The notes beneath the pieces were generated by a model, which did no database searches, had not been told where the DNA came from, and worked only from the letters and a program-made list of their open reading frames with translations. A stretch of 64,000 bases of DNA from Sulfobacillus thermosulfidooxidans DSM 9293 (lineage in GTDB: Bacteria; Bacillota; Sulfobacillia; Sulfobacillales; Sulfobacillaceae): positions 625,517-689,516 of the forward strand of contig NZ_FWWY01000001.1 in assembly GCF_900176145.1 (NCBI RefSeq), read 5' to 3'. The position numbers and the translations under genes are program-made. Position 1 is the stretch's first letter. Every line of letters begins with the position of its first letter. Shown here one piece after another: positions 1-64,000 of this stretch.

Positions 1-245
1 AAAAATCCTGTCGTGCGCAATTCCATGTCGAGTTCTGCCCAGCTACTCACGTGATCTTTGATGAGGAATCCATCTTGATATCCCGCATCCAAAAAGCGTT
101 TACGAACGCCTTCAATCCAGCGCCGCGCCCAGTAACTATGATCCCCATGCAAGAGATAACAGGGCGCAAGACTTCCATGTTCCACAATCGCCAACGCTTC
201 CACAATATCCACGGTTCCAATCTCCCCATGCATAAACCCTGTCAT
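1..245 (-). CDS. holA: DNA polymerase III delta subunit, N-terminal part (cut by window edge)
   Basis: The first 81 or so residues of a minus-strand gene that runs off the left edge. The translation contains LAPCYLLHGDHSYW, matching the conserved start of HolA (a strand followed by YLLxGxExY), after which an alpha-helical stretch follows. HolA loads the sliding clamp as part of the clamp-loader complex. The start is placed at ATG 245; ATG 257 and ATG 233 are in frame and none has a strong ribosome binding site. It is divergent from the germination operon. The call rests on a short N-terminus, so it is good but not certain. Confidence 0.72.
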   Translation of the reverse strand, partial: MTGFMHGEIGTVDIVEALAIVEHGSLAPCYLLHGDHSYWARRWIEGVRKRFLDAGYQDGFLIKDHVSSWAELDMELRTTGF

Positions 246-317
246 TAGTGGCCACATTGTACCAAAGAACAAAGACGCAAGAAAAGATCACCCATGCTTC
301 AGGAAGGAGGACAGGGT

Positions 318-2144
318 ATGTGGCCATTTTCTCGGCTTAAACGCCGCATTCATCACACCCCGGCCCCCAAGGCACCGGTTATTGAGGATCATCTGGATGA
401 CAAAAGGCCTTTAAAGACCCCGCCTGGCAGTGAGAAACTTATGGACAACCTGGTGACAACCCAGCAAACATTAGAAGACATTACCGGAGTCGACTTGGGA
501 CTTCTGCAAGATCTTATCACCGAAACCAAAACCTTCGCCAAAGAACTGGAAACCTTAGAAAAAACGGTCAAACAACAAGGGTCTGCCACGCAATCATTAG
601 ATACCTATAATGGCAGTGTTGAAGATGCCTATAACATTTTGCAAAATACGGTGGGACAATCGCCCGATGTCATTATCCGTCGATTCTTTCTCGGTCGAAA
701 GCACCGTGTTCCCGCACTTTTGGTGTTTAATGATGGCTTAGCGGATAACCAGATGGTCGATCAAGATACCATTTTTCTTATGCAGCGTTACCAAAATGCT
801 GAAGAACTCTGGAAGGACGGTCCCAAAATCCATCAATACGTCCATGATTCCATCGTTTCCGTAGGCCACGTGACCGTCGAAAATCGTTGGACCAAGTTGT
901 TGCCGGACATGATGGGCGGTAATACGCTTGTCTTTATCCAAGGCGCTTCCCAAGTCTTAGTGCTCGATACCGTCAAATATCCAGCCCGGGCCATCGAAAC
1001 CCCAGATACGGAACGGGCCGTTAAAGGACCTCAAGAATCCTTTAATGAAGTGGTGCTGACCCAAATGAATTTGATTCGGCGCCGCATTAAAAGTCCCGCG
1101 CTACATTTTGATCCCTTAAGCATCGGATCCTATACCAAAACGGTGGTCATTATTGCCCATATTGAAGGCATCACTAATCCCGAACTGGTCATGTCCGTCA
1201 AACGCCGTTTACGTGGGGTAAAACTGGATGGGTTGCAGTATTCGAACGCGTTGGTCCCCTATCTGACCACCCATCCCCTGTCCTTGTTTCCCCAAGTTAG
1301 GTCTACTGAACGCGTGGATATCATTGTCCGCGATCTCCTTTTAGGGAAAGTGGTTATTTTAGTCGACAATACCCCTTATCCATTGACAGTTCCCTCCACG
1401 TTCATGGACTTTTATCAAACGACGGATGATTATACCGGGAATTTTTGGGAAGCCTCCTTGGAGCGCCTGGTTCGTCTCTTTGGTCTATTCGTGGGGCTTT
1501 TACTTCCGCCGTTTTATGTGGCCTTTGTATCGGTAAATCCCGATTTGCTGCCATTGAAGCTTGTTATCACGATTGCCGGTTCAAGGGAATCAGTCCCATT
1601 TCCGCCCGTGCTAGAAGTGTTAATTATGTGGATTATTGTAGAAGTCTTGCGGGAAGCGGCCATCCGCTTACCCAAAGAACTTTCAACCACGCTCGGTACC
1701 GTCGGCGCTATTGTCGTGGGAACCGCTATTGTCAAAGCCGGTATTGTCGATAGCATCATGATTGTCATCATAACCTTAACGGCACTGGGATTATTCACCT
1801 CTCCTGTCTATGAGATGGCCACCCCATGGCGAATTTTGTTCTGGGTCCTAGTGTTTGCCGCATATTTCTTAGGACTCTATGGCATGGTCCTGGCTATTAT
1901 GATGATCTTGGCCCATTTGACCAGTTTGGAAAATTTTGGTGTGGCCTATTTATCCCCGTTCGGTCCCATGCGTCTTAGAGACCTGCAAGATTCTTGGCTT
2001 CGCTTACCCTTATCGCTTCTCAAGAAGCGGCCAAGCTACCTGCGCCCGGTAAAGACACGCAAAATGGGATCCAATATTCCCAAACCGATGAAAAATCCGC
2101 AACTTTACAGTACACAACAGGATCGGGTTGATGATGACGTTTAG
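318..2144 (+). CDS. gerAA: Spore germination protein, GerA family (A subunit)
   Basis: Receptor A subunit of a Ger-type nutrient germinant receptor, located in the spore inner membrane. It is 608 residues, longer than the usual 480-540. The extra part is a roughly 110-residue charged, helical N-terminus before the conserved soluble domain (DVIIRRFFLG onward). The C-terminal half has several membrane segments and carries the family motif SRESVPFPPVLE. ATG 318 is chosen because AGGAGG lies 7 bases upstream; an in-frame ATG at 294 has no such site. It is first in an A-C-B operon and overlaps gerC. The family is certain; the germinant and exact orthologue (GerA, GerB or GerK type) cannot be told. 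Confidence 0.93.
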   Translation: MWPFSRLKRRIHHTPAPKAPVIEDHLDDKRPLKTPPGSEKLMDNLVTTQQTLEDITGVDLGLLQDLITETKTFAKELETLEKTVKQQGSATQSLDTYNGSVEDAYNILQNTVGQSPDVIIRRFFLGRKHRVPALLVFNDGLADNQMVDQDTIFLMQRYQNAEELWKDGPKIHQYVHDSIVSVGHVTVENRWTKLLPDMMGGNTLVFIQGASQVLVLDTVKYPARAIETPDTERAVKGPQESFNEVVLTQMNLIRRRIKSPALHFDPLSIGSYTKTVVIIAHIEGITNPELVMSVKRRLRGVKLDGLQYSNALVPYLTTHPLSLFPQVRSTERVDIIVRDLLLGKVVILVDNTPYPLTVPSTFMDFYQTTDDYTGNFWEASLERLVRLFGLFVGLLLPPFYVAFVSVNPDLLPLKLVITIAGSRESVPFPPVLEVLIMWIIVEVLREAAIRLPKELSTTLGTVGAIVVGTAIVKAGIVDSIMIVIITLTALGLFTSPVYEMATPWRILFWVLVFAAYFLGLYGMVLAIMMILAHLTSLENFGVAYLSPFGPMRLRDLQDSWLRLPLSLLKKRPSYLRPVKTRKMGSNIPKPMKNPQLYSTQQDRVDDDV

Positions 2145-3267
2145 AAAAGTCCCTGGCTCTTGGAAAAAAGTATTGCTTCTGCTTCTTTTGGGAATTAGTC
2201 TGACAGGATGCTGGGACAACCGGCCTGTCGATTCGCGGGCGTTAGTGTTCACACTGGGATTGGAGCCCAGTTCCAACCCCGAGGAATTCCGGATGCTCTT
2301 TCAGTTTCCCACGCCTCCTGCCATGGCCAAATATTCCAAGGGTTCTGGCGGCAGTTCGCAAACCCCTCCCGTAGCCGATGTGGTAGGTCAGGGCAAAAGC
2401 GTTGCCCAATGCTTTAATGCAGCGCAATCCCAAGTATCTCGGGACTTATACCTGGGGCAAATCCAACTCATTGCCATTTCCACCCATCTTAGCGCTCCCT
2501 TATTAACACGGGCTCTTGAATCCTTGGAACGTATCGGCACATTAGACAAAACACCCTTTTTGTTTGTGACTTCCCAACCACTGGAAAAAGTCGCATCGGT
2601 GGATACCGATCAAGAAGACTTTCCGACGTTGTACTATACGACGCTATTTTCCTGTCAACGGTGTCAAACTGATGCCTTAGGGGTTCGCTTATGGCAATTT
2701 GCCGCCAATGCAGCCACACCCGGGATCGATCCCTCTCTGCCTCAAGTTACCGTAGATGCAAAAACCAAACAAATTGATGTCGATCGCATAGCGCTATACC
2801 AGCATCTGCGTTATGTGGGAACGTTAGACGCCAACCAAACCATGACTTTTGGATTATTAAAGGGAGAAGCACATAAAGTCAGCTTGTTTCTTCCCCGGCA
2901 ACAAGCCACATTAAGAGCTATCCATGGTCCAAGCCATCTCACCGTCAAAGAACGCAACGGCATTGTCTATGCATCGTTTTACCTGAAATTGTATAGCACC
3001 TTAGAAGGCATTAAAACCCAAACCGAGACGGAAGGGCAGCTCGCCGAATTATCTCGTGAAGGCTCGGCTGTTCTCGCGCACCGTTGCCTGGCCTTGTTGC
3101 AAAAAACACAAAAAATGGATGTCGATCCGTTTGGCGTTGGACGGAAGCTTGACTGGCGTTATCCCATGGAATTTACCGCTTTTAAACACTGGCATCAAGA
3201 ATATCCTAAAGTCCATATGAGCGTCCATGTCGATTTGAGAATCGATAAGATGGGAGACATCAAATAA
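2131..3267 (+). CDS. gerAC: Spore germination lipoprotein, GerC family (C subunit)
   Basis: Lipoprotein subunit of the germinant receptor. A basic, hydrophobic signal peptide ends in a lipobox (SLTGC) followed directly by WDNRPVD, the GCWD signature typical of GerAC proteins. The rest is a soluble domain of about 350 residues, a normal family length. ATG 2131 has AGGA about 8 bases upstream; TTG 2128 and ATG 2134 are in-frame alternatives. The 14-base overlap with gerA implies translational coupling. Gene order A-C-B differs from the A-B-C order of the Bacillus subtilis gerA operon. Confidence 0.92.
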   Translation: MMTFRKVPGSWKKVLLLLLLGISLTGCWDNRPVDSRALVFTLGLEPSSNPEEFRMLFQFPTPPAMAKYSKGSGGSSQTPPVADVVGQGKSVAQCFNAAQSQVSRDLYLGQIQLIAISTHLSAPLLTRALESLERIGTLDKTPFLFVTSQPLEKVASVDTDQEDFPTLYYTTLFSCQRCQTDALGVRLWQFAANAATPGIDPSLPQVTVDAKTKQIDVDRIALYQHLRYVGTLDANQTMTFGLLKGEAHKVSLFLPRQQATLRAIHGPSHLTVKERNGIVYASFYLKLYSTLEGIKTQTETEGQLAELSREGSAVLAHRCLALLQKTQKMDVDPFGVGRKLDWRYPMEFTAFKHWHQEYPKVHMSVHVDLRIDKMGDIK

Positions 3268-3322
3268 TACCAAAACATGCGGACTTGGAATGATACGACG
3301 GAAAGAAAGGAGGAATGTCGAC

Positions 3323-4489
3323 ATGGATTTCGGAAAAAGTCAGCGCCTGCCTCGAATTTCGGGTTTGCAGTTTGGAACCGTCGTCACCGCAGGATACATG
3401 GCGATGGGAATTTTTTACTTTCCCCGGGAAATGGTTACCGCCGCAGGACGTGATGCCATTTGGTCTTTTTGGCTCGAAGGTTTGGTGACCTACTTTCTTA
3501 TGCGGTTAACCTTTGCCATGAACCGGCTGGTTCCGAATGAGACCTTGGGCGAATTTGCCCCCAAAATTGTTTCGACACCCATCGGTCTTTTAATCGGGCT
3601 TTACACGGTCGTCTATCATCTAGCGCTCGCTATCGTTGCAGCCGTTTTATTTGGCTATGTCCTCAGCAATATTTTTCTCCCCGATACCCCAGTATGGGGT
3701 GTAACCGGAGCACTCGTTCTTGCTAGCTTGTATATTGCGTCTTTGGGCATTTCTTCGCTCGCTAGAACCCTGCAGTCCGGTTATATTCCTATGGTGCTTT
3801 TGACCATCCTCACCTTAGTGCTGGCTATGGGAGTCATCCGTCATCCTGTCCTGTTGGAACCGCCTGTCAACATTCAAGTCATTCCTATCTTGCAAGGGGC
3901 ATACCGGGAATATTTTCTCTTCATTGGATTTGAAGTCAGCGTCACCCTCTATCCGTTTATTCGTAATGAAGAACGGCGTAAGGGCGAGCGCTTTGCATAT
4001 CTTGGGCTGTTACTGATGGTATTCATTGGCACCATAATGTATGAGGCCACCATGGCGACTTTTGGTCCCGCGTTTATTCCGATTATGCGCTGGCCTGTCG
4101 TCAGCCTCATGCGCATTCTGGCTGTGAATGGCTTCTTCATAAGCAAATGGGGCATGTTAGTCGTGGTGTTATGGACTATTGCCGTGGTCGCCTTTATCGC
4201 TATCCGCCTGTGGTGCTTGGCTCATGATATGGCAGCAATGATTCACTGGCATTCGCGGTATAGTTATCCGACATTTTTACTGATCGGTGCCATTATTATC
4301 TTTGTTTTTTCCATCTGGATTCCCAACGCCAAAATCACCGATTATATTACGCAAACCTTTTTACTACCCCTAGGCTTCTTGTATTTGCTTGGTATTCCTT
4401 TATTAATTTTGACCGTCGCTCATTTTCGCAAACCCACTGTGAGGAAATTACGGCAGAAAACCGAGCCAGAACCGCCCACACCCGGCTAA
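3323..4489 (+). CDS. gerAB: Spore germination protein, GerB family (B subunit, APC-type transporter fold)
   Basis: Integral membrane subunit of the germinant receptor, belonging to the GerAB/ArcD/ProY group of the amino acid-polyamine-organocation superfamily. It is 388 residues with about ten hydrophobic segments and a short charged C-terminus. ATG 3323 is chosen over an upstream ATG at 3290 because AAGGAGG lies 9 bases before it. In the family this subunit is believed to bind the germinant. Its TAA ends one base before the stop of the convergent histidine kinase gene, so no room remains for a terminator between them. Confidence 0.93.
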   Translation: MDFGKSQRLPRISGLQFGTVVTAGYMAMGIFYFPREMVTAAGRDAIWSFWLEGLVTYFLMRLTFAMNRLVPNETLGEFAPKIVSTPIGLLIGLYTVVYHLALAIVAAVLFGYVLSNIFLPDTPVWGVTGALVLASLYIASLGISSLARTLQSGYIPMVLLTILTLVLAMGVIRHPVLLEPPVNIQVIPILQGAYREYFLFIGFEVSVTLYPFIRNEERRKGERFAYLGLLLMVFIGTIMYEATMATFGPAFIPIMRWPVVSLMRILAVNGFFISKWGMLVVVLWTIAVVAFIAIRLWCLAHDMAAMIHWHSRYSYPTFLLIGAIIIFVFSIWIPNAKITDYITQTFLLPLGFLYLLGIPLLILTVAHFRKPTVRKLRQKTEPEPPTPG

Positions 4490-5740
4490 TCAATTGGGTT
4501 CAGGATATGGCAAAATAATGCTCACAGTGGTACCGTCTTGGCGACTGGATGAAATATCAAGACGACCATGATGCGCATCCACCAGTTGTTTTATGATAAA
4601 AAGTCCTAGTCCGTGTCCATCTTGCTTGGTTGTACGCCGTTCTAAAAATAAGGTGCGCATAACCTCATCGGGAATTCCCGGACCATTGTCATGAATCCTG
4701 ATATATTGCCAGGTGTCATCTTGTTCGACAAAAACGGTAATCCGGCCACCCTCTGGCATCGCTTCGGCAGCATTTTTGAAGACATTGATCAATATCTGTT
4801 CAAAACGGTCCGGATCCACATAAATGCGGTCTTCAGGGGAAAACCGCGTTTGGAGCTGCAACGTCTCAGATGTGGTTGTGCGAATAACGGACCATGCCTT
4901 ATCGACTAGCGTGCTCACTAAACACCACTGTTTTTGGATTTCCTGGCTTCTAGACAGCCACATGAGATCGGACGTTAAGCGGGACAGACGATCAATCTCT
5001 CCCATGGCACGCGATAAATATTCCTTCGCGGGTCCTTCGCCAACCTGCATCAGCGCCAATTCCACATAACCGCTTAGCGCTGCCAGGGGATTACGCACCT
5101 CATGCATCATGGCCGAGGCAAACTGCACAGAGATTTTATCTTGCTCAATAAGCCGCTGCGGAACCGCCTCAAAAATCACCCAAGGGTAATGAGTGTGAAT
5201 GCGAATCTCAAAACCCTCTTGAGTCAAGGCAAAAAAGGACTGCTGACCTCTACGGATCACCACGTGCCAAGGAGGCAACCATGCCACCGAATTCCAGCGT
5301 TGTCCCACAATGTTCTCACCTAGAAGCAGGCGCGCATGGTAATTCACCAAAACAAATTGTCCGTCCTGGGCGATGGCAATCCCTGTTTGTAAAAAATCCC
5401 CTGCCAAGCCCGAAAGATTATCGGATACCCATAACAGATAGCCTTCCACAGTGCCCGTGAGGTTGCGAACGGGTTGGCTCTCCACCGTCACGTTCACACC
5501 AGAAGACAAAACGACGGGATCGAGCCGTTGGTATTCTTCTTTTTCGACAACCTGACGAAGTAAAGCCCGTACGGTTTTGCGATTGGCTGAAAACCAGCTG
5601 GCATAACGGTTTCGCCAAACAATGTGACGGCTTGGCGCCACAAACAAGATGGGTAACGGAAGACGATCCAGAACCTCTTTGCCCACAAGAAAGTCATTAG
5701 TAACCTGGATATGGGGCAAAATATGAAACGTATGAGGCAC
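4490..5740 (-). CDS. Soluble PAS-type sensor histidine kinase, sporulation-kinase-like
   Basis: A 416-residue kinase with no membrane segment. Two PAS-like regions (about 20-110 and 110-195) precede a HisKA domain with the phosphoacceptor His213 in MMHEVRNPLAAL, and a HATPase domain with an N-box (NVFKNAAEAM), G1 (DNGPGIPDE) and G2 (GHGLGLF). The layout resembles the soluble KinA/KinE kinases that feed the Spo0 phosphorelay. No response regulator is adjacent, which also fits a phosphorelay input, and a Spo0B homologue lies at 27 kb; that link is inference. It starts with GTG, with AGGAG 10 bases upstream. It converges head-on with the germination operon. Confidence 0.85.
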   Translation of the reverse strand: MPHTFHILPHIQVTNDFLVGKEVLDRLPLPILFVAPSRHIVWRNRYASWFSANRKTVRALLRQVVEKEEYQRLDPVVLSSGVNVTVESQPVRNLTGTVEGYLLWVSDNLSGLAGDFLQTGIAIAQDGQFVLVNYHARLLLGENIVGQRWNSVAWLPPWHVVIRRGQQSFFALTQEGFEIRIHTHYPWVIFEAVPQRLIEQDKISVQFASAMMHEVRNPLAALSGYVELALMQVGEGPAKEYLSRAMGEIDRLSRLTSDLMWLSRSQEIQKQWCLVSTLVDKAWSVIRTTTSETLQLQTRFSPEDRIYVDPDRFEQILINVFKNAAEAMPEGGRITVFVEQDDTWQYIRIHDNGPGIPDEVMRTLFLERRTTKQDGHGLGLFIIKQLVDAHHGRLDISSSRQDGTTVSIILPYPEPN

Positions 5741-5937
5741 GCTGGCGCATCTCCTGTCCTATGGTATCAGATAGAAACCAATTTGATATTCGACGCAAGG
5801 TAAAAAAAGTCCTTCTCTTGCTTCCAAGAAAGTTGTTCGTCAATCATAAACTTCCGAATGCCCGTTAAATAGAGTACGATAGAGAACGTGACATGTACAG
5901 GCGAATAAATTTGGCAGTGGACCCAAGGGGTGACCAT

Positions 5938-7647
5938 ATGGCTGATAATGGAGAAAATCGGGGCGGCTTTCATTACGCGGATATTCTGGTTGGAGCCGTC
6001 ATCATCGCAATTCTTTCCCTCATACTCGCTTGGGCCACCCATGCCCATCATTACCGTCCCGAAACTGGTGGGATCTCACTCGCGTATGCAAAACTTCCTC
6101 TCTATGCCTTATATTCGTGGTTGCGCATGTTCTTTGCCTATCTTCTCTCTATTATATTTACATTTGTTTATGCTTATCAGGCGGCCTATAACAAACGCGC
6201 AGAAAAAATTTTGATTCCCTTATTAGACATATTACAGTCCATACCCGTATTATCGTTTCTTCCGGTAGTCCTATTAGCGTTTATCGCCTTATTTCCGGGT
6301 TCCCGGCTGGGAGTCAATTTGGCCTCGATTTTGCTGATTTTCACCGGACAAGTCTGGAATATGGTCTTCGCTTTTTATCATGGGCTCATTACCATTCCCC
6401 GCGATTTGAGAGAATCAGCGCTATCTTTGAACCTGTCTCCCTGGCAACGCTTTCGCACCCTAGAACTTCCCTATGCCATGGTGGGACTGGTATGGAATTC
6501 CATGATGTCATGGGCCGGCGGTTGGTTCTTTTTGATGGCTGCCGAAATGTTTTCGCTGGGTAATCGCAACTACCAATTACAAGGATTAGGCTCATACCTG
6601 CAAACAGCAGCCAACCAGGGAAATTGGAACAAGGAAATCTGGGGACTGGTTGTATTGATTGCCGTCATTGTGGCCATGGATCAATTGGTCTGGCGTCCCT
6701 TATTAGCCTGGTCGGACAAGTTTAAAATGGAACTGGTTGAAGGAGCGGTCAAACCCCGTTCTGCCGTGTTGATGATACTCCGGCGCTCGATTTTATTGGA
6801 ATGGTTGGGCCAAAAAGTGTTTGCACCCTTGACGGAATGGACCGACCGCCTTTTTAGCCGAACGCTTCCAAAGATCACCCACAAACAACCGGTGGAAAGT
6901 ATCATGGGTCTTTTTCGCTCATTACTTCTGGCCTTTTCGTTGATTGCCCTATTCAGCGCCTTAGAAGGGGCCTTTCACCTCATGGCGCACTGGACATGGT
7001 CACAAGTCCTAATGGTTTTATTAGCGGTAGGAGCCACCCTCTTTCGGGTTATGATGTCCTTACTCATCTCGGTGTTATGGACGGTCCCTGTCGGCGTGTT
7101 CATTGGTTCTCATCCCAAATGGGCACAGGCACTAACACCGATTACCCAAATTGCCGCCTCTGTTCCCGCCACCGCGTTGTTTCCAGGGCTGGTTGCCTTA
7201 TTAATCGGGCTTCATGGCGGTCTTCAAACGGCCTCCATTCTCCTGATGGTGCTAGGGACTCAGTGGTATATTTTGTTTAATGTCATTGCGGGCGCATCGG
7301 CTATTCCCGAAGATTTACGTGAGGCCACTGTGATGTTCCGGTTAAAAGGCTGGCAAGCATGGAAAACATTAATTCTGCCTGCCATCTATCCCTATTTAAT
7401 TACTGGACTCATTACGGCTTCCGGTGGAGCCTGGAATGCGAGTATTGTGGCCGAATATGTGAGCTTTCACAATCGTACCTACACGACCTTTGGTGTCGGT
7501 TCGTTAATTGCTGAAACCTCCCAAAAAGGCCAGTTTTCGCTGCTTTTGCTGGCTACAGGAACCCTCGCATTAACCGTGGTCCTGATTAATCGATTAATTT
7601 GGCGGCCATTATATAACCGAGCTTCGGAACGCTATTCCTTGTCATAA
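5938..7647 (+). CDS. ABC transporter permease, two fused NitT/TauT-type permease domains
   Basis: A 569-residue protein made of two binding-protein-dependent permease domains in tandem (about residues 50-280 and 320-560). Each has its own EAA-type loop for contact with the ATPase: PRDLRESALSLNLSPWQRF in the first half and PEDLREATVMFRLKGWQAW in the second. One polypeptide therefore probably supplies both membrane halves of the importer. ATG 5938 follows AAGGGGTGA; an in-frame ATG at 5893 lacks a binding site. The ATPase gene starts 13 bases downstream. No substrate-binding protein is encoded next to it. By family the substrate could be nitrate, sulfonate, taurine or another small anion or metal; the sequence does not decide. 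Confidence 0.85.
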   Translation: MADNGENRGGFHYADILVGAVIIAILSLILAWATHAHHYRPETGGISLAYAKLPLYALYSWLRMFFAYLLSIIFTFVYAYQAAYNKRAEKILIPLLDILQSIPVLSFLPVVLLAFIALFPGSRLGVNLASILLIFTGQVWNMVFAFYHGLITIPRDLRESALSLNLSPWQRFRTLELPYAMVGLVWNSMMSWAGGWFFLMAAEMFSLGNRNYQLQGLGSYLQTAANQGNWNKEIWGLVVLIAVIVAMDQLVWRPLLAWSDKFKMELVEGAVKPRSAVLMILRRSILLEWLGQKVFAPLTEWTDRLFSRTLPKITHKQPVESIMGLFRSLLLAFSLIALFSALEGAFHLMAHWTWSQVLMVLLAVGATLFRVMMSLLISVLWTVPVGVFIGSHPKWAQALTPITQIAASVPATALFPGLVALLIGLHGGLQTASILLMVLGTQWYILFNVIAGASAIPEDLREATVMFRLKGWQAWKTLILPAIYPYLITGLITASGGAWNASIVAEYVSFHNRTYTTFGVGSLIAETSQKGQFSLLLLATGTLALTVVLINRLIWRPLYNRASERYSLS

Positions 7648-7660
7648 GTGAGGAACGATT

Positions 7661-9034
7661 ATGAATCATGCACCCCATATCGAAAAAAACAGCCTGATTC
7701 GTCTCTTAGGCGTGACCAAGATGTATGAGCAACCCGATAAATACGATATTCTGGTGCTCGACGACATTACCTTGGATATCTATCCCGGGGAATTTGTCGC
7801 CCTCTTAGGACCGTCGGGATCGGGAAAATCCACATTACTCCGCATTATCACCGGGCTCTCCCGTCCGTCCTTTGGCACGGTTTTATACCGGGGACGACCT
7901 GTCACCGGTCCCAATCCCAAAGCCGCCATGGTATTCCAGTCTTTTGCCCTATACCCGTGGTTGACGATTTTACAAAATGTCGAACTTGGTCTGGTCGCTA
8001 AAGGGGAAAATTTAAAGGAACGGCGGGACAAATCCCTAAAACTCCTCGATTTAATTGGGCTTAACGGATACGAGGATGCCTTTCCCAAGGAACTTTCAGG
8101 GGGAATGCGCCAACGTGTGGGATTTGCCCGGGCCCTCGCCGTCGACCCGGAACTTTTGTGTATGGATGAGCCTTTTTCAGCTCTCGATTTTTTGACGGCA
8201 GAAAATCTCCGCTCGGAGCTTCTGGATTTATGGTTGGAATCGAAAATTCCGACAAAAGCCATTTTGATGGTCACTCACGGAATCGAAGAAGCGGTGTTTA
8301 TGGCCGACCGGATTGTGATTTTATCAAAAAATCCCGCACGAATTATTGCGGATTTGCCGGTCCCTCTGCCCTATCCCCGCAACCGCAAATCCCTAGAGTT
8401 CATCGATCTCGTGGACTATGTCTATAAAGTCGTAACGGGACGAGATGATGACAAACGCTCCGATAAAGAATCTGACAATCCAAGCGCCCAAGCCGTCTTG
8501 ACAGACCGCGCCACCTTGCAACCGATTCCCTATGGTCACTTGTCGATGTTAAGCGGCTTGTTAGAATTAGTGGCCGACCGCGGCGGGCAAGACGATTTAT
8601 ATCATTTGGGCTCAGAACTGTTTTTAGAAGTTGATGATTTGTTGCCCGTCACCGAAACCGCAGAACTCTTTCATCTCGCCGATGTCAAAGAAGGAGACCT
8701 AACCTTAACCGATTTGGGCCGCCAATTTGTTGAGGCTGATGTCAATGAGCGTAAGCGGATCATTCGCGAGCAATTACGTGATGTTCCACTTTTTCGGCTT
8801 ATTGACCGCGTTTTGCGCAGTAAAGCTAATCACGCCATGCCGAAAGAATTTTTCAATGACATTCTTGAAGAACATTTTTCCGTAGACGAAGCCGAGCGTC
8901 AGCTGATGACGGCCATTAACTGGGGACGTTTTGCCGATTTATTCCATTATGATACCGATACCGAACTCTTATATCTAGCACAAGACCAGCAAGAACAAGA
9001 TAATAATGGCACAGTTCCGTTACAAGAAAAGTGA
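7661..9034 (+). CDS. ABC transporter ATP-binding protein with C-terminal AAA-associated domain
   Basis: A 457-residue ATPase. The first 240 or so residues form a NitT/TauT-type nucleotide-binding domain with Walker A GPSGSGKST (about 50-58), signature LSGGMRQR, Walker B LLCMDEP and the switch His in VTHG. The remaining 190 residues are a soluble helical extension that looks like the AAA-associated C-terminal domain found on some anion-type importers, probably regulatory. GAGGA lies before ATG 7661. It pairs with the fused permease just upstream. The last gene in the direction of transcription is hsp20, 35 bases on. Confidence 0.87.
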   Translation: MNHAPHIEKNSLIRLLGVTKMYEQPDKYDILVLDDITLDIYPGEFVALLGPSGSGKSTLLRIITGLSRPSFGTVLYRGRPVTGPNPKAAMVFQSFALYPWLTILQNVELGLVAKGENLKERRDKSLKLLDLIGLNGYEDAFPKELSGGMRQRVGFARALAVDPELLCMDEPFSALDFLTAENLRSELLDLWLESKIPTKAILMVTHGIEEAVFMADRIVILSKNPARIIADLPVPLPYPRNRKSLEFIDLVDYVYKVVTGRDDDKRSDKESDNPSAQAVLTDRATLQPIPYGHLSMLSGLLELVADRGGQDDLYHLGSELFLEVDDLLPVTETAELFHLADVKEGDLTLTDLGRQFVEADVNERKRIIREQLRDVPLFRLIDRVLRSKANHAMPKEFFNDILEEHFSVDEAERQLMTAINWGRFADLFHYDTDTELLYLAQDQQEQDNNGTVPLQEK

Positions 9035-9069
9035 GGCATTGGGACATACTCTAATCGGAGGTGATGACT

Positions 9070-9477
9070 ATGCTCATGCGCTGGGATCCTACTGATATCC
9101 AGCACTTCCGCAATGATATGTCCCGCGTCTGGAACCGGATGCGTGACGATTGGAATCTTGATGACACTAAACCGCGCACCCATTTACATCAAATCGAAAA
9201 TGGGTACATGGCGGAATTTGAATTACCGGGGGTCGACCCGGATTTGGTCAATATCGAAGTCGACGAGGAATCCATTAGTGTTAAGGGAACATTTCCTGCC
9301 TCGCCCTTGGAACAAGATAAACGCGAGGGAGAGGAATTTCAAGCCGTGGTGGGTTTTCCCACCGAAATTGATCCTGAATCCGCAGAGGCCGAGTATAAAT
9401 ACGGCTTACTCCGGGTCAAAGTCTATAAGGCCACCGGCCGCCGTAAGAAAATCAGTATTAGCAACGCTGCGCACTAA
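9070..9477 (+). CDS. Small heat shock protein, Hsp20/alpha-crystallin family
   Basis: A 135-residue ATP-independent chaperone that holds unfolding proteins. The alpha-crystallin domain covers about residues 40-130, with ELPGVDPDLVNIEVDEESI and a C-terminal strand YGLLRVKVYKA resembling the conserved GxLxV region. The end lacks a clear I-x-I tail beyond KISISN. ATG 9070 is preferred because GGAGG lies 8 bases upstream; GTG 9061 and ATG 9064 overlap or crowd that site. It may be cotranscribed with the ABC genes. No heat-shock operator was seen upstream. Confidence 0.9.
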   Translation: MLMRWDPTDIQHFRNDMSRVWNRMRDDWNLDDTKPRTHLHQIENGYMAEFELPGVDPDLVNIEVDEESISVKGTFPASPLEQDKREGEEFQAVVGFPTEIDPESAEAEYKYGLLRVKVYKATGRRKKISISNAAH

Positions 9478-9481
9478 ATCC

Positions 9482-9505
9482 ATAAGGGGCCAAAAGGCCC
9501 CTTAT
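9482..9505. terminator. Strong hairpin between convergent genes
   Basis: A perfect 10-base-pair inverted repeat (ATAAGGGGCC / GGCCCCTTAT) with a 4-base loop, placed between the stop of hsp20 and the stop of the minus-strand small membrane protein. Neither strand has a proper T-run, so it may end or protect both transcripts rather than act as a classic intrinsic terminator. Confidence 0.6.
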
Positions 9506-9774
9506 GATTCTGGTTTATCCGGAGGTTGGCGTTTTTTGCCCGAGAAAATGCCAGCCATAACCCCAATGAGAATGCCCCCCACAAGAGGCTGCCATCCTTG
9601 TGGAGGAGGTCCGACCCAGATTACCGAAGCGGCTTCCGCCAAAAGGGCACCGACTGCGGCGACAATCATGGTCCACATTATGGAAATGGGACCCTGAGGC
9701 CTTAAAGAGCGACCAAAAATCGCACCGATGACCGCGGAGCTGACCGCAATAGCCAGGGCTAACGTCGTCCTCAA
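9502..9774 (-). CDS. Small two-to-three-segment membrane protein, function unknown
   Basis: A 90-residue protein with an N-terminal hydrophobic segment, a second around IMWTMIVAAVGALLAEAAS, a glycine-rich third (GGILIGVMAGIF) and a short basic tail. I do not recognise a family. The likely start is TTG 9774, which overlaps the TGA of leuS, so translation may be coupled to leuS. Its stop lies in the downstream hairpin. No adjacent gene hints at a function. Confidence 0.6.
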   Translation of the reverse strand: MRTTLALAIAVSSAVIGAIFGRSLRPQGPISIMWTMIVAAVGALLAEAASVIWVGPPPQGWQPLVGGILIGVMAGIFSGKKRQPPDKPES

Positions 9775-12242
9775 CGGATGACCACATTGACAAGACGCCC
9801 GGGAACGGCAATCACTTTAACAATCGTCCGTCCCTCCGTGAGGGTCTGGATTTTTTCGTCAGCCAACGCCAATTCCCGCAGGGTCTCGGGAGTCATGTCT
9901 ACAGGAACCGTCAACCGGCTACGCACCTTACCATTGATTTGTAAAGCAATGGTAACCTCCTCATCTTGCAACCACTTGTCGTCATACTGCGGCCACGACG
10001 CCCAGTGCACACTCGTGTCATGACCTAATTGATGCCACAATTCTTCCGCTAAATGCGGAGCAAATGGCGCCAACAACCGCACTAAAATTCCTAAGATCCG
10101 GATTTGATCCTCCGTATTCAGAGCATCTAAATCCTGGTACAAAGCATTCGTCAGCTCCATTAAGGCGCTGATAGCCGTGTTAAAAGCCCGGCGTTCGCCG
10201 ATATCCTCACTGATTTTTTTCACCGTGCGGTGGACAACCTTGCATACTCGGGTCTTGGCCTCTTCGGGCGATGGGCCAGCATATTCCGGTCGCTGCTTCA
10301 TCACCAAACGGTACACCCGCTGTAAGAACCGATAGGCACCTTCAACGCCTTGCTGGGACCATTCGAAATCTTTATCGGGCGGGGCGGCAAACAGCATGAA
10401 TACCCGTGTCGCATCGCTGCCCCACTCTTTCATGATATTTTCCGGGCTTAAAGTATTCCCCTTCGATTTTGACATCTTGGCCCCACCATAGACCACCATG
10501 CCTTGCGCCAACAGGCGCTTAAAGGGCTCATCGACGGACACCCAGCCCGCATCGTAAAGGACTTTGGTAAAGAAACGCGAATATAATAAATGTAATACCG
10601 CATGTTCTTTACCACCGACATATTCATCCACTGGCATCCAATAATCGACATCGGCCTTGTTAAAAGGACGGGGAGCATTGGGCGATGTAAAGCGGTAATA
10701 ATACCATGACGAATCCACAAAGGTATCCATGGTATCCGTTTCTCTCGTAGCAGGCCCCTGACAAACCGGACAAGTTGTTTGAAGCCAATCTTTAGCGCCG
10801 GCCAGAGGCGAAGCGCCTTGACCCGTAAACTCAACATTGGTCGGTAAAAGCACCGGCAATTGGTCTTTAGGAACGGGTACCGCCCCGCATTTAGGACAAT
10901 GAATAATGGGAATCGGAGCTCCCCAGTAGCGCTGCCGGGAAATCAACCAATCCCGCATGCGGTAACTGACCCGGGGACCTCCCTTGCCTTGTTCTTTTAA
11001 CGCACTGGCAATGAGGGCTTTCGCTTCCTGATTATCGAACCCCGTAAAAGGTCCGGAATTCACTAATTTTCCGGGTCCCGTATAGGCTTGCTGATCAAAA
11101 TCCTCACCAGGATTTTCAGGTTGGACCACGACTTTCATCGGCAAGTGATATTTTTGTGCATACAAAAAGTCGCGCTGGTCGTGCGCTGGCACCCCCATAA
11201 CGGCACCGGTTCCGTAATCAACCAATACATAATTCGCAATCCAGATAGGCAGTTTCTCCCCAGTTAAGGGATGAATAGCGTAGCTGCCCGTAAAAATACC
11301 CCGTTTTTCCGTATTTTCTGCCGTTCGCTCAATATCGCTATGCACCCGTTCTTCCGCAATAAACTGCCGGACTTTATCGGCCTCCGGATAATTCGCAATG
11401 AGTTGTTCAACCAAAGGATGTTCCGGGGCCAGAACCACATACGTCGCCCCATATAAGGTGTCAGGGCGGGTCGTGAAGACCGCAATCTTTTGGCCGATAC
11501 TGAGCACATCAAACACGACTTCGGCCCCAATGCTTTTTCCAATCCAATTGAATTGTTGGGTCTTAATTTCCTGCGGCCAGTCTAAAGCATCTAAGGACGT
11601 TAACAGCCGCTCTGCATAGTCCGTAATCCGGAAATACCACTGCGTCAAATCGCGCTTAGTCACCACCGAATCACAACGCCAACACAAGCCGTCCTCCACT
11701 TGTTCGTTAGCTAAGACGGTTTCACAACTCGGACACCAATTGACCGCGCCTTCTTTTTGATAGGCTAAACCTCGTTCGTAAAACAACAAGAATAATTCTT
11801 GCGTAAAACGGTAATATTCGGGTTCCGATGTGGTGACTTCGCGCGACCAGTCGAATGACAACCCCATTTGTTTCATCTGTTGCTTCATGTACGCAATATT
11901 AGCCATCGTCGAAGTCCGCGGTGGAATACCGTTTTTAATGGCAGCATTTTCAGCCGGCATGCCAAAGGCATCCCAACCCATCGGATGCAACACATTATAT
12001 CCCGCCATGCGCCGGTAACGGGCGATCACATCACCGAGCGTATAAACCCGCACATGGCCCATATGCAAGTGCCCGGATGGATAGGGAAATTGCTCTAAGC
12101 AATAGAACTTTTCTTTGTCAGAATCCTTGGTTTCGTACAGATGTTCCTCTTCCCAGATTTTTTGCCATTTTTCTTCGACCGCACGCACATTATAGCGATC
12201 GGGCGAAGAAATCGTGGAAGATTGTCCTTCCTTGATCGTCAT
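9771..12242 (-). CDS. leuS: Leucyl-tRNA synthetase
   Basis: Charges tRNA-Leu with leucine in the cytoplasm. It is 823 residues, normal for bacterial LeuRS. The class I HIGH-type motif is HMGHVRVY near residue 57 and the KMSKS loop is KMSKSKGNTLSPEN. Between them sits the CP1 editing domain with the conserved threonine-rich TTRPDTLYGAT, and two CxxC zinc-like motifs (CPSCE, CPKCG) are present. GGAGGG precedes ATG 12242. A T-box leader directly upstream ties expression to uncharged tRNA-Leu. Confidence 0.98.
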   Translation of the reverse strand: MTIKEGQSSTISSPDRYNVRAVEEKWQKIWEEEHLYETKDSDKEKFYCLEQFPYPSGHLHMGHVRVYTLGDVIARYRRMAGYNVLHPMGWDAFGMPAENAAIKNGIPPRTSTMANIAYMKQQMKQMGLSFDWSREVTTSEPEYYRFTQELFLLFYERGLAYQKEGAVNWCPSCETVLANEQVEDGLCWRCDSVVTKRDLTQWYFRITDYAERLLTSLDALDWPQEIKTQQFNWIGKSIGAEVVFDVLSIGQKIAVFTTRPDTLYGATYVVLAPEHPLVEQLIANYPEADKVRQFIAEERVHSDIERTAENTEKRGIFTGSYAIHPLTGEKLPIWIANYVLVDYGTGAVMGVPAHDQRDFLYAQKYHLPMKVVVQPENPGEDFDQQAYTGPGKLVNSGPFTGFDNQEAKALIASALKEQGKGGPRVSYRMRDWLISRQRYWGAPIPIIHCPKCGAVPVPKDQLPVLLPTNVEFTGQGASPLAGAKDWLQTTCPVCQGPATRETDTMDTFVDSSWYYYRFTSPNAPRPFNKADVDYWMPVDEYVGGKEHAVLHLLYSRFFTKVLYDAGWVSVDEPFKRLLAQGMVVYGGAKMSKSKGNTLSPENIMKEWGSDATRVFMLFAAPPDKDFEWSQQGVEGAYRFLQRVYRLVMKQRPEYAGPSPEEAKTRVCKVVHRTVKKISEDIGERRAFNTAISALMELTNALYQDLDALNTEDQIRILGILVRLLAPFAPHLAEELWHQLGHDTSVHWASWPQYDDKWLQDEEVTIALQINGKVRSRLTVPVDMTPETLRELALADEKIQTLTEGRTIVKVIAVPGRLVNVVIR

Positions 12243-12255
12243 GGTGTTCCCTCCA

Positions 12256-12480
12256 ATAAAAAAGCCCCTGTCTAGTTAACAGGGACGAGAATTAACCCGC
12301 GGTACCACCCATTTTAGTGCTCAACCAGCACTCTCTTAAACCAGCGATAACGAGCTGAATCGTAGCTTTCGCACGGTGAGTCAAAGAATCTAATAGGACT
12401 AGCTCACACCATCCGCTAGCTCTCTGGTACCTTTCGGTTCTTTTAAGTCCGTGGTCATTAAGCTTCCACTATTTTTATCA
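12256..12480 (-). promoter_or_regulatory. T-box leader of leuS
   Basis: The minus strand carries the T-box sequence GGGTGGTACCGCGGG (12310-12296), which pairs with the tRNA acceptor end. After it comes a terminator: a stem around GTCCCTGT / ACAGGGGC with a run of six Ts (12263-12258), just before the leuS ribosome binding site. Upstream, an AGAGAGC / GGTGTGAGC region has the look of stem I. Leucine triplets CTT (12386-12384) and CTC (12380-12378) are both present where a specifier could lie; I cannot choose between them by eye. Confidence 0.93.
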
Positions 12481-12642
12481 GGATAATTTTACCCTGAAAT
12501 TCTCAACAAATGCAAATGCTCCCCGATTTCCCTGGTGGGATGCATAAAATCCTGGAATTTTTTTGGAAGGCAATAAAGGATTTCACAGGTTGGCAACGAA
12601 ATGGCATAGATTAAATGTCGAAAGAGGTTGGAGGAGTCCAAA

Positions 12643-15600
12643 ATGAATCAGACGGCAAATCGCTACCGCGACAATCTATGGCCCGAGTGGTATCGTAGCA
12701 AGATTTTACATGCCGCTTTTCAGCCCATTGTGTCCTTGCGTGATGGTTCGGTATTAGCCTATGAAGGACTCAGTCGACCCCAGATGCCAGATGGCGACCC
12801 TGTTTCAGTCTTAGATCTTATGGCCTCTGCCGAAGGGCATGACGGGTTACTTATGTTTGATCAACTGGCTTTTCAACAAATTCTTGATGCGTTTTGTCAT
12901 AGTGGCTGTCCGGACACATGGATTCTCTTTATTAATATTTTGCCGAAAAGCCTATTAAGTCCGTTACCCTTTTTGCGCGCATTACAACATTGCGATCAGA
13001 TCAAACCGCAGCAAATCGTGCTAGAAATCTCGGAGCGGGAAACGATTAGCGAGGGTGATCATAAACTGCACGATTACCTGGCCCCATTTCGGGAAATGGG
13101 CATCCGCATTGCCTTAGATGATCTGGGTTCAGGATATTCCGGATTAACTCGGCTCATTGAATTGCAGCCTGACTTTGCCAAAATCGACTTAAGCTTGGTC
13201 CGTGACGTGGATAAGAACCCCATCAAATTCGCCCTATTAGAAAGTACAGCCAGGTTCGCCAAGAAAACGGCAGCCACATCCCTCATCGCCGAAGGTATTG
13301 AAACCTTTGCAGAACTTTACACACTCCAAGAAATCGGGGTGGAATATGGCCAAGGTTATTTATTAGGAAAACCCGAAATGACATTTCATACGACCTTGAC
13401 TGCCGCTGATTTCACCAAGACTCCTCTCCCGAGACCTTCTGCCACCTACCAGCTCGACACGTTATTAAGTACAACGCGAAGGATGGTTCAAGGTTTGGCT
13501 CACGGGGAAGGACGATATGCCTATTTACTGTCGTTAGCCAAAAAACTCACCGGAGCTGATGTCGTCGCCCTGTTTAAGGTGGAAGGCAATGATTTACGCT
13601 ATCTAGAATCTACCGAACGGCTCTCTCCTCAAGATGAGGCGTTCTTTACCCATACGGTCATTCCCCAGTCTTCCGCGTTATATCATTCTATTTTGACGCG
13701 AGAACCGACGATTTTTCAACAGCCCACCAATGGTCCGCGCATCTGGGCCGATCGTTTTCATATTCACTCAGCGATTGCCGTCCCCATTTGTGACAATTTA
13801 GGATGCTGGGGTCTTCTGCATTTAGGCTATCATGAACCCAATCAAATCCGCTCTGACTTAATTCATATGGCTCAAGGCATTGCTGCCCTCATCGTGTTAG
13901 CTGTCGGTTACACTCAAAAAGAAGAAGCCTTCAGCGATCAAGGCATGTTGGGCGAACCCTTATTTGAAGCCATCTCCGCGTTAGCCGACAGCGCCGATTT
14001 AGAACATCTCTTAGCCAAAGCGATTTCGGCAGCACTGGCTGTAACTGGCGGACATGAAGGGTGGATTGGCATCCTTCAAAAGACCGTGCTTCATTGCGTG
14101 CTGCCGGACGGCCAAGCGTTTGATGTGTCGCGCGACGATTTATTTGATCCCTCAACCGATGATGGGCAAGGTCCCGTCGGCCAAATTCTTCAGACGCGCA
14201 CACCTCGAATTATCCCTAATATTATGAATGACCCCACATTAAATCCGTGGTTAGAGCAAATGCGTGCTCAAGGCATCCAGTCTGCTGCAGGAATTCCTTT
14301 GATTTCAGGAGACCAATTGCTTGGTATCTTAAAAGTGTATCACAGCCAAATGGGAGGCTTTACCCCCGGTCGCATTCGCCGGCTCTATGCGTTAAGCTCT
14401 CTCGCCACCGCTCTCATTGAACGCTCGTTAAATTCCTTGGCTGCCGAAGAGCGCGCCAGACGACAAACGCTTTTAGCACAGTGTCTCGCTCAAATCAATT
14501 ATCTCAAAACGCGCGATGAGATTTTAAATCTTCTCGTGTCGACCCTTGAACAATATGGCCCCTTCCCTCTGGTGGTCGTCGTTAAGCCTCAAGGAGGTGT
14601 GTATATTCCTGTCGCGACCTCGCCTGCAGGCAATGGCAATCTTCTGGCTGCAGGATTTATGCTGCCGCGCCACGATCGGCATGCTGTCACGGAGGCCCTC
14701 CAACAAGAACGAAGCGTTTTCATCAATGCGGAGGAAAGCCGAAGTGATGCCTTAAGCCAATTTGCCAAGCGTCAAGGATTCCTCTCTTACGCCGTCATTG
14801 GCGTCGGAATTCCCGATATGGCCGTCATTCTCTTTTCCCGTGACCATAATGGGATTGACATCCAGCTGCCTGAATTAGAGTCATACATTCATTCCTTGGG
14901 CACCGCGTTATCCAAAATTCTGTTACAAGAGCAGATTGCCCAGGAGCAGCAGCAAATGGATGCTATGCTCGACGTCATTAAAACGCTGCCCATGGTCGCC
15001 TCAGATGATATCCTATGGCAAGAAGTGGCCAACACCTTAACCAACCTCGTCGGAGCCGATGGGGGATGGTTAATAGAAGGAGATGATGCCCAATGCCCAC
15101 GGATGGCATTTGGGCAAGTGCCGAAACATTATTATTTCGTTCCCCAGCCCTTGCGTCATGACCAATTACGAGTCACTCTCGCTGAAGCGGACATTCCCTT
15201 GGCACTCAAAGAATGGGGAATAAAACATCTGGTCGGTTTCCGACTCTCTTTCCCGAGCTTGCAACAACACCTCTTTTTGGTGGTAAGCAGTGCAAAATCT
15301 GAAGGTTTTACCCGATCACAAAGCCACCGCATGGAAATGCTCATTTCCTTTGCTGCCTCAATCTATGAGATTCTTGAAATGCGCCGCCAACAGCAACATG
15401 CCACGCATACCGATCACGTGACACAATTGCCCAATGATTTAGGCATCGAAGAATACTACCGTCAACTGCAAGAAATGTCGGTCCATCCGGGTGCGGGATG
15501 CATCCTGCTGGATATTGTGGGACTCTCCCATATTAATCAAGCTTATGGAGAACAAGCCGGGGACCATCGCCTCACCGAATTAGCCCAATATTTGAGTGCT

Positions 15601-15852
15601 GCGATGAATTATGACGGCGTGGTAGGCCGGCTTGGTAGTGACGAGTTTATCCTATTACATCCCGATATCGATGCAACCACATTAAAAAAGGAAACCAAAC
15701 GGCTCGTAAAGAATGCCCCACTGCCTCTTCGCTGGGTCTCGCTTTACATTCCCGAGCCCCGCCGGATTAGCTTGCAACACCTTATTCGGACAGCCTACCA
15801 AATCTTGCATAGTCAAGGTTCAGGTCATCTTGAGATCATGCCTGAATCCTAG
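12643..15852 (+). CDS. EAL - multiple GAF - degenerate GGDEF signalling protein
   Basis: A 1069-residue soluble protein. An EAL phosphodiesterase domain (about 20-250) comes first and keeps the catalytic set: EGL in place of EAL at 41-43, the Asn of FINIL, Glu of LEISE, DD of LDDLGSGY, Lys of AKID, Glu of AEGIE and QGY. Three or four GAF-like sensory domains follow (about 270-910). The C-terminal GGDEF domain has GSDEF and keeps LTQLPN-type and GD elements, so cyclase activity is doubtful. Hydrolysis of cyclic di-GMP under control of the GAF modules is the likely role. ATG 12643 follows GGAGGAG by 6 bases. Its stop overlaps the stop of the convergent ClC gene. Confidence 0.9.
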   Translation: MNQTANRYRDNLWPEWYRSKILHAAFQPIVSLRDGSVLAYEGLSRPQMPDGDPVSVLDLMASAEGHDGLLMFDQLAFQQILDAFCHSGCPDTWILFINILPKSLLSPLPFLRALQHCDQIKPQQIVLEISERETISEGDHKLHDYLAPFREMGIRIALDDLGSGYSGLTRLIELQPDFAKIDLSLVRDVDKNPIKFALLESTARFAKKTAATSLIAEGIETFAELYTLQEIGVEYGQGYLLGKPEMTFHTTLTAADFTKTPLPRPSATYQLDTLLSTTRRMVQGLAHGEGRYAYLLSLAKKLTGADVVALFKVEGNDLRYLESTERLSPQDEAFFTHTVIPQSSALYHSILTREPTIFQQPTNGPRIWADRFHIHSAIAVPICDNLGCWGLLHLGYHEPNQIRSDLIHMAQGIAALIVLAVGYTQKEEAFSDQGMLGEPLFEAISALADSADLEHLLAKAISAALAVTGGHEGWIGILQKTVLHCVLPDGQAFDVSRDDLFDPSTDDGQGPVGQILQTRTPRIIPNIMNDPTLNPWLEQMRAQGIQSAAGIPLISGDQLLGILKVYHSQMGGFTPGRIRRLYALSSLATALIERSLNSLAAEERARRQTLLAQCLAQINYLKTRDEILNLLVSTLEQYGPFPLVVVVKPQGGVYIPVATSPAGNGNLLAAGFMLPRHDRHAVTEALQQERSVFINAEESRSDALSQFAKRQGFLSYAVIGVGIPDMAVILFSRDHNGIDIQLPELESYIHSLGTALSKILLQEQIAQEQQQMDAMLDVIKTLPMVASDDILWQEVANTLTNLVGADGGWLIEGDDAQCPRMAFGQVPKHYYFVPQPLRHDQLRVTLAEADIPLALKEWGIKHLVGFRLSFPSLQQHLFLVVSSAKSEGFTRSQSHRMEMLISFAASIYEILEMRRQQQHATHTDHVTQLPNDLGIEEYYRQLQEMSVHPGAGCILLDIVGLSHINQAYGEQAGDHRLTELAQYLSAAMNYDGVVGRLGSDEFILLHPDIDATTLKKETKRLVKNAPLPLRWVSLYIPEPRRISLQHLIRTAYQILHSQGSGHLEIMPES

Positions 15853-17858
15853 ACCCCGTGAAAGGACACAATTTCTTTGGCCTGCAATTGTTCAATCACG
15901 TGTTCCCGGCGCGATGCGGGGGCCACATAGACCAATAAGCGGTCGCCACCTTTAATGGCAAAATTGCCGTGGGGTATGACCGCACCTTGTTGGCGCGTCA
16001 CGGAGACGATTAACGCATCTTCCGAGAGATAGAGATCTTTCAGTTGCTTACCCACCATCGGCGAATCATCAGGAATTTCGACCTCTACAAAAACCCCATC
16101 GTCAGCCGTGCGTTTCAAGGCTTCGACCTGATGAGCCGTGTCCACCGCATGAACCGCTGACGCATTATAGGCTTTTAGGACGCCAGAACGGGTCACTAAG
16201 CCGACAATATGGTGTGTTTGAGAATCCTGGACGGGCAGAACCTCGACATCGTAAATCGATAAGTAACGAATGGCTTCATCTAAAGAATCGTTATTCATGA
16301 TAGGTTTGGGTAACGGCTGGATAATCGATGCCACCGTATTGTTTTTGCGATCTTGCTGCTGCATGGCGGCCACAATATCCCGCATGGTGACAATCCCGTC
16401 TAAGCCTTGAGAACGGCTTATGACTGGCAGAAAACTGCGGCTTAATGCGGTCATTTTCTGCCACGCCTCATGAATCGAGGTCGATGGCGACACAGCATCG
16501 TCACCGAGGGGCTGAAGGGCCGACAACACCGAAATAGCGGCCATGGGCCGGATATCATCGCCCCGCAAAATCTTTATGCCTCGCCGACGCAATTTCACCG
16601 TATACATCGAATCCCGTGTAAAGAACGTATAAGTTAAATAACTGACCGCCGCACAAGCCATTACCGGAGCAGTCAGGTGATAATCTCCGGTAATCTCTAA
16701 TAGAATGGTAATGGCGACAAATGGGGCCTGGGCTGCAGCCGCAAACAACGCAGCCATACCGGCAATGGCATAAATGGAAGGATGGGGAGCTAAATTCGGC
16801 GAAATATGATAGAGAAGATTACCAAAGGCCCCCCCCACCATGCCCCCTAAAAAGAGCGAGGGCGCAAAAACACCACCCGAACCGCCTGCTCCGATGGTTA
16901 TCAACGTGGCGACATATTTGAAGACAAACAATAGGGCCAAAGCTCCCCACAAGATTTGATTGGTGAGGGCCAGGTGCATTGTGGGATATCCGACACCTAA
17001 CACCTCGGGCACAAATAATCCAATAAGTCCAACAACCATGCCGCCAAGCAATGCTTTGGCCCAAAAAGGAAGCGAGAGTCGGTCAAAGAAATCTTCAGAC
17101 GCTGTCAAACCCTTCGTGTATAACACGCCGACAATAGCCATAATCAGTCCAAGCCCCATCATAAAGAGCAGGGCAAAATGATTAATAACATGATAGGGGG
17201 GTGTCGCTAACACCGCCTGCGATCCCATGATGGCATCGAACACGGTTGTCCCGGTGACGGCAGCCAAAAACACCGGGACAATAGCCCCAATTTGATAACT
17301 GCCTAACACAATTTCTAATCCAAAAAATCCGCCAGCAATGGGAGCATTGAATGTCGCCGCAATTCCGGCGGCAGAGCCTGCAGCTAATAACAATGACGTG
17401 TATTTTTCGGGCAGGGTCAAGAGTTGACCCAGGGTTGACCCAAACGCGGCTCCAATTAACGCAATAGGTCCTTCCCGCCCGACCGAGCCACCACTACCGA
17501 TCGTCACAGCAGGGGCAATAATACCTAAAATACCGACCCGTGGTCTAATTTTCCCTCCCCGCAAAGCTAACGCCTCGAGAATTTGAGGCACTCCATGCCC
17601 CTTGACTTCTCTGGCGCCATAATGGGTAATCAGACTAACAATTAAGAGGCCTAACGCGGGTCCAAAGATTAAAAGAGGATGAGGACCTTTTTGCAAAACA
17701 TCACCAATCAACAAATTATGGACTTCTTTAATCATCCATCGAAAGACGATAGCGCCAAACCCGCCTACGACGCCGGTGACCATGGCCAGTAGGCTCACAA
17801 TCCAAGGTTCCCATTTTGGATAAAACAGGCGGGGAATTGCGCGCTCTACATTTGTCAT
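15849..17858 (-). CDS. ClC-family chloride channel/antiporter with CBS pair and TrkA-C domain
   Basis: A membrane transporter of 669 residues. The ClC core (about 1-430) has GSGGSVGREGPIALIG with the gating glutamate and GAGGSGGVFAPSLFLGG (the GxFxP motif). The first selectivity motif reads GHGVPQ rather than GSGIPE, a known prokaryotic variant. A pair of CBS domains (about 440-580) and a C-terminal TrkA-C-like domain (about 590-665) suggest nucleotide-dependent control. ATG 17858 has GGAG 8 bases upstream; GTG 17867 is an alternative. Many acidophiles carry such transporters for acid tolerance, but that role here is inference. Confidence 0.92.
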   Translation of the reverse strand: MTNVERAIPRLFYPKWEPWIVSLLAMVTGVVGGFGAIVFRWMIKEVHNLLIGDVLQKGPHPLLIFGPALGLLIVSLITHYGAREVKGHGVPQILEALALRGGKIRPRVGILGIIAPAVTIGSGGSVGREGPIALIGAAFGSTLGQLLTLPEKYTSLLLAAGSAAGIAATFNAPIAGGFFGLEIVLGSYQIGAIVPVFLAAVTGTTVFDAIMGSQAVLATPPYHVINHFALLFMMGLGLIMAIVGVLYTKGLTASEDFFDRLSLPFWAKALLGGMVVGLIGLFVPEVLGVGYPTMHLALTNQILWGALALLFVFKYVATLITIGAGGSGGVFAPSLFLGGMVGGAFGNLLYHISPNLAPHPSIYAIAGMAALFAAAAQAPFVAITILLEITGDYHLTAPVMACAAVSYLTYTFFTRDSMYTVKLRRRGIKILRGDDIRPMAAISVLSALQPLGDDAVSPSTSIHEAWQKMTALSRSFLPVISRSQGLDGIVTMRDIVAAMQQQDRKNNTVASIIQPLPKPIMNNDSLDEAIRYLSIYDVEVLPVQDSQTHHIVGLVTRSGVLKAYNASAVHAVDTAHQVEALKRTADDGVFVEVEIPDDSPMVGKQLKDLYLSEDALIVSVTRQQGAVIPHGNFAIKGGDRLLVYVAPASRREHVIEQLQAKEIVSFHGV

Positions 17859-17890
17859 ACCTTCCACTCCACTTTCTGTTGTCGTTAACG

Positions 17891-18616
17891 TTAATAGGCC
17901 AAATTAAGCCCGCCATCTACCCGCAAGGTATGTCCCGTAATATAGGACGACAGGTGTTCTTCCAATAAAAATTGAATAGCCGGTGCCACTTCTTTCGCCC
18001 ATCCTAAACGGCCTAAAGCCGTATGCTCTGACAATCCATGAGCTTCTTGAGGATCAGCCACACCCATACCTTCTCTGAGAGCACCAACCATCACGGAATT
18101 GACGCGGATCCCTTCGTGGCCCCATTCCACGGCTAAATGCCGCATCAGTCCTTCCAAGCCTGCTTTGGACGCCCCATACGCAGCCGCAGGGCCCAGTGTG
18201 CTGGCCATAAGAGCGTCAACGCTGGATACGAAAACAATACTGGCAGGCGAGAAAAGAAAAGGTTTAACGACTTTGACGAGCTCAAAAGCCGCTCGCAAGT
18301 TCACATTCAAGGTCTTCTCCCACTCGAAGCCTGTTGTATGGACAATATCATCACTGTATACCACTCCGGCCACGTGAACAAACCCATTGATGCGGGTAAT
18401 GTGCCGATCTAAGAGCGCTTGTTCTACGCGGCGAGCCAAGGTGTCATAGTCGCTTAAATCGGCTTCAATCCATTCACATTCAATGGATGTATTCACGTTG
18501 ACGGGGGACCGGCGAATTCCTATGATATGCCACGACGGATACATTAAAGCCACAAGGGCTTGCCCAATTGCGCCGGTTAAACCGGTGGCCAATAAAACCG
18601 GAGAAGGATTATTCAC
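17891..18616 (-). CDS. Short-chain dehydrogenase/reductase
   Basis: A 241-residue Rossmann-fold oxidoreductase. It has the cofactor loop TGLTGAIG (near 12-19), NLRA near 90, the catalytic Ser in FVSSVDA and the YGASK active site (Tyr-x3-Lys), and it ends with the family-typical VDGGLNLAY. The start is GTG 18616 with AGGAGG 8 bases upstream. The substrate is not evident. It lies 32 bases upstream of the ClC gene on the same strand and may be cotranscribed with it. It resembles 3-oxoacyl-ACP-reductase-like SDRs, but no fatty-acid genes are nearby. Confidence 0.88.
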   Translation of the reverse strand: MNNPSPVLLATGLTGAIGQALVALMYPSWHIIGIRRSPVNVNTSIECEWIEADLSDYDTLARRVEQALLDRHITRINGFVHVAGVVYSDDIVHTTGFEWEKTLNVNLRAAFELVKVVKPFLFSPASIVFVSSVDALMASTLGPAAAYGASKAGLEGLMRHLAVEWGHEGIRVNSVMVGALREGMGVADPQEAHGLSEHTALGRLGWAKEVAPAIQFLLEEHLSSYITGHTLRVDGGLNLAY

Positions 18617-18708
18617 AACTTCTGCCTCCTAAGCATATTCTCGCCAATTTAGGGCAAAGATTGGTATGATAGCCAGTGTGTTGTTGATTTCGAGAAAGGA
18701 TGAGTATC

Positions 18709-20505
18709 ATGGCAGAACCTACTTTCCGTTTTAGTCCACGTCCTAACCGGGCGGGAGACATTCATTGGCATGAGTGGACCCAAGACACTTTTCAACAGGC
18801 CCAGGCCGAAGACAAGCCGATTCTCTTGTCCATTTCGGCAGTCTGGTGCCACTGGTGCCATGTCATGGATGAAACCACATATTCTGACCCTCAAATCATT
18901 TCCCGCATTAATTCCGATTTTATACCAATTCGGATCGATAATGATCAAAGACCCGACATCAATCAACGTTATAATATGGGCGGCTGGCCGACGACAGCAT
19001 TTTTGACCCCGGCTGGAGAAATTATTACGGGGGGGACGTATATTGCCCCGGAGCAAATGGCGCCTTTGCTAGATCAAGTTATTAGCTATTGGAATGAGCA
19101 CAAAAGCGAAATTGCTGACCAATTAAATCCGCCTGCGCCCCCGAAAATCAATCCCCATGCGGAGATCCCCTCTCCGGAATCGGTTACCAAGATTATGGAG
19201 GCGATTCGTCAACAATTCGACCGGGCTTACGGGGGTCTTGGAGTCGCGCCCAAATTTCCGCAAGTGGATGTCTGGGACTTAGCGTTGCTCTTCTTTACCG
19301 CCACAGGGGATGGCTGGGCGGCAGGAATGGCCGTGCGAACCTTGGATGCCATGGCGGGTTCCGCGCTATTCGATGGCATTGGCGGGGGATTTTTCCGCTA
19401 TTCCACGACCCGCGAATGGACGATTCCCCACTTTGAAAAGATGCTGGATGATAACGCGCAACTGGCCAAATTATATCTGCACGCGTACCAGGTTTTGGGT
19501 GATGACACGTACCGGCAAATCGCCGACGCCGTGCTCAATTGGGCCAATAAGAATCTGTTAAATCTCAATGGTTTATGGGGCGGCTCTCAAGACGCCGATG
19601 AAGAGTACTACCGGCTACCGCAAGAAGAACGAGACAAGAGACCGGCACCTTTTGTTGATCCCATTATGTACACCCATGCCAATGCACAAATGATATCAGC
19701 CCAGTTATTAGCGGCATCGCTCATTAATCCCACCGTTTATGCGCCCATTGCCCTAACCGCGTTAGAAGCGCTCTGGGATAGGATGTGGGATGAAAATGCG
19801 GGACTCTATCATTATGATAATGAGGGCCCCAAGTTGCCAGGCCAATTAATCGATGTCGCCCACTTCACCAACACGCTGATTGATGGCTATGAATTTACGG
19901 GCGATCCCATTTACTTAGAGCGGGCCGAGACCCTTATTGCCTATGCCGATCGGGTCTTAAAAGGTGAAAATAACGGCTTCTACGATCAAATCGAAATGCC
20001 TGGCGCTCCGGGACGACTCAAACACCGTCAACAACCCCTGAATGAAAACGCGTTAATGGCCCGCGCATTTCTCCGCCTAGGAGCACTTTTCGAAGACGAC
20101 CAGTGGACTCGTCGTGGCCAGGCCCTTGTTGGGGAATTCTCCCCGATGGCCGAAGAGCAAGGAGTTTTTGGTGCGCTTTGGGCTATTGTCGCGGATCGGG
20201 CCCATGCTCCTGTACTGAGCGCGACCGTCGTACAGTCCCATCACCGGCCCGGAACAGCCCTGCGGCAAGCGATTTATGGTCTTTATGATCGTAATCGGGT
20301 TGTGCGTACGTGGCCTGTGGGGAGTCCTGAATTTGCTCAAAGTGGTTATCCAGAAATTCCCGTTCCGGCTCTTTATATTTGTCAGGGCCAGACCTGTTCT
20401 CAGCCCATCACAGAACCTGAAGGCATTTTGCCCGCTCTTCAACAATTGCAACAAGCAGCCACCGCCCAAGTTCCAAACCCAGGCGGCAGTTCCCCGGAGG
20501 CTTAA
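18709..20505 (+). CDS. YyaL-type protein: thioredoxin-fold (DUF255) plus six-hairpin glycosidase-like domain
   Basis: A 598-residue soluble protein. The N-terminal thioredoxin-like domain (about 1-140) has the redox-type motif WCHWCHVMD, and the C-terminal part is an alpha/alpha-barrel of the N-acylglucosamine-2-epimerase/cellobiose-epimerase kind with GGFFRYSTT and HFEKMLDDNA. The family (YyaL in Bacillus, SPATA20 in animals) is widely conserved but its reaction is not established. Most relatives are about 680 residues, so this one is short at the C-terminus. ATG 18709 fits AAGGA about 8 bases upstream better than ATG 18700. Confidence 0.88.
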   Translation: MAEPTFRFSPRPNRAGDIHWHEWTQDTFQQAQAEDKPILLSISAVWCHWCHVMDETTYSDPQIISRINSDFIPIRIDNDQRPDINQRYNMGGWPTTAFLTPAGEIITGGTYIAPEQMAPLLDQVISYWNEHKSEIADQLNPPAPPKINPHAEIPSPESVTKIMEAIRQQFDRAYGGLGVAPKFPQVDVWDLALLFFTATGDGWAAGMAVRTLDAMAGSALFDGIGGGFFRYSTTREWTIPHFEKMLDDNAQLAKLYLHAYQVLGDDTYRQIADAVLNWANKNLLNLNGLWGGSQDADEEYYRLPQEERDKRPAPFVDPIMYTHANAQMISAQLLAASLINPTVYAPIALTALEALWDRMWDENAGLYHYDNEGPKLPGQLIDVAHFTNTLIDGYEFTGDPIYLERAETLIAYADRVLKGENNGFYDQIEMPGAPGRLKHRQQPLNENALMARAFLRLGALFEDDQWTRRGQALVGEFSPMAEEQGVFGALWAIVADRAHAPVLSATVVQSHHRPGTALRQAIYGLYDRNRVVRTWPVGSPEFAQSGYPEIPVPALYICQGQTCSQPITEPEGILPALQQLQQAATAQVPNPGGSSPEA

Positions 20506-20563
20506 ACCCCTCCACCTGACGTGATGATGATAAAGCCCCGAGGTTTTCGGAGACCATAACAAA

Positions 20564-20591
20564 CGGGGCTATCCTGTTTGGGATAGCCCCG
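20564..20591. terminator. Bidirectional-looking hairpin between convergent genes
   Basis: Perfect 11-base-pair stem CGGGGCTATCC / GGATAGCCCCG with a 6-base loop, between the YyaL-type gene (plus) and the kimA-like gene (minus). On the minus strand it is followed by TTTGTT, giving a modest terminator for the kimA-like transcript. Confidence 0.7.
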
Positions 20592-20623
20592 CCCCTTCCA
20601 TTATCCGCAGATGTCTTTATAAA

Positions 20624-22453
20624 CTAGTGTCCTTGAAGCTTATAGGGCATGATCATGACGGTCACATTCTTGCGAAAGATAAACACCGTTTCTAGTGTTA
20701 ACGCGAGCTGGTTATGCAAGAAATGTTCCCAAACGTAACGAACGATCAGTTCCGGTAAAATAATTACCACATGGTTCTCGGGATTTTGATGTGACAATAA
20801 ATCCACATAGCGTACAACAGGTCGCACGACCGAGCGGTACTGGGTAGGAACAACCGCCAATTTGATCCGGGGATCAGGATTCCATTTTTCCCAACGCTCT
20901 TCAAACTGGTGAGGCGGTTCTTGACTGCGCACCACATGCAGTGCCACCACTTCCTCAGCGAGTCCCAAGGCCACCGATAGGCTTTTAATGGATAAGCGGT
21001 TAATGCTATTGACCGGCACCACTGCGACGATTTTCGCCGGGACGGGCTTCAAGGAATAATCCGTAACACGCAATTCATCAGCCACAGCCCGGTAATGCCG
21101 TCTTATTTTACGCATACCCCATATCAACAAGGGTAATGCCAAGGCAACAATCCATGCCCCTTGGGTAAATTTTGTAATCAGCGAGACGATAACCACCAAA
21201 GCCGTCAAGGTAGCTCCCATAAGACCCATACCCACTAATATAATGACTGCCCGTTTCGAGAATTGGGTCCGGTTCCGCCACGTTTTTACGGCAAGTGAGA
21301 GCATCGCGATGGTAAAACTTAAATAGACCCCAATGGCATAAAGGGGAATCAAATTGGTGGTATTTCCGCCAAATCCCACGATGAGGATAATGGCCACGAG
21401 CGCTAAAATGATCACGCCATTTTGATAGACCAGACGATCTCCGCGACTCAAAAACATTCGCGGCATCCACTGATCGCGCGCCATAATGCTTGACAACTGC
21501 GGAAATCCCGCAAAACTGGTATTCGCTGCGATCGCCAAAATCGCCATGGTCACAAAAGATAATCCGTAGAAAAAGATGCCGCGTCCAAAAATGTCGGCCG
21601 CCAATTGCTGTAATACCGTGGTGTTGGCGGACGGAATGATATGATAGCGATATGAAATAATCGAGGTTCCCAAAAACATACTGCCGAGAAACAATCCCAG
21701 CAACAACAATGTCGTCCGAGCTCTGGTTGGTGCGGGTTCTTGGAATATCGGGACACCATTGGATATCGCTTCAATCCCTGTTAAGGCTGAAGATCCGGAA
21801 CTAAAAGCTCGCAACACAACGAATAACCCCACCGCCCCCAGTGGCGGGGTGATATAACTATGCCAGGGTGGAGCTTCGGGCAAGGGTTTAAAGAGGCCAA
21901 CCACGGCCATCAACAAGATCATAAAAATGAACAAATAAGTCGGCAAGGCAAAGGCACGTGCCGACTCCCTGAGACCGCGGAGGTTTAAAATCGCTAACAC
22001 AATCACAATCGCTACGGAAAGTCCCACGGTCCATGGGGTCAAAACTGGAAACGCCGCAACAACAGCCGCAACGCCCGCTGTGACACTAACCGCCACGGTT
22101 AGCGTATAGTCGATAAGAAGTGCTGCTCCCGCGATTAAACTCGCGTCCGCCCCTAGTGTGTCTCGCCCAATAACATAGGCTCCGCCACCGCCCGGATAGG
22201 ACCGAATAATTTGCCGGTAACTGATCACCAAAAATGTGAGTAAAACCACAATGACGGCCGATATGGGCAAGACATACCATAAGGCCGTAATTCCTGCGCG
22301 CTGCAATTCAATCAAAATTTCCTGCGTGCCGTACGCGACCGACGACAAAGCGTCTGGCGCCAAAACCGATAATCCCTCAATCACGCCCACACGGACCGCT
22401 TGCTCTTCACGGTCTTTGAGGGGTCGCCCAATGAGAGCGTGCCAAATGTTCAA
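20624..22453 (-). CDS. kimA: APC-family potassium transporter, KimA-like
   Basis: A membrane protein of 609 residues. It starts with a cytoplasmic GRPLKDREEQ segment, then about twelve membrane helices with DALSSVAYGTQEILI, YRQIIRSYPGGGGAYV and LLIDYTLTVAVS, and ends in a soluble C-terminal domain of about 150 residues. Length, motifs and the soluble tail match the KimA (YdaO) potassium/proton symporter group, which cyclic di-AMP inhibits in Bacillus subtilis; that regulation is not shown here. The TTG 22453 start is the only one in frame after the upstream TAA. No ydaO riboswitch was seen. It is last in a tightly packed operon. Confidence 0.8.
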   Translation of the reverse strand: MNIWHALIGRPLKDREEQAVRVGVIEGLSVLAPDALSSVAYGTQEILIELQRAGITALWYVLPISAVIVVLLTFLVISYRQIIRSYPGGGGAYVIGRDTLGADASLIAGAALLIDYTLTVAVSVTAGVAAVVAAFPVLTPWTVGLSVAIVIVLAILNLRGLRESARAFALPTYLFIFMILLMAVVGLFKPLPEAPPWHSYITPPLGAVGLFVVLRAFSSGSSALTGIEAISNGVPIFQEPAPTRARTTLLLLGLFLGSMFLGTSIISYRYHIIPSANTTVLQQLAADIFGRGIFFYGLSFVTMAILAIAANTSFAGFPQLSSIMARDQWMPRMFLSRGDRLVYQNGVIILALVAIILIVGFGGNTTNLIPLYAIGVYLSFTIAMLSLAVKTWRNRTQFSKRAVIILVGMGLMGATLTALVVIVSLITKFTQGAWIVALALPLLIWGMRKIRRHYRAVADELRVTDYSLKPVPAKIVAVVPVNSINRLSIKSLSVALGLAEEVVALHVVRSQEPPHQFEERWEKWNPDPRIKLAVVPTQYRSVVRPVVRYVDLLSHQNPENHVVIILPELIVRYVWEHFLHNQLALTLETVFIFRKNVTVMIMPYKLQGH

Positions 22454-22468
22454 TGAGTCACCACCAGC

Positions 22469-22612
22469 TTACCGCCAGAGTGCCAAGACAAACTCAGGAT
22501 CAATGGCGGCTTGTCTTAACCACACATAATATTCTGTAGAGGTCATTTTTCCCTCTAAGTGTAGCGTAGTTAGCCGGTGAATTAAATCTATTAGCTCAGG
22601 TTGGTGTGTCAT
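22469..22612 (-). CDS. 47-residue ORF between two membrane-protein genes
   Basis: A short ORF (MTHQPELIDLIHRL to VLALWR) with a good ribosome binding site, AAAGGGG about 8 bases before ATG 22612. Its ATG overlaps the TGA of the upstream membrane-protein gene (ATGA), and its TAA lies 15 bases before the kimA-like start in the same frame. It is predicted to be mostly helical, soluble and not secreted. I know no family for it. Coupling on both sides argues that it is translated. Confidence 0.6.
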   Translation of the reverse strand: MTHQPELIDLIHRLTTLHLEGKMTSTEYYVWLRQAAIDPEFVLALWR

Positions 22613-23589
22613 AATCGTTGCCCCTTTATCTTGCGCGACGTATCGCCTACCGAAATCCACGTCAAAAGAAACCATAGCGGCGCACTATATAAATTCGCTC
22701 CCATTGCCGGTAGCAAGCCTAAATCCTGGCCAAAAATCCAACACCACAATAACAAGATCGCAGAAATCACGAGAATAGACCAGGAGGACCAATTTTTCCA
22801 GGTGATAATGGCTAGTATGCTCAGGAACATTATCAATATGATATTGATTACCACTGGGTTATTTTGAGCTATGGATATGAAGCCGTCGACAAAATGTGCC
22901 ATGGGAGAATAGGGGGAACGACCAAAAATTATCGCAATATGGGACGTCCAAAACCTGGGCCGTAATTGGGCCAGAGCCGCCAGACCATACATGATGGCCA
23001 TGGCGTGACGAATGTAAAAGACAACATGGTTTCGTTCCCAATAATCATTGGGTAACAATAATAAAGCGCCCACAATAGCGGCCAACAAACCAGGGCCTGG
23101 GCTGCCTGGCACAATGCTTAACCGCGGCGAGAAGAGTCCACCAAAAGCTTCGGTGGTGGCCCAGGTTGTAAAAGAAAAAAGAGTGGCTAACAGTAATGAG
23201 ATCCATCCCGCGATATTTTCTCGCTCAGTTAACAGCATAATCCCCATAAGAAACTGAAAAACCACCAATAAAATGTTCCAGGTGACGGGCTGTGTCGTCC
23301 AGGTCACCGCAATGGGCCGGAACAATTGAATCACCCATGACGGTTGTGCTGGGTACATTTCCTGAATCAATTGATGGGTATGGGTGGTCACAGCCCAAGG
23401 AAAGATTTGTAAAACGGCTGATAACAGCCACCATCCCCCATATCCCAACCATAAAAGGTAGCGTGAGCGTAAGACCGTGGGTTTTTCGGTATGGATGGTA
23501 AATAAAATAATGACTTTAGCACCGATGACAAAAAACAAAAATAAGGCGACATCAATCAAGCTTTGATAATAGTTCGTCACTAATGACAT
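22609..23589 (-). CDS. Polytopic membrane protein, unknown function
   Basis: A 326-residue protein with about eight or nine hydrophobic segments, rich in Trp and Pro at segment ends, with notable stretches RLSIVPGSPGPG and FGQDLGLLPAMGANLY. I do not recognise a family; haem-copper-oxidase assembly proteins and DoxD-type proteins were considered and do not fit clearly. It lies between rsfS and the 47-residue ORF and overlaps the latter, so it probably belongs to the same transcript as the kimA-like gene. AGGAG precedes ATG 23589 by about 11 bases. Confidence 0.7.
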   Translation of the reverse strand: MSLVTNYYQSLIDVALFLFFVIGAKVIILFTIHTEKPTVLRSRYLLWLGYGGWWLLSAVLQIFPWAVTTHTHQLIQEMYPAQPSWVIQLFRPIAVTWTTQPVTWNILLVVFQFLMGIMLLTERENIAGWISLLLATLFSFTTWATTEAFGGLFSPRLSIVPGSPGPGLLAAIVGALLLLPNDYWERNHVVFYIRHAMAIMYGLAALAQLRPRFWTSHIAIIFGRSPYSPMAHFVDGFISIAQNNPVVINIILIMFLSILAIITWKNWSSWSILVISAILLLWCWIFGQDLGLLPAMGANLYSAPLWFLLTWISVGDTSRKIKGQRL

Positions 23590-23642
23590 CGACTGGGCAT
23601 CTCCTCGGCCTTTTTAGCCAGGATACCCCGCATGTCTAGGAT

Positions 23643-23993
23643 TCATTCCCCAATGGGTACGATTTCCGCATCGCCCCACAGGCGTTCTAAATCATAATAC
23701 CGGCGCTCTTCATCCGTAAAGATGTGAACTACCACCGCTCCGTAATCGAGTAGCACCCAGTGCGCTTTATCCCCGCCTACCCGTTGAAGCAGGGGAACCT
23801 GGGCCATCCTTAATGCCTCTTCAATATGGTCAGCTAACGCCGCCACTTGAATGACGGTATGCCCGGAGACAATCACAAAATAATCCGCCACCAATGTCAC
23901 TTGCCGCATATCTAAGACTACGACATTTTCGCCCTTGCGTTCTAAGGCCGTCTTCGCAGCTAATTCTGCCCATTTCCGTGTGTCCTCAGGAAT
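23643..23993 (-). CDS. rsfS: Ribosomal silencing factor RsfS, apparent ATT start
   Basis: Binds ribosomal protein L14 and blocks subunit joining in poor conditions. The family core is clear: VVVLDMRQVTLVADYFVIVSG, then GGDKAHWVLLDYGAVVVHIF with the conserved W-x-L-x-D-x-G-x-V-x-H-x-F, and a DLERLWGDA end. The only ATG in frame (23909) would delete about 28 conserved N-terminal residues. Upstream the frame is open to a TAG just before two ATT codons, and AGGAGG lies 8 bases before ATT 23993. With that start the protein has 116 residues, normal for RsfS. It follows yqeK as in Bacillus. Confidence 0.9.
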   Translation of the reverse strand: MPEDTRKWAELAAKTALERKGENVVVLDMRQVTLVADYFVIVSGHTVIQVAALADHIEEALRMAQVPLLQRVGGDKAHWVLLDYGAVVVHIFTDEERRYYDLERLWGDAEIVPIGE

Positions 23994-24023
23994 AATCTAT
24001 CCCTCCTACCCTAGTTTTTGGTG

Positions 24024-24125
24024 TCAATCCTCGTCGTCTTCTTCTCGTCTTAGAGCTGCTTGTTGAATCCCGGGACCTCTCTTGGCACCTGGGATATCCA
24101 AAACGATTTCCTGACCGCTTATCAC
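24024..24125 (-). CDS. Possible 33-residue ORF between yqeK and rsfS
   Basis: An open frame from GTG 24125 (VISGQEIVLDIPG...) to a very acidic end (RREEDDED) fills most of the yqeK-rsfS gap. It has no clear ribosome binding site. A seven-codon frame starting inside the yqeK stop overlaps this GTG as GTGA, which could allow coupling. It could equally be a gene remnant. Support is weak. Confidence 0.25.
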   Translation of the reverse strand: MISGQEIVLDIPGAKRGPGIQQAALRREEDDED

Positions 24126-24141
24126 CTGGCGTTTAGTGCGG

Positions 24142-24687
24142 TCATCTCAGAGACTCCAGTGTTTTGAGCATCAGGGGATGCGGTTTTAAACGGCGGGATT
24201 GAAGGTATTGCATCGTTTCTTTCAACAACAAAATATAGGCGTCGTCCAATGATTGTTCTTTCGCCACCTGCTCGATTCTCGCCCGGGCATCAAATTTCCT
24301 GCCTGGTTCGACCCCATCTGCAATAAATAAAGCTTTCGCTAATGGCGAAAGATCGGGCGCCGCTGTGGTGTGATAATAAATGGCTTCCCAGACCTCGGGC
24401 CCTCCCAAATTTTCCTGTTGCAACCACGCTGCGGCCACTGGGCCGTGAAGCAAAATCGGTTCCTCCTCCTCAGGAGCATTAATGGGCAAACCCAGGCGCC
24501 GGGCCTCGAGGCGTAGGGCATCGCGAGACATTTCCCGAGCGAGGTCATGCCCCAATGCCGAAAGTCGGGCATCTTCCGCGGGCAAATGATGAATCTGGGC
24601 TAATTCCTCCATCAATTGGGCGACGCGCCAAACATGCTGCTGCCGGTGTGTTGTTAACTGAGCCAAGCGATCCTCTAAAAATCCCAT
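24142..24687 (-). CDS. yqeK: HD-domain hydrolase, YqeK family (Ap4A hydrolase)
   Basis: A 181-residue metal-dependent phosphohydrolase. Metal ligands of the HD fold are visible: His in QHVWRVA, HD in LGHDLAREM, His in LLHGPVAA, and an Asp in IADGVEPGR. YqeK proteins cleave diadenosine tetraphosphate symmetrically to ADP. AGGTGA lies just before ATG 24687. It lies between the RRM protein gene and rsfS and has its own promoter candidate, although in many Firmicutes it directly follows nadD. Confidence 0.9.
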   Translation of the reverse strand: MGFLEDRLAQLTTHRQQHVWRVAQLMEELAQIHHLPAEDARLSALGHDLAREMSRDALRLEARRLGLPINAPEEEEPILLHGPVAAAWLQQENLGGPEVWEAIYYHTTAAPDLSPLAKALFIADGVEPGRKFDARARIEQVAKEQSLDDAYILLLKETMQYLQSRRLKPHPLMLKTLESLR

Positions 24688-24705
24688 GATATCACCTGCT
24701 CGTCA

Positions 24706-24734
24706 TTCTACCCCAATTTGAGCTTCGGCCCAAG
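24706..24734 (-). promoter_or_regulatory. Sigma-A-type promoter for yqeK-rsfS operon
   Basis: On the minus strand TTGGGC (24734-24729) and TAGAAT (24711-24706) are separated by 17 bases, just downstream of the RRM-gene terminator and about 20 bases before the yqeK start. Confidence 0.55.
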
Positions 24735-24750
24735 ATGCATAAAGCAAAAG

Positions 24751-24784
24751 GGCAAAGCTGAAGACAAATCGCTTCAGCTTTGCC
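24751..24784 (-). terminator. Intrinsic terminator of the RRM protein gene
   Basis: Perfect 13-base-pair stem GGCAAAGCTGAAG / CTTCAGCTTTGCC with an 8-base loop, followed on the minus strand by CTTTTGCTTT. It lies 7 bases after the stop of the RRM gene and separates it from yqeK. Confidence 0.85.
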
Positions 24785-24790
24785 AGGTCA

Positions 24791-25048
24791 TTAATACCGG
24801 TTCTGACGAGGACGTGCTTCATTGACAATAATGTCACGGCCATTTAACTGCGTACCGTTCATGGCCTCAACGGCACGGTCCACATCTTCATCCGCCACTT
24901 CGACAAATCCAAACCCCCGCGAACGTCCCGTCTCACGGTCCATAATAATTCGGGCACTAATAACATGGGCGTGTTGGGCAAAGGCTTGAGCCAATTCTTC
25001 TTCGGTTGTTGCCCATGGTAAGTTACCGACATATAATGTTTTCGACAT
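24791..25048 (-). CDS. Single-RRM RNA-binding protein
   Basis: An 85-residue protein consisting of one RNA recognition motif: RNP2 LYVGNL near the N-terminus and RNP1 RGFGFVEV near the middle, then a short basic, Asn/Arg-rich tail. Such stand-alone RRM proteins occur in cyanobacteria and some Firmicutes and bind single-stranded RNA; the target is unknown. GGGAGG precedes ATG 25048. It has a dedicated terminator and a 154-base leader, so it is an independent or semi-independent unit between nadD and yqeK. Confidence 0.92.
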   Translation of the reverse strand: MSKTLYVGNLPWATTEEELAQAFAQHAHVISARIIMDRETGRSRGFGFVEVADEDVDRAVEAMNGTQLNGRDIIVNEARPRQNRY

Positions 25049-25202
25049 TGTTTTTCCTCCCTGTATATCAACAAAGGTACCTGACCAGGGACCCAGGCAC
25101 CCGGAATACCTCACTCAAGGAAAACCGACCCCGTGATGCTGGGAAACCTCTGACGATCAAGTGGTATTATGAACGGCTCAACAAGGAAACATGCGAACAG
25201 CC

Positions 25203-25826
25203 TTATGGGCCATGTTCGTATAAATGATTTTTCTCGATATAATGCTCAACAGCCTCAGGCACGAGATATTTTATCGACAATCCCAAACGCAACCGTTCCC
25301 GTACCTGACTCGATGAAATGGCTAGCGCCGGCACTTCTAATTGATGGATCCGTTGCACTTTTTCTTCGCCAAGCTCACGAGCCAGGGCATGGATGCGCGA
25401 CAACGAATAGCCCGGGCGGCTTGCGGCAATAAGATGAGCATACCGAAAAATATCCTCAGGATAATGCCACGAGGCGATTTCGAGAATAGCATCGGCACCA
25501 CTAATGAAGTACCAATCGACATCGGGATCTAGCCGGTGAAAATAGGCAAGAGTTTCACTGGTATAGGATGGGCCTTGACGATCGATTTCTACTCGAGATA
25601 ACTCAAAATGCATATTGGGAGCAATCGCCAGAAATGTCATCAAGAACCGGTGTTCCGCACTCGCCAATACCGAAGGCGGTTTGTGCGGTGGCTGCCCAGA
25701 AGGGATAAAAATGACCCGATCCAAATGGAATGCATCCCGGGCTGCTTCCGCAGTCACCAGGTGTCCGTAATGAATCGGGTTAAACGTTCCTCCCATAAGC
25801 CCTATGGCTCGTGTCTCTTTACCCAT
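25203..25826 (-). CDS. nadD: Nicotinate-nucleotide adenylyltransferase
   Basis: Adenylates nicotinate mononucleotide to form deamido-NAD in NAD synthesis. It is 207 residues, usual length. The nucleotidyltransferase motif GGTFNPIHYGHL is at the N-terminus, the loop SGQPPHKPP follows, and the C-terminal ISSSQVRERL is the ISSTxIR-type motif. The ribosome binding site before ATG 25826 is weak (GTGAAGA). It sits after obg, close to the Bacillus order. Confidence 0.95.
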   Translation of the reverse strand: MGKETRAIGLMGGTFNPIHYGHLVTAEAARDAFHLDRVIFIPSGQPPHKPPSVLASAEHRFLMTFLAIAPNMHFELSRVEIDRQGPSYTSETLAYFHRLDPDVDWYFISGADAILEIASWHYPEDIFRYAHLIAASRPGYSLSRIHALARELGEEKVQRIHQLEVPALAISSSQVRERLRLGLSIKYLVPEAVEHYIEKNHLYEHGP

Positions 25827-25906
25827 TCTTCACTATGAATTCGCGGTCCGTTGGCAAATTCCTGCTACCGCCCAAATAAACCGCAAATTTCCTCCAACTA
25901 GTATTG

Positions 25907-27172
25907 TCATTCTAACACGAGTTCTCCTTCTCTCCAATAAAATGTCCCTTCTCCCACCATAACCGCCGAGCCATCTGGGATTTGTTGGCGTCGTAATAAA
26001 TTTTCGAGTCCGCGGCGCCGTAAATATTCCAGAAAATATTCTTCGGCATCGCGATTACCCCATAATGTCATTCCTGCACGTTCTTCCACGTCCCCGACCA
26101 CGCGGACGCCCTCTTCACAAGGTTCCAGGGAAAATCCGCGGACAACAGGTTTAATCACGGGTTCTGGTTTTTGAAAGACGGGTTTAGGCGTTTCATCCAA
26201 AATTTTTCGCACTTCCCACATCAACGCATCCACGCCCTCCCGGGTTAACGAGGAAATGGGCCATACTTTCAAGGGCGCCACATAGTCTTGTAATCGTTGA
26301 AGATTCTCCTGGCTTCCTAGCACGTCCATTTTGGTCGCAACAATGAGGCGGGGTCTGGCGGCCAAATCTGGAGAAAACGCTTCCAGTTCGTGGCGAATAA
26401 TTCGGAAGTCATTCACCGGATCGTGACCATTTTGCGGATCCATATCGACCAGATGCAACAACACGCGAGTACGATTCAAGTGGCGCAGAAAGGTATCTCC
26501 CAGTCCCTGACCTTGATGAGCACCTTCAATCAGTCCTGGTACGTCGGCAACCACAAACGGTTCCCCGTATTGGCTAACCACTCCCAAATTCGGCACAAGG
26601 GTTGTAAATGGATAGTCTGCGATTTTGGGCTTAGCAGCAGAGATCACCGAAATCAGAGTCGATTTACCCGCATTGGGGAATCCCACCAGCCCAACGTCAG
26701 CCAATAGATTTAATTCCAATGTGACCCAAAGTGCCTCACCCGCTTGACCACGTTCTGCCACCCTGGGAGCTCGGTGCCGGGAGGACGCGAAATGCGAATT
26801 GCCTTTACCTCCGCGCCCACCACGAGCAATCACTGCCCGCTGGCCCGGTTGTGTCAAATCCGCAATGAGTTCGCCCTGTTCCGAACGAACAATTGTGCCA
26901 GGGGGTACGCGCACAATGATATCCTCGCCATCACGTCCATACATGTTATTGGTACCGCCCGGTTCTCCATCTTGGGCACGGTAATGCTTTTGATGACGAA
27001 AATCCATGAGCGTGTTGAGTCCTGGATCCACTTCAAAAATCACACTACCGCCTTTCCCCCCGTCACCGCCAGCCGGTCCTCCATTGGGAACAAATTTTTC
27101 CCGCCTAAAGGCTACGGCGCCGTTACCCCCTTTGCCAGCTTGCACAAAAATTTTTACTTCGTCGACAAACAT
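25907..27172 (-). CDS. obg: GTPase Obg/CgtA
   Basis: Ribosome-associated GTPase needed for 50S assembly, stress response and, in Bacillus, sporulation. It is 421 residues in three parts: the glycine-rich Obg fold (1-158) with GKGGNGAVAFRREKFVP, the G domain with GFPNAGKST, DVPGLIEGAHQG and ATKMD, and a C-terminal OCT domain found in Gram-positive Obg. AAAGGGGGG lies before ATG 27172. It follows spo0B, as in Bacillus. Confidence 0.98.
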   Translation of the reverse strand: MFVDEVKIFVQAGKGGNGAVAFRREKFVPNGGPAGGDGGKGGSVIFEVDPGLNTLMDFRHQKHYRAQDGEPGGTNNMYGRDGEDIIVRVPPGTIVRSEQGELIADLTQPGQRAVIARGGRGGKGNSHFASSRHRAPRVAERGQAGEALWVTLELNLLADVGLVGFPNAGKSTLISVISAAKPKIADYPFTTLVPNLGVVSQYGEPFVVADVPGLIEGAHQGQGLGDTFLRHLNRTRVLLHLVDMDPQNGHDPVNDFRIIRHELEAFSPDLAARPRLIVATKMDVLGSQENLQRLQDYVAPLKVWPISSLTREGVDALMWEVRKILDETPKPVFQKPEPVIKPVVRGFSLEPCEEGVRVVGDVEERAGMTLWGNRDAEEYFLEYLRRRGLENLLRRQQIPDGSAVMVGEGTFYWREGELVLE

Positions 27173-27187
27173 GTCTTTGTCCCCCCT

Positions 27188-27787
27188 TTACCGATGCCCC
27201 CATGATGCGGTAATCATCCCTTGTTGTCGATTCCACTTTACGCCTTTAATGTGCTTACGGGGCAATGCCTTCATGCCCCCTTCCTCAACTTCCACATTAA
27301 ACCGGCCTGGTTCGAACCGCACCACGATGGTACCTTTGGCCAATGGGATGACACAGCGTAAAACCGCCCGTAATTTCCACAGCATCATGTAGGTACCAGC
27401 AATATGTTCTGGATTTTGCCAGAGAATCATGTTTCCTAGAGATTCCGCATAGGCGTCTAACGCAATCATTTGATACGTCCATCTAAGAGGCAACCCACGA
27501 AAAATCCCGGGATGAACGCTCGCCAACGCATGATCCATCAGATACTTGTCGGCCCGTTCATATTGTCCCAACTGCAACCATCCACTGATCACTTGCAGAT
27601 GGTTGGCATAACGATGTCGGTATCGCCGGATAATTTCGACGGCTTGGGCTTGGCTAGCGAGACGTACCCAAATGACTAGATATAAAGCAAAAAAGATAAG
27701 AAAAATAATACGCCAGAAGTGGGTACTCCAATACACGCCCACTCCCAGCGCAAGAAGAATTATGAACCGCATGGCTAGGCCATACAC
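27188..27787 (-). CDS. spo0B: Spo0B-like sporulation phosphotransferase
   Basis: Passes phosphate from Spo0F to Spo0A in the sporulation phosphorelay. Two hydrophobic N-terminal segments are followed by YRHRYANHLQVISGWLQLGQ, which fits the Spo0B alpha-helical domain with its phosphorylated His and the NxLQxxxGxxQLG pattern. The C-terminus would be the ATPase-like dimer domain. GTG 27787 is chosen because GAAGGGG lies 7 bases upstream, giving 199 residues, close to the 192 of Bacillus subtilis; an in-frame ATG at 27823 overlaps rpmA without a binding site. Position between rpmA and obg matches Bacillus. The N-terminal membrane anchor is not present in Bacillus Spo0B. Confidence 0.8.
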   Translation of the reverse strand: MYGLAMRFIILLALGVGVYWSTHFWRIIFLIFFALYLVIWVRLASQAQAVEIIRRYRHRYANHLQVISGWLQLGQYERADKYLMDHALASVHPGIFRGLPLRWTYQMIALDAYAESLGNMILWQNPEHIAGTYMMLWKLRAVLRCVIPLAKGTIVVRFEPGRFNVEVEEGGMKALPRKHIKGVKWNRQQGMITASWGHR

Positions 27788-27812
27788 ACCAATAAACCCC
27801 TTCGAACCGCCC

Positions 27813-28091
27813 TTAACCCTCATTGACGGGCAAGATGCGCACTTCGCGCCGATCATGCCCTTTCCGGACAAAAGCTACCGTTCCGTCAACTTTGGCATAG
27901 AGCGTGAAGTCACGGCCCATTCCTACGTTCGTTCCGGGATGAAACTTTGAGCCCCGTTGACGAACAATAATACTTCCGGCAGTGACTAACTGACCTTGAT
28001 GGCGCTTTACTCCCAACATTTTGGGCTTGGAGTCACGGCCGTTACGGGAACTACCGCCTCCCTTTTTGTGAGCAAAGAGTTGTAAACGCAT
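27813..28091 (-). CDS. rpmA: 50S ribosomal protein L27
   Basis: A 92-residue ribosomal protein near the peptidyl transferase centre. The body starts [13 protein letters not shown] and contains GSIIVRQRG. Before it sits a short extension MRLQLFAH, matching the Firmicutes L27 leader that is removed by the Prp protease so that the new N-terminus reaches the active site. The prp gene lies immediately upstream, as expected. GAGGGA lies about 9 bases before the ATG. Confidence 0.98.
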
Positions 28092-28092
28092 G

Positions 28093-28440
28093 CTAATCCC
28101 TCCCTCGCGATCTGTGACGATTTATCGTGTGCTCATGATATTGCACAAATTTGGGTTCGGTATTGGCCAAATCTTGCAATCCTAAACAAAAGGTATCAAT
28201 TATCGCTTGTGCAGCTTCCGATGGAGCTTCATGAAATACCATACTGAGATCCCCTTCATCTAAATGGTAATCCATCGAGATGGGGGCAATCCGTGTTAAT
28301 CCCAACACCAGGGTTTCGGATAAAGCGGATACAGCAGCACAGACAATATCATGACCATAAGGTCCTTGGCCAGCATGACCGGTAATCGTGATTTCCTGCA
28401 CCATACCATGGGTGTCCCGGCCAATTTTCACCTTGATCAC
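28093..28440 (-). CDS. prp: Ribosomal-processing cysteine protease Prp
   Basis: A 115-residue protease of the YsxB/Prp family that cleaves the N-terminal extension of L27. The catalytic pair is visible as His in [11 protein letters not shown] and Cys in [10 protein letters not shown]. It lies 1 base from rpmA and 5 bases from rplU, the standard L21-Prp-L27 arrangement of Firmicutes. Confidence 0.95.
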
Positions 28441-28445
28441 AGAAT

Positions 28446-28766
28446 TTAGACCGTCGCATTGATGCGGTCAATGCGAACCCGGGTTAAGTACTGGCGATGA
28501 CCTTGGCGACGTCGGTAGTTACTCTTGGGCTTATACTTGAATACCAAGATTTTTTCACCACGTTCTTGTCGGACGATGGTGCCCACCACATTGGCGCCTT
28601 GGACATATGGTGTCCCCACAATGGGCTGTCCATTATCATCGACAACCAATAGCAAACGATCAAATGTATATTCATTGCCTTCATCGAGGGGCAATTTTTC
28701 TATCAAAAGTTCTTGTCCAGGGGTCACCCGATATTGCTTTCCCCCTGTCTCAATTACCGCGTACAC
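28446..28766 (-). CDS. rplU: 50S ribosomal protein L21
   Basis: A 106-residue 23S rRNA-binding protein. It starts VYAVIETGGKQYRV and has the C-terminal signature region KYKPKSNYRRRQGHRQYLT. GTG 28766 is chosen because AGGGGG lies 7 bases upstream and the result aligns with the usual L21 start; upstream in-frame starts add about 25 non-homologous residues. It is first of the rplU-prp-rpmA-spo0B-obg unit, behind a promoter embedded in the end of rng. Confidence 0.97.
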   Translation of the reverse strand: MYAVIETGGKQYRVTPGQELLIEKLPLDEGNEYTFDRLLLVVDDNGQPIVGTPYVQGANVVGTIVRQERGEKILVFKYKPKSNYRRRQGHRQYLTRVRIDRINATV

Positions 28767-28812
28767 ACTAAATCCCCCTATTCCATCCATCACCGTGGCA
28801 TTAATCCAATGC

Positions 28813-28841
28813 ATGTTACCATAAATCTTGAAGATCGTCAA
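28813..28841 (-). promoter_or_regulatory. Sigma-A promoter for the rplU-prp-rpmA-spo0B-obg operon
   Basis: TTGACG (28841-28836) and TAACAT (28818-28813) are 17 bases apart on the minus strand. The -35 overlaps the rng stop codon, so the ribosomal protein operon can be started independently of rng. Confidence 0.7.
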
Positions 28842-30754
28842 ACCTCAGAGCAAGGCGGTGGCAACATATTCGAATAGGTTTCTACCTCGTCAAGAGGTAC
28901 TGGGGCCAAATCGATGAGAGACTCTTTATGGTCCTCAACGATGCGCGCCGTCGCGAATGTCCTCAACGCGCGCACAATTTCGACTTGAACCACTTCGCCC
29001 ACTTTGTCCCCCGCCGACTCAATGTCTACAACATAGCCTTCGAGGCGAGCAATTCCGTCTTTCGCGTTACTGGCATGACGTTCTTGAACCAAGACCTCTA
29101 ACCTTTGACCCTCGTGAACCGGAAGTGCCAGCCGTTCCACTTCCTCCCGGGTTCCCACTTTGATAATCTTAATCTCTTCCATCTCACAGTCTTGGGCCCC
29201 ACGAACAAAGACAGCGCGTCCTGTGTTCCGTTCCAGTTCTTTAAGGTTTGTCCCACCGGGACCAATCAAGTGGCTTGCAATGGCGGGATTCGCTTCCGCC
29301 AGGATTGCTTCTGCACCCGATTCTTTGAGGCGCTCGACGATTCGCTGGCGCAGGCGGCGAGCAATCACCTCTTCAGATAAGACATGTCCCCGACCATCAC
29401 ACTGTGGACAAACTCGTGTTAATTGATTAAGGAGTGACTCCCGGACCTTCTTCCGGGTCATTTCCAGTAATCCGAGCCGGGTCAGCCCTAACACGGTGAC
29501 CCGGGTGCGGTCATGGCGTAAAGCACGTTGGAATGTCTTTAAGACTTCGGCCTGGTCTTCTTCATTTTCCATATCGATGAAGTCAATAATCACAATCCCA
29601 CTAATATCCCGTAGCCGAAGTTGGCGTGCAATTTCAATTGCCGCCTCCTTATTGGTGGCTAAGACAGTGTCGGAAAGATCCGTCGATCCCACATTTTTTC
29701 CGGTATTCACATCAATGACCGTTAACGCTTCAGTTTCATCAATAACCAAATATCCCCCGCATTTTAACCAGACACGGCGTTTGACCGCGCGATCAAGCTC
29801 GGCTTCCACCCCCCGCAATTCAAAGAGTGGTACTGTGCCATTATCGAGTTCAATCCGGTGCTTTAAGGCGGGAGAAATAGTTTCCGCGATTTCCCGGGCT
29901 CGGTAAAATGCCTGCTCGTCATCAATCACGAAACGATCGACCGATTCATCCAAATGATCCCGAATGGTTCGGGCAATCAAGCTCGCTTCGCGATGTAATA
30001 ATGCTGGAGCTTTCATGACCCGCGCCTTATGCTTAATGCGTGTCCACATGCGCCGTAAGTAGGCTAAATCGCGAATCAACGCCTTTTGAGAAGCCCCTTC
30101 AGCCACAGTGCGGACAATCAATCCCATTCCTTTGGGGCGGATCTTTTCCGCAATACTTCTCAGCCGCTCGCGTTCCCGTTCAGAATCAATCCGCCGGGAG
30201 ACCCCAATCGTTTCCGAATATGGCGTCAGCACCAGATAACGCCCAGGCAGACTGATGTTGGTCGTCACACGAGCCCCTTTGTTGCCGATGGCTTCTTTAA
30301 CAATCTGCACAACAATTTCCTGGCCCACTTTCAAGACATCTTGAATGGGCCGGGATTTCTTATGATCCCGTTCTTCAGCATGAGCGTCATCCACGTAAAG
30401 AAAACCATTCTTTTCTAACCCCAGATTGACGAACGCCGCTCTCATTCCGGGTAAAACATTTTCGACTTTGCCTTTGTAAATATTGCCTGCCGATTGTTCT
30501 TCATCATCGCGTTCAATATAAAATTCAACCAACTGTCCGGCTTCTAAAATGGCCAAGCGACTTTCGTGAGGCTCATAATTTACCAACAGTTCCTTGAAAA
30601 CTTTTGGTTCCGGCGCCAGAGGAGCGCTATCATCTTGATTTAACGATGCGGCGGCCCCTGGGGATTCGACGCCAGCGTCCCTATTAGCCGCTCCCATAGA
30701 GTCCATCGACTCTGCAGGAAGAATCCCCCAACGGCGACGTTTGCGCCGTGTCAT
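28838..30754 (-). CDS. rng: Ribonuclease G/E family endoribonuclease
   Basis: Single-strand RNA endonuclease for rRNA processing and mRNA decay. It is 638 residues: about 70 disordered residues with a basic start, an S1 domain (GNIYKGKVENVLPGMRAAFVNLG), the RNase H-like/DNase I-like catalytic region with DVNTGKNVGS and VIIDFIDME carrying metal-binding acids, and a zinc-link CPQCDGRG. A C-terminal TRAM-like beta domain follows. ATG 30754 has AAAGGGG 7 bases upstream; a GTG/TTG-type start further up is unlikely. It lies between spoIVFB and rplU, where Clostridia often carry it. Confidence 0.95.
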   Translation of the reverse strand: MTRRKRRRWGILPAESMDSMGAANRDAGVESPGAAASLNQDDSAPLAPEPKVFKELLVNYEPHESRLAILEAGQLVEFYIERDDEEQSAGNIYKGKVENVLPGMRAAFVNLGLEKNGFLYVDDAHAEERDHKKSRPIQDVLKVGQEIVVQIVKEAIGNKGARVTTNISLPGRYLVLTPYSETIGVSRRIDSERERERLRSIAEKIRPKGMGLIVRTVAEGASQKALIRDLAYLRRMWTRIKHKARVMKAPALLHREASLIARTIRDHLDESVDRFVIDDEQAFYRAREIAETISPALKHRIELDNGTVPLFELRGVEAELDRAVKRRVWLKCGGYLVIDETEALTVIDVNTGKNVGSTDLSDTVLATNKEAAIEIARQLRLRDISGIVIIDFIDMENEEDQAEVLKTFQRALRHDRTRVTVLGLTRLGLLEMTRKKVRESLLNQLTRVCPQCDGRGHVLSEEVIARRLRQRIVERLKESGAEAILAEANPAIASHLIGPGGTNLKELERNTGRAVFVRGAQDCEMEEIKIIKVGTREEVERLALPVHEGQRLEVLVQERHASNAKDGIARLEGYVVDIESAGDKVGEVVQVEIVRALRTFATARIVEDHKESLIDLAPVPLDEVETYSNMLPPPCSEV

Positions 30755-30840
30755 GAATGGACCCCTTTCCACAACAGTGACAAAAAAATGAAAATCTTAG
30801 GCATTAAATTATAGGGCTTCTTCACCAATGCCTTGTTTCT

Positions 30841-30868
30841 ATCATACCATGACCTGGTAATGGGTCAA
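30841..30868 (-). promoter_or_regulatory. Sigma-A promoter for rng
   Basis: TTGACC (30868-30863) and TATGAT (30846-30841), 16 bases apart, on the minus strand at the end of spoIVFB. About 85 bases of leader follow before the rng start, a length that could hold regulatory structure. Confidence 0.65.
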
Positions 30869-31731
30869 CGATGCGTCAACAATTCGCGAAGACTTATGCC
30901 TGGCCCATAATCATGAAGCCCCTGCAATAAGTCCTCTTCATATAGAATGCCCATTTTTTTCATATCAGGGGATAAGATCACCACCCGGTGATATTTCATC
31001 GGCCGCATCACTTTTAACACATCTTTAAGGGGTGTATCACAGTGCACGGCGAAATCATCTAACGTCCAAATCGGCTTTTTTTGGAACCATCCCGCCCTCA
31101 AATTCAAATCCCGTACGATAAGATAAGGGGCAGTATCATCCGAATGGAGAGCCCCCCAATGAAGAAACAACGCGAAAAGTCCTAAGCTTAAAAGAGGGCG
31201 GGGAGTTAAAAAAGATAAGACCGTGATCACAAAAAGGATCCGTGCCAGCCAAACTCCGCCTTGAATCACGCGTTGTTGAGCGGCTTCATATCCAATTTTT
31301 CGCGCCCAAAACAAACGGGCCAAGTGGCCTCCATCCAACGGAGCAACGGGCAAGAGATTTAGAAGGCCAATAGCCAAGTTAAAGTGAATAAATTCGTGGA
31401 TCCACCGGGGCTCAACGGGCAGCCACGGTGCAGCGAGCCATGCGACAGAAGCCAAAATAAAGTTTTGTAACGGGCCCACGACGGCAATCATGGCTTCCAC
31501 ATAAGGTTCTTGGTGATTCATCCCAGCAATCCGGGCAATACCTCCGAATGGCCAAATTTCTATGCGTTCCACGGTGGTCCCGTAACTTTCAGCGATGACA
31601 GCATGAGTGAGTTCATGAAGTGTCACCACAAAAAAAGCCAAAGCCATGCGAAGGCCCTGACCCACAAATATATAGACAAGAAGAAGCACAACAAACCATG
31701 GATTAACCGAAATCTTACGCCACAAACCCAT
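30865..31731 (-). CDS. spoIVFB: SpoIVFB-like intramembrane site-2 metalloprotease with CBS-like tail
   Basis: Membrane metalloprotease of family M50B; in Bacillus it cuts pro-sigma-K in the mother cell. It is 288 residues with about six membrane segments, the zinc motif HELTHAV (HExxH) and the second motif NLLPVAPLDGGH (NPDG type). A C-terminal region of about 80 residues looks like the CBS domain of SpoIVFB. AGGAGG precedes ATG 31731 by 8 bases. It lies directly downstream of its partner spoIVFA. Confidence 0.92.
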   Translation of the reverse strand: MGLWRKISVNPWFVVLLLVYIFVGQGLRMALAFFVVTLHELTHAVIAESYGTTVERIEIWPFGGIARIAGMNHQEPYVEAMIAVVGPLQNFILASVAWLAAPWLPVEPRWIHEFIHFNLAIGLLNLLPVAPLDGGHLARLFWARKIGYEAAQQRVIQGGVWLARILFVITVLSFLTPRPLLSLGLFALFLHWGALHSDDTAPYLIVRDLNLRAGWFQKKPIWTLDDFAVHCDTPLKDVLKVMRPMKYHRVVILSPDMKKMGILYEEDLLQGLHDYGPGISLRELLTHR

Positions 31732-31750
31732 AGCAGCATCCTCCTAGAGT

Positions 31751-32320
31751 CTAGTGGCGTAACCAATCGGTGCCAAAGTATTCTGGTGCCAAAGGATTAA
31801 CCGGTAACTGATCGCGCGTCACAGCAATCTGGATAACGCCATTCATCTGTCCGAGAGTTTGGCGTGCCAACACAACTTGTCCCGGATGAACCCACACCTT
31901 CCGCAATCCTAAAAATTGTACGCGAATAGTCCCGAGACTTAGGGTCAGGTCATGACCATTCACCGAGAGTACCTTAGCTGAAGCGGGCGCTAGTACATTA
32001 CTGATGCCCGGGGTGTATACCGTAATCCGTGGAACAAAGCGCACGCTTCCTCGATCTTTATGCCAGCCAAAGGCGACACCCAAAGTTGCAGGCTGGCTGA
32101 GAGGGGCGGTTAATGGGTGACTTGCTGGAGTTTGAAACCGAACATGGGACCATGAGCCGTTTGAGCTGATTACGCGGTGAACCCATGTGCGAAAATCGCT
32201 GGACAATCCGGGTGGGAAGATCTTCGTCAGGTAAATAACACTGATCAATCCGAGAGCCAGCCACCACTTCCAATGTTTCGCCTTGTGCGCGGAGGATTTG
32301 ATAACCGGTGTCCCGTGCAT
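31751..32320 (-). CDS. spoIVFA: SpoIVFA-like regulator, M23-like domain
   Basis: Partner that holds and inhibits the SpoIVFB protease at the forespore membrane. It is 189 residues: a basic cytoplasmic N-terminus, one membrane segment (WWLALGLISVIYL), then an extracytoplasmic lysostaphin-like (M23) beta domain without an obvious zinc site (APASAKVLSVNGHDLTLSLG). AAGGAGG precedes ATG 32320. Gene pairing with spoIVFB supports the call more than the rather divergent sequence does. Confidence 0.82.
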   Translation of the reverse strand: MHGTPVIKSSAHKAKHWKWWLALGLISVIYLTKIFPPGLSSDFRTWVHRVISSNGSWSHVRFQTPASHPLTAPLSQPATLGVAFGWHKDRGSVRFVPRITVYTPGISNVLAPASAKVLSVNGHDLTLSLGTIRVQFLGLRKVWVHPGQVVLARQTLGQMNGVIQIAVTRDQLPVNPLAPEYFGTDWLRH

Positions 32321-32478
32321 TGTTCGGCCTCCTTGTCCTATCCGTCACCACATCATATGCGTTCTGCAGCCATTCATGCGTCGCCTTGTTCTGAGTTGGG
32401 CAATCAGGCCTCTTCACACCGGTCATTGATTCTCCCGGAACGCAGATGGTATGATGCAAGCAAGAAGGGAAGATCTGT

Positions 32479-32739
32479 ATGGCACCATGGTTAGCGTTAA
32501 CAATTGCACTGGTTTTTGTTTTTGTCGGGACATATTTACAAAAGCGGGCGTTTAGGGTATGGCAAATGCCGCGGTATCTGGCCAAAAGCTGGGTTCGTTA
32601 CTCATTAATGTTAGTCACCATCATTGTACTCGGGTTTCCCTCCATTACGGGCTATGGTTGGTTAGCACCCATTTATGGTACCGTCATCGGCTTTTTGGGG
32701 GGACGCCAAGCAGACTGGGAAGAAGCATGTAAAGATTAG
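32479..32739 (+). CDS. Small membrane protein, unknown function
   Basis: An 86-residue protein with an N-terminal hydrophobic segment, a basic cytoplasmic stretch (QKRAFRVWQMPRYLAKSW) and two further hydrophobic segments ending in an acidic tail. GAAGGGA lies upstream of ATG 32479. It is the only plus-strand gene between 20.5 and 46 kb and is divergent from spoIVFA. No family recognised. Confidence 0.6.
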   Translation: MAPWLALTIALVFVFVGTYLQKRAFRVWQMPRYLAKSWVRYSLMLVTIIVLGFPSITGYGWLAPIYGTVIGFLGGRQADWEEACKD

Positions 32740-32753
32740 TCACAGGGTGCGGT

Positions 32754-32915
32754 CTAAAAATCTACCGATTTCGAGGACTTTTTAGTGGCACGGCGTGCAG
32801 ACCGTGCCTTCTTCTTTTCGAGATGCGTTAAGCGTTGTTCAATGCGGGCAAGTACCGCAAAAATGGCTAAGAAGAGCGCACCATCCACGGCTAAGAGCAC
32901 AATAATCCATGTCAT
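32754..32915 (-). CDS. 53-residue single-pass protein with basic coiled-coil tail
   Basis: One membrane segment (WIIVLLAVDGALFLAIFAVLA) followed by a charged helix RIEQRLTHLEKKKA and a Lys/Arg/Ser-rich end. AAGGGG lies 10 bases before ATG 32915. It follows the PAP2 gene by 44 bases on the same strand. The layout suggests a small membrane-tethered or oligomerising protein; no family recognised. Confidence 0.55.
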   Translation of the reverse strand: MTWIIVLLAVDGALFLAIFAVLARIEQRLTHLEKKKARSARRATKKSSKSVDF

Positions 32916-32959
32916 CAACTCACTATCCCCTTCTTTCATCCCCCTTGCCCTGTATGGGA

Positions 32960-33583
32960 TTAGCCAAGACGCCGACCATAGCGTTGAGACACTTGGGGTC
33001 GAAAGCGAAATAACCGAAATAGCCACATCACGAGACCTTCTAAATGCCGATGCCATGCCAGCACAATAAAGCCAGCAATCATTCCGATCGCGTCACCCGC
33101 TAGGACATCTGTCGGCCAGTGAACACCCACAAAGACCCGAGCTATGCTAATGGCTGCTGCCAACAATGTGGCCCACCAACCATCCCGCCGTCCCGCATAA
33201 AATAGTGCGATCGCAAAGGCAAAACTGCCCGTAGCATGATCACTAGGAAATGAGGTATCCGGAGCATGGGAAATCAATAAGTGCACCATTTTCGGTTCAA
33301 AGACAAAGGGTCTCGGGCGATACGGTAAAACATGGGATAAAGTCATAGACACTGCCAGACTTAAAAAACCAGCCACGGTCGCATACACCACAGCGCGCCG
33401 TGCACGGTTCTGCCGCAAGGGCGGCCAAAACCACAACAATAAGAAAATCCCGGCCCAAATTTCTACGGCATCTTTCGCGAGAACAATCGCGAGATCGTTG
33501 AGTAATGGGCTAATGGTCGCCCACGAATTAATCACATGAAACCAATGTCGGTCAAACGCCGGAATAGGAAAATTAGTCGTCAA
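32960..33583 (-). CDS. PAP2-family phosphatase, BcrC-like undecaprenyl-pyrophosphate phosphatase
   Basis: A 207-residue membrane phosphatase that probably recycles the lipid carrier of peptidoglycan synthesis. The three PAP2 motifs are present: LPYRPRPF (KxxxxxxRP region), FPSDHATGSF and RVFVGVHWPTDVLAGD. The variant PSDH rather than PSGH is typical of BcrC/YwoA proteins. TTG 33583 is chosen because AAGGTGG lies 7 bases upstream and an upstream ATG would overlap rodA. It lies 22 bases after rodA, which suits a shared envelope role. Confidence 0.85.
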   Translation of the reverse strand: MTTNFPIPAFDRHWFHVINSWATISPLLNDLAIVLAKDAVEIWAGIFLLLWFWPPLRQNRARRAVVYATVAGFLSLAVSMTLSHVLPYRPRPFVFEPKMVHLLISHAPDTSFPSDHATGSFAFAIALFYAGRRDGWWATLLAAAISIARVFVGVHWPTDVLAGDAIGMIAGFIVLAWHRHLEGLVMWLFRLFRFRPQVSQRYGRRLG

Positions 33584-33605
33584 TCCGTTGCCACCTTTAA
33601 TGAAT

Positions 33606-34781
33606 TTAAGTGTTCTTGCTATACACAACCTGTGTGACAGGAGCACTACGGTTATAGGATAGATCATGCCGGCGCATGTAAACATTGAGTAAAATGCCAA
33701 TGCCAGCCGAGTCGGCAAGAAATGCCGAACCCCCATAACTCATAAAGGGCAAAGGCACGCCGGCCACAGGCATAATACCCGAAACCATTCCCGCACTCTC
33801 AATCACGTGAAACGCAAACATCGAAACTACCCCGGTGGCCAGTAACATCCCATAGCGATCTTTGGCTTGATTCGCAATGTAGATGCCCCGTGCCAATAAC
33901 AAGAGATATACCAACAAAAGCGCCATTGACCCAACAAATCCCAACTCTTCAGCGACGACCGCAAAAATAAAGTCGGTATACGATTCGGGCAAAAAGCTTA
34001 GCTGGTTAAAATGCGCGGTAAAGATTCCTGTCCCGAAAAGTCCGCCACTGCCGACCGCGATGCGCGATTGAATCACGTTAAAACCGGCTCCTAAGGGATC
34101 CTTGTTAGGATTAAGAAAAATAATGAGCCGGTTCAATTGATATTGATGCATCGGAATAGGAATATGAAACCGGTAGTGCAGATAAATCCACAAAATAACT
34201 ATCAGTAGACCGCCTGGAAAAATAATGACCAATTTCCACCACGAGGCTCCTGCCATAAACAACATACCCGCTGTTATCGCCACAAAGACCAGTGTTGTTC
34301 CCAAGTCCGGCTGTTTTAACACCAGCAACATCGGGAGAAGCACATGGAGTCCCGGCGAGATAAAATCTTTCCAATGCGTCAGTCGCTGTTTTTGGCTCAG
34401 ATGAGTTGCGAGCGTAATAACAATGGCGATTTTCGCAAACTCTGAAGGCTGAAGCTGAAAGGGCCCCACATTAATCCAGCGCTGGGCTCCGAGTGCCGTA
34501 TGACCTTTGACCAGCACAAAAGCCAACAGGAGGACTGATGTCCAATATAAATAAGGACTAATGACCCGGAACTTTTCATAAGGGACCCAGGCCACAATGG
34601 CCATGGTCAAAAGACCGAGAAATATCCAGGCGAGTTGGCGATGGACGAAATAGAGCTGTGATCCCGGGGATAATAAGGGTTTGGTTGCGCTGCCAATAAC
34701 AAAGAGACTTAATCCTGATATCAACAGCACAATCAGAACGGTAAGGATATCAATGTTTTTCCAGATGCTTTTCGAGTGCAT
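33606..34781 (-). CDS. rodA: RodA/FtsW/SpoVE-family peptidoglycan polymerase
   Basis: SEDS glycosyltransferase that polymerises glycan strands; with ten membrane segments and 391 residues it has normal length. GAQRWINVGPFQLQPSEFAKI is the conserved catalytic-side loop, and PVAGVPLPFMSYGGSAF is the family signature. It lies just upstream of the min operon on the same strand and near mreBCD, which favours RodA (elongation) over FtsW or SpoVE, though this is context-based. The binding site before ATG 34781 is CGAGG. Confidence 0.92.
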   Translation of the reverse strand: MHSKSIWKNIDILTVLIVLLISGLSLFVIGSATKPLLSPGSQLYFVHRQLAWIFLGLLTMAIVAWVPYEKFRVISPYLYWTSVLLLAFVLVKGHTALGAQRWINVGPFQLQPSEFAKIAIVITLATHLSQKQRLTHWKDFISPGLHVLLPMLLVLKQPDLGTTLVFVAITAGMLFMAGASWWKLVIIFPGGLLIVILWIYLHYRFHIPIPMHQYQLNRLIIFLNPNKDPLGAGFNVIQSRIAVGSGGLFGTGIFTAHFNQLSFLPESYTDFIFAVVAEELGFVGSMALLLVYLLLLARGIYIANQAKDRYGMLLATGVVSMFAFHVIESAGMVSGIMPVAGVPLPFMSYGGSAFLADSAGIGILLNVYMRRHDLSYNRSAPVTQVVYSKNT

Positions 34782-35265
34782 GCTTTAACCTCGCTTAATC
34801 CATTCACCTTGTGCGTCTCATCCCGATTTCTCTCAAGAGGATACCCACGATTTCTGCAACCGCAAAATATGACGACACGGATTGCTGCTAGTGGGACGTC
34901 ATGACAAATAAATTGTTCGATTGGGATATTGTAAACCCGAACCGAACTTGTCCGTGCTTATGCTCAGATTGCCTTAATCATACCTTGGCGCCCGTAAGGA
35001 TTCAAGAAGCAAACGCCTTTCCTTCTTCTTCCTGGTGTTCGGCAGGTGCTATCAAGACCCTGCCTTTTAATTTAGAGCAGCGACTAAAAAACCGCATGAG
35101 ATGCACATGAGAAGGGGATAAAAGATTTTTTCATCTCATCATTCAGCTTGCATCAGAAAAAGCTCGGGAAAACGAGAAACCCGCACAAAATCATAAAGCT
35201 GCAAGCTCTCCCTCAATGGATTTGGAAGAGAGGTTGCAGCAAAGTCGCAATATGATTACAACGTC
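34782..35265. other. 484-base gap between rodA and minE, no confident gene
   Basis: No ORF here has a good start and family match. On the minus strand after minE there is a long-range pairing (AGCTTGCA near 35150 with TGCAAGCT near 35205) and a small CTCG/CGAG hairpin followed by five Ts, which could end the min transcript. The plus-strand frame at 34901-35110, with a CPCLCSDC cluster, has no supporting features. The rodA promoter should also lie here but none is convincing. Confidence 0.5.
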
Positions 35266-35532
35266 CTATACGGAATGGTGCTTGACTTTGCGTATGGGAA
35301 TATTGGCTACAAGAGCCATGGCATCATCATGTCTGGAAAAATCGACCCGAAATCCCTGGTCATCAATATCCATATACTCCGATATGACCTTAAGCAGATC
35401 GTTTTTCAGATTTTCGAGCGCTTGAGGTGAGAGGCTTGCACGGTCATGCACCAAAACCAGACGAAGCCGCTCTTTTGCCACGTCCTTGCTCGCATCCTCA
35501 CGCCCGAAAACCCGTGCGAACAAATCAAACAT
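35266..35532 (-). CDS. minE: Cell division topological specificity factor MinE
   Basis: An 88-residue protein that drives MinD ATP hydrolysis and positions the division inhibitor. It begins with a hydrophobic amphipathic MFDLFARVF, as MinE does, followed by AKERLRLVLVHDRA and the LKNDLLKVISEYMDID dimer region. ATG 35532 follows GGAGGG by 6 bases. Bacillus uses DivIVA instead, whereas Clostridia and this organism have a full minCDE set. It is last in the operon. Confidence 0.95.
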   Translation of the reverse strand: MFDLFARVFGREDASKDVAKERLRLVLVHDRASLSPQALENLKNDLLKVISEYMDIDDQGFRVDFSRHDDAMALVANIPIRKVKHHSV

Positions 35533-35549
35533 GGACCGCCCTCCCCTAC

Positions 35550-36347
35550 TCATGCCTTAAACCCCATAAACTTCCGCAGCTTACTAAATAATCCAGACCC
35601 ATCATCCAGTTTCATCATTGGCACATTCTCCCCCCGAAGGCGCCGCGTAATGTTGCGATAGGCTTCCCCCGCTTTCGATTGCGGGTTCAGCACGGCCGGT
35701 TCACCACGATTGGTAGATACCACAATGGACTCATCGTCAGGCACAACCCCTAACAATTCAATGGCAAGAATTTCTATCATGTCATCAATGTCCATCATGT
35801 CGCCTTTTTTTACCATGCTGGCACGAATTCGATTAATAATCAAGAAGGGCTTATGTTTTTCTTGTGCCTCGAGTAAACCAATAATGCGGTCAGCATCCCG
35901 GACCGACGAGACTTCCGGTGTCGCCACAACCAACGCTTTGTCTGCTCCCGCGACGGCATTCTTAAACCCTTGTTCGATACCGGCTGGCGAATCAATCAGC
36001 ACGTAATCAAAGTCTTCTTTCATCTGCGAGACGAGTTCACGCATCTGATCCGGCGATACCGCGGTCTTATCCCGTGTTTGAGCGGCTGGCAACAAATACA
36101 AGTTTTCAAATCGCTTGTCCTTAATTAATGCATGCTTAAGTTTGGCAAAACCTTCGACGACGTCAACCAAGTCATACACGATCCGGTTTTCTAGTCCCAT
36201 CACGACGTCCAAATTGCGCAAACCGATATCTGCATCAATTAATGCAACTTTTTGTCCCATTTGAGCCAGACCGGCACCCAAATTCGCCGTGGTCGTGGTT
36301 TTTCCCACGCCTCCTTTCCCTGATGTAATGACGATGGCTTCCCCCAT
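35550..36347 (-). CDS. minD: Septum-site determining ATPase MinD
   Basis: Membrane-cycling ParA-type ATPase, 265 residues. The deviant Walker A GKGGVGKTTT is at the start, then DADIGLRNLDVVMGL, and DSPAGIEQGF as Walker B. The C-terminal amphipathic helix GLFSKLRKFMGFK is the membrane-targeting sequence. ATG 36347 has GGGGGAG about 9 bases upstream; upstream in-frame starts add non-homologous residues. It is flanked by minC and minE. Confidence 0.98.
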   Translation of the reverse strand: MGEAIVITSGKGGVGKTTTTANLGAGLAQMGQKVALIDADIGLRNLDVVMGLENRIVYDLVDVVEGFAKLKHALIKDKRFENLYLLPAAQTRDKTAVSPDQMRELVSQMKEDFDYVLIDSPAGIEQGFKNAVAGADKALVVATPEVSSVRDADRIIGLLEAQEKHKPFLIINRIRASMVKKGDMMDIDDMIEILAIELLGVVPDDESIVVSTNRGEPAVLNPQSKAGEAYRNITRRLRGENVPMMKLDDGSGLFSKLRKFMGFKA

Positions 36348-36363
36348 AACTAAAGGCTCCCCC

Positions 36364-36948
36364 TTACTTGATGTTTCCCAGTGTACTATGCTGCCATTGA
36401 TCAATGATTAATTGTCCGTCCCGCACCTCAGCAATTTCTGGCACCGTCGGTAATGCTGATTCGTCGCTATCTGGTGCACGACCGATAAAATGGGCTATGC
36501 GAATTTGGGTGGGACTCAGTCTAAACGCGGCGACTACCGCGTCCTGATTCCCTTCGGCACCGGCATGAGCTAATCCCCGTAGCCATCCCATCACGATAAT
36601 ATCGCCGCCTGCCGTGATTTCCGCGCCAGGATTAACATCACCCAACACTACTACATTACCGTAAAATCGCACATGTTGCCCAGATCTTAATGTTTTACGA
36701 ATCAACAAGGTTGGATGTCTGCGGGCTTCATCCTCCCAATCTCGCGCATTGCGCCGTTCAACATAATGTTCAATAAAAGGTTTGTCTTGTCCATTGTGCA
36801 TGCTTCCGCCCCCTAATCCTAATAGAGCGACTCGACCGGAATCGGGCGAAAATTCAGTGCGTTGCTGACCGTAACTGCTTAACGAAGGAAACGAGCTAGA
36901 GTCTTTTGACCTATCGCCGGAAAGGTTTTGGGATAAACGGCGCGCCAC
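36364..36948 (-). CDS. minC: Septum-site determining protein MinC, C-terminal domain only
   Basis: The C-terminal beta-helix of MinC is clear: LLIRKTLRSGQHVRFYGNVVVLGDVNPGAE-type repeats (described in two parts: TLRSGQ, then GNVVVLGDVNPGAEI and GDIIVMGWLRGLAHAG). The first 75 residues from GTG 36948 are Ser/Gly/Asp-rich and do not resemble the FtsZ-inhibiting MinC N-domain. An ATG at 36801 with GGGGG 7 bases upstream would give a 145-residue protein with even less. GTG 36948 has AGGAGG 9 bases upstream. Most MinC proteins have about 220 residues. It is first in minCDE. Confidence 0.88.
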   Translation of the reverse strand: MARRLSQNLSGDRSKDSSSFPSLSSYGQQRTEFSPDSGRVALLGLGGGSMHNGQDKPFIEHYVERRNARDWEDEARRHPTLLIRKTLRSGQHVRFYGNVVVLGDVNPGAEITAGGDIIVMGWLRGLAHAGAEGNQDAVVAAFRLSPTQIRIAHFIGRAPDSDESALPTVPEIAEVRDGQLIIDQWQHSTLGNIK

Positions 36949-37331
36949 GGTGCTGTCCCTCCTCTTTTCACTCAGCATCTAACACATTCTCTATTGATGT
37001 CTAAACTCCTGCCAATCGTTCGACCTCTATATAGAAGATTTTCTCTTGCTGTTCGGTCAAAAGTTCTAGTAAAGGGACAAAAACCGACGGCATCATTCAA
37101 AGATGTCGTCGGTACATGGACAATGTCGTCATGTGTTTGAGGCATGGATATCTTTGCTGTCCTCAGCCTTTCTTGTTCAACGCTTAAAAAACGAAAGATT
37201 GAGAGATGGGGAAATTGGCCCTTGAATCCAGCTCACAGAGACCAAACGCTGAGCCTTTTTGATGTGAGGGAAAAATCCCTCTCATCCGTTTGCCCTCTTT
37301 ACCAGCCACGCGCTCGGTGTAGGTACCAAGG
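36949..37331. other. 383-base gap between minC and mreD
   Basis: No credible gene. It holds the minus-strand terminator at 37079-37112 and a second hairpin at 37261-37286 (11 base pairs with one mismatch, loop AAAA) that lacks a T-run on either strand. The minC promoter probably lies at 36980-37075; TTGACC near 37060 has a TATA-rich stretch too far away (about 20 bases) to be a convincing pair. Confidence 0.5.
37079..37112 (-). terminator. Intrinsic terminator after mreBCD
   Basis: On the minus strand CCGACGACATC pairs with GATGCCGTCGG (one mismatch) around a 7-base loop, followed by TTTTTG. It lies about 220 bases past mreD and separates the mre transcript from minC. Confidence 0.75.
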
Positions 37332-37847
37332 TTATGACGAAAATGACCGATAACGTGAACGGCGACGGCCCCGCGTACCAAACCCAATAATCCCCCCTAA
37401 AGCCGGGGTAAACAGCATCGAGAACAAAATCCAGACCGGTAAGGGCCGGGAAAACACAAACCATGAAAAATGGTATCCAAACACATATAAAAGTAACCAC
37501 TGAAAAGGCAGTACCACCACTTGGCTTAACGCAGCAATCAGACCCGGCACAAAGATCGGATCACGAACAATTTTTTGCTGGACCGTTGCCACCGCATAGC
37601 CCAACAAGGCAAAAGTTAGGGCATTTAATCCGATTAATCGGCCCGCCCACAAATCTTGCATGAGTCCTCCCAACAGGCCAGCCCACATGCCTCGCTTGGG
37701 CGTTTCATGCAAAGCAATCAGCACCGTCACCGAAAGCACCACGTTGGGTACATAACCGCCTGGAAATATTTGCGGCAATAACGCAACTTGAATCAACAAA
37801 GCAAGAAGATAAAGGACAAGCCATGTTCCTATCCGCAACCGGTCCAT
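37332..37847 (-). CDS. mreD: Rod shape-determining protein MreD
   Basis: A 171-residue membrane protein with about five hydrophobic segments, containing GGLMQDLWAGRLIGLNAL, the conserved MreD region. It links MreC to the elongation machinery. Its ATG overlaps the TAA of mreC by one base. The C-terminus is a short Arg/Ser-rich tail (GRRRSRYRSFSS). Confidence 0.9.
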   Translation of the reverse strand: MDRLRIGTWLVLYLLALLIQVALLPQIFPGGYVPNVVLSVTVLIALHETPKRGMWAGLLGGLMQDLWAGRLIGLNALTFALLGYAVATVQQKIVRDPIFVPGLIAALSQVVVLPFQWLLLYVFGYHFSWFVFSRPLPVWILFSMLFTPALGGIIGFGTRGRRRSRYRSFSS

Positions 37848-38716
37848 TAACTGTTTCCTCCACCAAATACGGGAGGAATACTCGCTCCGGAAGGATGCGA
37901 TTCCACCACCATCACCGTTTGCAATCGGTTGAAATCAACGGCCGGCTTGATAGTTGCCGTCTCTGTTAACCCATATTGATTGTGCGACACTGAGACAACT
38001 TGCCCAATGAGTAATCCCTTCGGATAATATTGGCTTAACCCTGATGTCGCAATGACATCACCGGGGAGCACATCAGGTTTACTCGAGAAAAGTTGGAACT
38101 GCAGTAGGCCCGTAACCGGATCCTGGCCCAATACCACTCCAGTGGATTGAGAGCGGACATCTAAAGCTCCAATGCCGCTTTTCGGATCCAAAATCAACAT
38201 CACGGTGGCTGTATCGGGACCGGCAGATAACACCCGCCCAACCACGCCTTGCGGGACAATCACAGCCATTCCCTGATGCACCCCATTGTTGGTGCCTTGA
38301 TCAATGACCACTGTGTCAAACCAGCTATCGGGATTTCTGGCAATAATGCTGGCCGGATCCAGTTTCCAGCTTCCCAAGGAATGTTCTAGTCCTAATAAGC
38401 CCCGTAATTGACCATTTTCCGCCAGAACTTCCGAGAGTTCCAACTTCATACTGTTATACTCCAGCAACTTCCGTTTCAACTCGCGATTTTGTTGCTGGAG
38501 TGTAAAAATGTCCCCTATGGTACTGACCCCTAATCCGGTTTCACGCCCAATAAACGCCATACTGGATTCCGCAGGAGACACGACGGTATTAATGATGTTG
38601 CTTAACCCGACAACTTTACCGCGTATGCGGGCGGTCAAGCTTAAACTCACCGTGACAACCATGACGATTAACACCGTGATGAGCAACCGTCGCCAACGGT
38701 ATATGAATCCGCCCAC
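37847..38716 (-). CDS. mreC: Rod shape-determining protein MreC
   Basis: Bitopic elongasome scaffold of 289 residues: a short cytoplasmic start (FIYRWRR), one membrane segment, a coiled coil (about 70-110, LQQQNRELKRKLLEY) and the extracytoplasmic beta domain with ARNPDSWFDTVVIDQGTNNG and GVVGRV, typical of MreC. GTG start with GGGGAGG upstream. Middle gene of mreBCD. Confidence 0.95.
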   Translation of the reverse strand: MGGFIYRWRRLLITVLIVMVVTVSLSLTARIRGKVVGLSNIINTVVSPAESSMAFIGRETGLGVSTIGDIFTLQQQNRELKRKLLEYNSMKLELSEVLAENGQLRGLLGLEHSLGSWKLDPASIIARNPDSWFDTVVIDQGTNNGVHQGMAVIVPQGVVGRVLSAGPDTATVMLILDPKSGIGALDVRSQSTGVVLGQDPVTGLLQFQLFSSKPDVLPGDVIATSGLSQYYPKGLLIGQVVSVSHNQYGLTETATIKPAVDFNRLQTVMVVESHPSGASIPPVFGGGNS

Positions 38717-38739
38717 TTACTTACCTCCCCTTCCTCCTC

Positions 38740-39774
38740 TTAGCGTCGATTACGGCGGCGGAGCGCTTCCAGATGGTGCATATCTTCCAAAACCATTCCC
38801 GTTCCCCGGACAACGGTTAATAAGGGTTCATCCGCTTGATGCACTGGCATTCCGGTTTCTGAGCTCACCAACTTATCAAAATTGCGCAAGAGAGATCCCC
38901 CACCTGTCATCACAATCCCCCGGTCCATGATGTCCGCTGCGAGTTCCGGTGGGGACTTTTCCAACGTCGCTTTAATCGCATCCACAATGGTATTGACCGT
39001 TTCACTTAACGAGCGCTGGATTTCCGTGGAATTAATTTTTAAGGTTTTCGGTAGCCCCGTCACCAAGTCCCGTCCACGCACATCCATCGTTTCTTCATGA
39101 TCGGGAGGATACGCCGAGCCGATGGTAATCTTGATTTCTTCGGCTGTCCGTTCTCCAATCATCATATTGTATGTCCTTTTAATATGATTCACGATCGCAT
39201 CATCCATCTCATCACCGGCTACGCGAATAGATTGCGATGTCACAATACCGTCCAAAGAAATAATCGCCACTTCACAGGTCCCACCACCCACATCGACAAT
39301 CATATTGCCTGTAGGCTCATTGACTGGCAAACCGGCACCAATGGCGGCCGCCATAGGTTCTTCTACGACTAAAGCCTCTTTGGCTCCGGCCTGTACGGCA
39401 GCATCCTTAACCGCTCGTTCTTCCACACCCGTGACTCCTGAAGGTACGCCAATCACCACGGTAGGGTGAATCATGCGCGAGTTATTCGAGGCCTTTTTGA
39501 TAAAGTATTTGAGCATCGCCTGGGTAGTATCAAAATCCGCGATTACCCCATCTTTTAAGGGTCGGACGGCACGAATATTACCCGGAGTCCGCCCCACCAT
39601 CTGTTTAGCTTCTTGTCCTACCGCAATAATTTCACCCGTCATGGTGTCAATGGCCACCACGGATGGTTCTTGCAAGACAATCCCTCGACCCTTGACATAG
39701 ACCACCGTATTGGCGGTTCCTAAATCAATTCCCATGTCTTTTGCAAAAGACCCAAATAAACTTCTTATGGGCAC
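38740..39774 (-). CDS. mreB: Rod shape-determining actin homologue MreB
   Basis: Actin-like ATPase that guides lateral wall synthesis, 344 residues. Phosphate 1 is [16 protein letters not shown], phosphate 2 is [15 protein letters not shown], and the adenosine motif is [10 protein letters not shown]. Membrane binding by the N-terminal hydrophobic stretch ([11 protein letters not shown]) is plausible. GTG 39774 has GGAGG 8 bases upstream. It is third in a DUF4321-maf-radC-mreBCD order, close to the Bacillus maf-radC-mreBCD arrangement. Confidence 0.98.
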
Positions 39775-39828
39775 AGAATAATCCTCCCTTTAGATCCTAT
39801 AGGTCCTAGATCCCCTAGGTTCAAACAC

Positions 39829-40503
39829 TTAATTTGTTAGTTCTGTCAGTTGTCCTTGATGGACACTCACATGACGGGCTCTCCCCATGATCACGTGGTC
39901 TAATACGGGAATCCCCAATAAATCTCCCGCATCCTCTAACCTTTTGGTTAAAGACCGGTCGGCCCTAGAGGGGGAAGGATCCCCACTAGGATGATTGTGT
40001 ACGACGATAATGGAAGCACAAGCCCATCCAACAGCTCGCTTAAAGATTTCGCGTGGAAACACCTCAACGCTATCGAGTCCCCCTCGAAAAATGGTTTCGA
40101 TCGCTAGCACCTGATTTTTGGTGTTTAAAAATAACACACGAAATTCTTCTTGACTGAGTCGAATCATATCTTCCATCAAAATTACAACGTCTTCCGGGCC
40201 GGTAATTCGGTTTCCCATTTCTTGACGCCGCACCCGGTTCCCAATCTCCAATGCTGCTAATAAAAGAGCCACCTTGGCTTGTCCCAACCCTTTTATCTGC
40301 AGCAATTCTTGAGCCTGCCGCCGGCTTAAGGCCTGCCATCCATCTTGTAACAATGACCCACTTAATTCTAAGACCGATTGGCCCGATGTTCCTGTTCCAA
40401 GGAGCACGGCCAATAACTCCCGGTCGCCTAATACTTTTGCCCCGTGCCGCATAAGACGCTCTCGGGGACGCTCCTCGCTTGGCAGGTCTTGGACCCGGCT
40501 CAC
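39829..40503 (-). CDS. radC: RadC-family JAMM protein
   Basis: A 224-residue protein with an N-terminal helix-hairpin-helix region (LLQIKGLGQAKVALLLAALE) and a C-terminal JAB1/MPN domain whose zinc ligands lie in VVHNHPSGDPSPSRAD (HxHxnD). The biochemical role of RadC is unsettled and the old DNA-repair assignment is doubtful. GTG 40503 overlaps the TGA of maf by four bases. The gene order maf-radC-mreB is the Bacillus order. Confidence 0.96.
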   Translation of the reverse strand: MSRVQDLPSEERPRERLMRHGAKVLGDRELLAVLLGTGTSGQSVLELSGSLLQDGWQALSRRQAQELLQIKGLGQAKVALLLAALEIGNRVRRQEMGNRITGPEDVVILMEDMIRLSQEEFRVLFLNTKNQVLAIETIFRGGLDSVEVFPREIFKRAVGWACASIIVVHNHPSGDPSPSRADRSLTKRLEDAGDLLGIPVLDHVIMGRARHVSVHQGQLTELTN

Positions 40504-41081
40504 ACCCCACGCTCCTTATCCCAGTGGGATAACAACTTTTTGACAAGACGAGTGGGTAATCCAATGACGGTTTCCACATCGCCTGTGAGTTCTTTAATCC
40601 ACTCTCCAGCGCGGCCTTGAATGGCATAGGCTCCTGCCTTATCCCAGGGTTCTTCCGTACCTAAATACGCATCAATGTCGCTACTAGACAACGCATGAAA
40701 TGTGATCGCGGTACAGTCCACTTGGACATAGCCTCGTTGCCATAGTGGATCCCAAATCGCCACGGCGGTAAACACCTGATGACGATGATCCGACAGTTGA
40801 CGAAGCATATCCTGGGCATGCGCCATCGACCGCGGTTTGCCAAATATCCGGCCCTGATAGGCAACAACGGTGTCCGATCCAATAATGAGACACTGAGGAT
40901 GACGTGTGCCCACCACGATGGCTTTTTGCGCTGCCAGGCGCCTAACCAAATCATGGGGTGTTTCCGAAGATCTGGCCGTTTCATCAATGTCCGCGGCGTC
41001 AACAATAAATGATAAACCCACTTTCGCCAATAATTCACGGCGCCTGGGCGAGGAAGACGCGAGGACATAACACCGTGCCAT
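40500..41081 (-). CDS. maf: Maf-family nucleoside triphosphate pyrophosphatase
   Basis: House-cleaning dTTP/UTP pyrophosphatase, 193 residues. It has the Maf start LASSSPRRRELL and the internal IIGSDTVVAYQGRIFGKP and YAIQGRAGEW regions that line the active site. It abuts DUF4321 without a gap and overlaps radC, implying coupled translation. Confidence 0.96.
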   Translation of the reverse strand: MARCYVLASSSPRRRELLAKVGLSFIVDAADIDETARSSETPHDLVRRLAAQKAIVVGTRHPQCLIIGSDTVVAYQGRIFGKPRSMAHAQDMLRQLSDHRHQVFTAVAIWDPLWQRGYVQVDCTAITFHALSSSDIDAYLGTEEPWDKAGAYAIQGRAGEWIKELTGDVETVIGLPTRLVKKLLSHWDKERGV

Positions 41082-41345
41082 CTAAGCCTTCCTCCGTTGA
41101 AACCACCACAAACCACCTAAAAGACCTATGATTCCGCCAAGATTCAAGTCGAGCCATATTCCTAAATCCAGGCCAAACACTCCCAGATTTAACGTCCAAG
41201 GACCCCGAGACGTCCCCAATTCAAAATAGGAGTGACCCAAAGGCGGCCATAACGGTGCAAGAAAGTGCCCCAACAATGAGCCCACCAGTCCTCCAATCAG
41301 GACGTAAATCAGTGCAATCCATCCTGAACTTTTTCGACCGTGCAT
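41082..41345 (-). CDS. DUF4321 small membrane protein
   Basis: An 87-residue protein with two membrane segments, one at each end (IALIYVLIGGLVGSLLGHFLA and GGIIGLLGGLWWF), separated by a loop with a leucine/aspartate-patterned LDLGIWLDLNLGG. This matches the DUF4321 family that sits next to maf or mreB in many Firmicutes; function unknown. GGAGGAG precedes ATG 41345. First gene after a promoter with a palindrome. Confidence 0.8.
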   Translation of the reverse strand: MHGRKSSGWIALIYVLIGGLVGSLLGHFLAPLWPPLGHSYFELGTSRGPWTLNLGVFGLDLGIWLDLNLGGIIGLLGGLWWFQRRKA

Positions 41346-41418
41346 GACAAACTCCTCCGGTATCCCGGCATTTCGTGACGCTTCGCCTGTTTCCTCGACA
41401 AAAACTTAGGCCTTGTTC

Positions 41419-41448
41419 AGCATAACATTCGTGAGATACTCACGGCAA
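41419..41448 (-). promoter_or_regulatory. Promoter with an internal palindrome upstream of DUF4321-maf-radC-mreBCD
   Basis: On the minus strand TTGCCG (41448-41443) and TATGCT (41424-41419) are 18 bases apart, with TG one base upstream of the -10 (extended -10). A perfect 15-base palindrome CGTGAGTATCTCACG (41444-41430) fills the spacer and touches the -35. Position and symmetry fit a repressor or activator site, but no regulator is identified. Confidence 0.55.
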
Positions 41449-41487
41449 TCATGGAAAAGATTCCTTCACTGGACAAATTCTCCTGCA

Positions 41488-42741
41488 TTATTTGACGAGG
41501 TTTCCCGCGTGTTTGCGGCGCTGTTCCATGATATAACTAAGCAGCGCTAATGAACCCGTCGTTAAAATCGCCTGGTTTTCCGGAGTCCGATCAAAAGCCT
41601 GTTGCACCGCATCCCATGGGTCCTCGACAAAATCTGCTTCGGGATAGATGGACTGAAGACGTTTGGGATCTCCTCCCCGTTCGGATGGTACCCGCGTGAG
41701 AATAACGTGACGCGCATAGGGCACTAACATCTGTAACATCTCTTCCGCTGGCTTATCGACCAACGCACTAAACACGATGGTCCATTGGTACTCTCGGTAC
41801 GGTTCCAGCTTTAAAGTCTCAAGCACGCCGCGAATTCCATGAGGATTATGTGCGCCATCAATAATCCATAATGGGTGGCGATGAAGCACTTGAAACCGTC
41901 CCGGCCATGAAAATTTTGCCCATGCCTGCAAAACCCGTGACCAATCGCGGATTAATCCGTCTTGAGCCATGACCTCTACGGCAGCAAAAGCTGTCGCGAC
42001 ATTTTCTTTTTGATACGCGCCCAAAAGGGGCACAAATAATGGTCCGGCCGGACTCTGCCCAAACACGCCGCGTTCATCCACATTGGGAAACCATGACGGT
42101 TCCACGACCCTAACACCATCATGTTTTGCTCGCTCCATAATCACGTCCCGGGCAGCCGGATAGGGTTGACGCGCCAACACCAATTGTGATCGGGGCTTGA
42201 TTATCCCAGCTTTTTCAAAAGCGATCGCTTCAATCGTGTTCCCCAGGCGATCCATATGGTCAAAGGCTACCGGCGTAATCACGGCCAAATAAGGGGGATC
42301 AATAATATTGGTGGCATCAAGCCGGCCACCGAGTCCCACTTCCACCACCGCAATATCCACGTTCCAGTGATGAAAGGCGAGAAAAGCCAAAGCCGTGACC
42401 GCCTCAAAGAACGTGGGAACATCCTGAAGTTTCCGGCCAGCATGTTCTACCTCTTCCCCTAATTGGTCCCACAACGGTTCAGGCATAGGTTGCCGATTGA
42501 GCATCACCCGCTCATTAATATGTCCCATGTCCGGTGAGATGGTTAAGCCGACGCGTAAACCTTGTGACTGCAACGCCTCCGCAATTAACGACGCGGTAGA
42601 GCCCTTCCCATTGGTTCCCGCCACATGAATGATGGGATAGCCTTTTTGAGGATTGCCGAGGGCCTCTAAAAGGTCCCGGATGCGTTCGAGGCCCGGGCGA
42701 ATCCGAACGCGTTCGAGGTCTTCCCACCAGTTTTCTTTCAC
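41488..42741 (-). CDS. folC: Bifunctional folylpolyglutamate synthase/dihydrofolate synthase
   Basis: Mur-ligase-type enzyme adding glutamate to folates, 417 residues. P-loop HVAGTNGKGSTASLI, the EVGLGGRLDATNII region and a C-terminal IDGAHNPHGI motif identify FolC. GTG 42741 has GGAGGA upstream and overlaps the valS stop by four bases. It follows valS as in Bacillus. Confidence 0.97.
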   Translation of the reverse strand: MKENWWEDLERVRIRPGLERIRDLLEALGNPQKGYPIIHVAGTNGKGSTASLIAEALQSQGLRVGLTISPDMGHINERVMLNRQPMPEPLWDQLGEEVEHAGRKLQDVPTFFEAVTALAFLAFHHWNVDIAVVEVGLGGRLDATNIIDPPYLAVITPVAFDHMDRLGNTIEAIAFEKAGIIKPRSQLVLARQPYPAARDVIMERAKHDGVRVVEPSWFPNVDERGVFGQSPAGPLFVPLLGAYQKENVATAFAAVEVMAQDGLIRDWSRVLQAWAKFSWPGRFQVLHRHPLWIIDGAHNPHGIRGVLETLKLEPYREYQWTIVFSALVDKPAEEMLQMLVPYARHVILTRVPSERGGDPKRLQSIYPEADFVEDPWDAVQQAFDRTPENQAILTTGSLALLSYIMEQRRKHAGNLVK

Positions 42742-45371
42742 TGTAAATCCTCCCAGCGCTCTTTGAGACGGGTTATCCGCGATACGAGTTCTTCGCGTTG
42801 CGCCTTGGCTTTAGCCACCACGGGTTCGGGGGCGCGTTCGAGGAATTTCTGGTCACCCAGTTGCCGCTCGACACGCTCTAATTCTGCTTGCGTTTGATCC
42901 ATCATTTTTTTGACACGAGCCGCTTCTTTTTCTAAGTCCACGACCCCTTCCAACAATAATGAGAGACTTCCCCCTAAAGCGACCCCGGTCAGGGCATGGT
43001 GCGGCTTGGCAACATCCTCACTTTTTACATGCCAGGCAATATCCTGGGCTCGTAACAATTCCCGAATCGCTACCTCTTCCTGCCGCCAATCCCCAAGAAC
43101 CGAGGCGTTATCCGCTACCGCAAAAAATTGCACCCGTTGTCCAGGCGGGAGATTGACTTCGGCACGTAAATTGCGTCCAGCACGGATGAGACTTTTCACC
43201 CTGTCCATGGTGGCTAAAGCCTGTTCCTGATGAGATAAAGGCATCACCTCGGGCCAAGGCGCAATCATGATGCTCTCACCCTCATGGGGAATGGATTGCC
43301 ACAACTCTTCCGTTACAAAGGGCATAAAGGGATGCAGCAGTTTTAGTGATTGTTCCGCGACATAAATGAGTGTGCTTAAAACCTCGTCCGCGTCACTCGG
43401 ATACTCACGCATGCGAATTTTGCTTAACTCGATATACCAGTCGCAATAATCATCCCATAGAAAATCATAAATAGCTCGCGCGGCTTGCCCAAATTCGAAT
43501 TCATGCAGCCAAGCTGTCATTTTTTCTATGGTTTGATTTAGTTGCTGTATAATCCACACATCTTCGACGTGGTGGGGATTAAGCGGCTTGAGCACAAAAT
43601 TCTCCGGCAAATTCATGCGCACATACCGAATCGCATTGTAGATCTTATTTGCAAAGTGACTCGCCGCTTGCACGCGTTCATCACTGTAACGCTGATCATT
43701 ACCAGGCGCCGAACTCAGGACTAATGCCATCCGCAATGCGTCCGCTCCATAACGTTCAATAACGTCCATGGGATCAACGCCATTCCCCAAGGATTTACTC
43801 ATCTTACGGCCTTGGCTATCGCGGACCAAGCCATGCAGCAACACGGTGGTAAAGGGTTTTTGACCCGTAAAATGGATCCCTTGCATAATCATCCGTGAGA
43901 CCCAGAAAAAGATGATGTCATAGGCCGTAGACAAGACAGACGTCGGGTAAAAGGTTTTCAAATCCTCCGTCTGGTCCGGCCAGCCTAATGTCGAAAATGG
44001 CCATAATGCTGAAGAAAACCATGTGTCTAATACATCTTCATCTTGGTGCACGGGACCACCGCATACATCACAATGTTCTGGAGCCTCTCGAGCCACCATA
44101 ACGTGATCGCAATGATCACAGTAATATGCAGGAATGCGGTGTCCCCACCAAATTTGCCGGGAAATACACCAATCCCGGATATTTTCCATCCAGTTCGTAT
44201 AGATTTTTTCAAACCGTTCGGGAACAAATTTAATGGCCCCCATGCGTACAGCATTTAAGGCAGGTTCGGCTAGCGGCTTAATCTTTACGAACCACTGCAA
44301 AGACAATAGGGGTTCAATGACGGTTCCGCATTTTTCACAATGTCCTACCGAATGAATGAGATCTTCTTGTTTCTCAATCGCACCCCGTTCGTCGAGATCT
44401 TTGATAATACGCTGGCGTGCTTCATACCGGTCTAACCCCTGATAAGGTCCAGCGGCCTCGGTCATGCGCCCGTCCTCGCCAATCACAGGGATTTGTGGCA
44501 GTTGATGACGTTCACCCATTTGAAAGTCATTGGGATCATGAGCCGGAGTCACTTTGACCGCACCCGTTCCGTATTCAGGATCAACATAGGTATCAGCAAT
44601 GATAGGAATAATACGGTCCACTAGAGGGACTTTGACCTGATGTCCCACCAAATGGTTCCAGCGCGGGTCATCGGGATGAACAGCAATCGCCGTATCTCCC
44701 AGCATGGTTTCAGGTCGGGTTGTCGCGACCACAATTTCTCCTGGTTCATCGACTAACGGATAACGAATAAACGTTAACGTCCCTTTTTCATCGTCATGTT
44801 CGACTTCAATGTCTGATAACGCTGTGCGACACGAAACACACCAATTGGTTATATAGTTGCCCCGATAAATGAGTCCTTCTTCATACAGGCGGACAAATAC
44901 TTCGGTAACCGCTTTGGAAAGACCCTCATCCATCGTAAATCGAAGACGATCCCAATCCACCGAAGCGCCCAATTTTTCTACCTGCCGGAGAATCTCTCCT
45001 CCATACTTCTCTTTCCATTGCCAAACCTCTTGAATGAAGGCTTCCCGTCCAATACTGCGTCGGTCAATATTCTGACTCCGCAATAATTCCTCGACCTTCA
45101 TTTGGGTGTGGATTCCCGCGTGGTCTGTTCCTGGCAGCCATAAGGTATTATCCCCCAGCATCCGGTGAAAGCGAATCAGAATATCTTGCCAGGTGTTGTT
45201 TAGAGCATGTCCAACGTGCAAAATCCCTGTCACATTGGGAGGTGGCATAACAATGCTAAAGGTCGGAGCTTCAGGATTCATATTGGGTTTAAAGTATCCC
45301 TGCTCTTTCCAAAAGCTGTACCACTTTTGTTCGACTTCATGCGGCGAATATTGAGCACTGAGCTCAACCAC
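42738..45371 (-). CDS. valS: Valyl-tRNA synthetase
   Basis: Charges tRNA-Val, 877 residues. HIGH-type motif PNVTGILHVGHAL, editing domain with ATTRPETMLGDTA, KMSKS loop KMSKSLGNGVDP and a C-terminal coiled-coil tRNA-binding arm (LEKEAARVKKMMDQTQAEL). GTG 45371 has AAGGAGG 8 bases upstream; an in-frame start at 45407 would lie over that site. A T-box leader controls it. Confidence 0.98.
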   Translation of the reverse strand: MVELSAQYSPHEVEQKWYSFWKEQGYFKPNMNPEAPTFSIVMPPPNVTGILHVGHALNNTWQDILIRFHRMLGDNTLWLPGTDHAGIHTQMKVEELLRSQNIDRRSIGREAFIQEVWQWKEKYGGEILRQVEKLGASVDWDRLRFTMDEGLSKAVTEVFVRLYEEGLIYRGNYITNWCVSCRTALSDIEVEHDDEKGTLTFIRYPLVDEPGEIVVATTRPETMLGDTAIAVHPDDPRWNHLVGHQVKVPLVDRIIPIIADTYVDPEYGTGAVKVTPAHDPNDFQMGERHQLPQIPVIGEDGRMTEAAGPYQGLDRYEARQRIIKDLDERGAIEKQEDLIHSVGHCEKCGTVIEPLLSLQWFVKIKPLAEPALNAVRMGAIKFVPERFEKIYTNWMENIRDWCISRQIWWGHRIPAYYCDHCDHVMVAREAPEHCDVCGGPVHQDEDVLDTWFSSALWPFSTLGWPDQTEDLKTFYPTSVLSTAYDIIFFWVSRMIMQGIHFTGQKPFTTVLLHGLVRDSQGRKMSKSLGNGVDPMDVIERYGADALRMALVLSSAPGNDQRYSDERVQAASHFANKIYNAIRYVRMNLPENFVLKPLNPHHVEDVWIIQQLNQTIEKMTAWLHEFEFGQAARAIYDFLWDDYCDWYIELSKIRMREYPSDADEVLSTLIYVAEQSLKLLHPFMPFVTEELWQSIPHEGESIMIAPWPEVMPLSHQEQALATMDRVKSLIRAGRNLRAEVNLPPGQRVQFFAVADNASVLGDWRQEEVAIRELLRAQDIAWHVKSEDVAKPHHALTGVALGGSLSLLLEGVVDLEKEAARVKKMMDQTQAELERVERQLGDQKFLERAPEPVVAKAKAQREELVSRITRLKERWEDLQ

Positions 45372-45529
45372 GCGAAATTCCTCCTTTGATTCTGGTCCTC
45401 TGAGCATAGTTACAACGCTGATGATACGAGAAAACGTCGTTAAACACCATGAGCCAGAAGACGGCTAGATCGTCTCAAACGTCCATGAAAATTCCATGCA
45501 AAATGTGTTCAAAATTTTTCACGATCACC

Positions 45530-45765
45530 AAAAAGAGACCCTCTTCGCTAAGGGCGAAAAGAGTCTCTTTCGCGGTACCACCTTAATTCGCCCTAAAATT
45601 GTTAGGGCCTCTTTTGCGATAACGGGCAAAACCGTTTTAGATTGCCAAGGCCAACCTTGGCTCACTAAAACACCTCGGGGTCCACCTGCAAGTCATCACG
45701 CACGAAGATTTCACCATATTACTTCGCTCTCTACGCGTTTGTGTCCCGCTTCTTCCCGTCATCGG
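45530..45765 (-). promoter_or_regulatory. T-box leader of valS
   Basis: The minus strand has AATTAAGGTGGTACCGCG (T-box core 45582-45571), an AGAGAGCGAAG / GGTGAAA region near 45735-45715 that resembles stem I, and a terminator: AGAGACTCTTTTCGC pairing with GCGAAGAGGGTCTCT and ending in five Ts (45534-45530). About 158 bases then lead to valS. The leader begins only a few bases after the groES stop. The valine specifier could not be placed with confidence. Confidence 0.92.
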
Positions 45766-45777
45766 CAAAAGATATGA

Positions 45778-46044
45778 TTAGTCTTCCACGACAGCCAGAA
45801 TATCGTCAGTCGACAGAATGAGGTGTTCCTCATTGCCAATCTTGATTTCGGTGCCGGCAAATTTGGCAAATAAGACCCGCTGGCCTTCCTTTACCTTAAT
45901 GTCTTCACCATCGCCGACTGCTACGATAAGACCGGTCTGGGGTTTATCTTTGGCAGTATCGGGTATGTAAATACCACTCTGAGTCCGTTCCTGTTCCTCC
46001 ACCAGTTTTACCAGAACGCGGTCCCCTAACGGCTTGACCTGCAT
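45778..46044 (-). CDS. groES: Co-chaperonin GroES, without an adjacent groEL
   Basis: The 10-kDa lid of the GroEL chaperonin, 88 residues. It starts MQVKPLGDRVLVKLVEEQERT and ends LSTDDILAVVED, with the mobile loop between. AAGGGGG precedes ATG 46044 by 9 bases; an upstream in-frame start adds non-homologous residues. No groEL lies on either side; the next gene on this strand is valS behind its T-box. The usual CIRCE operator was not seen upstream. Confidence 0.95.
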   Translation of the reverse strand: MQVKPLGDRVLVKLVEEQERTQSGIYIPDTAKDKPQTGLIVAVGDGEDIKVKEGQRVLFAKFAGTEIKIGNEEHLILSTDDILAVVED

Positions 46045-46102
46045 TGGAAATATCCCCCTTGGATGGTGTATCTGATGTTCCACAAAAATCGTGGCATCTA
46101 AC

Positions 46103-46130
46103 ATTATATCGTACAGCCTTAGTGTGTCAA
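46103..46130 (-). promoter_or_regulatory. Perfect-consensus sigma-A promoter for groES
   Basis: TTGACA (46130-46125) and TATAAT (46108-46103), 16 bases apart, on the minus strand about 60 bases before the groES start. Both hexamers match the consensus exactly, predicting strong constitutive expression. Confidence 0.8.
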
Positions 46131-46211
46131 TGAACCCACCTGCCCGCTGGTCTCAAACCTGTCCTCTATGCATAGTGTGGATTGATATCCATCGCTGAGG
46201 AGGATGCTGTG

Positions 46212-47117
46212 ATGAAAAATCCCCGAAAATGGAAGAAATGGATCCTTCCATGGCTAACGCTCACCTTAACGGCCTGTGGACAACATACACCAAAGTCAGC
46301 TCAACCATCCTGGCCTGTGGTGCGTGTGTCGATGAATGTGTCATCATCTTTCCTGGCACTGCCCCTTTATGTTGCCCAAAACCTTCACTTGTTTCAAGAT
46401 GAACATATTCGCGTAGACATCGTACCAGCCAATCACAGTGAACTTATGATTTCGGATACGGTCAAATCATGGCCTGTTTTAGGCTCTTTGGCAAGTCGTC
46501 CTGATTTGTTTTTGGTCGCACCCGCCCCCGATCCGCATTTTCGTTTGAAAGCCTTAGACCGTCTTCCCGTAGAATATGCCGATAATCTGCAAATCTCCCT
46601 GAACTTACTGCAGAGTATCATGACGCTTAATCGTACCCATCCCTATTTGGAAACCGTATCCTTTAAACATATTCAAAATTTGTGGAGACAGCGTCACTTG
46701 CCCTGGGCCATCGTGACTCTTCATCAATTTTATCAACTACGCCAGCAAGATCCGCACACCGTGATTTTAAACTGGCTAGGAGCATCCACTGGTCCCATTC
46801 CTGCCCTCATTCTTAGCGGGCACAGTAAAAACAGCGTGCCATTTCTGCGGGCTATCAACCTGGCATTGTGGTACATTCATACATCATCTCCGAAAACCAT
46901 TGCCGGTATTCTCGCCAATCCGCAGGAAAAATCTTTGCCACAACAAATCGCCCAGGGACTCCATTATGGATTGTGGCCCGTGACCACCTATATTTCCCCC
47001 AGTGAATATAACCGGGGACGGGCATTATATAGTTTAACCACTCAGGATACATGGCCCCCTTATTACGAGGGCGTCGATAAAAAATTAGCGACTCAAGCCT
47101 TAAGTGCAGCATATTGA
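46212..47117 (+). CDS. Substrate-binding lipoprotein, SsuA/NMT1-like
   Basis: A secreted lipoprotein of 301 residues. A basic start, hydrophobic helix and lipobox LTAC-GQ are followed by an SsuA/ThiY-like fold opening (LPLYVAQNLHLFQDEHIRVDIVPA), as in nitrate, sulfonate and thiamine-precursor binding proteins. ATG 46212 has GAGGAGG 8 bases upstream. It has no ABC partner nearby; the importer at 5.9-9.0 kb lacks such a protein and is of the matching class, so a functional link is possible but only inferred. Its 3' end overlaps the convergent GNAT gene by 25 bases. Confidence 0.75.
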   Translation: MKNPRKWKKWILPWLTLTLTACGQHTPKSAQPSWPVVRVSMNVSSSFLALPLYVAQNLHLFQDEHIRVDIVPANHSELMISDTVKSWPVLGSLASRPDLFLVAPAPDPHFRLKALDRLPVEYADNLQISLNLLQSIMTLNRTHPYLETVSFKHIQNLWRQRHLPWAIVTLHQFYQLRQQDPHTVILNWLGASTGPIPALILSGHSKNSVPFLRAINLALWYIHTSSPKTIAGILANPQEKSLPQQIAQGLHYGLWPVTTYISPSEYNRGRALYSLTTQDTWPPYYEGVDKKLATQALSAAY

Positions 47118-47629
47118 CGAGCCCATGATTCCATAAGCACCAGTTCTGTGCTGCCTTCTAGACGTCCTGATGCGGCTAACATGGCAATCTTTTTAAATCC
47201 CGCTTTTTCATAGGCGCGAATTGCTCGATAATTATCTTTTTTCACGCGTAAATAAACCCTATTGAGTCCATAGCGAACATAAGCCACATCCAACACATCG
47301 CGGATGGCCCCAGAGCCATAGCCTTGATTCCAATATCTTTTATCGCCGATAGAAATTCTCAGCTCAGCTTGGCCATTGCGCCAGGTGATATGCTCTAATT
47401 CCACATCCCCAATCAACTGGCCCTCTTCGGTCTGAATCGCAAATCCCAAGCGAATGGGACTGGTCATTAAATCGCGCCACCAGCCGAGATCAATCTGGTT
47501 AGCCCGTCCAAATTTCTTCCCACTGAGCTCCGTAATTTCTTCATCTTCATCCCACAAAAGCAACATTGCGAGGTCGTCATCCTTTAATTCCCGGATATAG
47601 CGGTAACGACCTTCCAAATCCAACACCAT
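47093..47629 (-). CDS. GNAT-family N-acetyltransferase, RimJ/RimL-like
   Basis: A 178-residue acetyl-CoA-dependent acetyltransferase. RYIRELKDDDLAMLLLW is the typical start, GDVELEHITWRNGQAELRISIG the central sheet, and KRYWNQGYGSGAIRDVL the CoA-binding motif A, then NxRAIRAYEKAGFK as motif B. The substrate is unknown; the class acetylates ribosomal proteins or small molecules. ATG 47629 follows AGGTG; GTG 47641 is less likely. Confidence 0.88.
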   Translation of the reverse strand: MVLDLEGRYRYIRELKDDDLAMLLLWDEDEEITELSGKKFGRANQIDLGWWRDLMTSPIRLGFAIQTEEGQLIGDVELEHITWRNGQAELRISIGDKRYWNQGYGSGAIRDVLDVAYVRYGLNRVYLRVKKDNYRAIRAYEKAGFKKIAMLAASGRLEGSTELVLMESWARQYAALKA

Positions 47630-47864
47630 GTATTTCTTCACCTCGTCTCAATCTCACTTCTTCAATTCGACAGAAGAGAGCTCGTCTCCTGTTTTCTCGA
47701 GTGAGACGCGGAGGACTTTCTTCTGGTAAGGCTGGGAATCTCGACCTCCCATCTTTCTCAGTTATCATAGTCAACACCATAGTGGAATGTGCACACTGCC
47801 CGAACCTCTCAACATTCGGTATAATCGATGTCATACTCCCACCAACAAAGGAGGCTCTATCATC

Positions 47865-48215
47865 ATGGCCAAATTATTAGTCTTGATTGTTTCTGGTCCC
47901 AATGATCCCGCTAAGGTTAAAGCCGGGTTAGGCTTTTCTATAGTGTCCCAACAAAGCGAACAAGTAGACGATGTCAAAATTTGTTTCTTTGCTGACGGCG
48001 TGGAAGTTCTAGCCCCAGGAGCCATCCAGCCATTTGAATCCCTTATACATAAGGTCCAGGAGTTGGGAATCTTTACAATGGCGTGTCAATTACATGCCGA
48101 GCAAAAGCATCTGGATGATGTGATTCGCAAGGAGCAACCAACTATCGATTTGCACTATGTTGGTGAAGATCTGGTCAAAGCCTTGACGGAAGGATACCAA
48201 TTCGTTAGTTTTTAA
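47865..48215 (+). CDS. DsrE/DsrF-like small protein
   Basis: A 116-residue protein of the DsrE fold: an alternating beta-alpha sheet starting AKLLVLIVSGPNDPAKVKAGL and a DVKICFFADGVEVL strand-loop. One cysteine (FTMACQL) sits at the place where sulfur-carrier DsrE proteins hold theirs; a second catalytic partner is not seen. AAAGGAGG lies upstream of ATG 47865 with a long spacer of 11 bases. A TATAAT (47820-47825) lies about 40 bases upstream with no good -35. The next gene, a histidine phosphatase, begins 2 bases after its stop. Confidence 0.8.
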   Translation: MAKLLVLIVSGPNDPAKVKAGLGFSIVSQQSEQVDDVKICFFADGVEVLAPGAIQPFESLIHKVQELGIFTMACQLHAEQKHLDDVIRKEQPTIDLHYVGEDLVKALTEGYQFVSF

Positions 48216-48217
48216 CT

Positions 48218-48817
48218 ATGGACACTTTTGCGTCACGCACCTTTTGGGTTATGCGGCATGGTCGCCCTGACTTACCCCGTAACCCATTTTTCATGGATCA
48301 CGACCAGTTTAACCGATATTTAGAAGCCTATGACCGGGCCGCTTTAAGTGACGTTGAAACACAGCGCTTAACCGCATTATTTCAACAATATCCGGTTCCC
48401 GATTTGGTTATCTGTTCGGATTTGCCAAGAGCTCAAGCCACTGCCGAGCTCTTTGCTCGGTCATCTCCTATCATTGTCGACCCCACTTTTCGGGAAATTC
48501 CTGTCTGGCTCCCTGACGCGTCTACAAAATTTCTCAAAAGTCGGTGGCCCGAAGAATTTTGGTGGAGTTATTTGCGCCTAAATTGGTTTCGCGATCAGGG
48601 TCCAGAAGGTAAAACTCGTTCCCGTCAACGAGCCCAGGAAGCCATCACGCGCTTGCTGGCGTATCAAGAAGGACACCAACGCATCGCGCTGGTGTCCCAT
48701 GCTGGATTTTTGTCGTTATTAATTACCATGCTGCATCAGCAGCACCGGATCAAGGGCCCATTTCTCCCGTCCATTCGTTTTGGCCGTCCGACCAGGTATA
48801 CCTGGGTTAAATCGTAA
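48218..48817 (+). CDS. Histidine phosphatase superfamily protein
   Basis: A 199-residue protein with the RHG motif VMRHGRPDLP at the N-terminus, Arg in CSDLPRAQATAELF, a Glu in TFREIPVWLPD and the second catalytic His in LVSHAGFLS. Family members include phosphoglycerate mutases and many phosphatases; the substrate is not evident. It begins 2 bases after the DsrE stop and has no independent ribosome binding site, so coupled translation is likely. It overlaps the convergent engB by 11 bases. Confidence 0.88.
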   Translation: MDTFASRTFWVMRHGRPDLPRNPFFMDHDQFNRYLEAYDRAALSDVETQRLTALFQQYPVPDLVICSDLPRAQATAELFARSSPIIVDPTFREIPVWLPDASTKFLKSRWPEEFWWSYLRLNWFRDQGPEGKTRSRQRAQEAITRLLAYQEGHQRIALVSHAGFLSLLITMLHQQHRIKGPFLPSIRFGRPTRYTWVKS

Positions 48818-49379
48818 GACCCAGTCCCATAATCGCCTCTTTGACTTTGTTTAGGCCTTCACCCGTTCGGTTCGATACGGGATATATGGGGCGCTGGTAG
48901 ATCTCTTCCAACCGTTGAATCCGCATTTTCTGTTCGGTTTTGTTAAGACGGTCCAATTTGGTCCCCACCACGGCCAAAAACAGATTGCGGTCGCTAGCCC
49001 ATTGTAATATTTGTCTTTCCTCGTCTTCAGGATCACGCCGGATATCTTGCACGAGAATCCCGCCAATTAACGGTTGCCGGGATGACAAATACTCTTCGAC
49101 CGCTTGGCCAAATTGATCCCGGACGGTTTTGGATACTTTTGCATACCCATAGCCGGGTAAATCCACTAAGTACCAGTTTGCCATCTGATAAAAATGGATT
49201 CGCTGGGTTTTCCCAGGGTTACTACTCACGTGCGCCATTTTGGAGCGGGTGAGAGCATTAATCAGTGATGATTTGCCCGCGTTAGACCGCCCTAAAAAAG
49301 CTAGTTCAAGCAAGCCATCTTTGGGCATTTCCGCCATTGTCAAGCATGACGCGACGAGGCGATTACTTTTGGGGGGCAA
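48807..49379 (-). CDS. engB: Ribosome biogenesis GTPase YsxC/EngB
   Basis: Essential GTPase for 50S assembly, 190 residues. G1 [10 protein letters not shown]3 [12 protein letters not shown]4 TKLD are present, after an N-terminus [13 protein letters not shown] 49379 lies inside the end of lonA with AGGGA 5-6 bases upstream; an ATG at residue 15 is possible but would shorten the usual N-terminus. It follows lonA as in Bacillus. Confidence 0.95.
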
Positions 49380-51699
49380 TTTCTTCCCTCACAATCTTCT
49401 CAGTGAGAGCAAACTCGAGCACTTCATCCAAATGCTCAACAAGATGAATTTGCATGGAGCGTCTGACATTGCGCGGCAAATCCTCTAAATCACTCTCATT
49501 TTCTTTCGGCAAAATAATTTCCCGAATCCCAGCGCGGTGAGCCGCCAACGTTTTCTCTTTAATCCCGCCCACTGGTAACACGTGCCCACGCAGGGTAATC
49601 TCACCCGTCATCGCAATTTGGGATTTGACCGGAATATTACTCAGAGCCGAAACCATGGCCGTCGCCATAGCAATCCCCGCAGACGGGCCATCTTTGGGTA
49701 TTGCACCTTCGGGCACATGCACATGTAGGTCCAAAGTTTCATGGAACGAGGGATCAATGCCAAATTCCCGCGCACGCGAACGGATAAAGCTGTAGGCTGC
49801 GCGAGCACTTTCTTGCATCACGTCCCCTAATTGACCGGTCAGGTTTAAATGGCCTTTGCCGGGCATGGTCGTGACCTCAATAGGCATCACATCCCCGCCA
49901 GCCTCGGTTACCGCAAGTCCGGTGACAATTCCCACCTCATCTTGGGATTCTTTGGTACGGTGATGGACTTGGTGAGGTCCTAAATATTTTTCAAGATTGT
50001 TCACCGTAACTCGCACCGTCCCCTGGTAGCCCTGAACGATTTCTCGTGCCACTTTGCGGCAGATGGCCCCTAACTGGCGCTCTAACTGCCGTACCCCTGC
50101 TTCGCGGGTGTAGTGGCGAATAACGTCGGCAATGGCATGCTGGCTAATTTCCACCATGTCCGGTTTCAAGCCATGATTTTCCATCTGTTTAGGCCACAAA
50201 TATTGAAGGGCGATATGCAGTTTTTCTTCTTCAGTGTAGCCAGGAATCACAATCGTTTCCATCCGGTCCAGCAAAGGTTTGGGTATGGTGTGCAAGACAT
50301 TGGCCGTCGTAATAAACATGACGTGTGATAGGTCAAAAGGCACTTCAATGTAATGATCCGAAAAATGGGAGTTCTGTTCGGGATCCAATACCTCCAAAAG
50401 GGCTGCCGATGGATCCCCACGAAAATCCATTGCCATTTTATCGACTTCATCGAGCAAAAATAAGGGATTCTTGGATCCGGCCTGTTTCATGCCTTGAATA
50501 ATCCGTCCCGGTAAGGCCCCAACATACGTACGCCGATGACCACGGATCTCGGCTTCATCCCGTACGCCTCCCAGCGATACCCGGACAAAATTGCGACCGG
50601 TCGCCCGGGCAATGGAACGGGCCAACGAGGTTTTTCCGACCCCTGGCGGGCCTACTAAACACAAAATGGGTCCTTTAAGACTTTGAGACAGCTGACGCAC
50701 CGCCAAATATTCCAAAATGCGATCTTTAACCTTTTTCAGCCCATAGTGATCTTCGTTAAGAATGCGTTCAGCCTCGGCTACATCAACCCGTTCATCGGTT
50801 TCAATGCCCCACGGGAGATTTAATAACCAATCGACATAATTGCGAACGACCACAGCTTCTGCGGACATCGTGGGCATTTTTGCCAACCGGTCAATTTCGC
50901 GAGAAATTTTCTCACGAATTTCGTCGGTTAATCCCTGAGTCTCGGCTAAGCGCTGTCGGAGTTCTTCCACTTCACCTAAATGGTCGTCAGCTTCACCGAG
51001 CTCTTTTTGAATCGCTTTGAGTTGCTCGCGCAAATAATACTCTTTTTGAGTCCGCTCCATTTGTTTACGGACCCGGATGTTAATGCGTTTTTCAATCTCC
51101 AACAATTCCATCTGACGGGACAAGATATCCGACACTTTTTTTAACCGTTCATCTGCCGAAAAAATTTCCAGTACTTCTTGCTTCTCCGCGGTGCGAATAT
51201 CTAAATAGCTAATAATGGTGTCAGCAAGCCGTCCCGGATCATCGACATTCATACTTAAAGATGCTTCGCCAGGCATTTTTTTCGAATTTTTAATGTAGAG
51301 TTCGAACAGATCCACCACAGCGTGCATCAAGGCCTCAGTTTCATCGGTGATTTCGTTATCTTCAGCCACCGCTTCGACAAGAGCCTCAAAATATGTTCCT
51401 TCATCGGTAATCTTATGTATGATAGCCCGGGACCGACCTTCCACAACCACTTTCGCGCCGCCTGTCGGCATTTTCAGAAGCTGCTTGACTTCTCCAATAA
51501 TCCCGACCCGATATAGATCATCTTCGTGCGGTTCATCGAGGCGCGTATCCTTCTGCGCGACAAAAATCAACTCTTGTGAACCCAGCATCGCTTGTTCGAG
51601 CGCTTTCAAACTGCGTTCGCGACCAACCTCCAAGGGTACAACCATATACGGGAAAAGGAGCACACCCCTTAGCGGAAGCAATGGCAGTTGAGTTTCCAC
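49363..51699 (-). CDS. lon: ATP-dependent protease LonA
   Basis: Soluble AAA+ serine protease of about 778 residues. It has the N-terminal substrate domain ([15 protein letters not shown]), a coiled-coil, AAA+ module with [12 protein letters not shown] and Walker [10 protein letters not shown], and the protease domain with the catalytic Ser in PKDGPSAG and the Lys in [10 protein letters not shown]. Both GTG 51699 (AGGGGG 9 bases upstream) and ATG 51708 (binding site adjoining) are possible starts. Next to lonB and engB as in Bacillus. Confidence 0.97.
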
Positions 51700-51764
51700 G
51701 TCATGCATCCCCCTATCTGATAGACCTATCCTCTTCTATCCTAACCATAATACTCAAATACATG

Positions 51765-51797
51765 AAAAGAGACGACCCTTTTCAATAAGGTCGTCTC
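51765..51797 (-). terminator. Intrinsic terminator after lonB
   Basis: On the minus strand GAGACGACC pairs with GGTCGTCTC around an 11-base loop, followed by TTTTC. It lies just after the lonB stop and before lonA, so lonA needs its own promoter. Confidence 0.8.
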
Positions 51798-51813
51798 AGA
51801 CTTTTCGGAAAGG

Positions 51814-53502
51814 CTATGAAGGCATGCTTGCAGAGGGACTGGCAGTGAGCAAGTCCGTGGGCACCAAAGCTGTTGTGCCTTTGGTAGATTCAACAGCCAA
51901 TGCCATATCGATAGCTTCCTGCAAACGGTCAATCGCGATAATCTCAATCCCAGGATGATCAGCGAATGCCTGTTGCCAATTATCCCGGGGAATTAGGACG
52001 CGGGTGCAGCCAGCTTGTTTAGCCGCTTCCACTTTCGCAACAATCCCGCCAACGGGCTTGATATAGCCACGAATCGATAACTCACCAGTCATCGCCAGGC
52101 GCCCGTCACAGGGCTTGCCCGTCATGGCAGAGTACAAAGCTGTGGCAATTGCGACCCCTGCCGAGGGACCATCGAGGGGAACCCCGCCCGGAAAATTGAC
52201 ATGCAGATCAAAGTTTCTCGGTTCCACGCCACATTGGTTGCGTAATACGGTCAACACATTTTCAATCGATCCGCGTGCCATCGACTTCCTGCGAATAGTC
52301 CGTCCCGATGTCCCCATCTCTTCTTCGTCAACGATCCCGGTGACATACAATTGTCCACTGCCTTCGCTCACGGGATTGGCGACAGCCTCAATATCTATGA
52401 CCGTCCCCAGGTTGGGCCCATAAACGGCTAATCCGTTGACCACCCCCACTTGGGGCTCGGATCCCACTTTTTTGTCCGGACGGGGATTGTATTGCCCGGA
52501 AGTGACAACCCATTCCACATCGGCCTGGGTCATCCTCCGCCGCCCTTCGGTCAACGCAAGCCCACAGGCTATTTGAATCAAATTGACCGCTTCCCGGCCG
52601 TTGGTGGCGTACCGCTTAACGACATCAATAGCGCCGCGTTCGGCCTCCATGCCCAGTTTGTTCACCGCATTGGTCGCAATCACTTGGATTTCATCGGGCA
52701 ATAGGGCCCGGAAAAATACTTCCACACACCGAGAACGAATGGCTGGCGGAATCTCATGCGGTTGCCGGGTTGTCGCGCCAATCAACCGGAAATCCGCTGG
52801 TAAGCCATTTTCAAAAATATCTTGAATGTGAGTCGGGACATTACTATCTTCGGAATTATAATACGCGGATTCCAACATCACTTTGCGGTCCTCTAGCACC
52901 TTCAACAACTTATTGAGTTGAATGGGATGCAGTTCGCCAATCTCGTCAATAAAGAGAATGCCGCCATGCGCCTTCGTCACCGCACCGGGTTTCGGCTGCG
53001 GAATCCCGGCCATTCCTAGAGGCCCCGCACCTTGATAAATGGGATCGTGCACGGATCCGATGAGCGGATCGGCAATGCCGCGCTCGTCGAAACGGGCTGT
53101 GGTCGCATCCAATTCGACAAACTTGGCGTCAGGTTGAAAGGGTGTCCACGGCGTTTTCTTGGCTTCTTCTAAAACTAACCGGGCCGCGGCTGTTTTGCCA
53201 ACGCCAGGTGGTCCATAAACGATAATATGCTGGGGATTGGGGCCACATAGCGCCGCTTTCAAGGCCCGGATGCCTTCTTGTTGTCCGACAATTTCATCAA
53301 ACCGAGTGGGTCTGGTCTTTTCGGACAACGGTTCGCTGAGATGGATCGAGCGAAGGCGCCGCAACTTCTCAATTTCCTTTTTTGATTCCCGTTCCACGGC
53401 AACCTTGTTACCTTGCTGGGATTTCAACAAATTCCAAAAATATAACCCTATGACAATCGCAAAAAAGAATTGAATAAAGGTGACGATGTTGGTGAGATTC
53501 AC
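51814..53502 (-). CDS. lonB: Membrane-anchored ATP-dependent protease LonB
   Basis: A 562-residue LonB-type protease as found in spore-formers. It has an N-terminal membrane segment (TFIQFFFAIVIGLYFW), a basic linker, an AAA+ domain with [14 protein letters not shown] and ILFIDEIGELHP, and a Lon protease domain with the Ser in PLDGPSAGVAIA and the Lys in GGIVAKVEAA. In Bacillus, LonB is forespore-linked. GTG 53502 has AGGAGGGG upstream. It is between clpX and lonA as in Bacillus. Confidence 0.96.
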   Translation of the reverse strand: MNLTNIVTFIQFFFAIVIGLYFWNLLKSQQGNKVAVERESKKEIEKLRRLRSIHLSEPLSEKTRPTRFDEIVGQQEGIRALKAALCGPNPQHIIVYGPPGVGKTAAARLVLEEAKKTPWTPFQPDAKFVELDATTARFDERGIADPLIGSVHDPIYQGAGPLGMAGIPQPKPGAVTKAHGGILFIDEIGELHPIQLNKLLKVLEDRKVMLESAYYNSEDSNVPTHIQDIFENGLPADFRLIGATTRQPHEIPPAIRSRCVEVFFRALLPDEIQVIATNAVNKLGMEAERGAIDVVKRYATNGREAVNLIQIACGLALTEGRRRMTQADVEWVVTSGQYNPRPDKKVGSEPQVGVVNGLAVYGPNLGTVIDIEAVANPVSEGSGQLYVTGIVDEEEMGTSGRTIRRKSMARGSIENVLTVLRNQCGVEPRNFDLHVNFPGGVPLDGPSAGVAIATALYSAMTGKPCDGRLAMTGELSIRGYIKPVGGIVAKVEAAKQAGCTRVLIPRDNWQQAFADHPGIEIIAIDRLQEAIDMALAVESTKGTTALVPTDLLTASPSASMPS

Positions 53503-53658
53503 CGTACCCCTCCTTCCGCGCTTTGGCGAAAATTTTTCGAGTCCTCGCTCACATAAGATAGAGTGACCGAAAATGGGGACGAGCAGACGGTCAATTGATG
53601 GACATCATGGATCTCTTCCCTATGGGAATTATGCCCAGTTTCTGCCGACGTTATGCAC

Positions 53659-53696
53659 AAAAAAACCTCCCGCCAAGGAACTCCTTGGGCGGGAGG
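53659..53696 (-). terminator. Intrinsic terminator after clpX
   Basis: On the minus strand CCTCCCGCC pairs with GGCGGGAGG, with an inner AAGGA/TCCTT pairing, followed by seven Ts. It lies about 18 bases past the clpX stop. Confidence 0.9.
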
Positions 53697-53713
53697 CGAG
53701 GGCCTAACCGAAT

Positions 53714-54985
53714 TTAAGCGGTTTCTTCTTTCTGTTTTTTGGCACGTTTGGCTCGATCTTGCGTGACCAAGAGTGGTTCTTCATGTTTTTCGACGACATC
53801 TTGGGTAATGATACACTTCGCGATGTCGGTCCGACTCGGGATATCATACATGACATCCAACATAATATCCTCGATAATCGCTCGCAAGGCACGCGCACCG
53901 GTATTACGGCGCATGGCTTCGCGCGCAACCGCTCGAACAGCTTCTTCTTTAAACTCGAGTTCCACATTATCCAAAGTCAACATCTTCTGATACTGTTTGA
54001 CTAAGGCATTACGCGGCTCGGTCAAAATTTTGACCAAAGCTTCTTCATCGAGCGCATCCAAGGTCACCAATATCGGCAAGCGGCCAACAAACTCCGGAAT
54101 CAAACCAAACTTTAAGAGATCTTCCGGCATGATTTTGGCGAGCACATCACCAATATTGTTTTCAGGCATTTGAATTTCTGCATTGAAACCAAGACCCTTA
54201 CGCCCAATCCGGCGCTTGATAATCTTGTCAATGCCATCAAATGCTCCACCGACAATAAAGAGAATGTTGGTGGTGTCAATTTGAATAAATTCTTGATGAG
54301 GGTGTTTCCGTCCACCTTGAGGGGGAACAGACGCAACGGTGCCTTCCAAAATCTTCAAGAGAGCCTGCTGCACACCTTCACCGGAAACATCGCGTGTGAT
54401 TGACGGATTTTCCGATTTCCGGGCAATTTTGTCGACCTCATCGATGTACACAATACCCTTTTCGGCTTTCTCCACGTCGTAGTCGGCCGCTTGAATGAGC
54501 TTGAGTAAGATGTTCTCCACATCTTCTCCAACATATCCCGCTTCCGTTAACGACGTCGCGTCGGCAATGGCAAACGGCACATTTAAGATCTTTGCTAAAG
54601 TCTGAGCCAGAAGCGTCTTACCTGAACCGGTAGGGCCTAACATCAAGATATTGGACTTTTGCAGTTCAACGTCATCGACTTTACTCCCTAGGTTAATCCG
54701 TTTGTAGTGGTTATATACCGCGACCGACAGGGTCTTTTTGGCACGGTCTTGTCCCACGACGTACTGGTCGAGAATAGCTCGGATTTCTTGCGGCTTCGGG
54801 ATGTCCTTTAATTCGAATTCCACGTCATCACTGAGTTCTTCCTCAATAATTTCAGAACACAGCTCGACGCACTCATCACAAATATAGACACCGCCAGGTC
54901 CAGCAATCAATCGCTTGACTTGGTCCTGATATTTACCGCAAAACGAGCACTTTAACTGACCTTTTTCATCGGTGAACTTGAACAT
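53714..54985 (-). CDS. clpX: ClpX unfoldase subunit
   Basis: ATP-dependent specificity subunit of the ClpXP protease, 423 residues. An N-terminal zinc-binding domain has four cysteines (CSFCGKY and CDECVELC). The AAA+ module has [12 protein letters not shown] and VYIDEVDKI, and the ClpP-docking loop appears as IGF-type LGF in [10 protein letters not shown]. It is preceded by clpP and tig, so the unfoldase, its peptidase and a nascent-chain chaperone sit together. Confidence 0.98.
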
Positions 54986-55034
54986 TATAAGCCCCCCTCT
55001 TTGACACCCCTACAATCACCAAGCTGACCATAAG

Positions 55035-55661
55035 TTATTCTTCAGACTTCTGTTCCGAATCTGCCTTGCTGCGGGGAGTGACCACTTCATCAATGAGATG
55101 ATAGGCTTTCGCTTCCTCCGCTGTCATCCAGTAGTCACGTTGAGTCTCTTCCAAAATTTGTTCTACTGAATGATTGGTGTGCTTGGCTAAAATTCCGGCC
55201 AGAGCCTCTCGACTCCGCAATAGCTCTTTCATCTGTATTTCCACATCTGTGGTTTTACCGCCGAGATTGTTAATCCACGGCTCGTGAATCATGACCCGCG
55301 AATTCGGCAAGGCAAACCGTTTACCTTCTGCCCCACCAGCCAAGAGCAATGCTCCCATACTGGCAGCCATACCGACGCAAATGGTCGAGACATCAGGTTT
55401 AATATATTGCATCGTATCATAAATTCCCAAACCAGCACTAACTGAGCCGCCAGGAGAATTGATGTATAGATGAATATCGCGGTCGGGATCGTCACTTTCT
55501 AGAAAGAGCAACTGAGCAACCACCAAGTTCGCCACATCATCATCAATAGCGTTTCCCAGAAAAATGATTCGCTCTTTTAACAGTCGCGAATAGATATCAT
55601 AGGAACGCTCTCCGCGGTTGGTTTGCTCAACCACCATCGGAATGAGGTAACCAAAACTCAT
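55035..55661 (-). CDS. clpP: ClpP protease subunit
   Basis: Serine peptidase barrel partner of ClpX, 208 residues. Catalytic Ser in [11 protein letters not shown], His in RVMIHEP and Asp further on in the handle helix. The N-terminus [22 protein letters not shown]-type region is conserved (quoted only in part). It overlaps the tig stop by 4 bases. In Bacillus clpP is elsewhere, so a tig-clpP-clpX order is the ancestral or proteobacterial-like one. Confidence 0.98.
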
Positions 55662-56974
55662 TGTTCACTCTCCCCTTGTCCGCCGGCCACCGTAGAGGCC
55701 AAATACGTGCTGGCCTTAGACAACAGAATATTGGTTCGCAAAGCCTCAAATTCACCGGAACTTCTAAAAAGGCGAACCATATCACTTAAGGGTTGCCGGT
55801 ACATATCGGCAACAGGTTTAATCGCTTGAATAACCTCTTCGTCACTGACCTCAAACCCTTGTTGCTTTGCGATGGCTTCAAGCAATAACTCTTCTTTAAC
55901 GCGCTCTTCAGCGGCAGGTCGGAGCTCATCGTGTAAGGCCTCAGGTGTGATTTGTCGGCTTTCCAAATACTCCTGCGTGCTGGCTCCTATACGCGCAAGC
56001 GTGTTTTCTAATTCATGCAACTGGTTGTGAATGGCTTGATCAACCAGAGCCGAAGGCACTTCGACGGATACACGCTCTTTTAGTTTACCCAAGATGGTTT
56101 GTAACCGAGCATTTTTGGCTTGCTCTTCCAATCTGGTTTTTAAATTATTCGTCACTTGCTCACGTAATTCCTGCAATGATTCCAAACCAACTGCTTTGGC
56201 TAAATCATCATTGACTTCCGGGATGTCTGGCCTTTTATTCTCGACAACTGTCAATTCAAATCGGACAGGTTTCCCTGCTAACGAAACATCAGGATGATTT
56301 TCTGGATAAGTCAGTTTAATCACCTGAGGTTCATTGACTTTAAGGCCAACGAGCTGGTCTTCCAATCCCTCTACGACGGTCCCGGCTCCGACCTCAATCG
56401 TATAGGCATCATCATCAACAAACGGTTCAGAATCGTCTTCGCCATCATCCAAAAACCCTTTGAGACTGACAACAATCCGGTTACCTTTGGCGACGGGTTC
56501 ATCATCAGCAGGCACAATCTGGGCTTGGCCCTTAGCAACCAACGCCAATTCGGCATCAATCTGCTCATCAGTTGGTACCGGAATCTCTAAAGGTTCTTGC
56601 AAAAGATCTTGATAATCTGGCAAATCAATTTGGGGCTTTGATTCCACCTCAATATCAAATTCAAAGGGCTGGCCATCATCGAGTTTCACAATGTTGATTT
56701 TCGGCTCTGCCACGGGTTCAACGGATACTTCACTTAATGCTTCATAATAGCGGTTCTCGACCAGTTGCTGAGCAGCTTCTTGGAGAATAACCTCCCGACC
56801 CACAAAACGTTCAAAAATTGGGCGGGGAACTTTGCCCCGACGAAATCCGGGAATATTGTACTTACCTACGACGTTGCGAAAAGCTTTATCCATCGCTTTA
56901 GAAAGATCACTGGGGTCAATGGTGACGGAAACCTTTGCGACTGAATTCGGTAACCGCTGTAATGCCACTTGCAT
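55658..56974 (-). CDS. tig: Trigger factor
   Basis: Ribosome-bound chaperone and prolyl isomerase, 438 residues. The ribosome-docking signature is GFRRGKVP near residue 45, followed by the FKBP-like domain with [14 protein letters not shown] and a long helical C-terminal domain. An acidic insert ([15 protein letters not shown]) lies at the front of the FKBP-like domain. ATG 56974 is 12 bases after GGAGG; TTG 56995 overlaps that site and is rejected. It has a consensus-like promoter just upstream. Confidence 0.95.
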
Positions 56975-57015
56975 TGTTGTGTAATTCCTCCTCAATACCC
57001 GTTACAAATAAACTC

Positions 57016-57044
57016 ATTATAACACGCCCCGGGACAGTATCCAA
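57016..57044 (-). promoter_or_regulatory. Sigma-A promoter for tig-clpP-clpX
   Basis: TTGGAT (57044-57039) and TATAAT (57021-57016) with a 17-base spacer on the minus strand, about 42 bases before the tig start and just after the tRNA terminator. Confidence 0.75.
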
Positions 57045-57051
57045 GCCATGC

Positions 57052-57077
57052 AAAAAACGAGGCGCTCTATCGCCTCG
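57052..57077 (-). terminator. Intrinsic terminator of the tRNA array
   Basis: On the minus strand CGAGGCG pairs with CGCCTCG around a 6-base loop and is followed by six Ts. It starts 6 bases after the CCA end of tRNA-Gly. Confidence 0.9.
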
Positions 57078-57082
57078 GCAAA

Positions 57083-57157
57083 TGGAGCGGAAGACGGGAT
57101 TTGAACCCGCGACCCTCGCCTTGGCAAGGCGATGCTCTACCGCTGAGCTACTTCCGC
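57083..57157 (-). tRNA. tRNA-Gly (GCC)
   Basis: 75 bases with encoded CCA. Acceptor GCGGAAG / CTTCCGC, T-loop GTTCAAAT, anticodon loop TTGCCAA giving GCC. Last of six tRNAs in the array. Confidence 0.97.
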
Positions 57158-57163
57158 ATTGAA

Positions 57164-57247
57164 TGGTGCGAGGGAAGGGACTTGAACCCTTACGCCTTGC
57201 GGCACGAGATCCTAAGTCTCGCATGTCTGCCATTCCATCACCCTCGC
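57164..57247 (-). tRNA. tRNA-Leu (TAG)
   Basis: 84 bases with encoded CCA and the long variable arm of class II tRNAs. Acceptor GCGAGGG / CCCTCGC, anticodon loop CTTAGGA giving TAG. Confidence 0.96.
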
Positions 57248-57248
57248 C

Positions 57249-57324
57249 TGGTGCGCCCGGTAGGATTTGAACCTACGACCTGCGGATTCGAAGTCCGTCA
57301 CTCTATCCACTGAGCTACGGGCGC
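57249..57324 (-). tRNA. tRNA-Arg (TCG)
   Basis: 76 bases with encoded CCA. Acceptor GCGCCCG / CGGGCGC, anticodon loop CTTCGAA giving TCG. If the first A-to-I editing pathway is absent, this reads CGN codons by wobble; the more usual bacterial isoacceptor is ACG. Confidence 0.95.
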
Positions 57325-57358
57325 AAAAAATCCCGGCACACCGGGGAAAGAAACTTTT

Positions 57359-57436
57359 TGGGGTGAATGAGGGGACTTGAACCCCCGACCCCCAGGGCCA
57401 CAACCTGGTGCTCTAACCAACTGAGCTACATCCACC
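57359..57436 (-). tRNA. tRNA-His (GTG)
   Basis: Acceptor GTGGATG / CATTCAC with an extra G at position -1 (57436) facing C73, the identity element of tRNA-His. Anticodon loop TTGTGGC giving GTG. CCA is encoded. Confidence 0.95.
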
Positions 57437-57451
57437 ATGTCAAACAATTCT

Positions 57452-57528
57452 TGGTGTCCCCGGCAGGACTTGAACCTGCGACGCCGGGATTAGAAGTCCC
57501 GCGCTCTATCCAACTGAGCTACGGGGAC
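57452..57528 (-). tRNA. tRNA-Arg (TCT)
   Basis: 77 bases with encoded CCA. Acceptor GTCCCCG / CGGGGAC, anticodon loop CTTCTAA giving TCT. Confidence 0.97.
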
Positions 57529-57537
57529 GCCTCTGTC

Positions 57538-57614
57538 TGGTCGGGGCGACAGGATTTGAACCTGCGACCCCTTGCTCCCAAAGCAAGTGCGCTACCAAGC
57601 TGCGCCACGCCCCG
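57538..57614 (-). tRNA. tRNA-Pro (TGG)
   Basis: 77 bases with encoded CCA. Acceptor CGGGGCG / CGCCCCG, anticodon loop TTTGGGA giving TGG. First tRNA after the promoter. Confidence 0.97.
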
Positions 57615-57629
57615 ATTCGAAGCATAAAC

Positions 57630-57658
57630 ACTATATCATGGTTTTATCACTTCGTCAA
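57630..57658 (-). promoter_or_regulatory. Sigma-A promoter of the six-tRNA operon
   Basis: TTGACG (57658-57653) and TATAGT (57635-57630), 17 bases apart on the minus strand, about 16 bases before tRNA-Pro. With the terminator at 57052 it delimits the array. Confidence 0.8.
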
Positions 57659-57675
57659 CGTAAGAGGCAAATCTC

Positions 57676-57861
57676 TCAAGACCGGCGCACACTCCACATA
57701 ATAGAACCCGCTATGAGACCAAAAAGTATCAGACCGGACCACCGCGATAATCCAATATGGGCCAGTAAAAATACGATAGCCAAGGCAATAAGGCTCAATA
57801 CCGCTAAAAGGGGATCATCGACAAACAAACCATAAACTTTCTTTATCCATTTCATGGTCAT
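57676..57861 (-). CDS. 61-residue membrane protein
   Basis: Two hydrophobic segments (LLAVLSLIALAIVFLLAHIG and GLILFGLIAGSIMWS), a basic start MTMKWIKK and basic end RRS. ATG 57861 overlaps the TGA of the upstream FTR1-like gene (ATGA), implying coupling. It may be an accessory to that protein. No family recognised. Confidence 0.6.
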   Translation of the reverse strand: MTMKWIKKVYGLFVDDPLLAVLSLIALAIVFLLAHIGLSRWSGLILFGLIAGSIMWSVRRS

Positions 57862-58577
57862 GAGGCCCGCACTCCCTCCTTTTTTAACATACGAATGGAG
57901 AGCAGGCTAATGAACACATAACCCGCAATCAAGAGCAGCAAAGTCGCATCAGACAACGGCCAGCTTATTCCCATCGACTGTCCTGCCCAAAATGTACCAA
58001 AGCTGGTTAACATCACACCGACAACAAATTTCAAAGTATTCTCAGGTACTTTGGCTAAAGGAGCGCGTAGCGAAATGCCCAACAATAAGACAAGCCCGAG
58101 CCCAATCGCTGCGCCAGCGATCGCGCTACCAAAAGCATGCGCTCCCGAACCCATAGTTAAAATAATAACAACGACTTCCAAACCTTCTAACACCACGCCG
58201 TTATACGCAGTAGCTTGGGCCTCAAAACTCCCTTTATTACTCGCCTTTAACCGGCTGATCTGTTTTTCATAGGCCTCTTCTTCATTGTGCAAAGCTTTTA
58301 AGCCCGCATAACGTAATATCGCCTTTCGAATCCATTTCAGTCCGAAGAGAAGAAGTAATATGCCTACAATTCCCTGCAGAATCTGTAAAGGAATAACGCG
58401 CAATATTCCTTCCCCTAAAACAGCGACTAATAATGCCAGCGTTAAAATACCATAAAATACCCCTTTGAGAGCGGGGCGAAACCCATAAACGACTCCCGCG
58501 GCCAAGACAATCGATAATGCCTCAATAAATTCGACCGACGAGGCCAAAAGTGACGCGATTAAGACATAAAAATTCAC
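57858..58577 (-). CDS. Multi-pass membrane protein, FTR1-like
   Basis: A 239-residue protein with about seven hydrophobic segments. Two glutamate motifs sit in membrane segments, SSVEFIEALSIVLAAG near the start and NGVVLEGLEVVVIIL in the middle. These resemble the twin REGLE-type motifs of FTR1 iron permeases but without the Arg. A charged cytoplasmic loop (EEEAYEKQISRLK) lies between. I believe it belongs to the uncharacterised FTR1-related group, with metal-ion transport possible but not shown. GTG 58577 has AAAGGGGG upstream. Confidence 0.6.
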   Translation of the reverse strand: MNFYVLIASLLASSVEFIEALSIVLAAGVVYGFRPALKGVFYGILTLALLVAVLGEGILRVIPLQILQGIVGILLLLFGLKWIRKAILRYAGLKALHNEEEAYEKQISRLKASNKGSFEAQATAYNGVVLEGLEVVVIILTMGSGAHAFGSAIAGAAIGLGLVLLLGISLRAPLAKVPENTLKFVVGVMLTSFGTFWAGQSMGISWPLSDATLLLLIAGYVFISLLSIRMLKKEGVRAS

Positions 58578-58619
58578 TTAAGTGCCCCCTTTGTAAACTA
58601 AACCATATTATACTATTTA

Positions 58620-59111
58620 TTATGTTTTCGATGAAAAAGGTAGGTCTTCCCACCAAATCTTCAGCTGATCTTTAGTTTCCCCGGCAATCCAACCTACTCC
58701 AGGCGGAAATCCCCGCGGCCGAAATACCGACCCGGGATTGAAAAAGATCGTTTCACCATGCACAAAATGTTGTCGACGGTGCGTGTGACCAAAAATCACG
58801 ACATCCAAACGATGACTCTCGGCAAAATGCCAAAGACCTTGTTGCCTGCGGGAAGATACCCATTGATGCCCATGAATGACGCCAAAGCGGATATGATCCA
58901 CAGCCCACATCGTTATCCAGGCCGCAGTTTCTTCGTGGTCGTTATTCCCTTGAGCTCCATAATAGGGCACACCAAAATTGTCGGCTAGCCATTGTCCATC
59001 CCGGTAAAAATCCCCAGCCCCAATGACCCCATCAAGCAACATGGTGGAATCCATGAGTGGTTTCAGCCGTTCGAGATGCCCATGAATATCGGCCACAACC
59101 AGATACCGCAT
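58620..59111 (-). CDS. YfcE/MJ0936-type metallophosphoesterase
   Basis: A 163-residue calcineurin-like phosphodiesterase. Metal motifs: VVADIHGHLERL, GAGDFYRDG, GNNDHEE, HGHQW and FGHTHRRQ. The family cleaves model phosphodiesters; the natural substrate is unclear. The start ATG 59111 overlaps the rdgB stop (TAATG). In many Firmicutes it follows rdgB as ysnB does here. Confidence 0.92.
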   Translation of the reverse strand: MRYLVVADIHGHLERLKPLMDSTMLLDGVIGAGDFYRDGQWLADNFGVPYYGAQGNNDHEETAAWITMWAVDHIRFGVIHGHQWVSSRRQQGLWHFAESHRLDVVIFGHTHRRQHFVHGETIFFNPGSVFRPRGFPPGVGWIAGETKDQLKIWWEDLPFSSKT

Positions 59112-59710
59112 TAAAGAGCCATCACCTGCTGAATAATAGGAATAATGCCTTGAACGGCCATACCTCGGTGGGATACGCGATCTTTGAGTTCCTGACTCCA
59201 CTGAGCAAATGAAGTCTCCCCGTCGATACTAAAAATAGGATCCACTCCAAATCCTGCTTGTCCTTTCGGCCAGGTTAGAATTCGGCCTTCAACCACTCCC
59301 TCTGCAAAAAATACCAAGCCGTCCGGGGAAGCTAAACAGAGAACCGCGCGCATTCGAGCCGTCCGTTGAGGCCAGGGCACATCGAGTAATCTCAGCAAAA
59401 TTTCGCGCGTATTTTCCCAACTATTGTCACTCACAAAACGAGCCGAATGAATTCCAGGTTGGCCTCCTAATGCATCGACTTCTACCCCGGAGTCATCGGC
59501 TAAAGCCCAATGCCCGGTCCGTCTTGCAACCGCCCGTGCTTTGAGTTCAGCATTTTCGCGGTAAGTCGTCCCGGTTTCCTCAACAATTTCCTTGCCGCCA
59601 AAATCGTCTAAAATCAGACGAATATTGGTAGAGGCAAATAATCGCCGAAATTCTTGTAACTTTCCCGGATTGTGCGAAGCTAAAATAATAGGCGGGTGAA
59701 CCCTATCCAA
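59111..59710 (-). CDS. rdgB: XTP/dITP pyrophosphatase (RdgB/HAM1)
   Basis: Removes non-canonical purine triphosphates, 199 residues. The Ham1 start ILASHNPGKLQEF, TTYRENAELKARAVA and WALADDSGVEVDALGG are intact. TTG 59710 has GGAG 9 bases upstream and overlaps the rph stop, implying coupled translation. Order rph-rdgB-yfcE-like matches Bacillus. Confidence 0.97.
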   Translation of the reverse strand: MDRVHPPIILASHNPGKLQEFRRLFASTNIRLILDDFGGKEIVEETGTTYRENAELKARAVARRTGHWALADDSGVEVDALGGQPGIHSARFVSDNSWENTREILLRLLDVPWPQRTARMRAVLCLASPDGLVFFAEGVVEGRILTWPKGQAGFGVDPIFSIDGETSFAQWSQELKDRVSHRGMAVQGIIPIIQQVMAL

Positions 59711-60443
59711 TCAACAACGCTCCTTCTGGCAGAACCGATTTCTCAAGCGCAATTAATTCATCGATCGCTGGCTCAACAAAGTCAAGCAATAAATCCAACT
59801 GGGTTCGCGAGAAAAGACCATGTTCGGCCGTTCCTTGAATCTCGATCAACTGGTGTTTGCTGGTCATTACCACATTCATGTCCACGCCAATCTGAGAATC
59901 TTCATGGTAATTGAGATCAAGATACACTTCATCACCATGCAAGCCGACACTAATCGCAGCCATCCAATCTTTCAGCGGTTTGGTGGTGAAGGCCGAAGTT
60001 TTATGGATTTTCGTCAACGCTTGTGTCAACGCCATAAATCCCGCCGTAATGGCCGCCGTGCGCGTTCCCCCATCCGCTTGAATGACATCACAGTCCAGCA
60101 AAATGCTCTTTTCGCCTAAGGCCTTAAGATTTAGTATCGCGCGTAAAGACCGACCGATCAGACGTTGAATCTCGATCGTTCGACCTTGTTGACGCCCTCT
60201 CGCAGCCTCGCGCATCGTACGTTCATGGGTCGCCCGGGGTAGCATCCCATATTCAGCCGATACCCAACCTTGACCACTTCCACGAACAAATGGAGGAACT
60301 TTGTCTTCAACCGTTGCGGTGACCAAAACGCGTGTATTGCCAACAGAAATGAGACATGATCCTTCAGCCCAGGCATTGAAACCCAGTTGAAAATCTACGG
60401 GACGAATCGCATCATTACTTCGTCCATCTTGACGCAACCCCAT
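59703..60443 (-). CDS. rph: Ribonuclease PH
   Basis: Phosphorolytic 3'-5' exonuclease that trims tRNA 3' ends, 246 residues. RQDGRSNDAIRPV at the start, the phosphate-binding GRQQGRTIEIQRLIGRSLRA and CDVIQADGGTRTAAITGA-type region (here DVIQADGGTRTAAI) are present. GAGAGGGG precedes ATG 60443. It follows ssrA on the minus strand, separated by a terminator. Confidence 0.98.
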   Translation of the reverse strand: MGLRQDGRSNDAIRPVDFQLGFNAWAEGSCLISVGNTRVLVTATVEDKVPPFVRGSGQGWVSAEYGMLPRATHERTMREAARGRQQGRTIEIQRLIGRSLRAILNLKALGEKSILLDCDVIQADGGTRTAAITAGFMALTQALTKIHKTSAFTTKPLKDWMAAISVGLHGDEVYLDLNYHEDSQIGVDMNVVMTSKHQLIEIQGTAEHGLFSRTQLDLLLDFVEPAIDELIALEKSVLPEGALLIG

Positions 60444-60467
60444 GAGACAACCCCTCTCAAAACGTTC

Positions 60468-60500
60468 TAAAAAAAACTCCCACCCTGTTGGCGGGAGAAA
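60468..60500 (-). terminator. Intrinsic terminator of ssrA
   Basis: On the minus strand CTCCCGCC pairs with GGGTGGGAG (one G-T) around a short loop, followed by eight Ts. It lies 5 bases after the CCA end of tmRNA. Confidence 0.92.
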
Positions 60501-60504
60501 AACT

Positions 60505-60860
60505 TGGTGGAGGCGGGGACGTGCTGCCCGTCCCGTCCGAAGACACGTCGTGCCGGACCCCTACGAGCGTAGCTGTGAAATTCGTCTCACCAAGCAGTGT
60601 CGTACACAGCGCGGCATCTGCATGGCCAGTCCTTAATTTCCCTTGATATCTCGGACCTTATACCAAGGTATCCTACATTTTTACGCCACGAATCCGAAGG
60701 TAGGAACTTGGGACTCAGGCGTTAGCTGGGATTAAGCAGCTAAAGCGTAGTTTTCTTCAGTGTTGTTGGCACTTAATGGTTTCCTGCTGTTTAACGAGGC
60801 ACAGGACCTCGGCTCGCGTTCCAACACCCCGTTCATCCCCGTCGAATCTAGTTCGCCCCC
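60505..60860 (-). ncRNA. ssrA: tmRNA (ssrA)
   Basis: 356 bases on the minus strand. The 5' end GGGGGCGAACTAGATTCGAC and the 3' end with an encoded CCA form the tRNA-like part. The reading frame gives the tag ANNTEENYALAA with TAA at its end; the ALAA tail is the ClpXP recognition end. The 3' half has the usual pseudoknot-forming repeats. It lies next to smpB, with rph downstream. Confidence 0.97.
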
Positions 60861-60885
60861 ATGCAATATCAACACCATCCAACGG

Positions 60886-61347
60886 TTATACCCGTTGTTT
60901 GAGCGCTCGTTCAATCCGCCGATTCGCGTCACGTTGTGCTATCGACTGCCGTTTATCATAATTCTTCTTACCACGGGCCACTCCGAGCGCCAATTTTGCG
61001 CGTCCGTGTTTATCAAAATACATCCGGACAGGGATTAAAGTCATCCCTTCTTGTTGGACACGAGCTGCCAATTCCCGCAACTGCTTGCGGTGCACTAACA
61101 GTTTCCGACTCCGGTACGGATCATGATTATAGCGGTTACCGTACTCATATGGTGCAATGTGGCAGTTAAAAAGAAACAATTCTCCTTTGTCAAATCGAGC
61201 GAAACTGTCCCGTAAATTGACACGCCCTGCACGCAACGACTTGACTTCTGTGCCCGTTAACACCATTCCAGCTTCGATAACCTCGTCAATAAAATAATCG
61301 TGACGAGCCTTTCGGTTCTCGGCAATGGGTTTTTCATTTCTCGCCAT
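60886..61347 (-). CDS. smpB: SsrA-binding protein SmpB
   Basis: Delivers tmRNA to stalled ribosomes, 153 residues. Core motifs [37 protein letters not shown] and a basic C-terminal tail ([19 protein letters not shown]) that occupies the empty mRNA channel. GGGGG precedes the ATG. The last 12 codons overlap an inverted repeat CAACGG/CCGTTG (60880-60897). Confidence 0.98.
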
Positions 61348-61379
61348 TGAACATAACCCCCGTCACGTATTGCCTTAAA

Positions 61380-61408
61380 ATTATATGATCCTTCGCAAAA
61401 AATATCAA
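61380..61408 (-). promoter_or_regulatory. Sigma-A promoter for smpB-ssrA
   Basis: TTGATA (61408-61403) and TATAAT (61385-61380) with a 17-base spacer on the minus strand, 32 bases before the smpB start. Confidence 0.75.
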
Positions 61409-61590
61409 ATCCCCAGTCCATGAGGTACAATAGGCGTGTGTATGGAACACTCGGTACGGCTATAAGCTATTGATAGACCCAACTTTCGCGGGTAATCCCT
61501 TTTTCTTTACAATTTAGCAGTATATCACTGTTGTCACTTGAGAATACCCCATAGCCTTTGGTTTAGGACTAAAAATAATGAGTTCCACAA

Positions 61591-62103
61591 TTACCGGGCA
61601 GCCCATTGGTGATGAACCAGCTTCGGTTCTTGAAATTTTGCCATACAGGGATCATCAGAGGGAATAATCCCGCTACATGAGCCGCGTCCGGGAGGAATGA
61701 TTCCCGTCCACTGCCCTTGTGTTAGGACGACCGCAGGACGACGACCGCGGCCAATAACAACCATTACATTGCCTCGTTGGCCACACCACCATGTACTGTT
61801 GCCCCAGTGTAAGCGACTCCATGAAGGAGATTCCTTTTTCCAAATAATTTTTCCCACTGTCCATAAGGGCGCTGAACCAAATTCCGTCCATAAAATGCGT
61901 GTATTCTCAAAACTCAATGCCACATGCGCTTTATATGGCAGGGTCGCATTTTTGGGATTGCCGATGTACCACTCTTTCCATATCCGCATGGAACTCACCT
62001 CTACCACACATAACGCCGGCATCTGCAAAAAGGTTTCACACTCATCCGGATTCCTTTGAACTTCCAAAAAATTATGGGAAAGTTCGGAGAGGTTTTTGTT
62101 CAT
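61591..62103 (-). CDS. Hypothetical protein, Trp/Pro-rich
   Basis: A 170-residue soluble protein with no signal peptide. It is unusually rich in tryptophan (IWKEWY, WTEFG, WTVGKIIWKKES, STWWCG) with a glycine-rich end (GRGRRPAV, IIPPGRGSC). No family recognised. It is divergent from and overlaps by a few bases the long frame of the NicO-like gene, and has only a weak binding site (AGGCAG). It could be species-specific. Confidence 0.5.
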   Translation of the reverse strand: MNKNLSELSHNFLEVQRNPDECETFLQMPALCVVEVSSMRIWKEWYIGNPKNATLPYKAHVALSFENTRILWTEFGSAPLWTVGKIIWKKESPSWSRLHWGNSTWWCGQRGNVMVVIGRGRRPAVVLTQGQWTGIIPPGRGSCSGIIPSDDPCMAKFQEPKLVHHQWAAR

Positions 62104-62131
62104 ACTGCCTAATGAAAAGGAGCATCAGAGC

Positions 62132-63007
62132 ATGTTTAGGGACATTAATCTGTGGAATCCTCATAGCGGACTGCCTATGAGTATCATTATTGTCACCGCT
62201 TTTCTCTTAGGCATGGTCCATGGGATTACGCCCGATGAGCACACTTGGCCCATTACCTTTAGCTACGCGATTGGAGCCTATTCCACCCGGGGCGGTCTGT
62301 TAGCCGGATTGTCCTTTTCATTGGCCTTTACTGTTCAAAGGGCCCTCGCCTCAGAACTGGCATATTTAGCCTTAGCGAAATGGATGGAAAATCCGCGCAT
62401 CGATGCGGTCGTCTATATCATTGTGGGGATTGCCATGTTTTTCGCAGGAAAATATATTCGGTCGCAAGGTCGGGTATTCCATATTCATGGGCTGAAAAGC
62501 CATCATCACGAGAACTTTGAGCCCATGCGCAGTATCCCACCACAAATGGCGATGCTTCATGGCTTCTTAGCAGGGTGGGGATTTGGGGCCTTTGCCATCA
62601 TCATTTATACGGTACTCGCGCCTGGAATGCATAGCGCATGGTGGGGATGGGTGCCCGGGGCATTTTTTGGACTGGGCACCATGACGATTCAAGCCAGTGC
62701 CGGGGCGCTCTTCGGTCATTGGATGAGTCGCGCCCATATTCCTGCCGATATGGCTAAAAGTGTTGCTCAAAGTACAGCCAGTGCGACATTGCTCTACGGA
62801 GGCATAGCTTTCGTGCTCGCCGGAAGCTTAAGCCTGATGTTCCCCGCGTTGCAAAATGTGGCATGGATCACGCCTATCCATGTCCATAATTTGCACACGC
62901 TAGGGATTGGGTTTATTCTCGTGGCCTTTACCGTCCTCGTCGTTGGGCTGGGATCACTCGTACGCGCTATGCGGAAAGCACAACGCCTTGCCGCCAAACG
63001 ATATTAA
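62132..63007 (+). CDS. NicO-like metal transporter/exporter-type membrane protein
   Basis: A 291-residue protein with about six or seven membrane segments. The first segment has GMVHGITPDEHTWPITFSYAIG, a His-Asp-Glu-His patch like the HxxxxDH motif of nickel/cobalt transporters. A His-rich cytoplasmic loop (FHIHGLKSHHHENF) follows, as in NicO/RcnA proteins. Nickel or cobalt export or uptake is plausible but not shown. ATG 62132 has AAAAGGAG 9 bases upstream. It is inserted between the conserved neighbours rnr and smpB on the opposite strand. Confidence 0.65.
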   Translation: MFRDINLWNPHSGLPMSIIIVTAFLLGMVHGITPDEHTWPITFSYAIGAYSTRGGLLAGLSFSLAFTVQRALASELAYLALAKWMENPRIDAVVYIIVGIAMFFAGKYIRSQGRVFHIHGLKSHHHENFEPMRSIPPQMAMLHGFLAGWGFGAFAIIIYTVLAPGMHSAWWGWVPGAFFGLGTMTIQASAGALFGHWMSRAHIPADMAKSVAQSTASATLLYGGIAFVLAGSLSLMFPALQNVAWITPIHVHNLHTLGIGFILVAFTVLVVGLGSLVRAMRKAQRLAAKRY

Positions 63008-64000
63008 ACTTTCTGTCGGCGCTTGGGTTTGATCCGACTTTCATTGTCCTGCACCAACCGAAAATCGATGCGTTTCATTGCCACGTCAACGCGAATAACT
63101 TCAGCGCGCACCGTCTGTCCGAGTTGATATTCCCGGCCGGTACGTTGACCTTTGAGCCGGTACCGAACAGGATCAAACACCCAGTAATCGGAGGGAAGAT
63201 CCTCAAGTCGCACTAAGCCCTCAATTAAATTGGGCAATTCAACAAAAAGTCCAAAATTGGTCACCCCCGAAATCACCGCATCATACTGCTCACCCAATTT
63301 ATCAGCCATGAACTGGGCCTCTTTAAGTGCCACCGAATCGCGCTCGGCATCCATGGCTTCGCGTTCACGCAATGAGGAAACCTCGCCCACCACACTCACT
63401 TTAGAGCGCCACCGGGAGAGGGTCTGTTCATCCAGGCGTCCCTCCAAATACGTCGTCAGCACGCGGTGAACCCATAAATCGGGATACCGACGTATCGGTG
63501 AGGTAAAATGCGTATATTCATCAGCAGCCAGCCCAAAATGGCCGGTATTTTCACTCTGGTAACGCGCTTGTTTCATCGCCCGCAGTAATGCGGTATTGAC
63601 CACACGTTCTTCCGGTTTATCCTGAACCCGGTTAATCAAGTCTTGTAAATGTTTTGGAGTGAGAGATTCCGGTAACCGGTAACCGAGGGCCCCAATCATC
63701 TCCCGGAATTGTTCCATGCGTTCTCCTGGCGGTTCATGAACCCGAAAAAGTCCTGGCAGATTCTTGTCAATCATTTCTCGGGCCACCACTTCATTAGCCA
63801 ACAACATCAATTCTTCGATGATACTTTCGGCTAAACCCCGCTCCCTGAGAACGACGTCAACGGGAAAACCATTGGCATCCAAAATTACCTTGGATTCAGG
63901 CACATCAAAATCAATCGCGCCCCGGGCGATACGACGGTTTCGCAAGATATTACGAACGGTCACGGCAGTTTCTAAAAATGGTCGCAAGTGATGGACATCG
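63004..64000 (-). CDS. rnr: Ribonuclease R, C-terminal part (cut by window edge)
   Basis: The last 330 or so residues of an RNase II-family 3'-5' exonuclease. HFTSPIRRYPDLWVHRVL is the conserved catalytic-domain end, then an S1 domain (YDAVISGVTNFGLFVEL) and a basic tail (RIKPKRRQKV). The frame is open to the edge. RNase R degrades structured RNA and, with tmRNA/SmpB, non-stop mRNAs, fitting the neighbouring smpB-ssrA. Confidence 0.96.
   Translation of the reverse strand, partial: DVHHLRPFLETAVTVRNILRNRRIARGAIDFDVPESKVILDANGFPVDVVLRERGLAESIIEELMLLANEVVAREMIDKNLPGLFRVHEPPGERMEQFREMIGALGYRLPESLTPKHLQDLINRVQDKPEERVVNTALLRAMKQARYQSENTGHFGLAADEYTHFTSPIRRYPDLWVHRVLTTYLEGRLDEQTLSRWRSKVSVVGEVSSLREREAMDAERDSVALKEAQFMADKLGEQYDAVISGVTNFGLFVELPNLIEGLVRLEDLPSDYWVFDPVRYRLKGQRTGREYQLGQTVRAEVIRVDVAMKRIDFRLVQDNESRIKPKRRQKV

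Follow-up and report, generated by a model that had tools for sequence, protein, structure and literature searches.

The rsfS locus of Sulfobacillus thermosulfidooxidans

The window analysed here is a stretch of 64,000 nucleotides from Sulfobacillus thermosulfidooxidans DSM 9293, the genome of which (G000) comprises 3.86 Mb in two contigs. Coordinates given without a contig refer to this window. On its minus strand lie rsfS, its upstream neighbour yqeK and the following features:

24142..24687, minus strand: yqeK, upstream neighbour of rsfS (TIGR00488, 89.5 bits)
24002..24007, minus strand: Shine-Dalgarno (SD) sequence AGGAGG of rsfS, about -10.7 kcal/mol in duplex with the 16S tail, 8 nt to the second ATT
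23997..23999, minus strand: in-frame TAG, closing the rsfS frame immediately 5' of ATT ATT (read from the sequence)
23994..23996, minus strand: first ATT of rsfS, the less likely start, 5 nt from AGGAGG and not kept in G007, G002, G001 and G004
23991..23993, minus strand: second ATT of rsfS, the proposed start codon, 8 nt from AGGAGG and matching the start position of relatives
23643..23993, minus strand: rsfS coding sequence from the second ATT, 116 aa, stop included (TIGR00090 and PF02410)

Judged by its profile matches, the frame 23996-23643 is an RsfS/Iojap/YbeB ribosome silencing factor, a class of proteins that bind the 50S subunit and block subunit joining. Read from the first ATT it has 117 aa; its product matches TIGR00090 over residues 11-107 with 107.5 bits, in excess of the curated cut-off of 56.9 bits, and the full frame matches PF02410 over residues 13-107 with 104.7 bits. 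The 5' region reads TAG ATT ATT CCT GAG GAC on the minus strand. As the preliminary description of this DNA had stated, the frame is closed by TAG and continues directly with ATT ATT CCT (23999-23991), and AGGAGG (24002-24007) stands 8 bases before the second ATT. The 16S tail, GGATCACCTCCTTTCT, is canonical with a matching CCTCC and occurs in six exact copies in the genome. G000 has no usable ATG, GTG or TTG compatible with the conserved N-terminus in the interval that runs from the upstream stop to the aligned eighth residue, and its listed open reading frame begins at ATG 23909, 28 codons past the second ATT. The stop of yqeK lies 145 nt from the first ATT, with no overlap or close coupling there.

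Two further observations concern the surroundings of the gene. Downstream of rsfS, positions 22609-23589 (minus strand) hold a hydrophobic-looking open reading frame of 326 aa with no Pfam match at E 0.001. The approximately 80 bases just 5' of rsfS have a 74% match at C2:45759-45828 of the same genome, which may be low-complexity sequence.

Coding status of the region up to ATT

Between G000 and seven relatives of its genus, 98 of the 163 nucleotide differences in codons 2-29 of rsfS fall at third positions, while those within the 60 nt upstream are about equal in number in the three frames (89/95/85), a pattern which argues that the region up to ATT is coding and part of the translated protein. 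It is thus very improbable that RsfS starts at ATG 23909 without its first 28 residues. This ATG is the first ordinary start codon of the frame, but no SD lies 5' of it, and beginning there would remove conserved family positions, lowering the PF02410 score by 18.5 bits from 104.7 to 86.2. The conserved N-terminus does extend about 28 residues upstream of this codon, as had been described earlier, whereas the claim that it is the only in-frame ATG did not hold: it is the first, and a second follows further inside the gene. Initiation at the first ATT (23994-23996), which would add one Ile codon, is improbable. That codon is also downstream of AGGAGG, at 5 nt, but the usual SD-start spacing of rsfS in the family is about 8 nt, and its position is taken by GCT, CTA or GTT in G007, G002, G001 and G004, which have ATT or ATC only at the second position. 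It is the second ATT that aligns with a lone ATT or ATC at similar spacing in the relatives of the genus, and with ACG or ATG at similar SD spacing elsewhere in the family. Finally, a sequencing correction restoring ATG, GTG or TTG had been named as an outcome that would overturn the ATT start. It is contradicted by the separate genome G003 (97% protein identity), in which TAG-ATT-ATT is identical, and equivalent closed frames are present in G002 and G004, so that an error of sequencing or assembly can practically be dismissed.

Start codons of rsfS in the family and order

A match to rsfS was present in 59 of the 61 genomes searched (G000 included), among them 41 of the 42 genomes of the order and 33 of the 34 of the family, the one family genome without it (G030) being 63% complete. 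Start regions were inspected wherever there was a match, i.e., in 33 family genomes, eight other genomes of the order and 18 of a further 19 from the class. Hand reading assigned non-canonical starts to 22 of the 33 family genes (15 ACG, 5 ATT and 2 ATC) and ATG to eight, with no start state for G008, G025 and G033. A uniform caller, a fixed scoring rule that combines SD energy with a bonus for canonical codons, placed 23 of the 33 in the non-canonical class (ACG 15, ATT 5, ATC 3, ATG 9, TTG 1). In G031 it took ATC at 3 nt where hand reading took ACG at 6 nt. Within the genus (eight genomes), ATT was read in G000, G003, G007 and G002, ATC in G001 and G004, and ATG in G005 and G006; the 25 family genomes outside the genus have ACG (15), ATT (G016), ATG (six, all from genera g3 and g11) or no assigned start (three).

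The non-canonical codons fall at one SD-spaced position across the family. Seven of the 33 genes (G000, G002, G003, G004, G020, G027 and G032) lack any ATG, GTG or TTG from the upstream stop to the aligned eighth residue. The other loci have some in-frame canonical codon, and for them the SD decided the call; because many of these frames are open upstream with canonical codons that lack a good SD, only the seven calls are forced. The comparison with relatives that had been proposed as a check thus found ATT, ATC and ACG recurring in the family, with the same spacing from a strong SD. The sequence features of the locus (closed frame, SD and conserved N-terminus), together with this recurrence at one place, bear out the ATT start that had been suggested for G000. 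ATG occurs in two members of the genus (G005 and G006) and in a six-member clade (g3 plus g11), so a weak start is not a requirement.

Among the eight genomes from the rest of the order, rsfS starts with GTG in four, was called CTG in three and is unassigned in G035. A tree of 41 genomes was built from RsfS (minus the first 12 residues), YqeK, IF3 and part of IspE. On the 37 scored rows (G008, G025, G033 and G035 left out), with the uncertain CTG calls treated as non-canonical, it requires at least eight changes of the rsfS start codon and only four switches between canonical and non-canonical, gain and loss not being distinguishable. The identity of the codon therefore drifts while its weakness stays, though one transition is enough to turn ACG into ATG. 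Among the 15 genomes with an ACG start, the start is ACG in all 15, and the invariant Thr of the RsfS motif TLxADYF is encoded by ACC in ten and ACG in five, so ACG at the start does not merely reflect the choice of a Thr codon.

Three loci stood out in other respects. G020 has, in addition to the full gene, a second, partial RsfS-like stretch (C33:1267-1404). In L009/L187 (G001) and L013 (G035, a single-contig genome), yqeK and rsfS share one stop-free frame of 323 and 358 codons, respectively, possible YqeK-RsfS fusion proteins in two distant lineages.

Control genes, SD strength and coupling to yqeK

As called by the same rule, yqeK has a canonical start in 29 of the 33 family genomes (ATG 15, GTG 6, TTG 8), with CTG in three and ACG in one; the difference from rsfS in canonical starts has a Fisher p of 3e-6, uncorrected for kinship, which inflates the significance of all the p-values given here. 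The positive control infC, found in 33 of the 34 family genomes, was called ATT in 17 and ATC in 16 (ATC in G000), and 17 family genomes have no canonical codon for it at all.

SD duplex energies of rsfS average -11.0 kcal/mol with non-canonical starts (n=22) and -10.0 kcal/mol with ATG (n=8; p = 0.0015, kinship uncorrected; G008, G025 and G033 left out), and the slightly stronger SDs fit compensation for the weak codon. In G000 a hairpin of 7 bp is possible over SD and ATT. In 30 genomes compared with codon-shuffled controls, accessibility from SD to start showed no consistent tendency, and a conserved hairpin hiding the start was rejected on this ground. Coupling to yqeK was likewise rejected as the cause of the weak start: spacing between the two genes ranges in the family from overlap to 145 nt, and since G020 combines overlap with ACG, and G005 and G006 combine a gap with ATG, coupling is no general explanation. 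In the g3/g11 clade (L014, L015, L017, L018, L021 and L024) the ATG of rsfS overlaps the 3' end of yqeK and mostly follows a weaker SD; coupling to yqeK, rather than a weak codon, may hold output low in this clade.

Start codons of rsfS in the class, the phylum and E. coli

In the further class genomes rsfS starts with TTG in 15 of 18, and with GTG, ATG and ATC once each. The ATC call (L183 of G047, from another family of the class) has a weak SD and no canonical codon near, and could be an independent non-canonical start. For the phylum, the best-scoring 30 of 118 matches, not a random sample, gave TTG in 17 and ATG in 13; TTG was found in two of 22 yqeK genes, a difference from these best 30 of 118 with a Fisher p of 0.0005, kinship uncorrected. 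E. coli rsfS (ybeB) also starts with TTG, in agreement with the UUG start reported in PMC10917681, where its expression is described as peaking in exponential phase; such a peak makes it ill-suited to a simple stationary-phase switch. Because TTG is common in the class, the phylum and E. coli, rsfS appears to keep weak starts as a fairly general rule, with the Sulfobacillaceae going beyond the three canonical codons. The family seems to have shifted from the TTG/GTG range to codons known to be rejected by IF3.

Other non-canonical starts in these genomes

For 864 kb of G000 with 722 predicted genes, a codon model combined with an SD scan returned 13 non-canonical candidates, several of them doubtful; it returned three among 328 genes in G004 and three among 379 in G011. 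These figures give an order of magnitude only, since the scan overlooks some such starts, for example infC in G000 and rsfS in G004. A homology scan of 92 gene pairs between G000 and G004 gave 15 listings, mostly overlapping genes or misframed ends, of which rsfS in the two genomes and tpiA in G004 seemed genuine. From these scans, non-canonical starts elsewhere in the lineage would amount to roughly 1-2% of genes or less.

The clearest other series is ispE, read in 30 of the 32 genomes with a match: it starts with ACG in all eight members of the genus (L188-L195), mostly after a strong SD (in G000 at C1:958473, minus strand, outside the window), and mostly has ATG-looking starts in the 22 other family loci. 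Probable ACG starts with a good SD were also read in G000 for a selD-like gene (C1:1056728, plus strand) and a purR-like gene (C1:956469, minus strand), and in G004 for tpiA (C1 at about 549873, plus strand), these names coming from reading of the sequence. With a few unrelated genes also at ACG, a weak start alone is not evidence that a translation factor is being regulated, and the examples of ispE, selD, purR and tpiA temper the idea that such a codon marks translation factors specifically.

Discussion

We consider it likely that rsfS of S. thermosulfidooxidans is translated from the ATT at 23991-23993, placed by the strong AGGAGG, and that its weak codon is a maintained throttle on synthesis of the protein. 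The initiator tRNA would mispair with ATT and IF3 would destabilise the resulting initiation complexes, so that RsfS output would be a small fraction of the ATG-driven yield, while the strong SD would hold initiation on the correct codon. A low level of RsfS would limit the supply of an anti-association factor during growth, and the protein would be expected to rise when free IF3 drops relative to 30S subunits. The size of the throttle, an action of IF3 on the rsfS mRNA, and the effect on scarcity or rise of RsfS are what we infer from these features; that the weak starts keep RsfS scarce is probable, and control by IF3 is plausible by analogy, as IF3 discriminates against these codons and the infC of the same genomes starts with ATT or ATC. 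Precedents exist in Staphylococcus aureus, where non-canonical AUU and AUA starts yield approximately 10% of the expression from AUG when the medium is poor (PMC13009471), and in Streptomyces, where IF3 represses a GTC start (PMC5472188). They make a throttle the likeliest reading of the rsfS start.

What such a start does in the cell can be read in several ways. It is unlikely that the lineage broadly tolerates non-canonical starts and that the ATT of rsfS arose by drift and serves no function. The ACG of ispE in all eight members of the genus and the candidate ACG starts of selD and purR (G000) and tpiA (G004) would agree with tolerance, but non-canonical starts stay rare in the three genomes scanned, and drift would not predict weakness conserved across a deep family when ATG is one transition away. 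A nearly even chance, somewhat short of it, attaches to the ATT setting a constant low RsfS level with no regulated response to IF3. Weak TTG starts are common for rsfS in the class, the phylum and E. coli, and we know of no IF3 control of E. coli rsfS; the ATG clade overlapping yqeK, in which SDs are mostly weaker and the sites of g11 less accessible, looks to have arrived at low output by a different route. Against a constant level stands the move of the family from TTG/GTG to IF3-discriminated codons of the same kind as in its own infC. We tentatively advance the possibility that rsfS of the Sulfobacillaceae belongs to an IF3-sensed regulon, its start being in the IF3-rejected class, such that free IF3, acting on the 30S side, would set the level of RsfS, which acts on the 50S side. 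The same tentative reading takes in the rsfS genes of the phylum and E. coli as kept at weak starts, with the Sulfobacillaceae at the extreme.

Several known systems resemble the proposed throttle. The autoregulated infC (AUU/AUC/AUA) likewise combines a non-canonical start and a strong SD in a gene for a ribosome anti-association factor; rsfS, in contrast, would be controlled by IF3 in trans, and ACG, its commonest start in the family, was not seen among the 33 family infC calls. The pcnB gene of E. coli reportedly starts with AUU. In S. aureus, cvfC1 (AUU) and ccpN (AUA) have inefficient starts, mapped by ribosome profiling, that limit translation (PMC13009471). As in rsfS, these starts are conserved and stand behind a strong or extended SD, but those of rsfS were read from sequence. 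These three are different genes, and the rsfS codon varies between ATT, ATC and ACG. The sigR gene of Streptomyces (GTC) is, as rsfS would be, a regulator other than IF3 with a non-canonical start; repression of sigR by IF3 was shown by IF3 dosage and infC mutants (PMC5472188), whereas an effect of IF3 on rsfS is proposed from sequence. E. coli rsfS is the same gene at a weak UUG start (PMC10917681), but UUG, a canonical codon, starts many genes, unlike ATT and ACG.

In the literature searched, the coverage of which excluded most subscription papers, no report of a non-canonical rsfS start was found. To our knowledge, only a few bacterial genes have a conserved non-canonical start, and ACG is rarer again among them. 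An inefficient start with a strong SD is of a known kind; what is new, as far as we have seen, is its occurrence in rsfS, its conservation throughout the family despite changes of codon, and the frequency of ACG. Annotation pipelines restricted to ATG, GTG and TTG will make RsfS, IF3 and certain other proteins of these genomes too short or too long. The family-wide series of ATT, ATC and ACG at rsfS offers a natural test of selection for start-codon weakness, and of whether the amount of another ribosome factor is determined by IF3.
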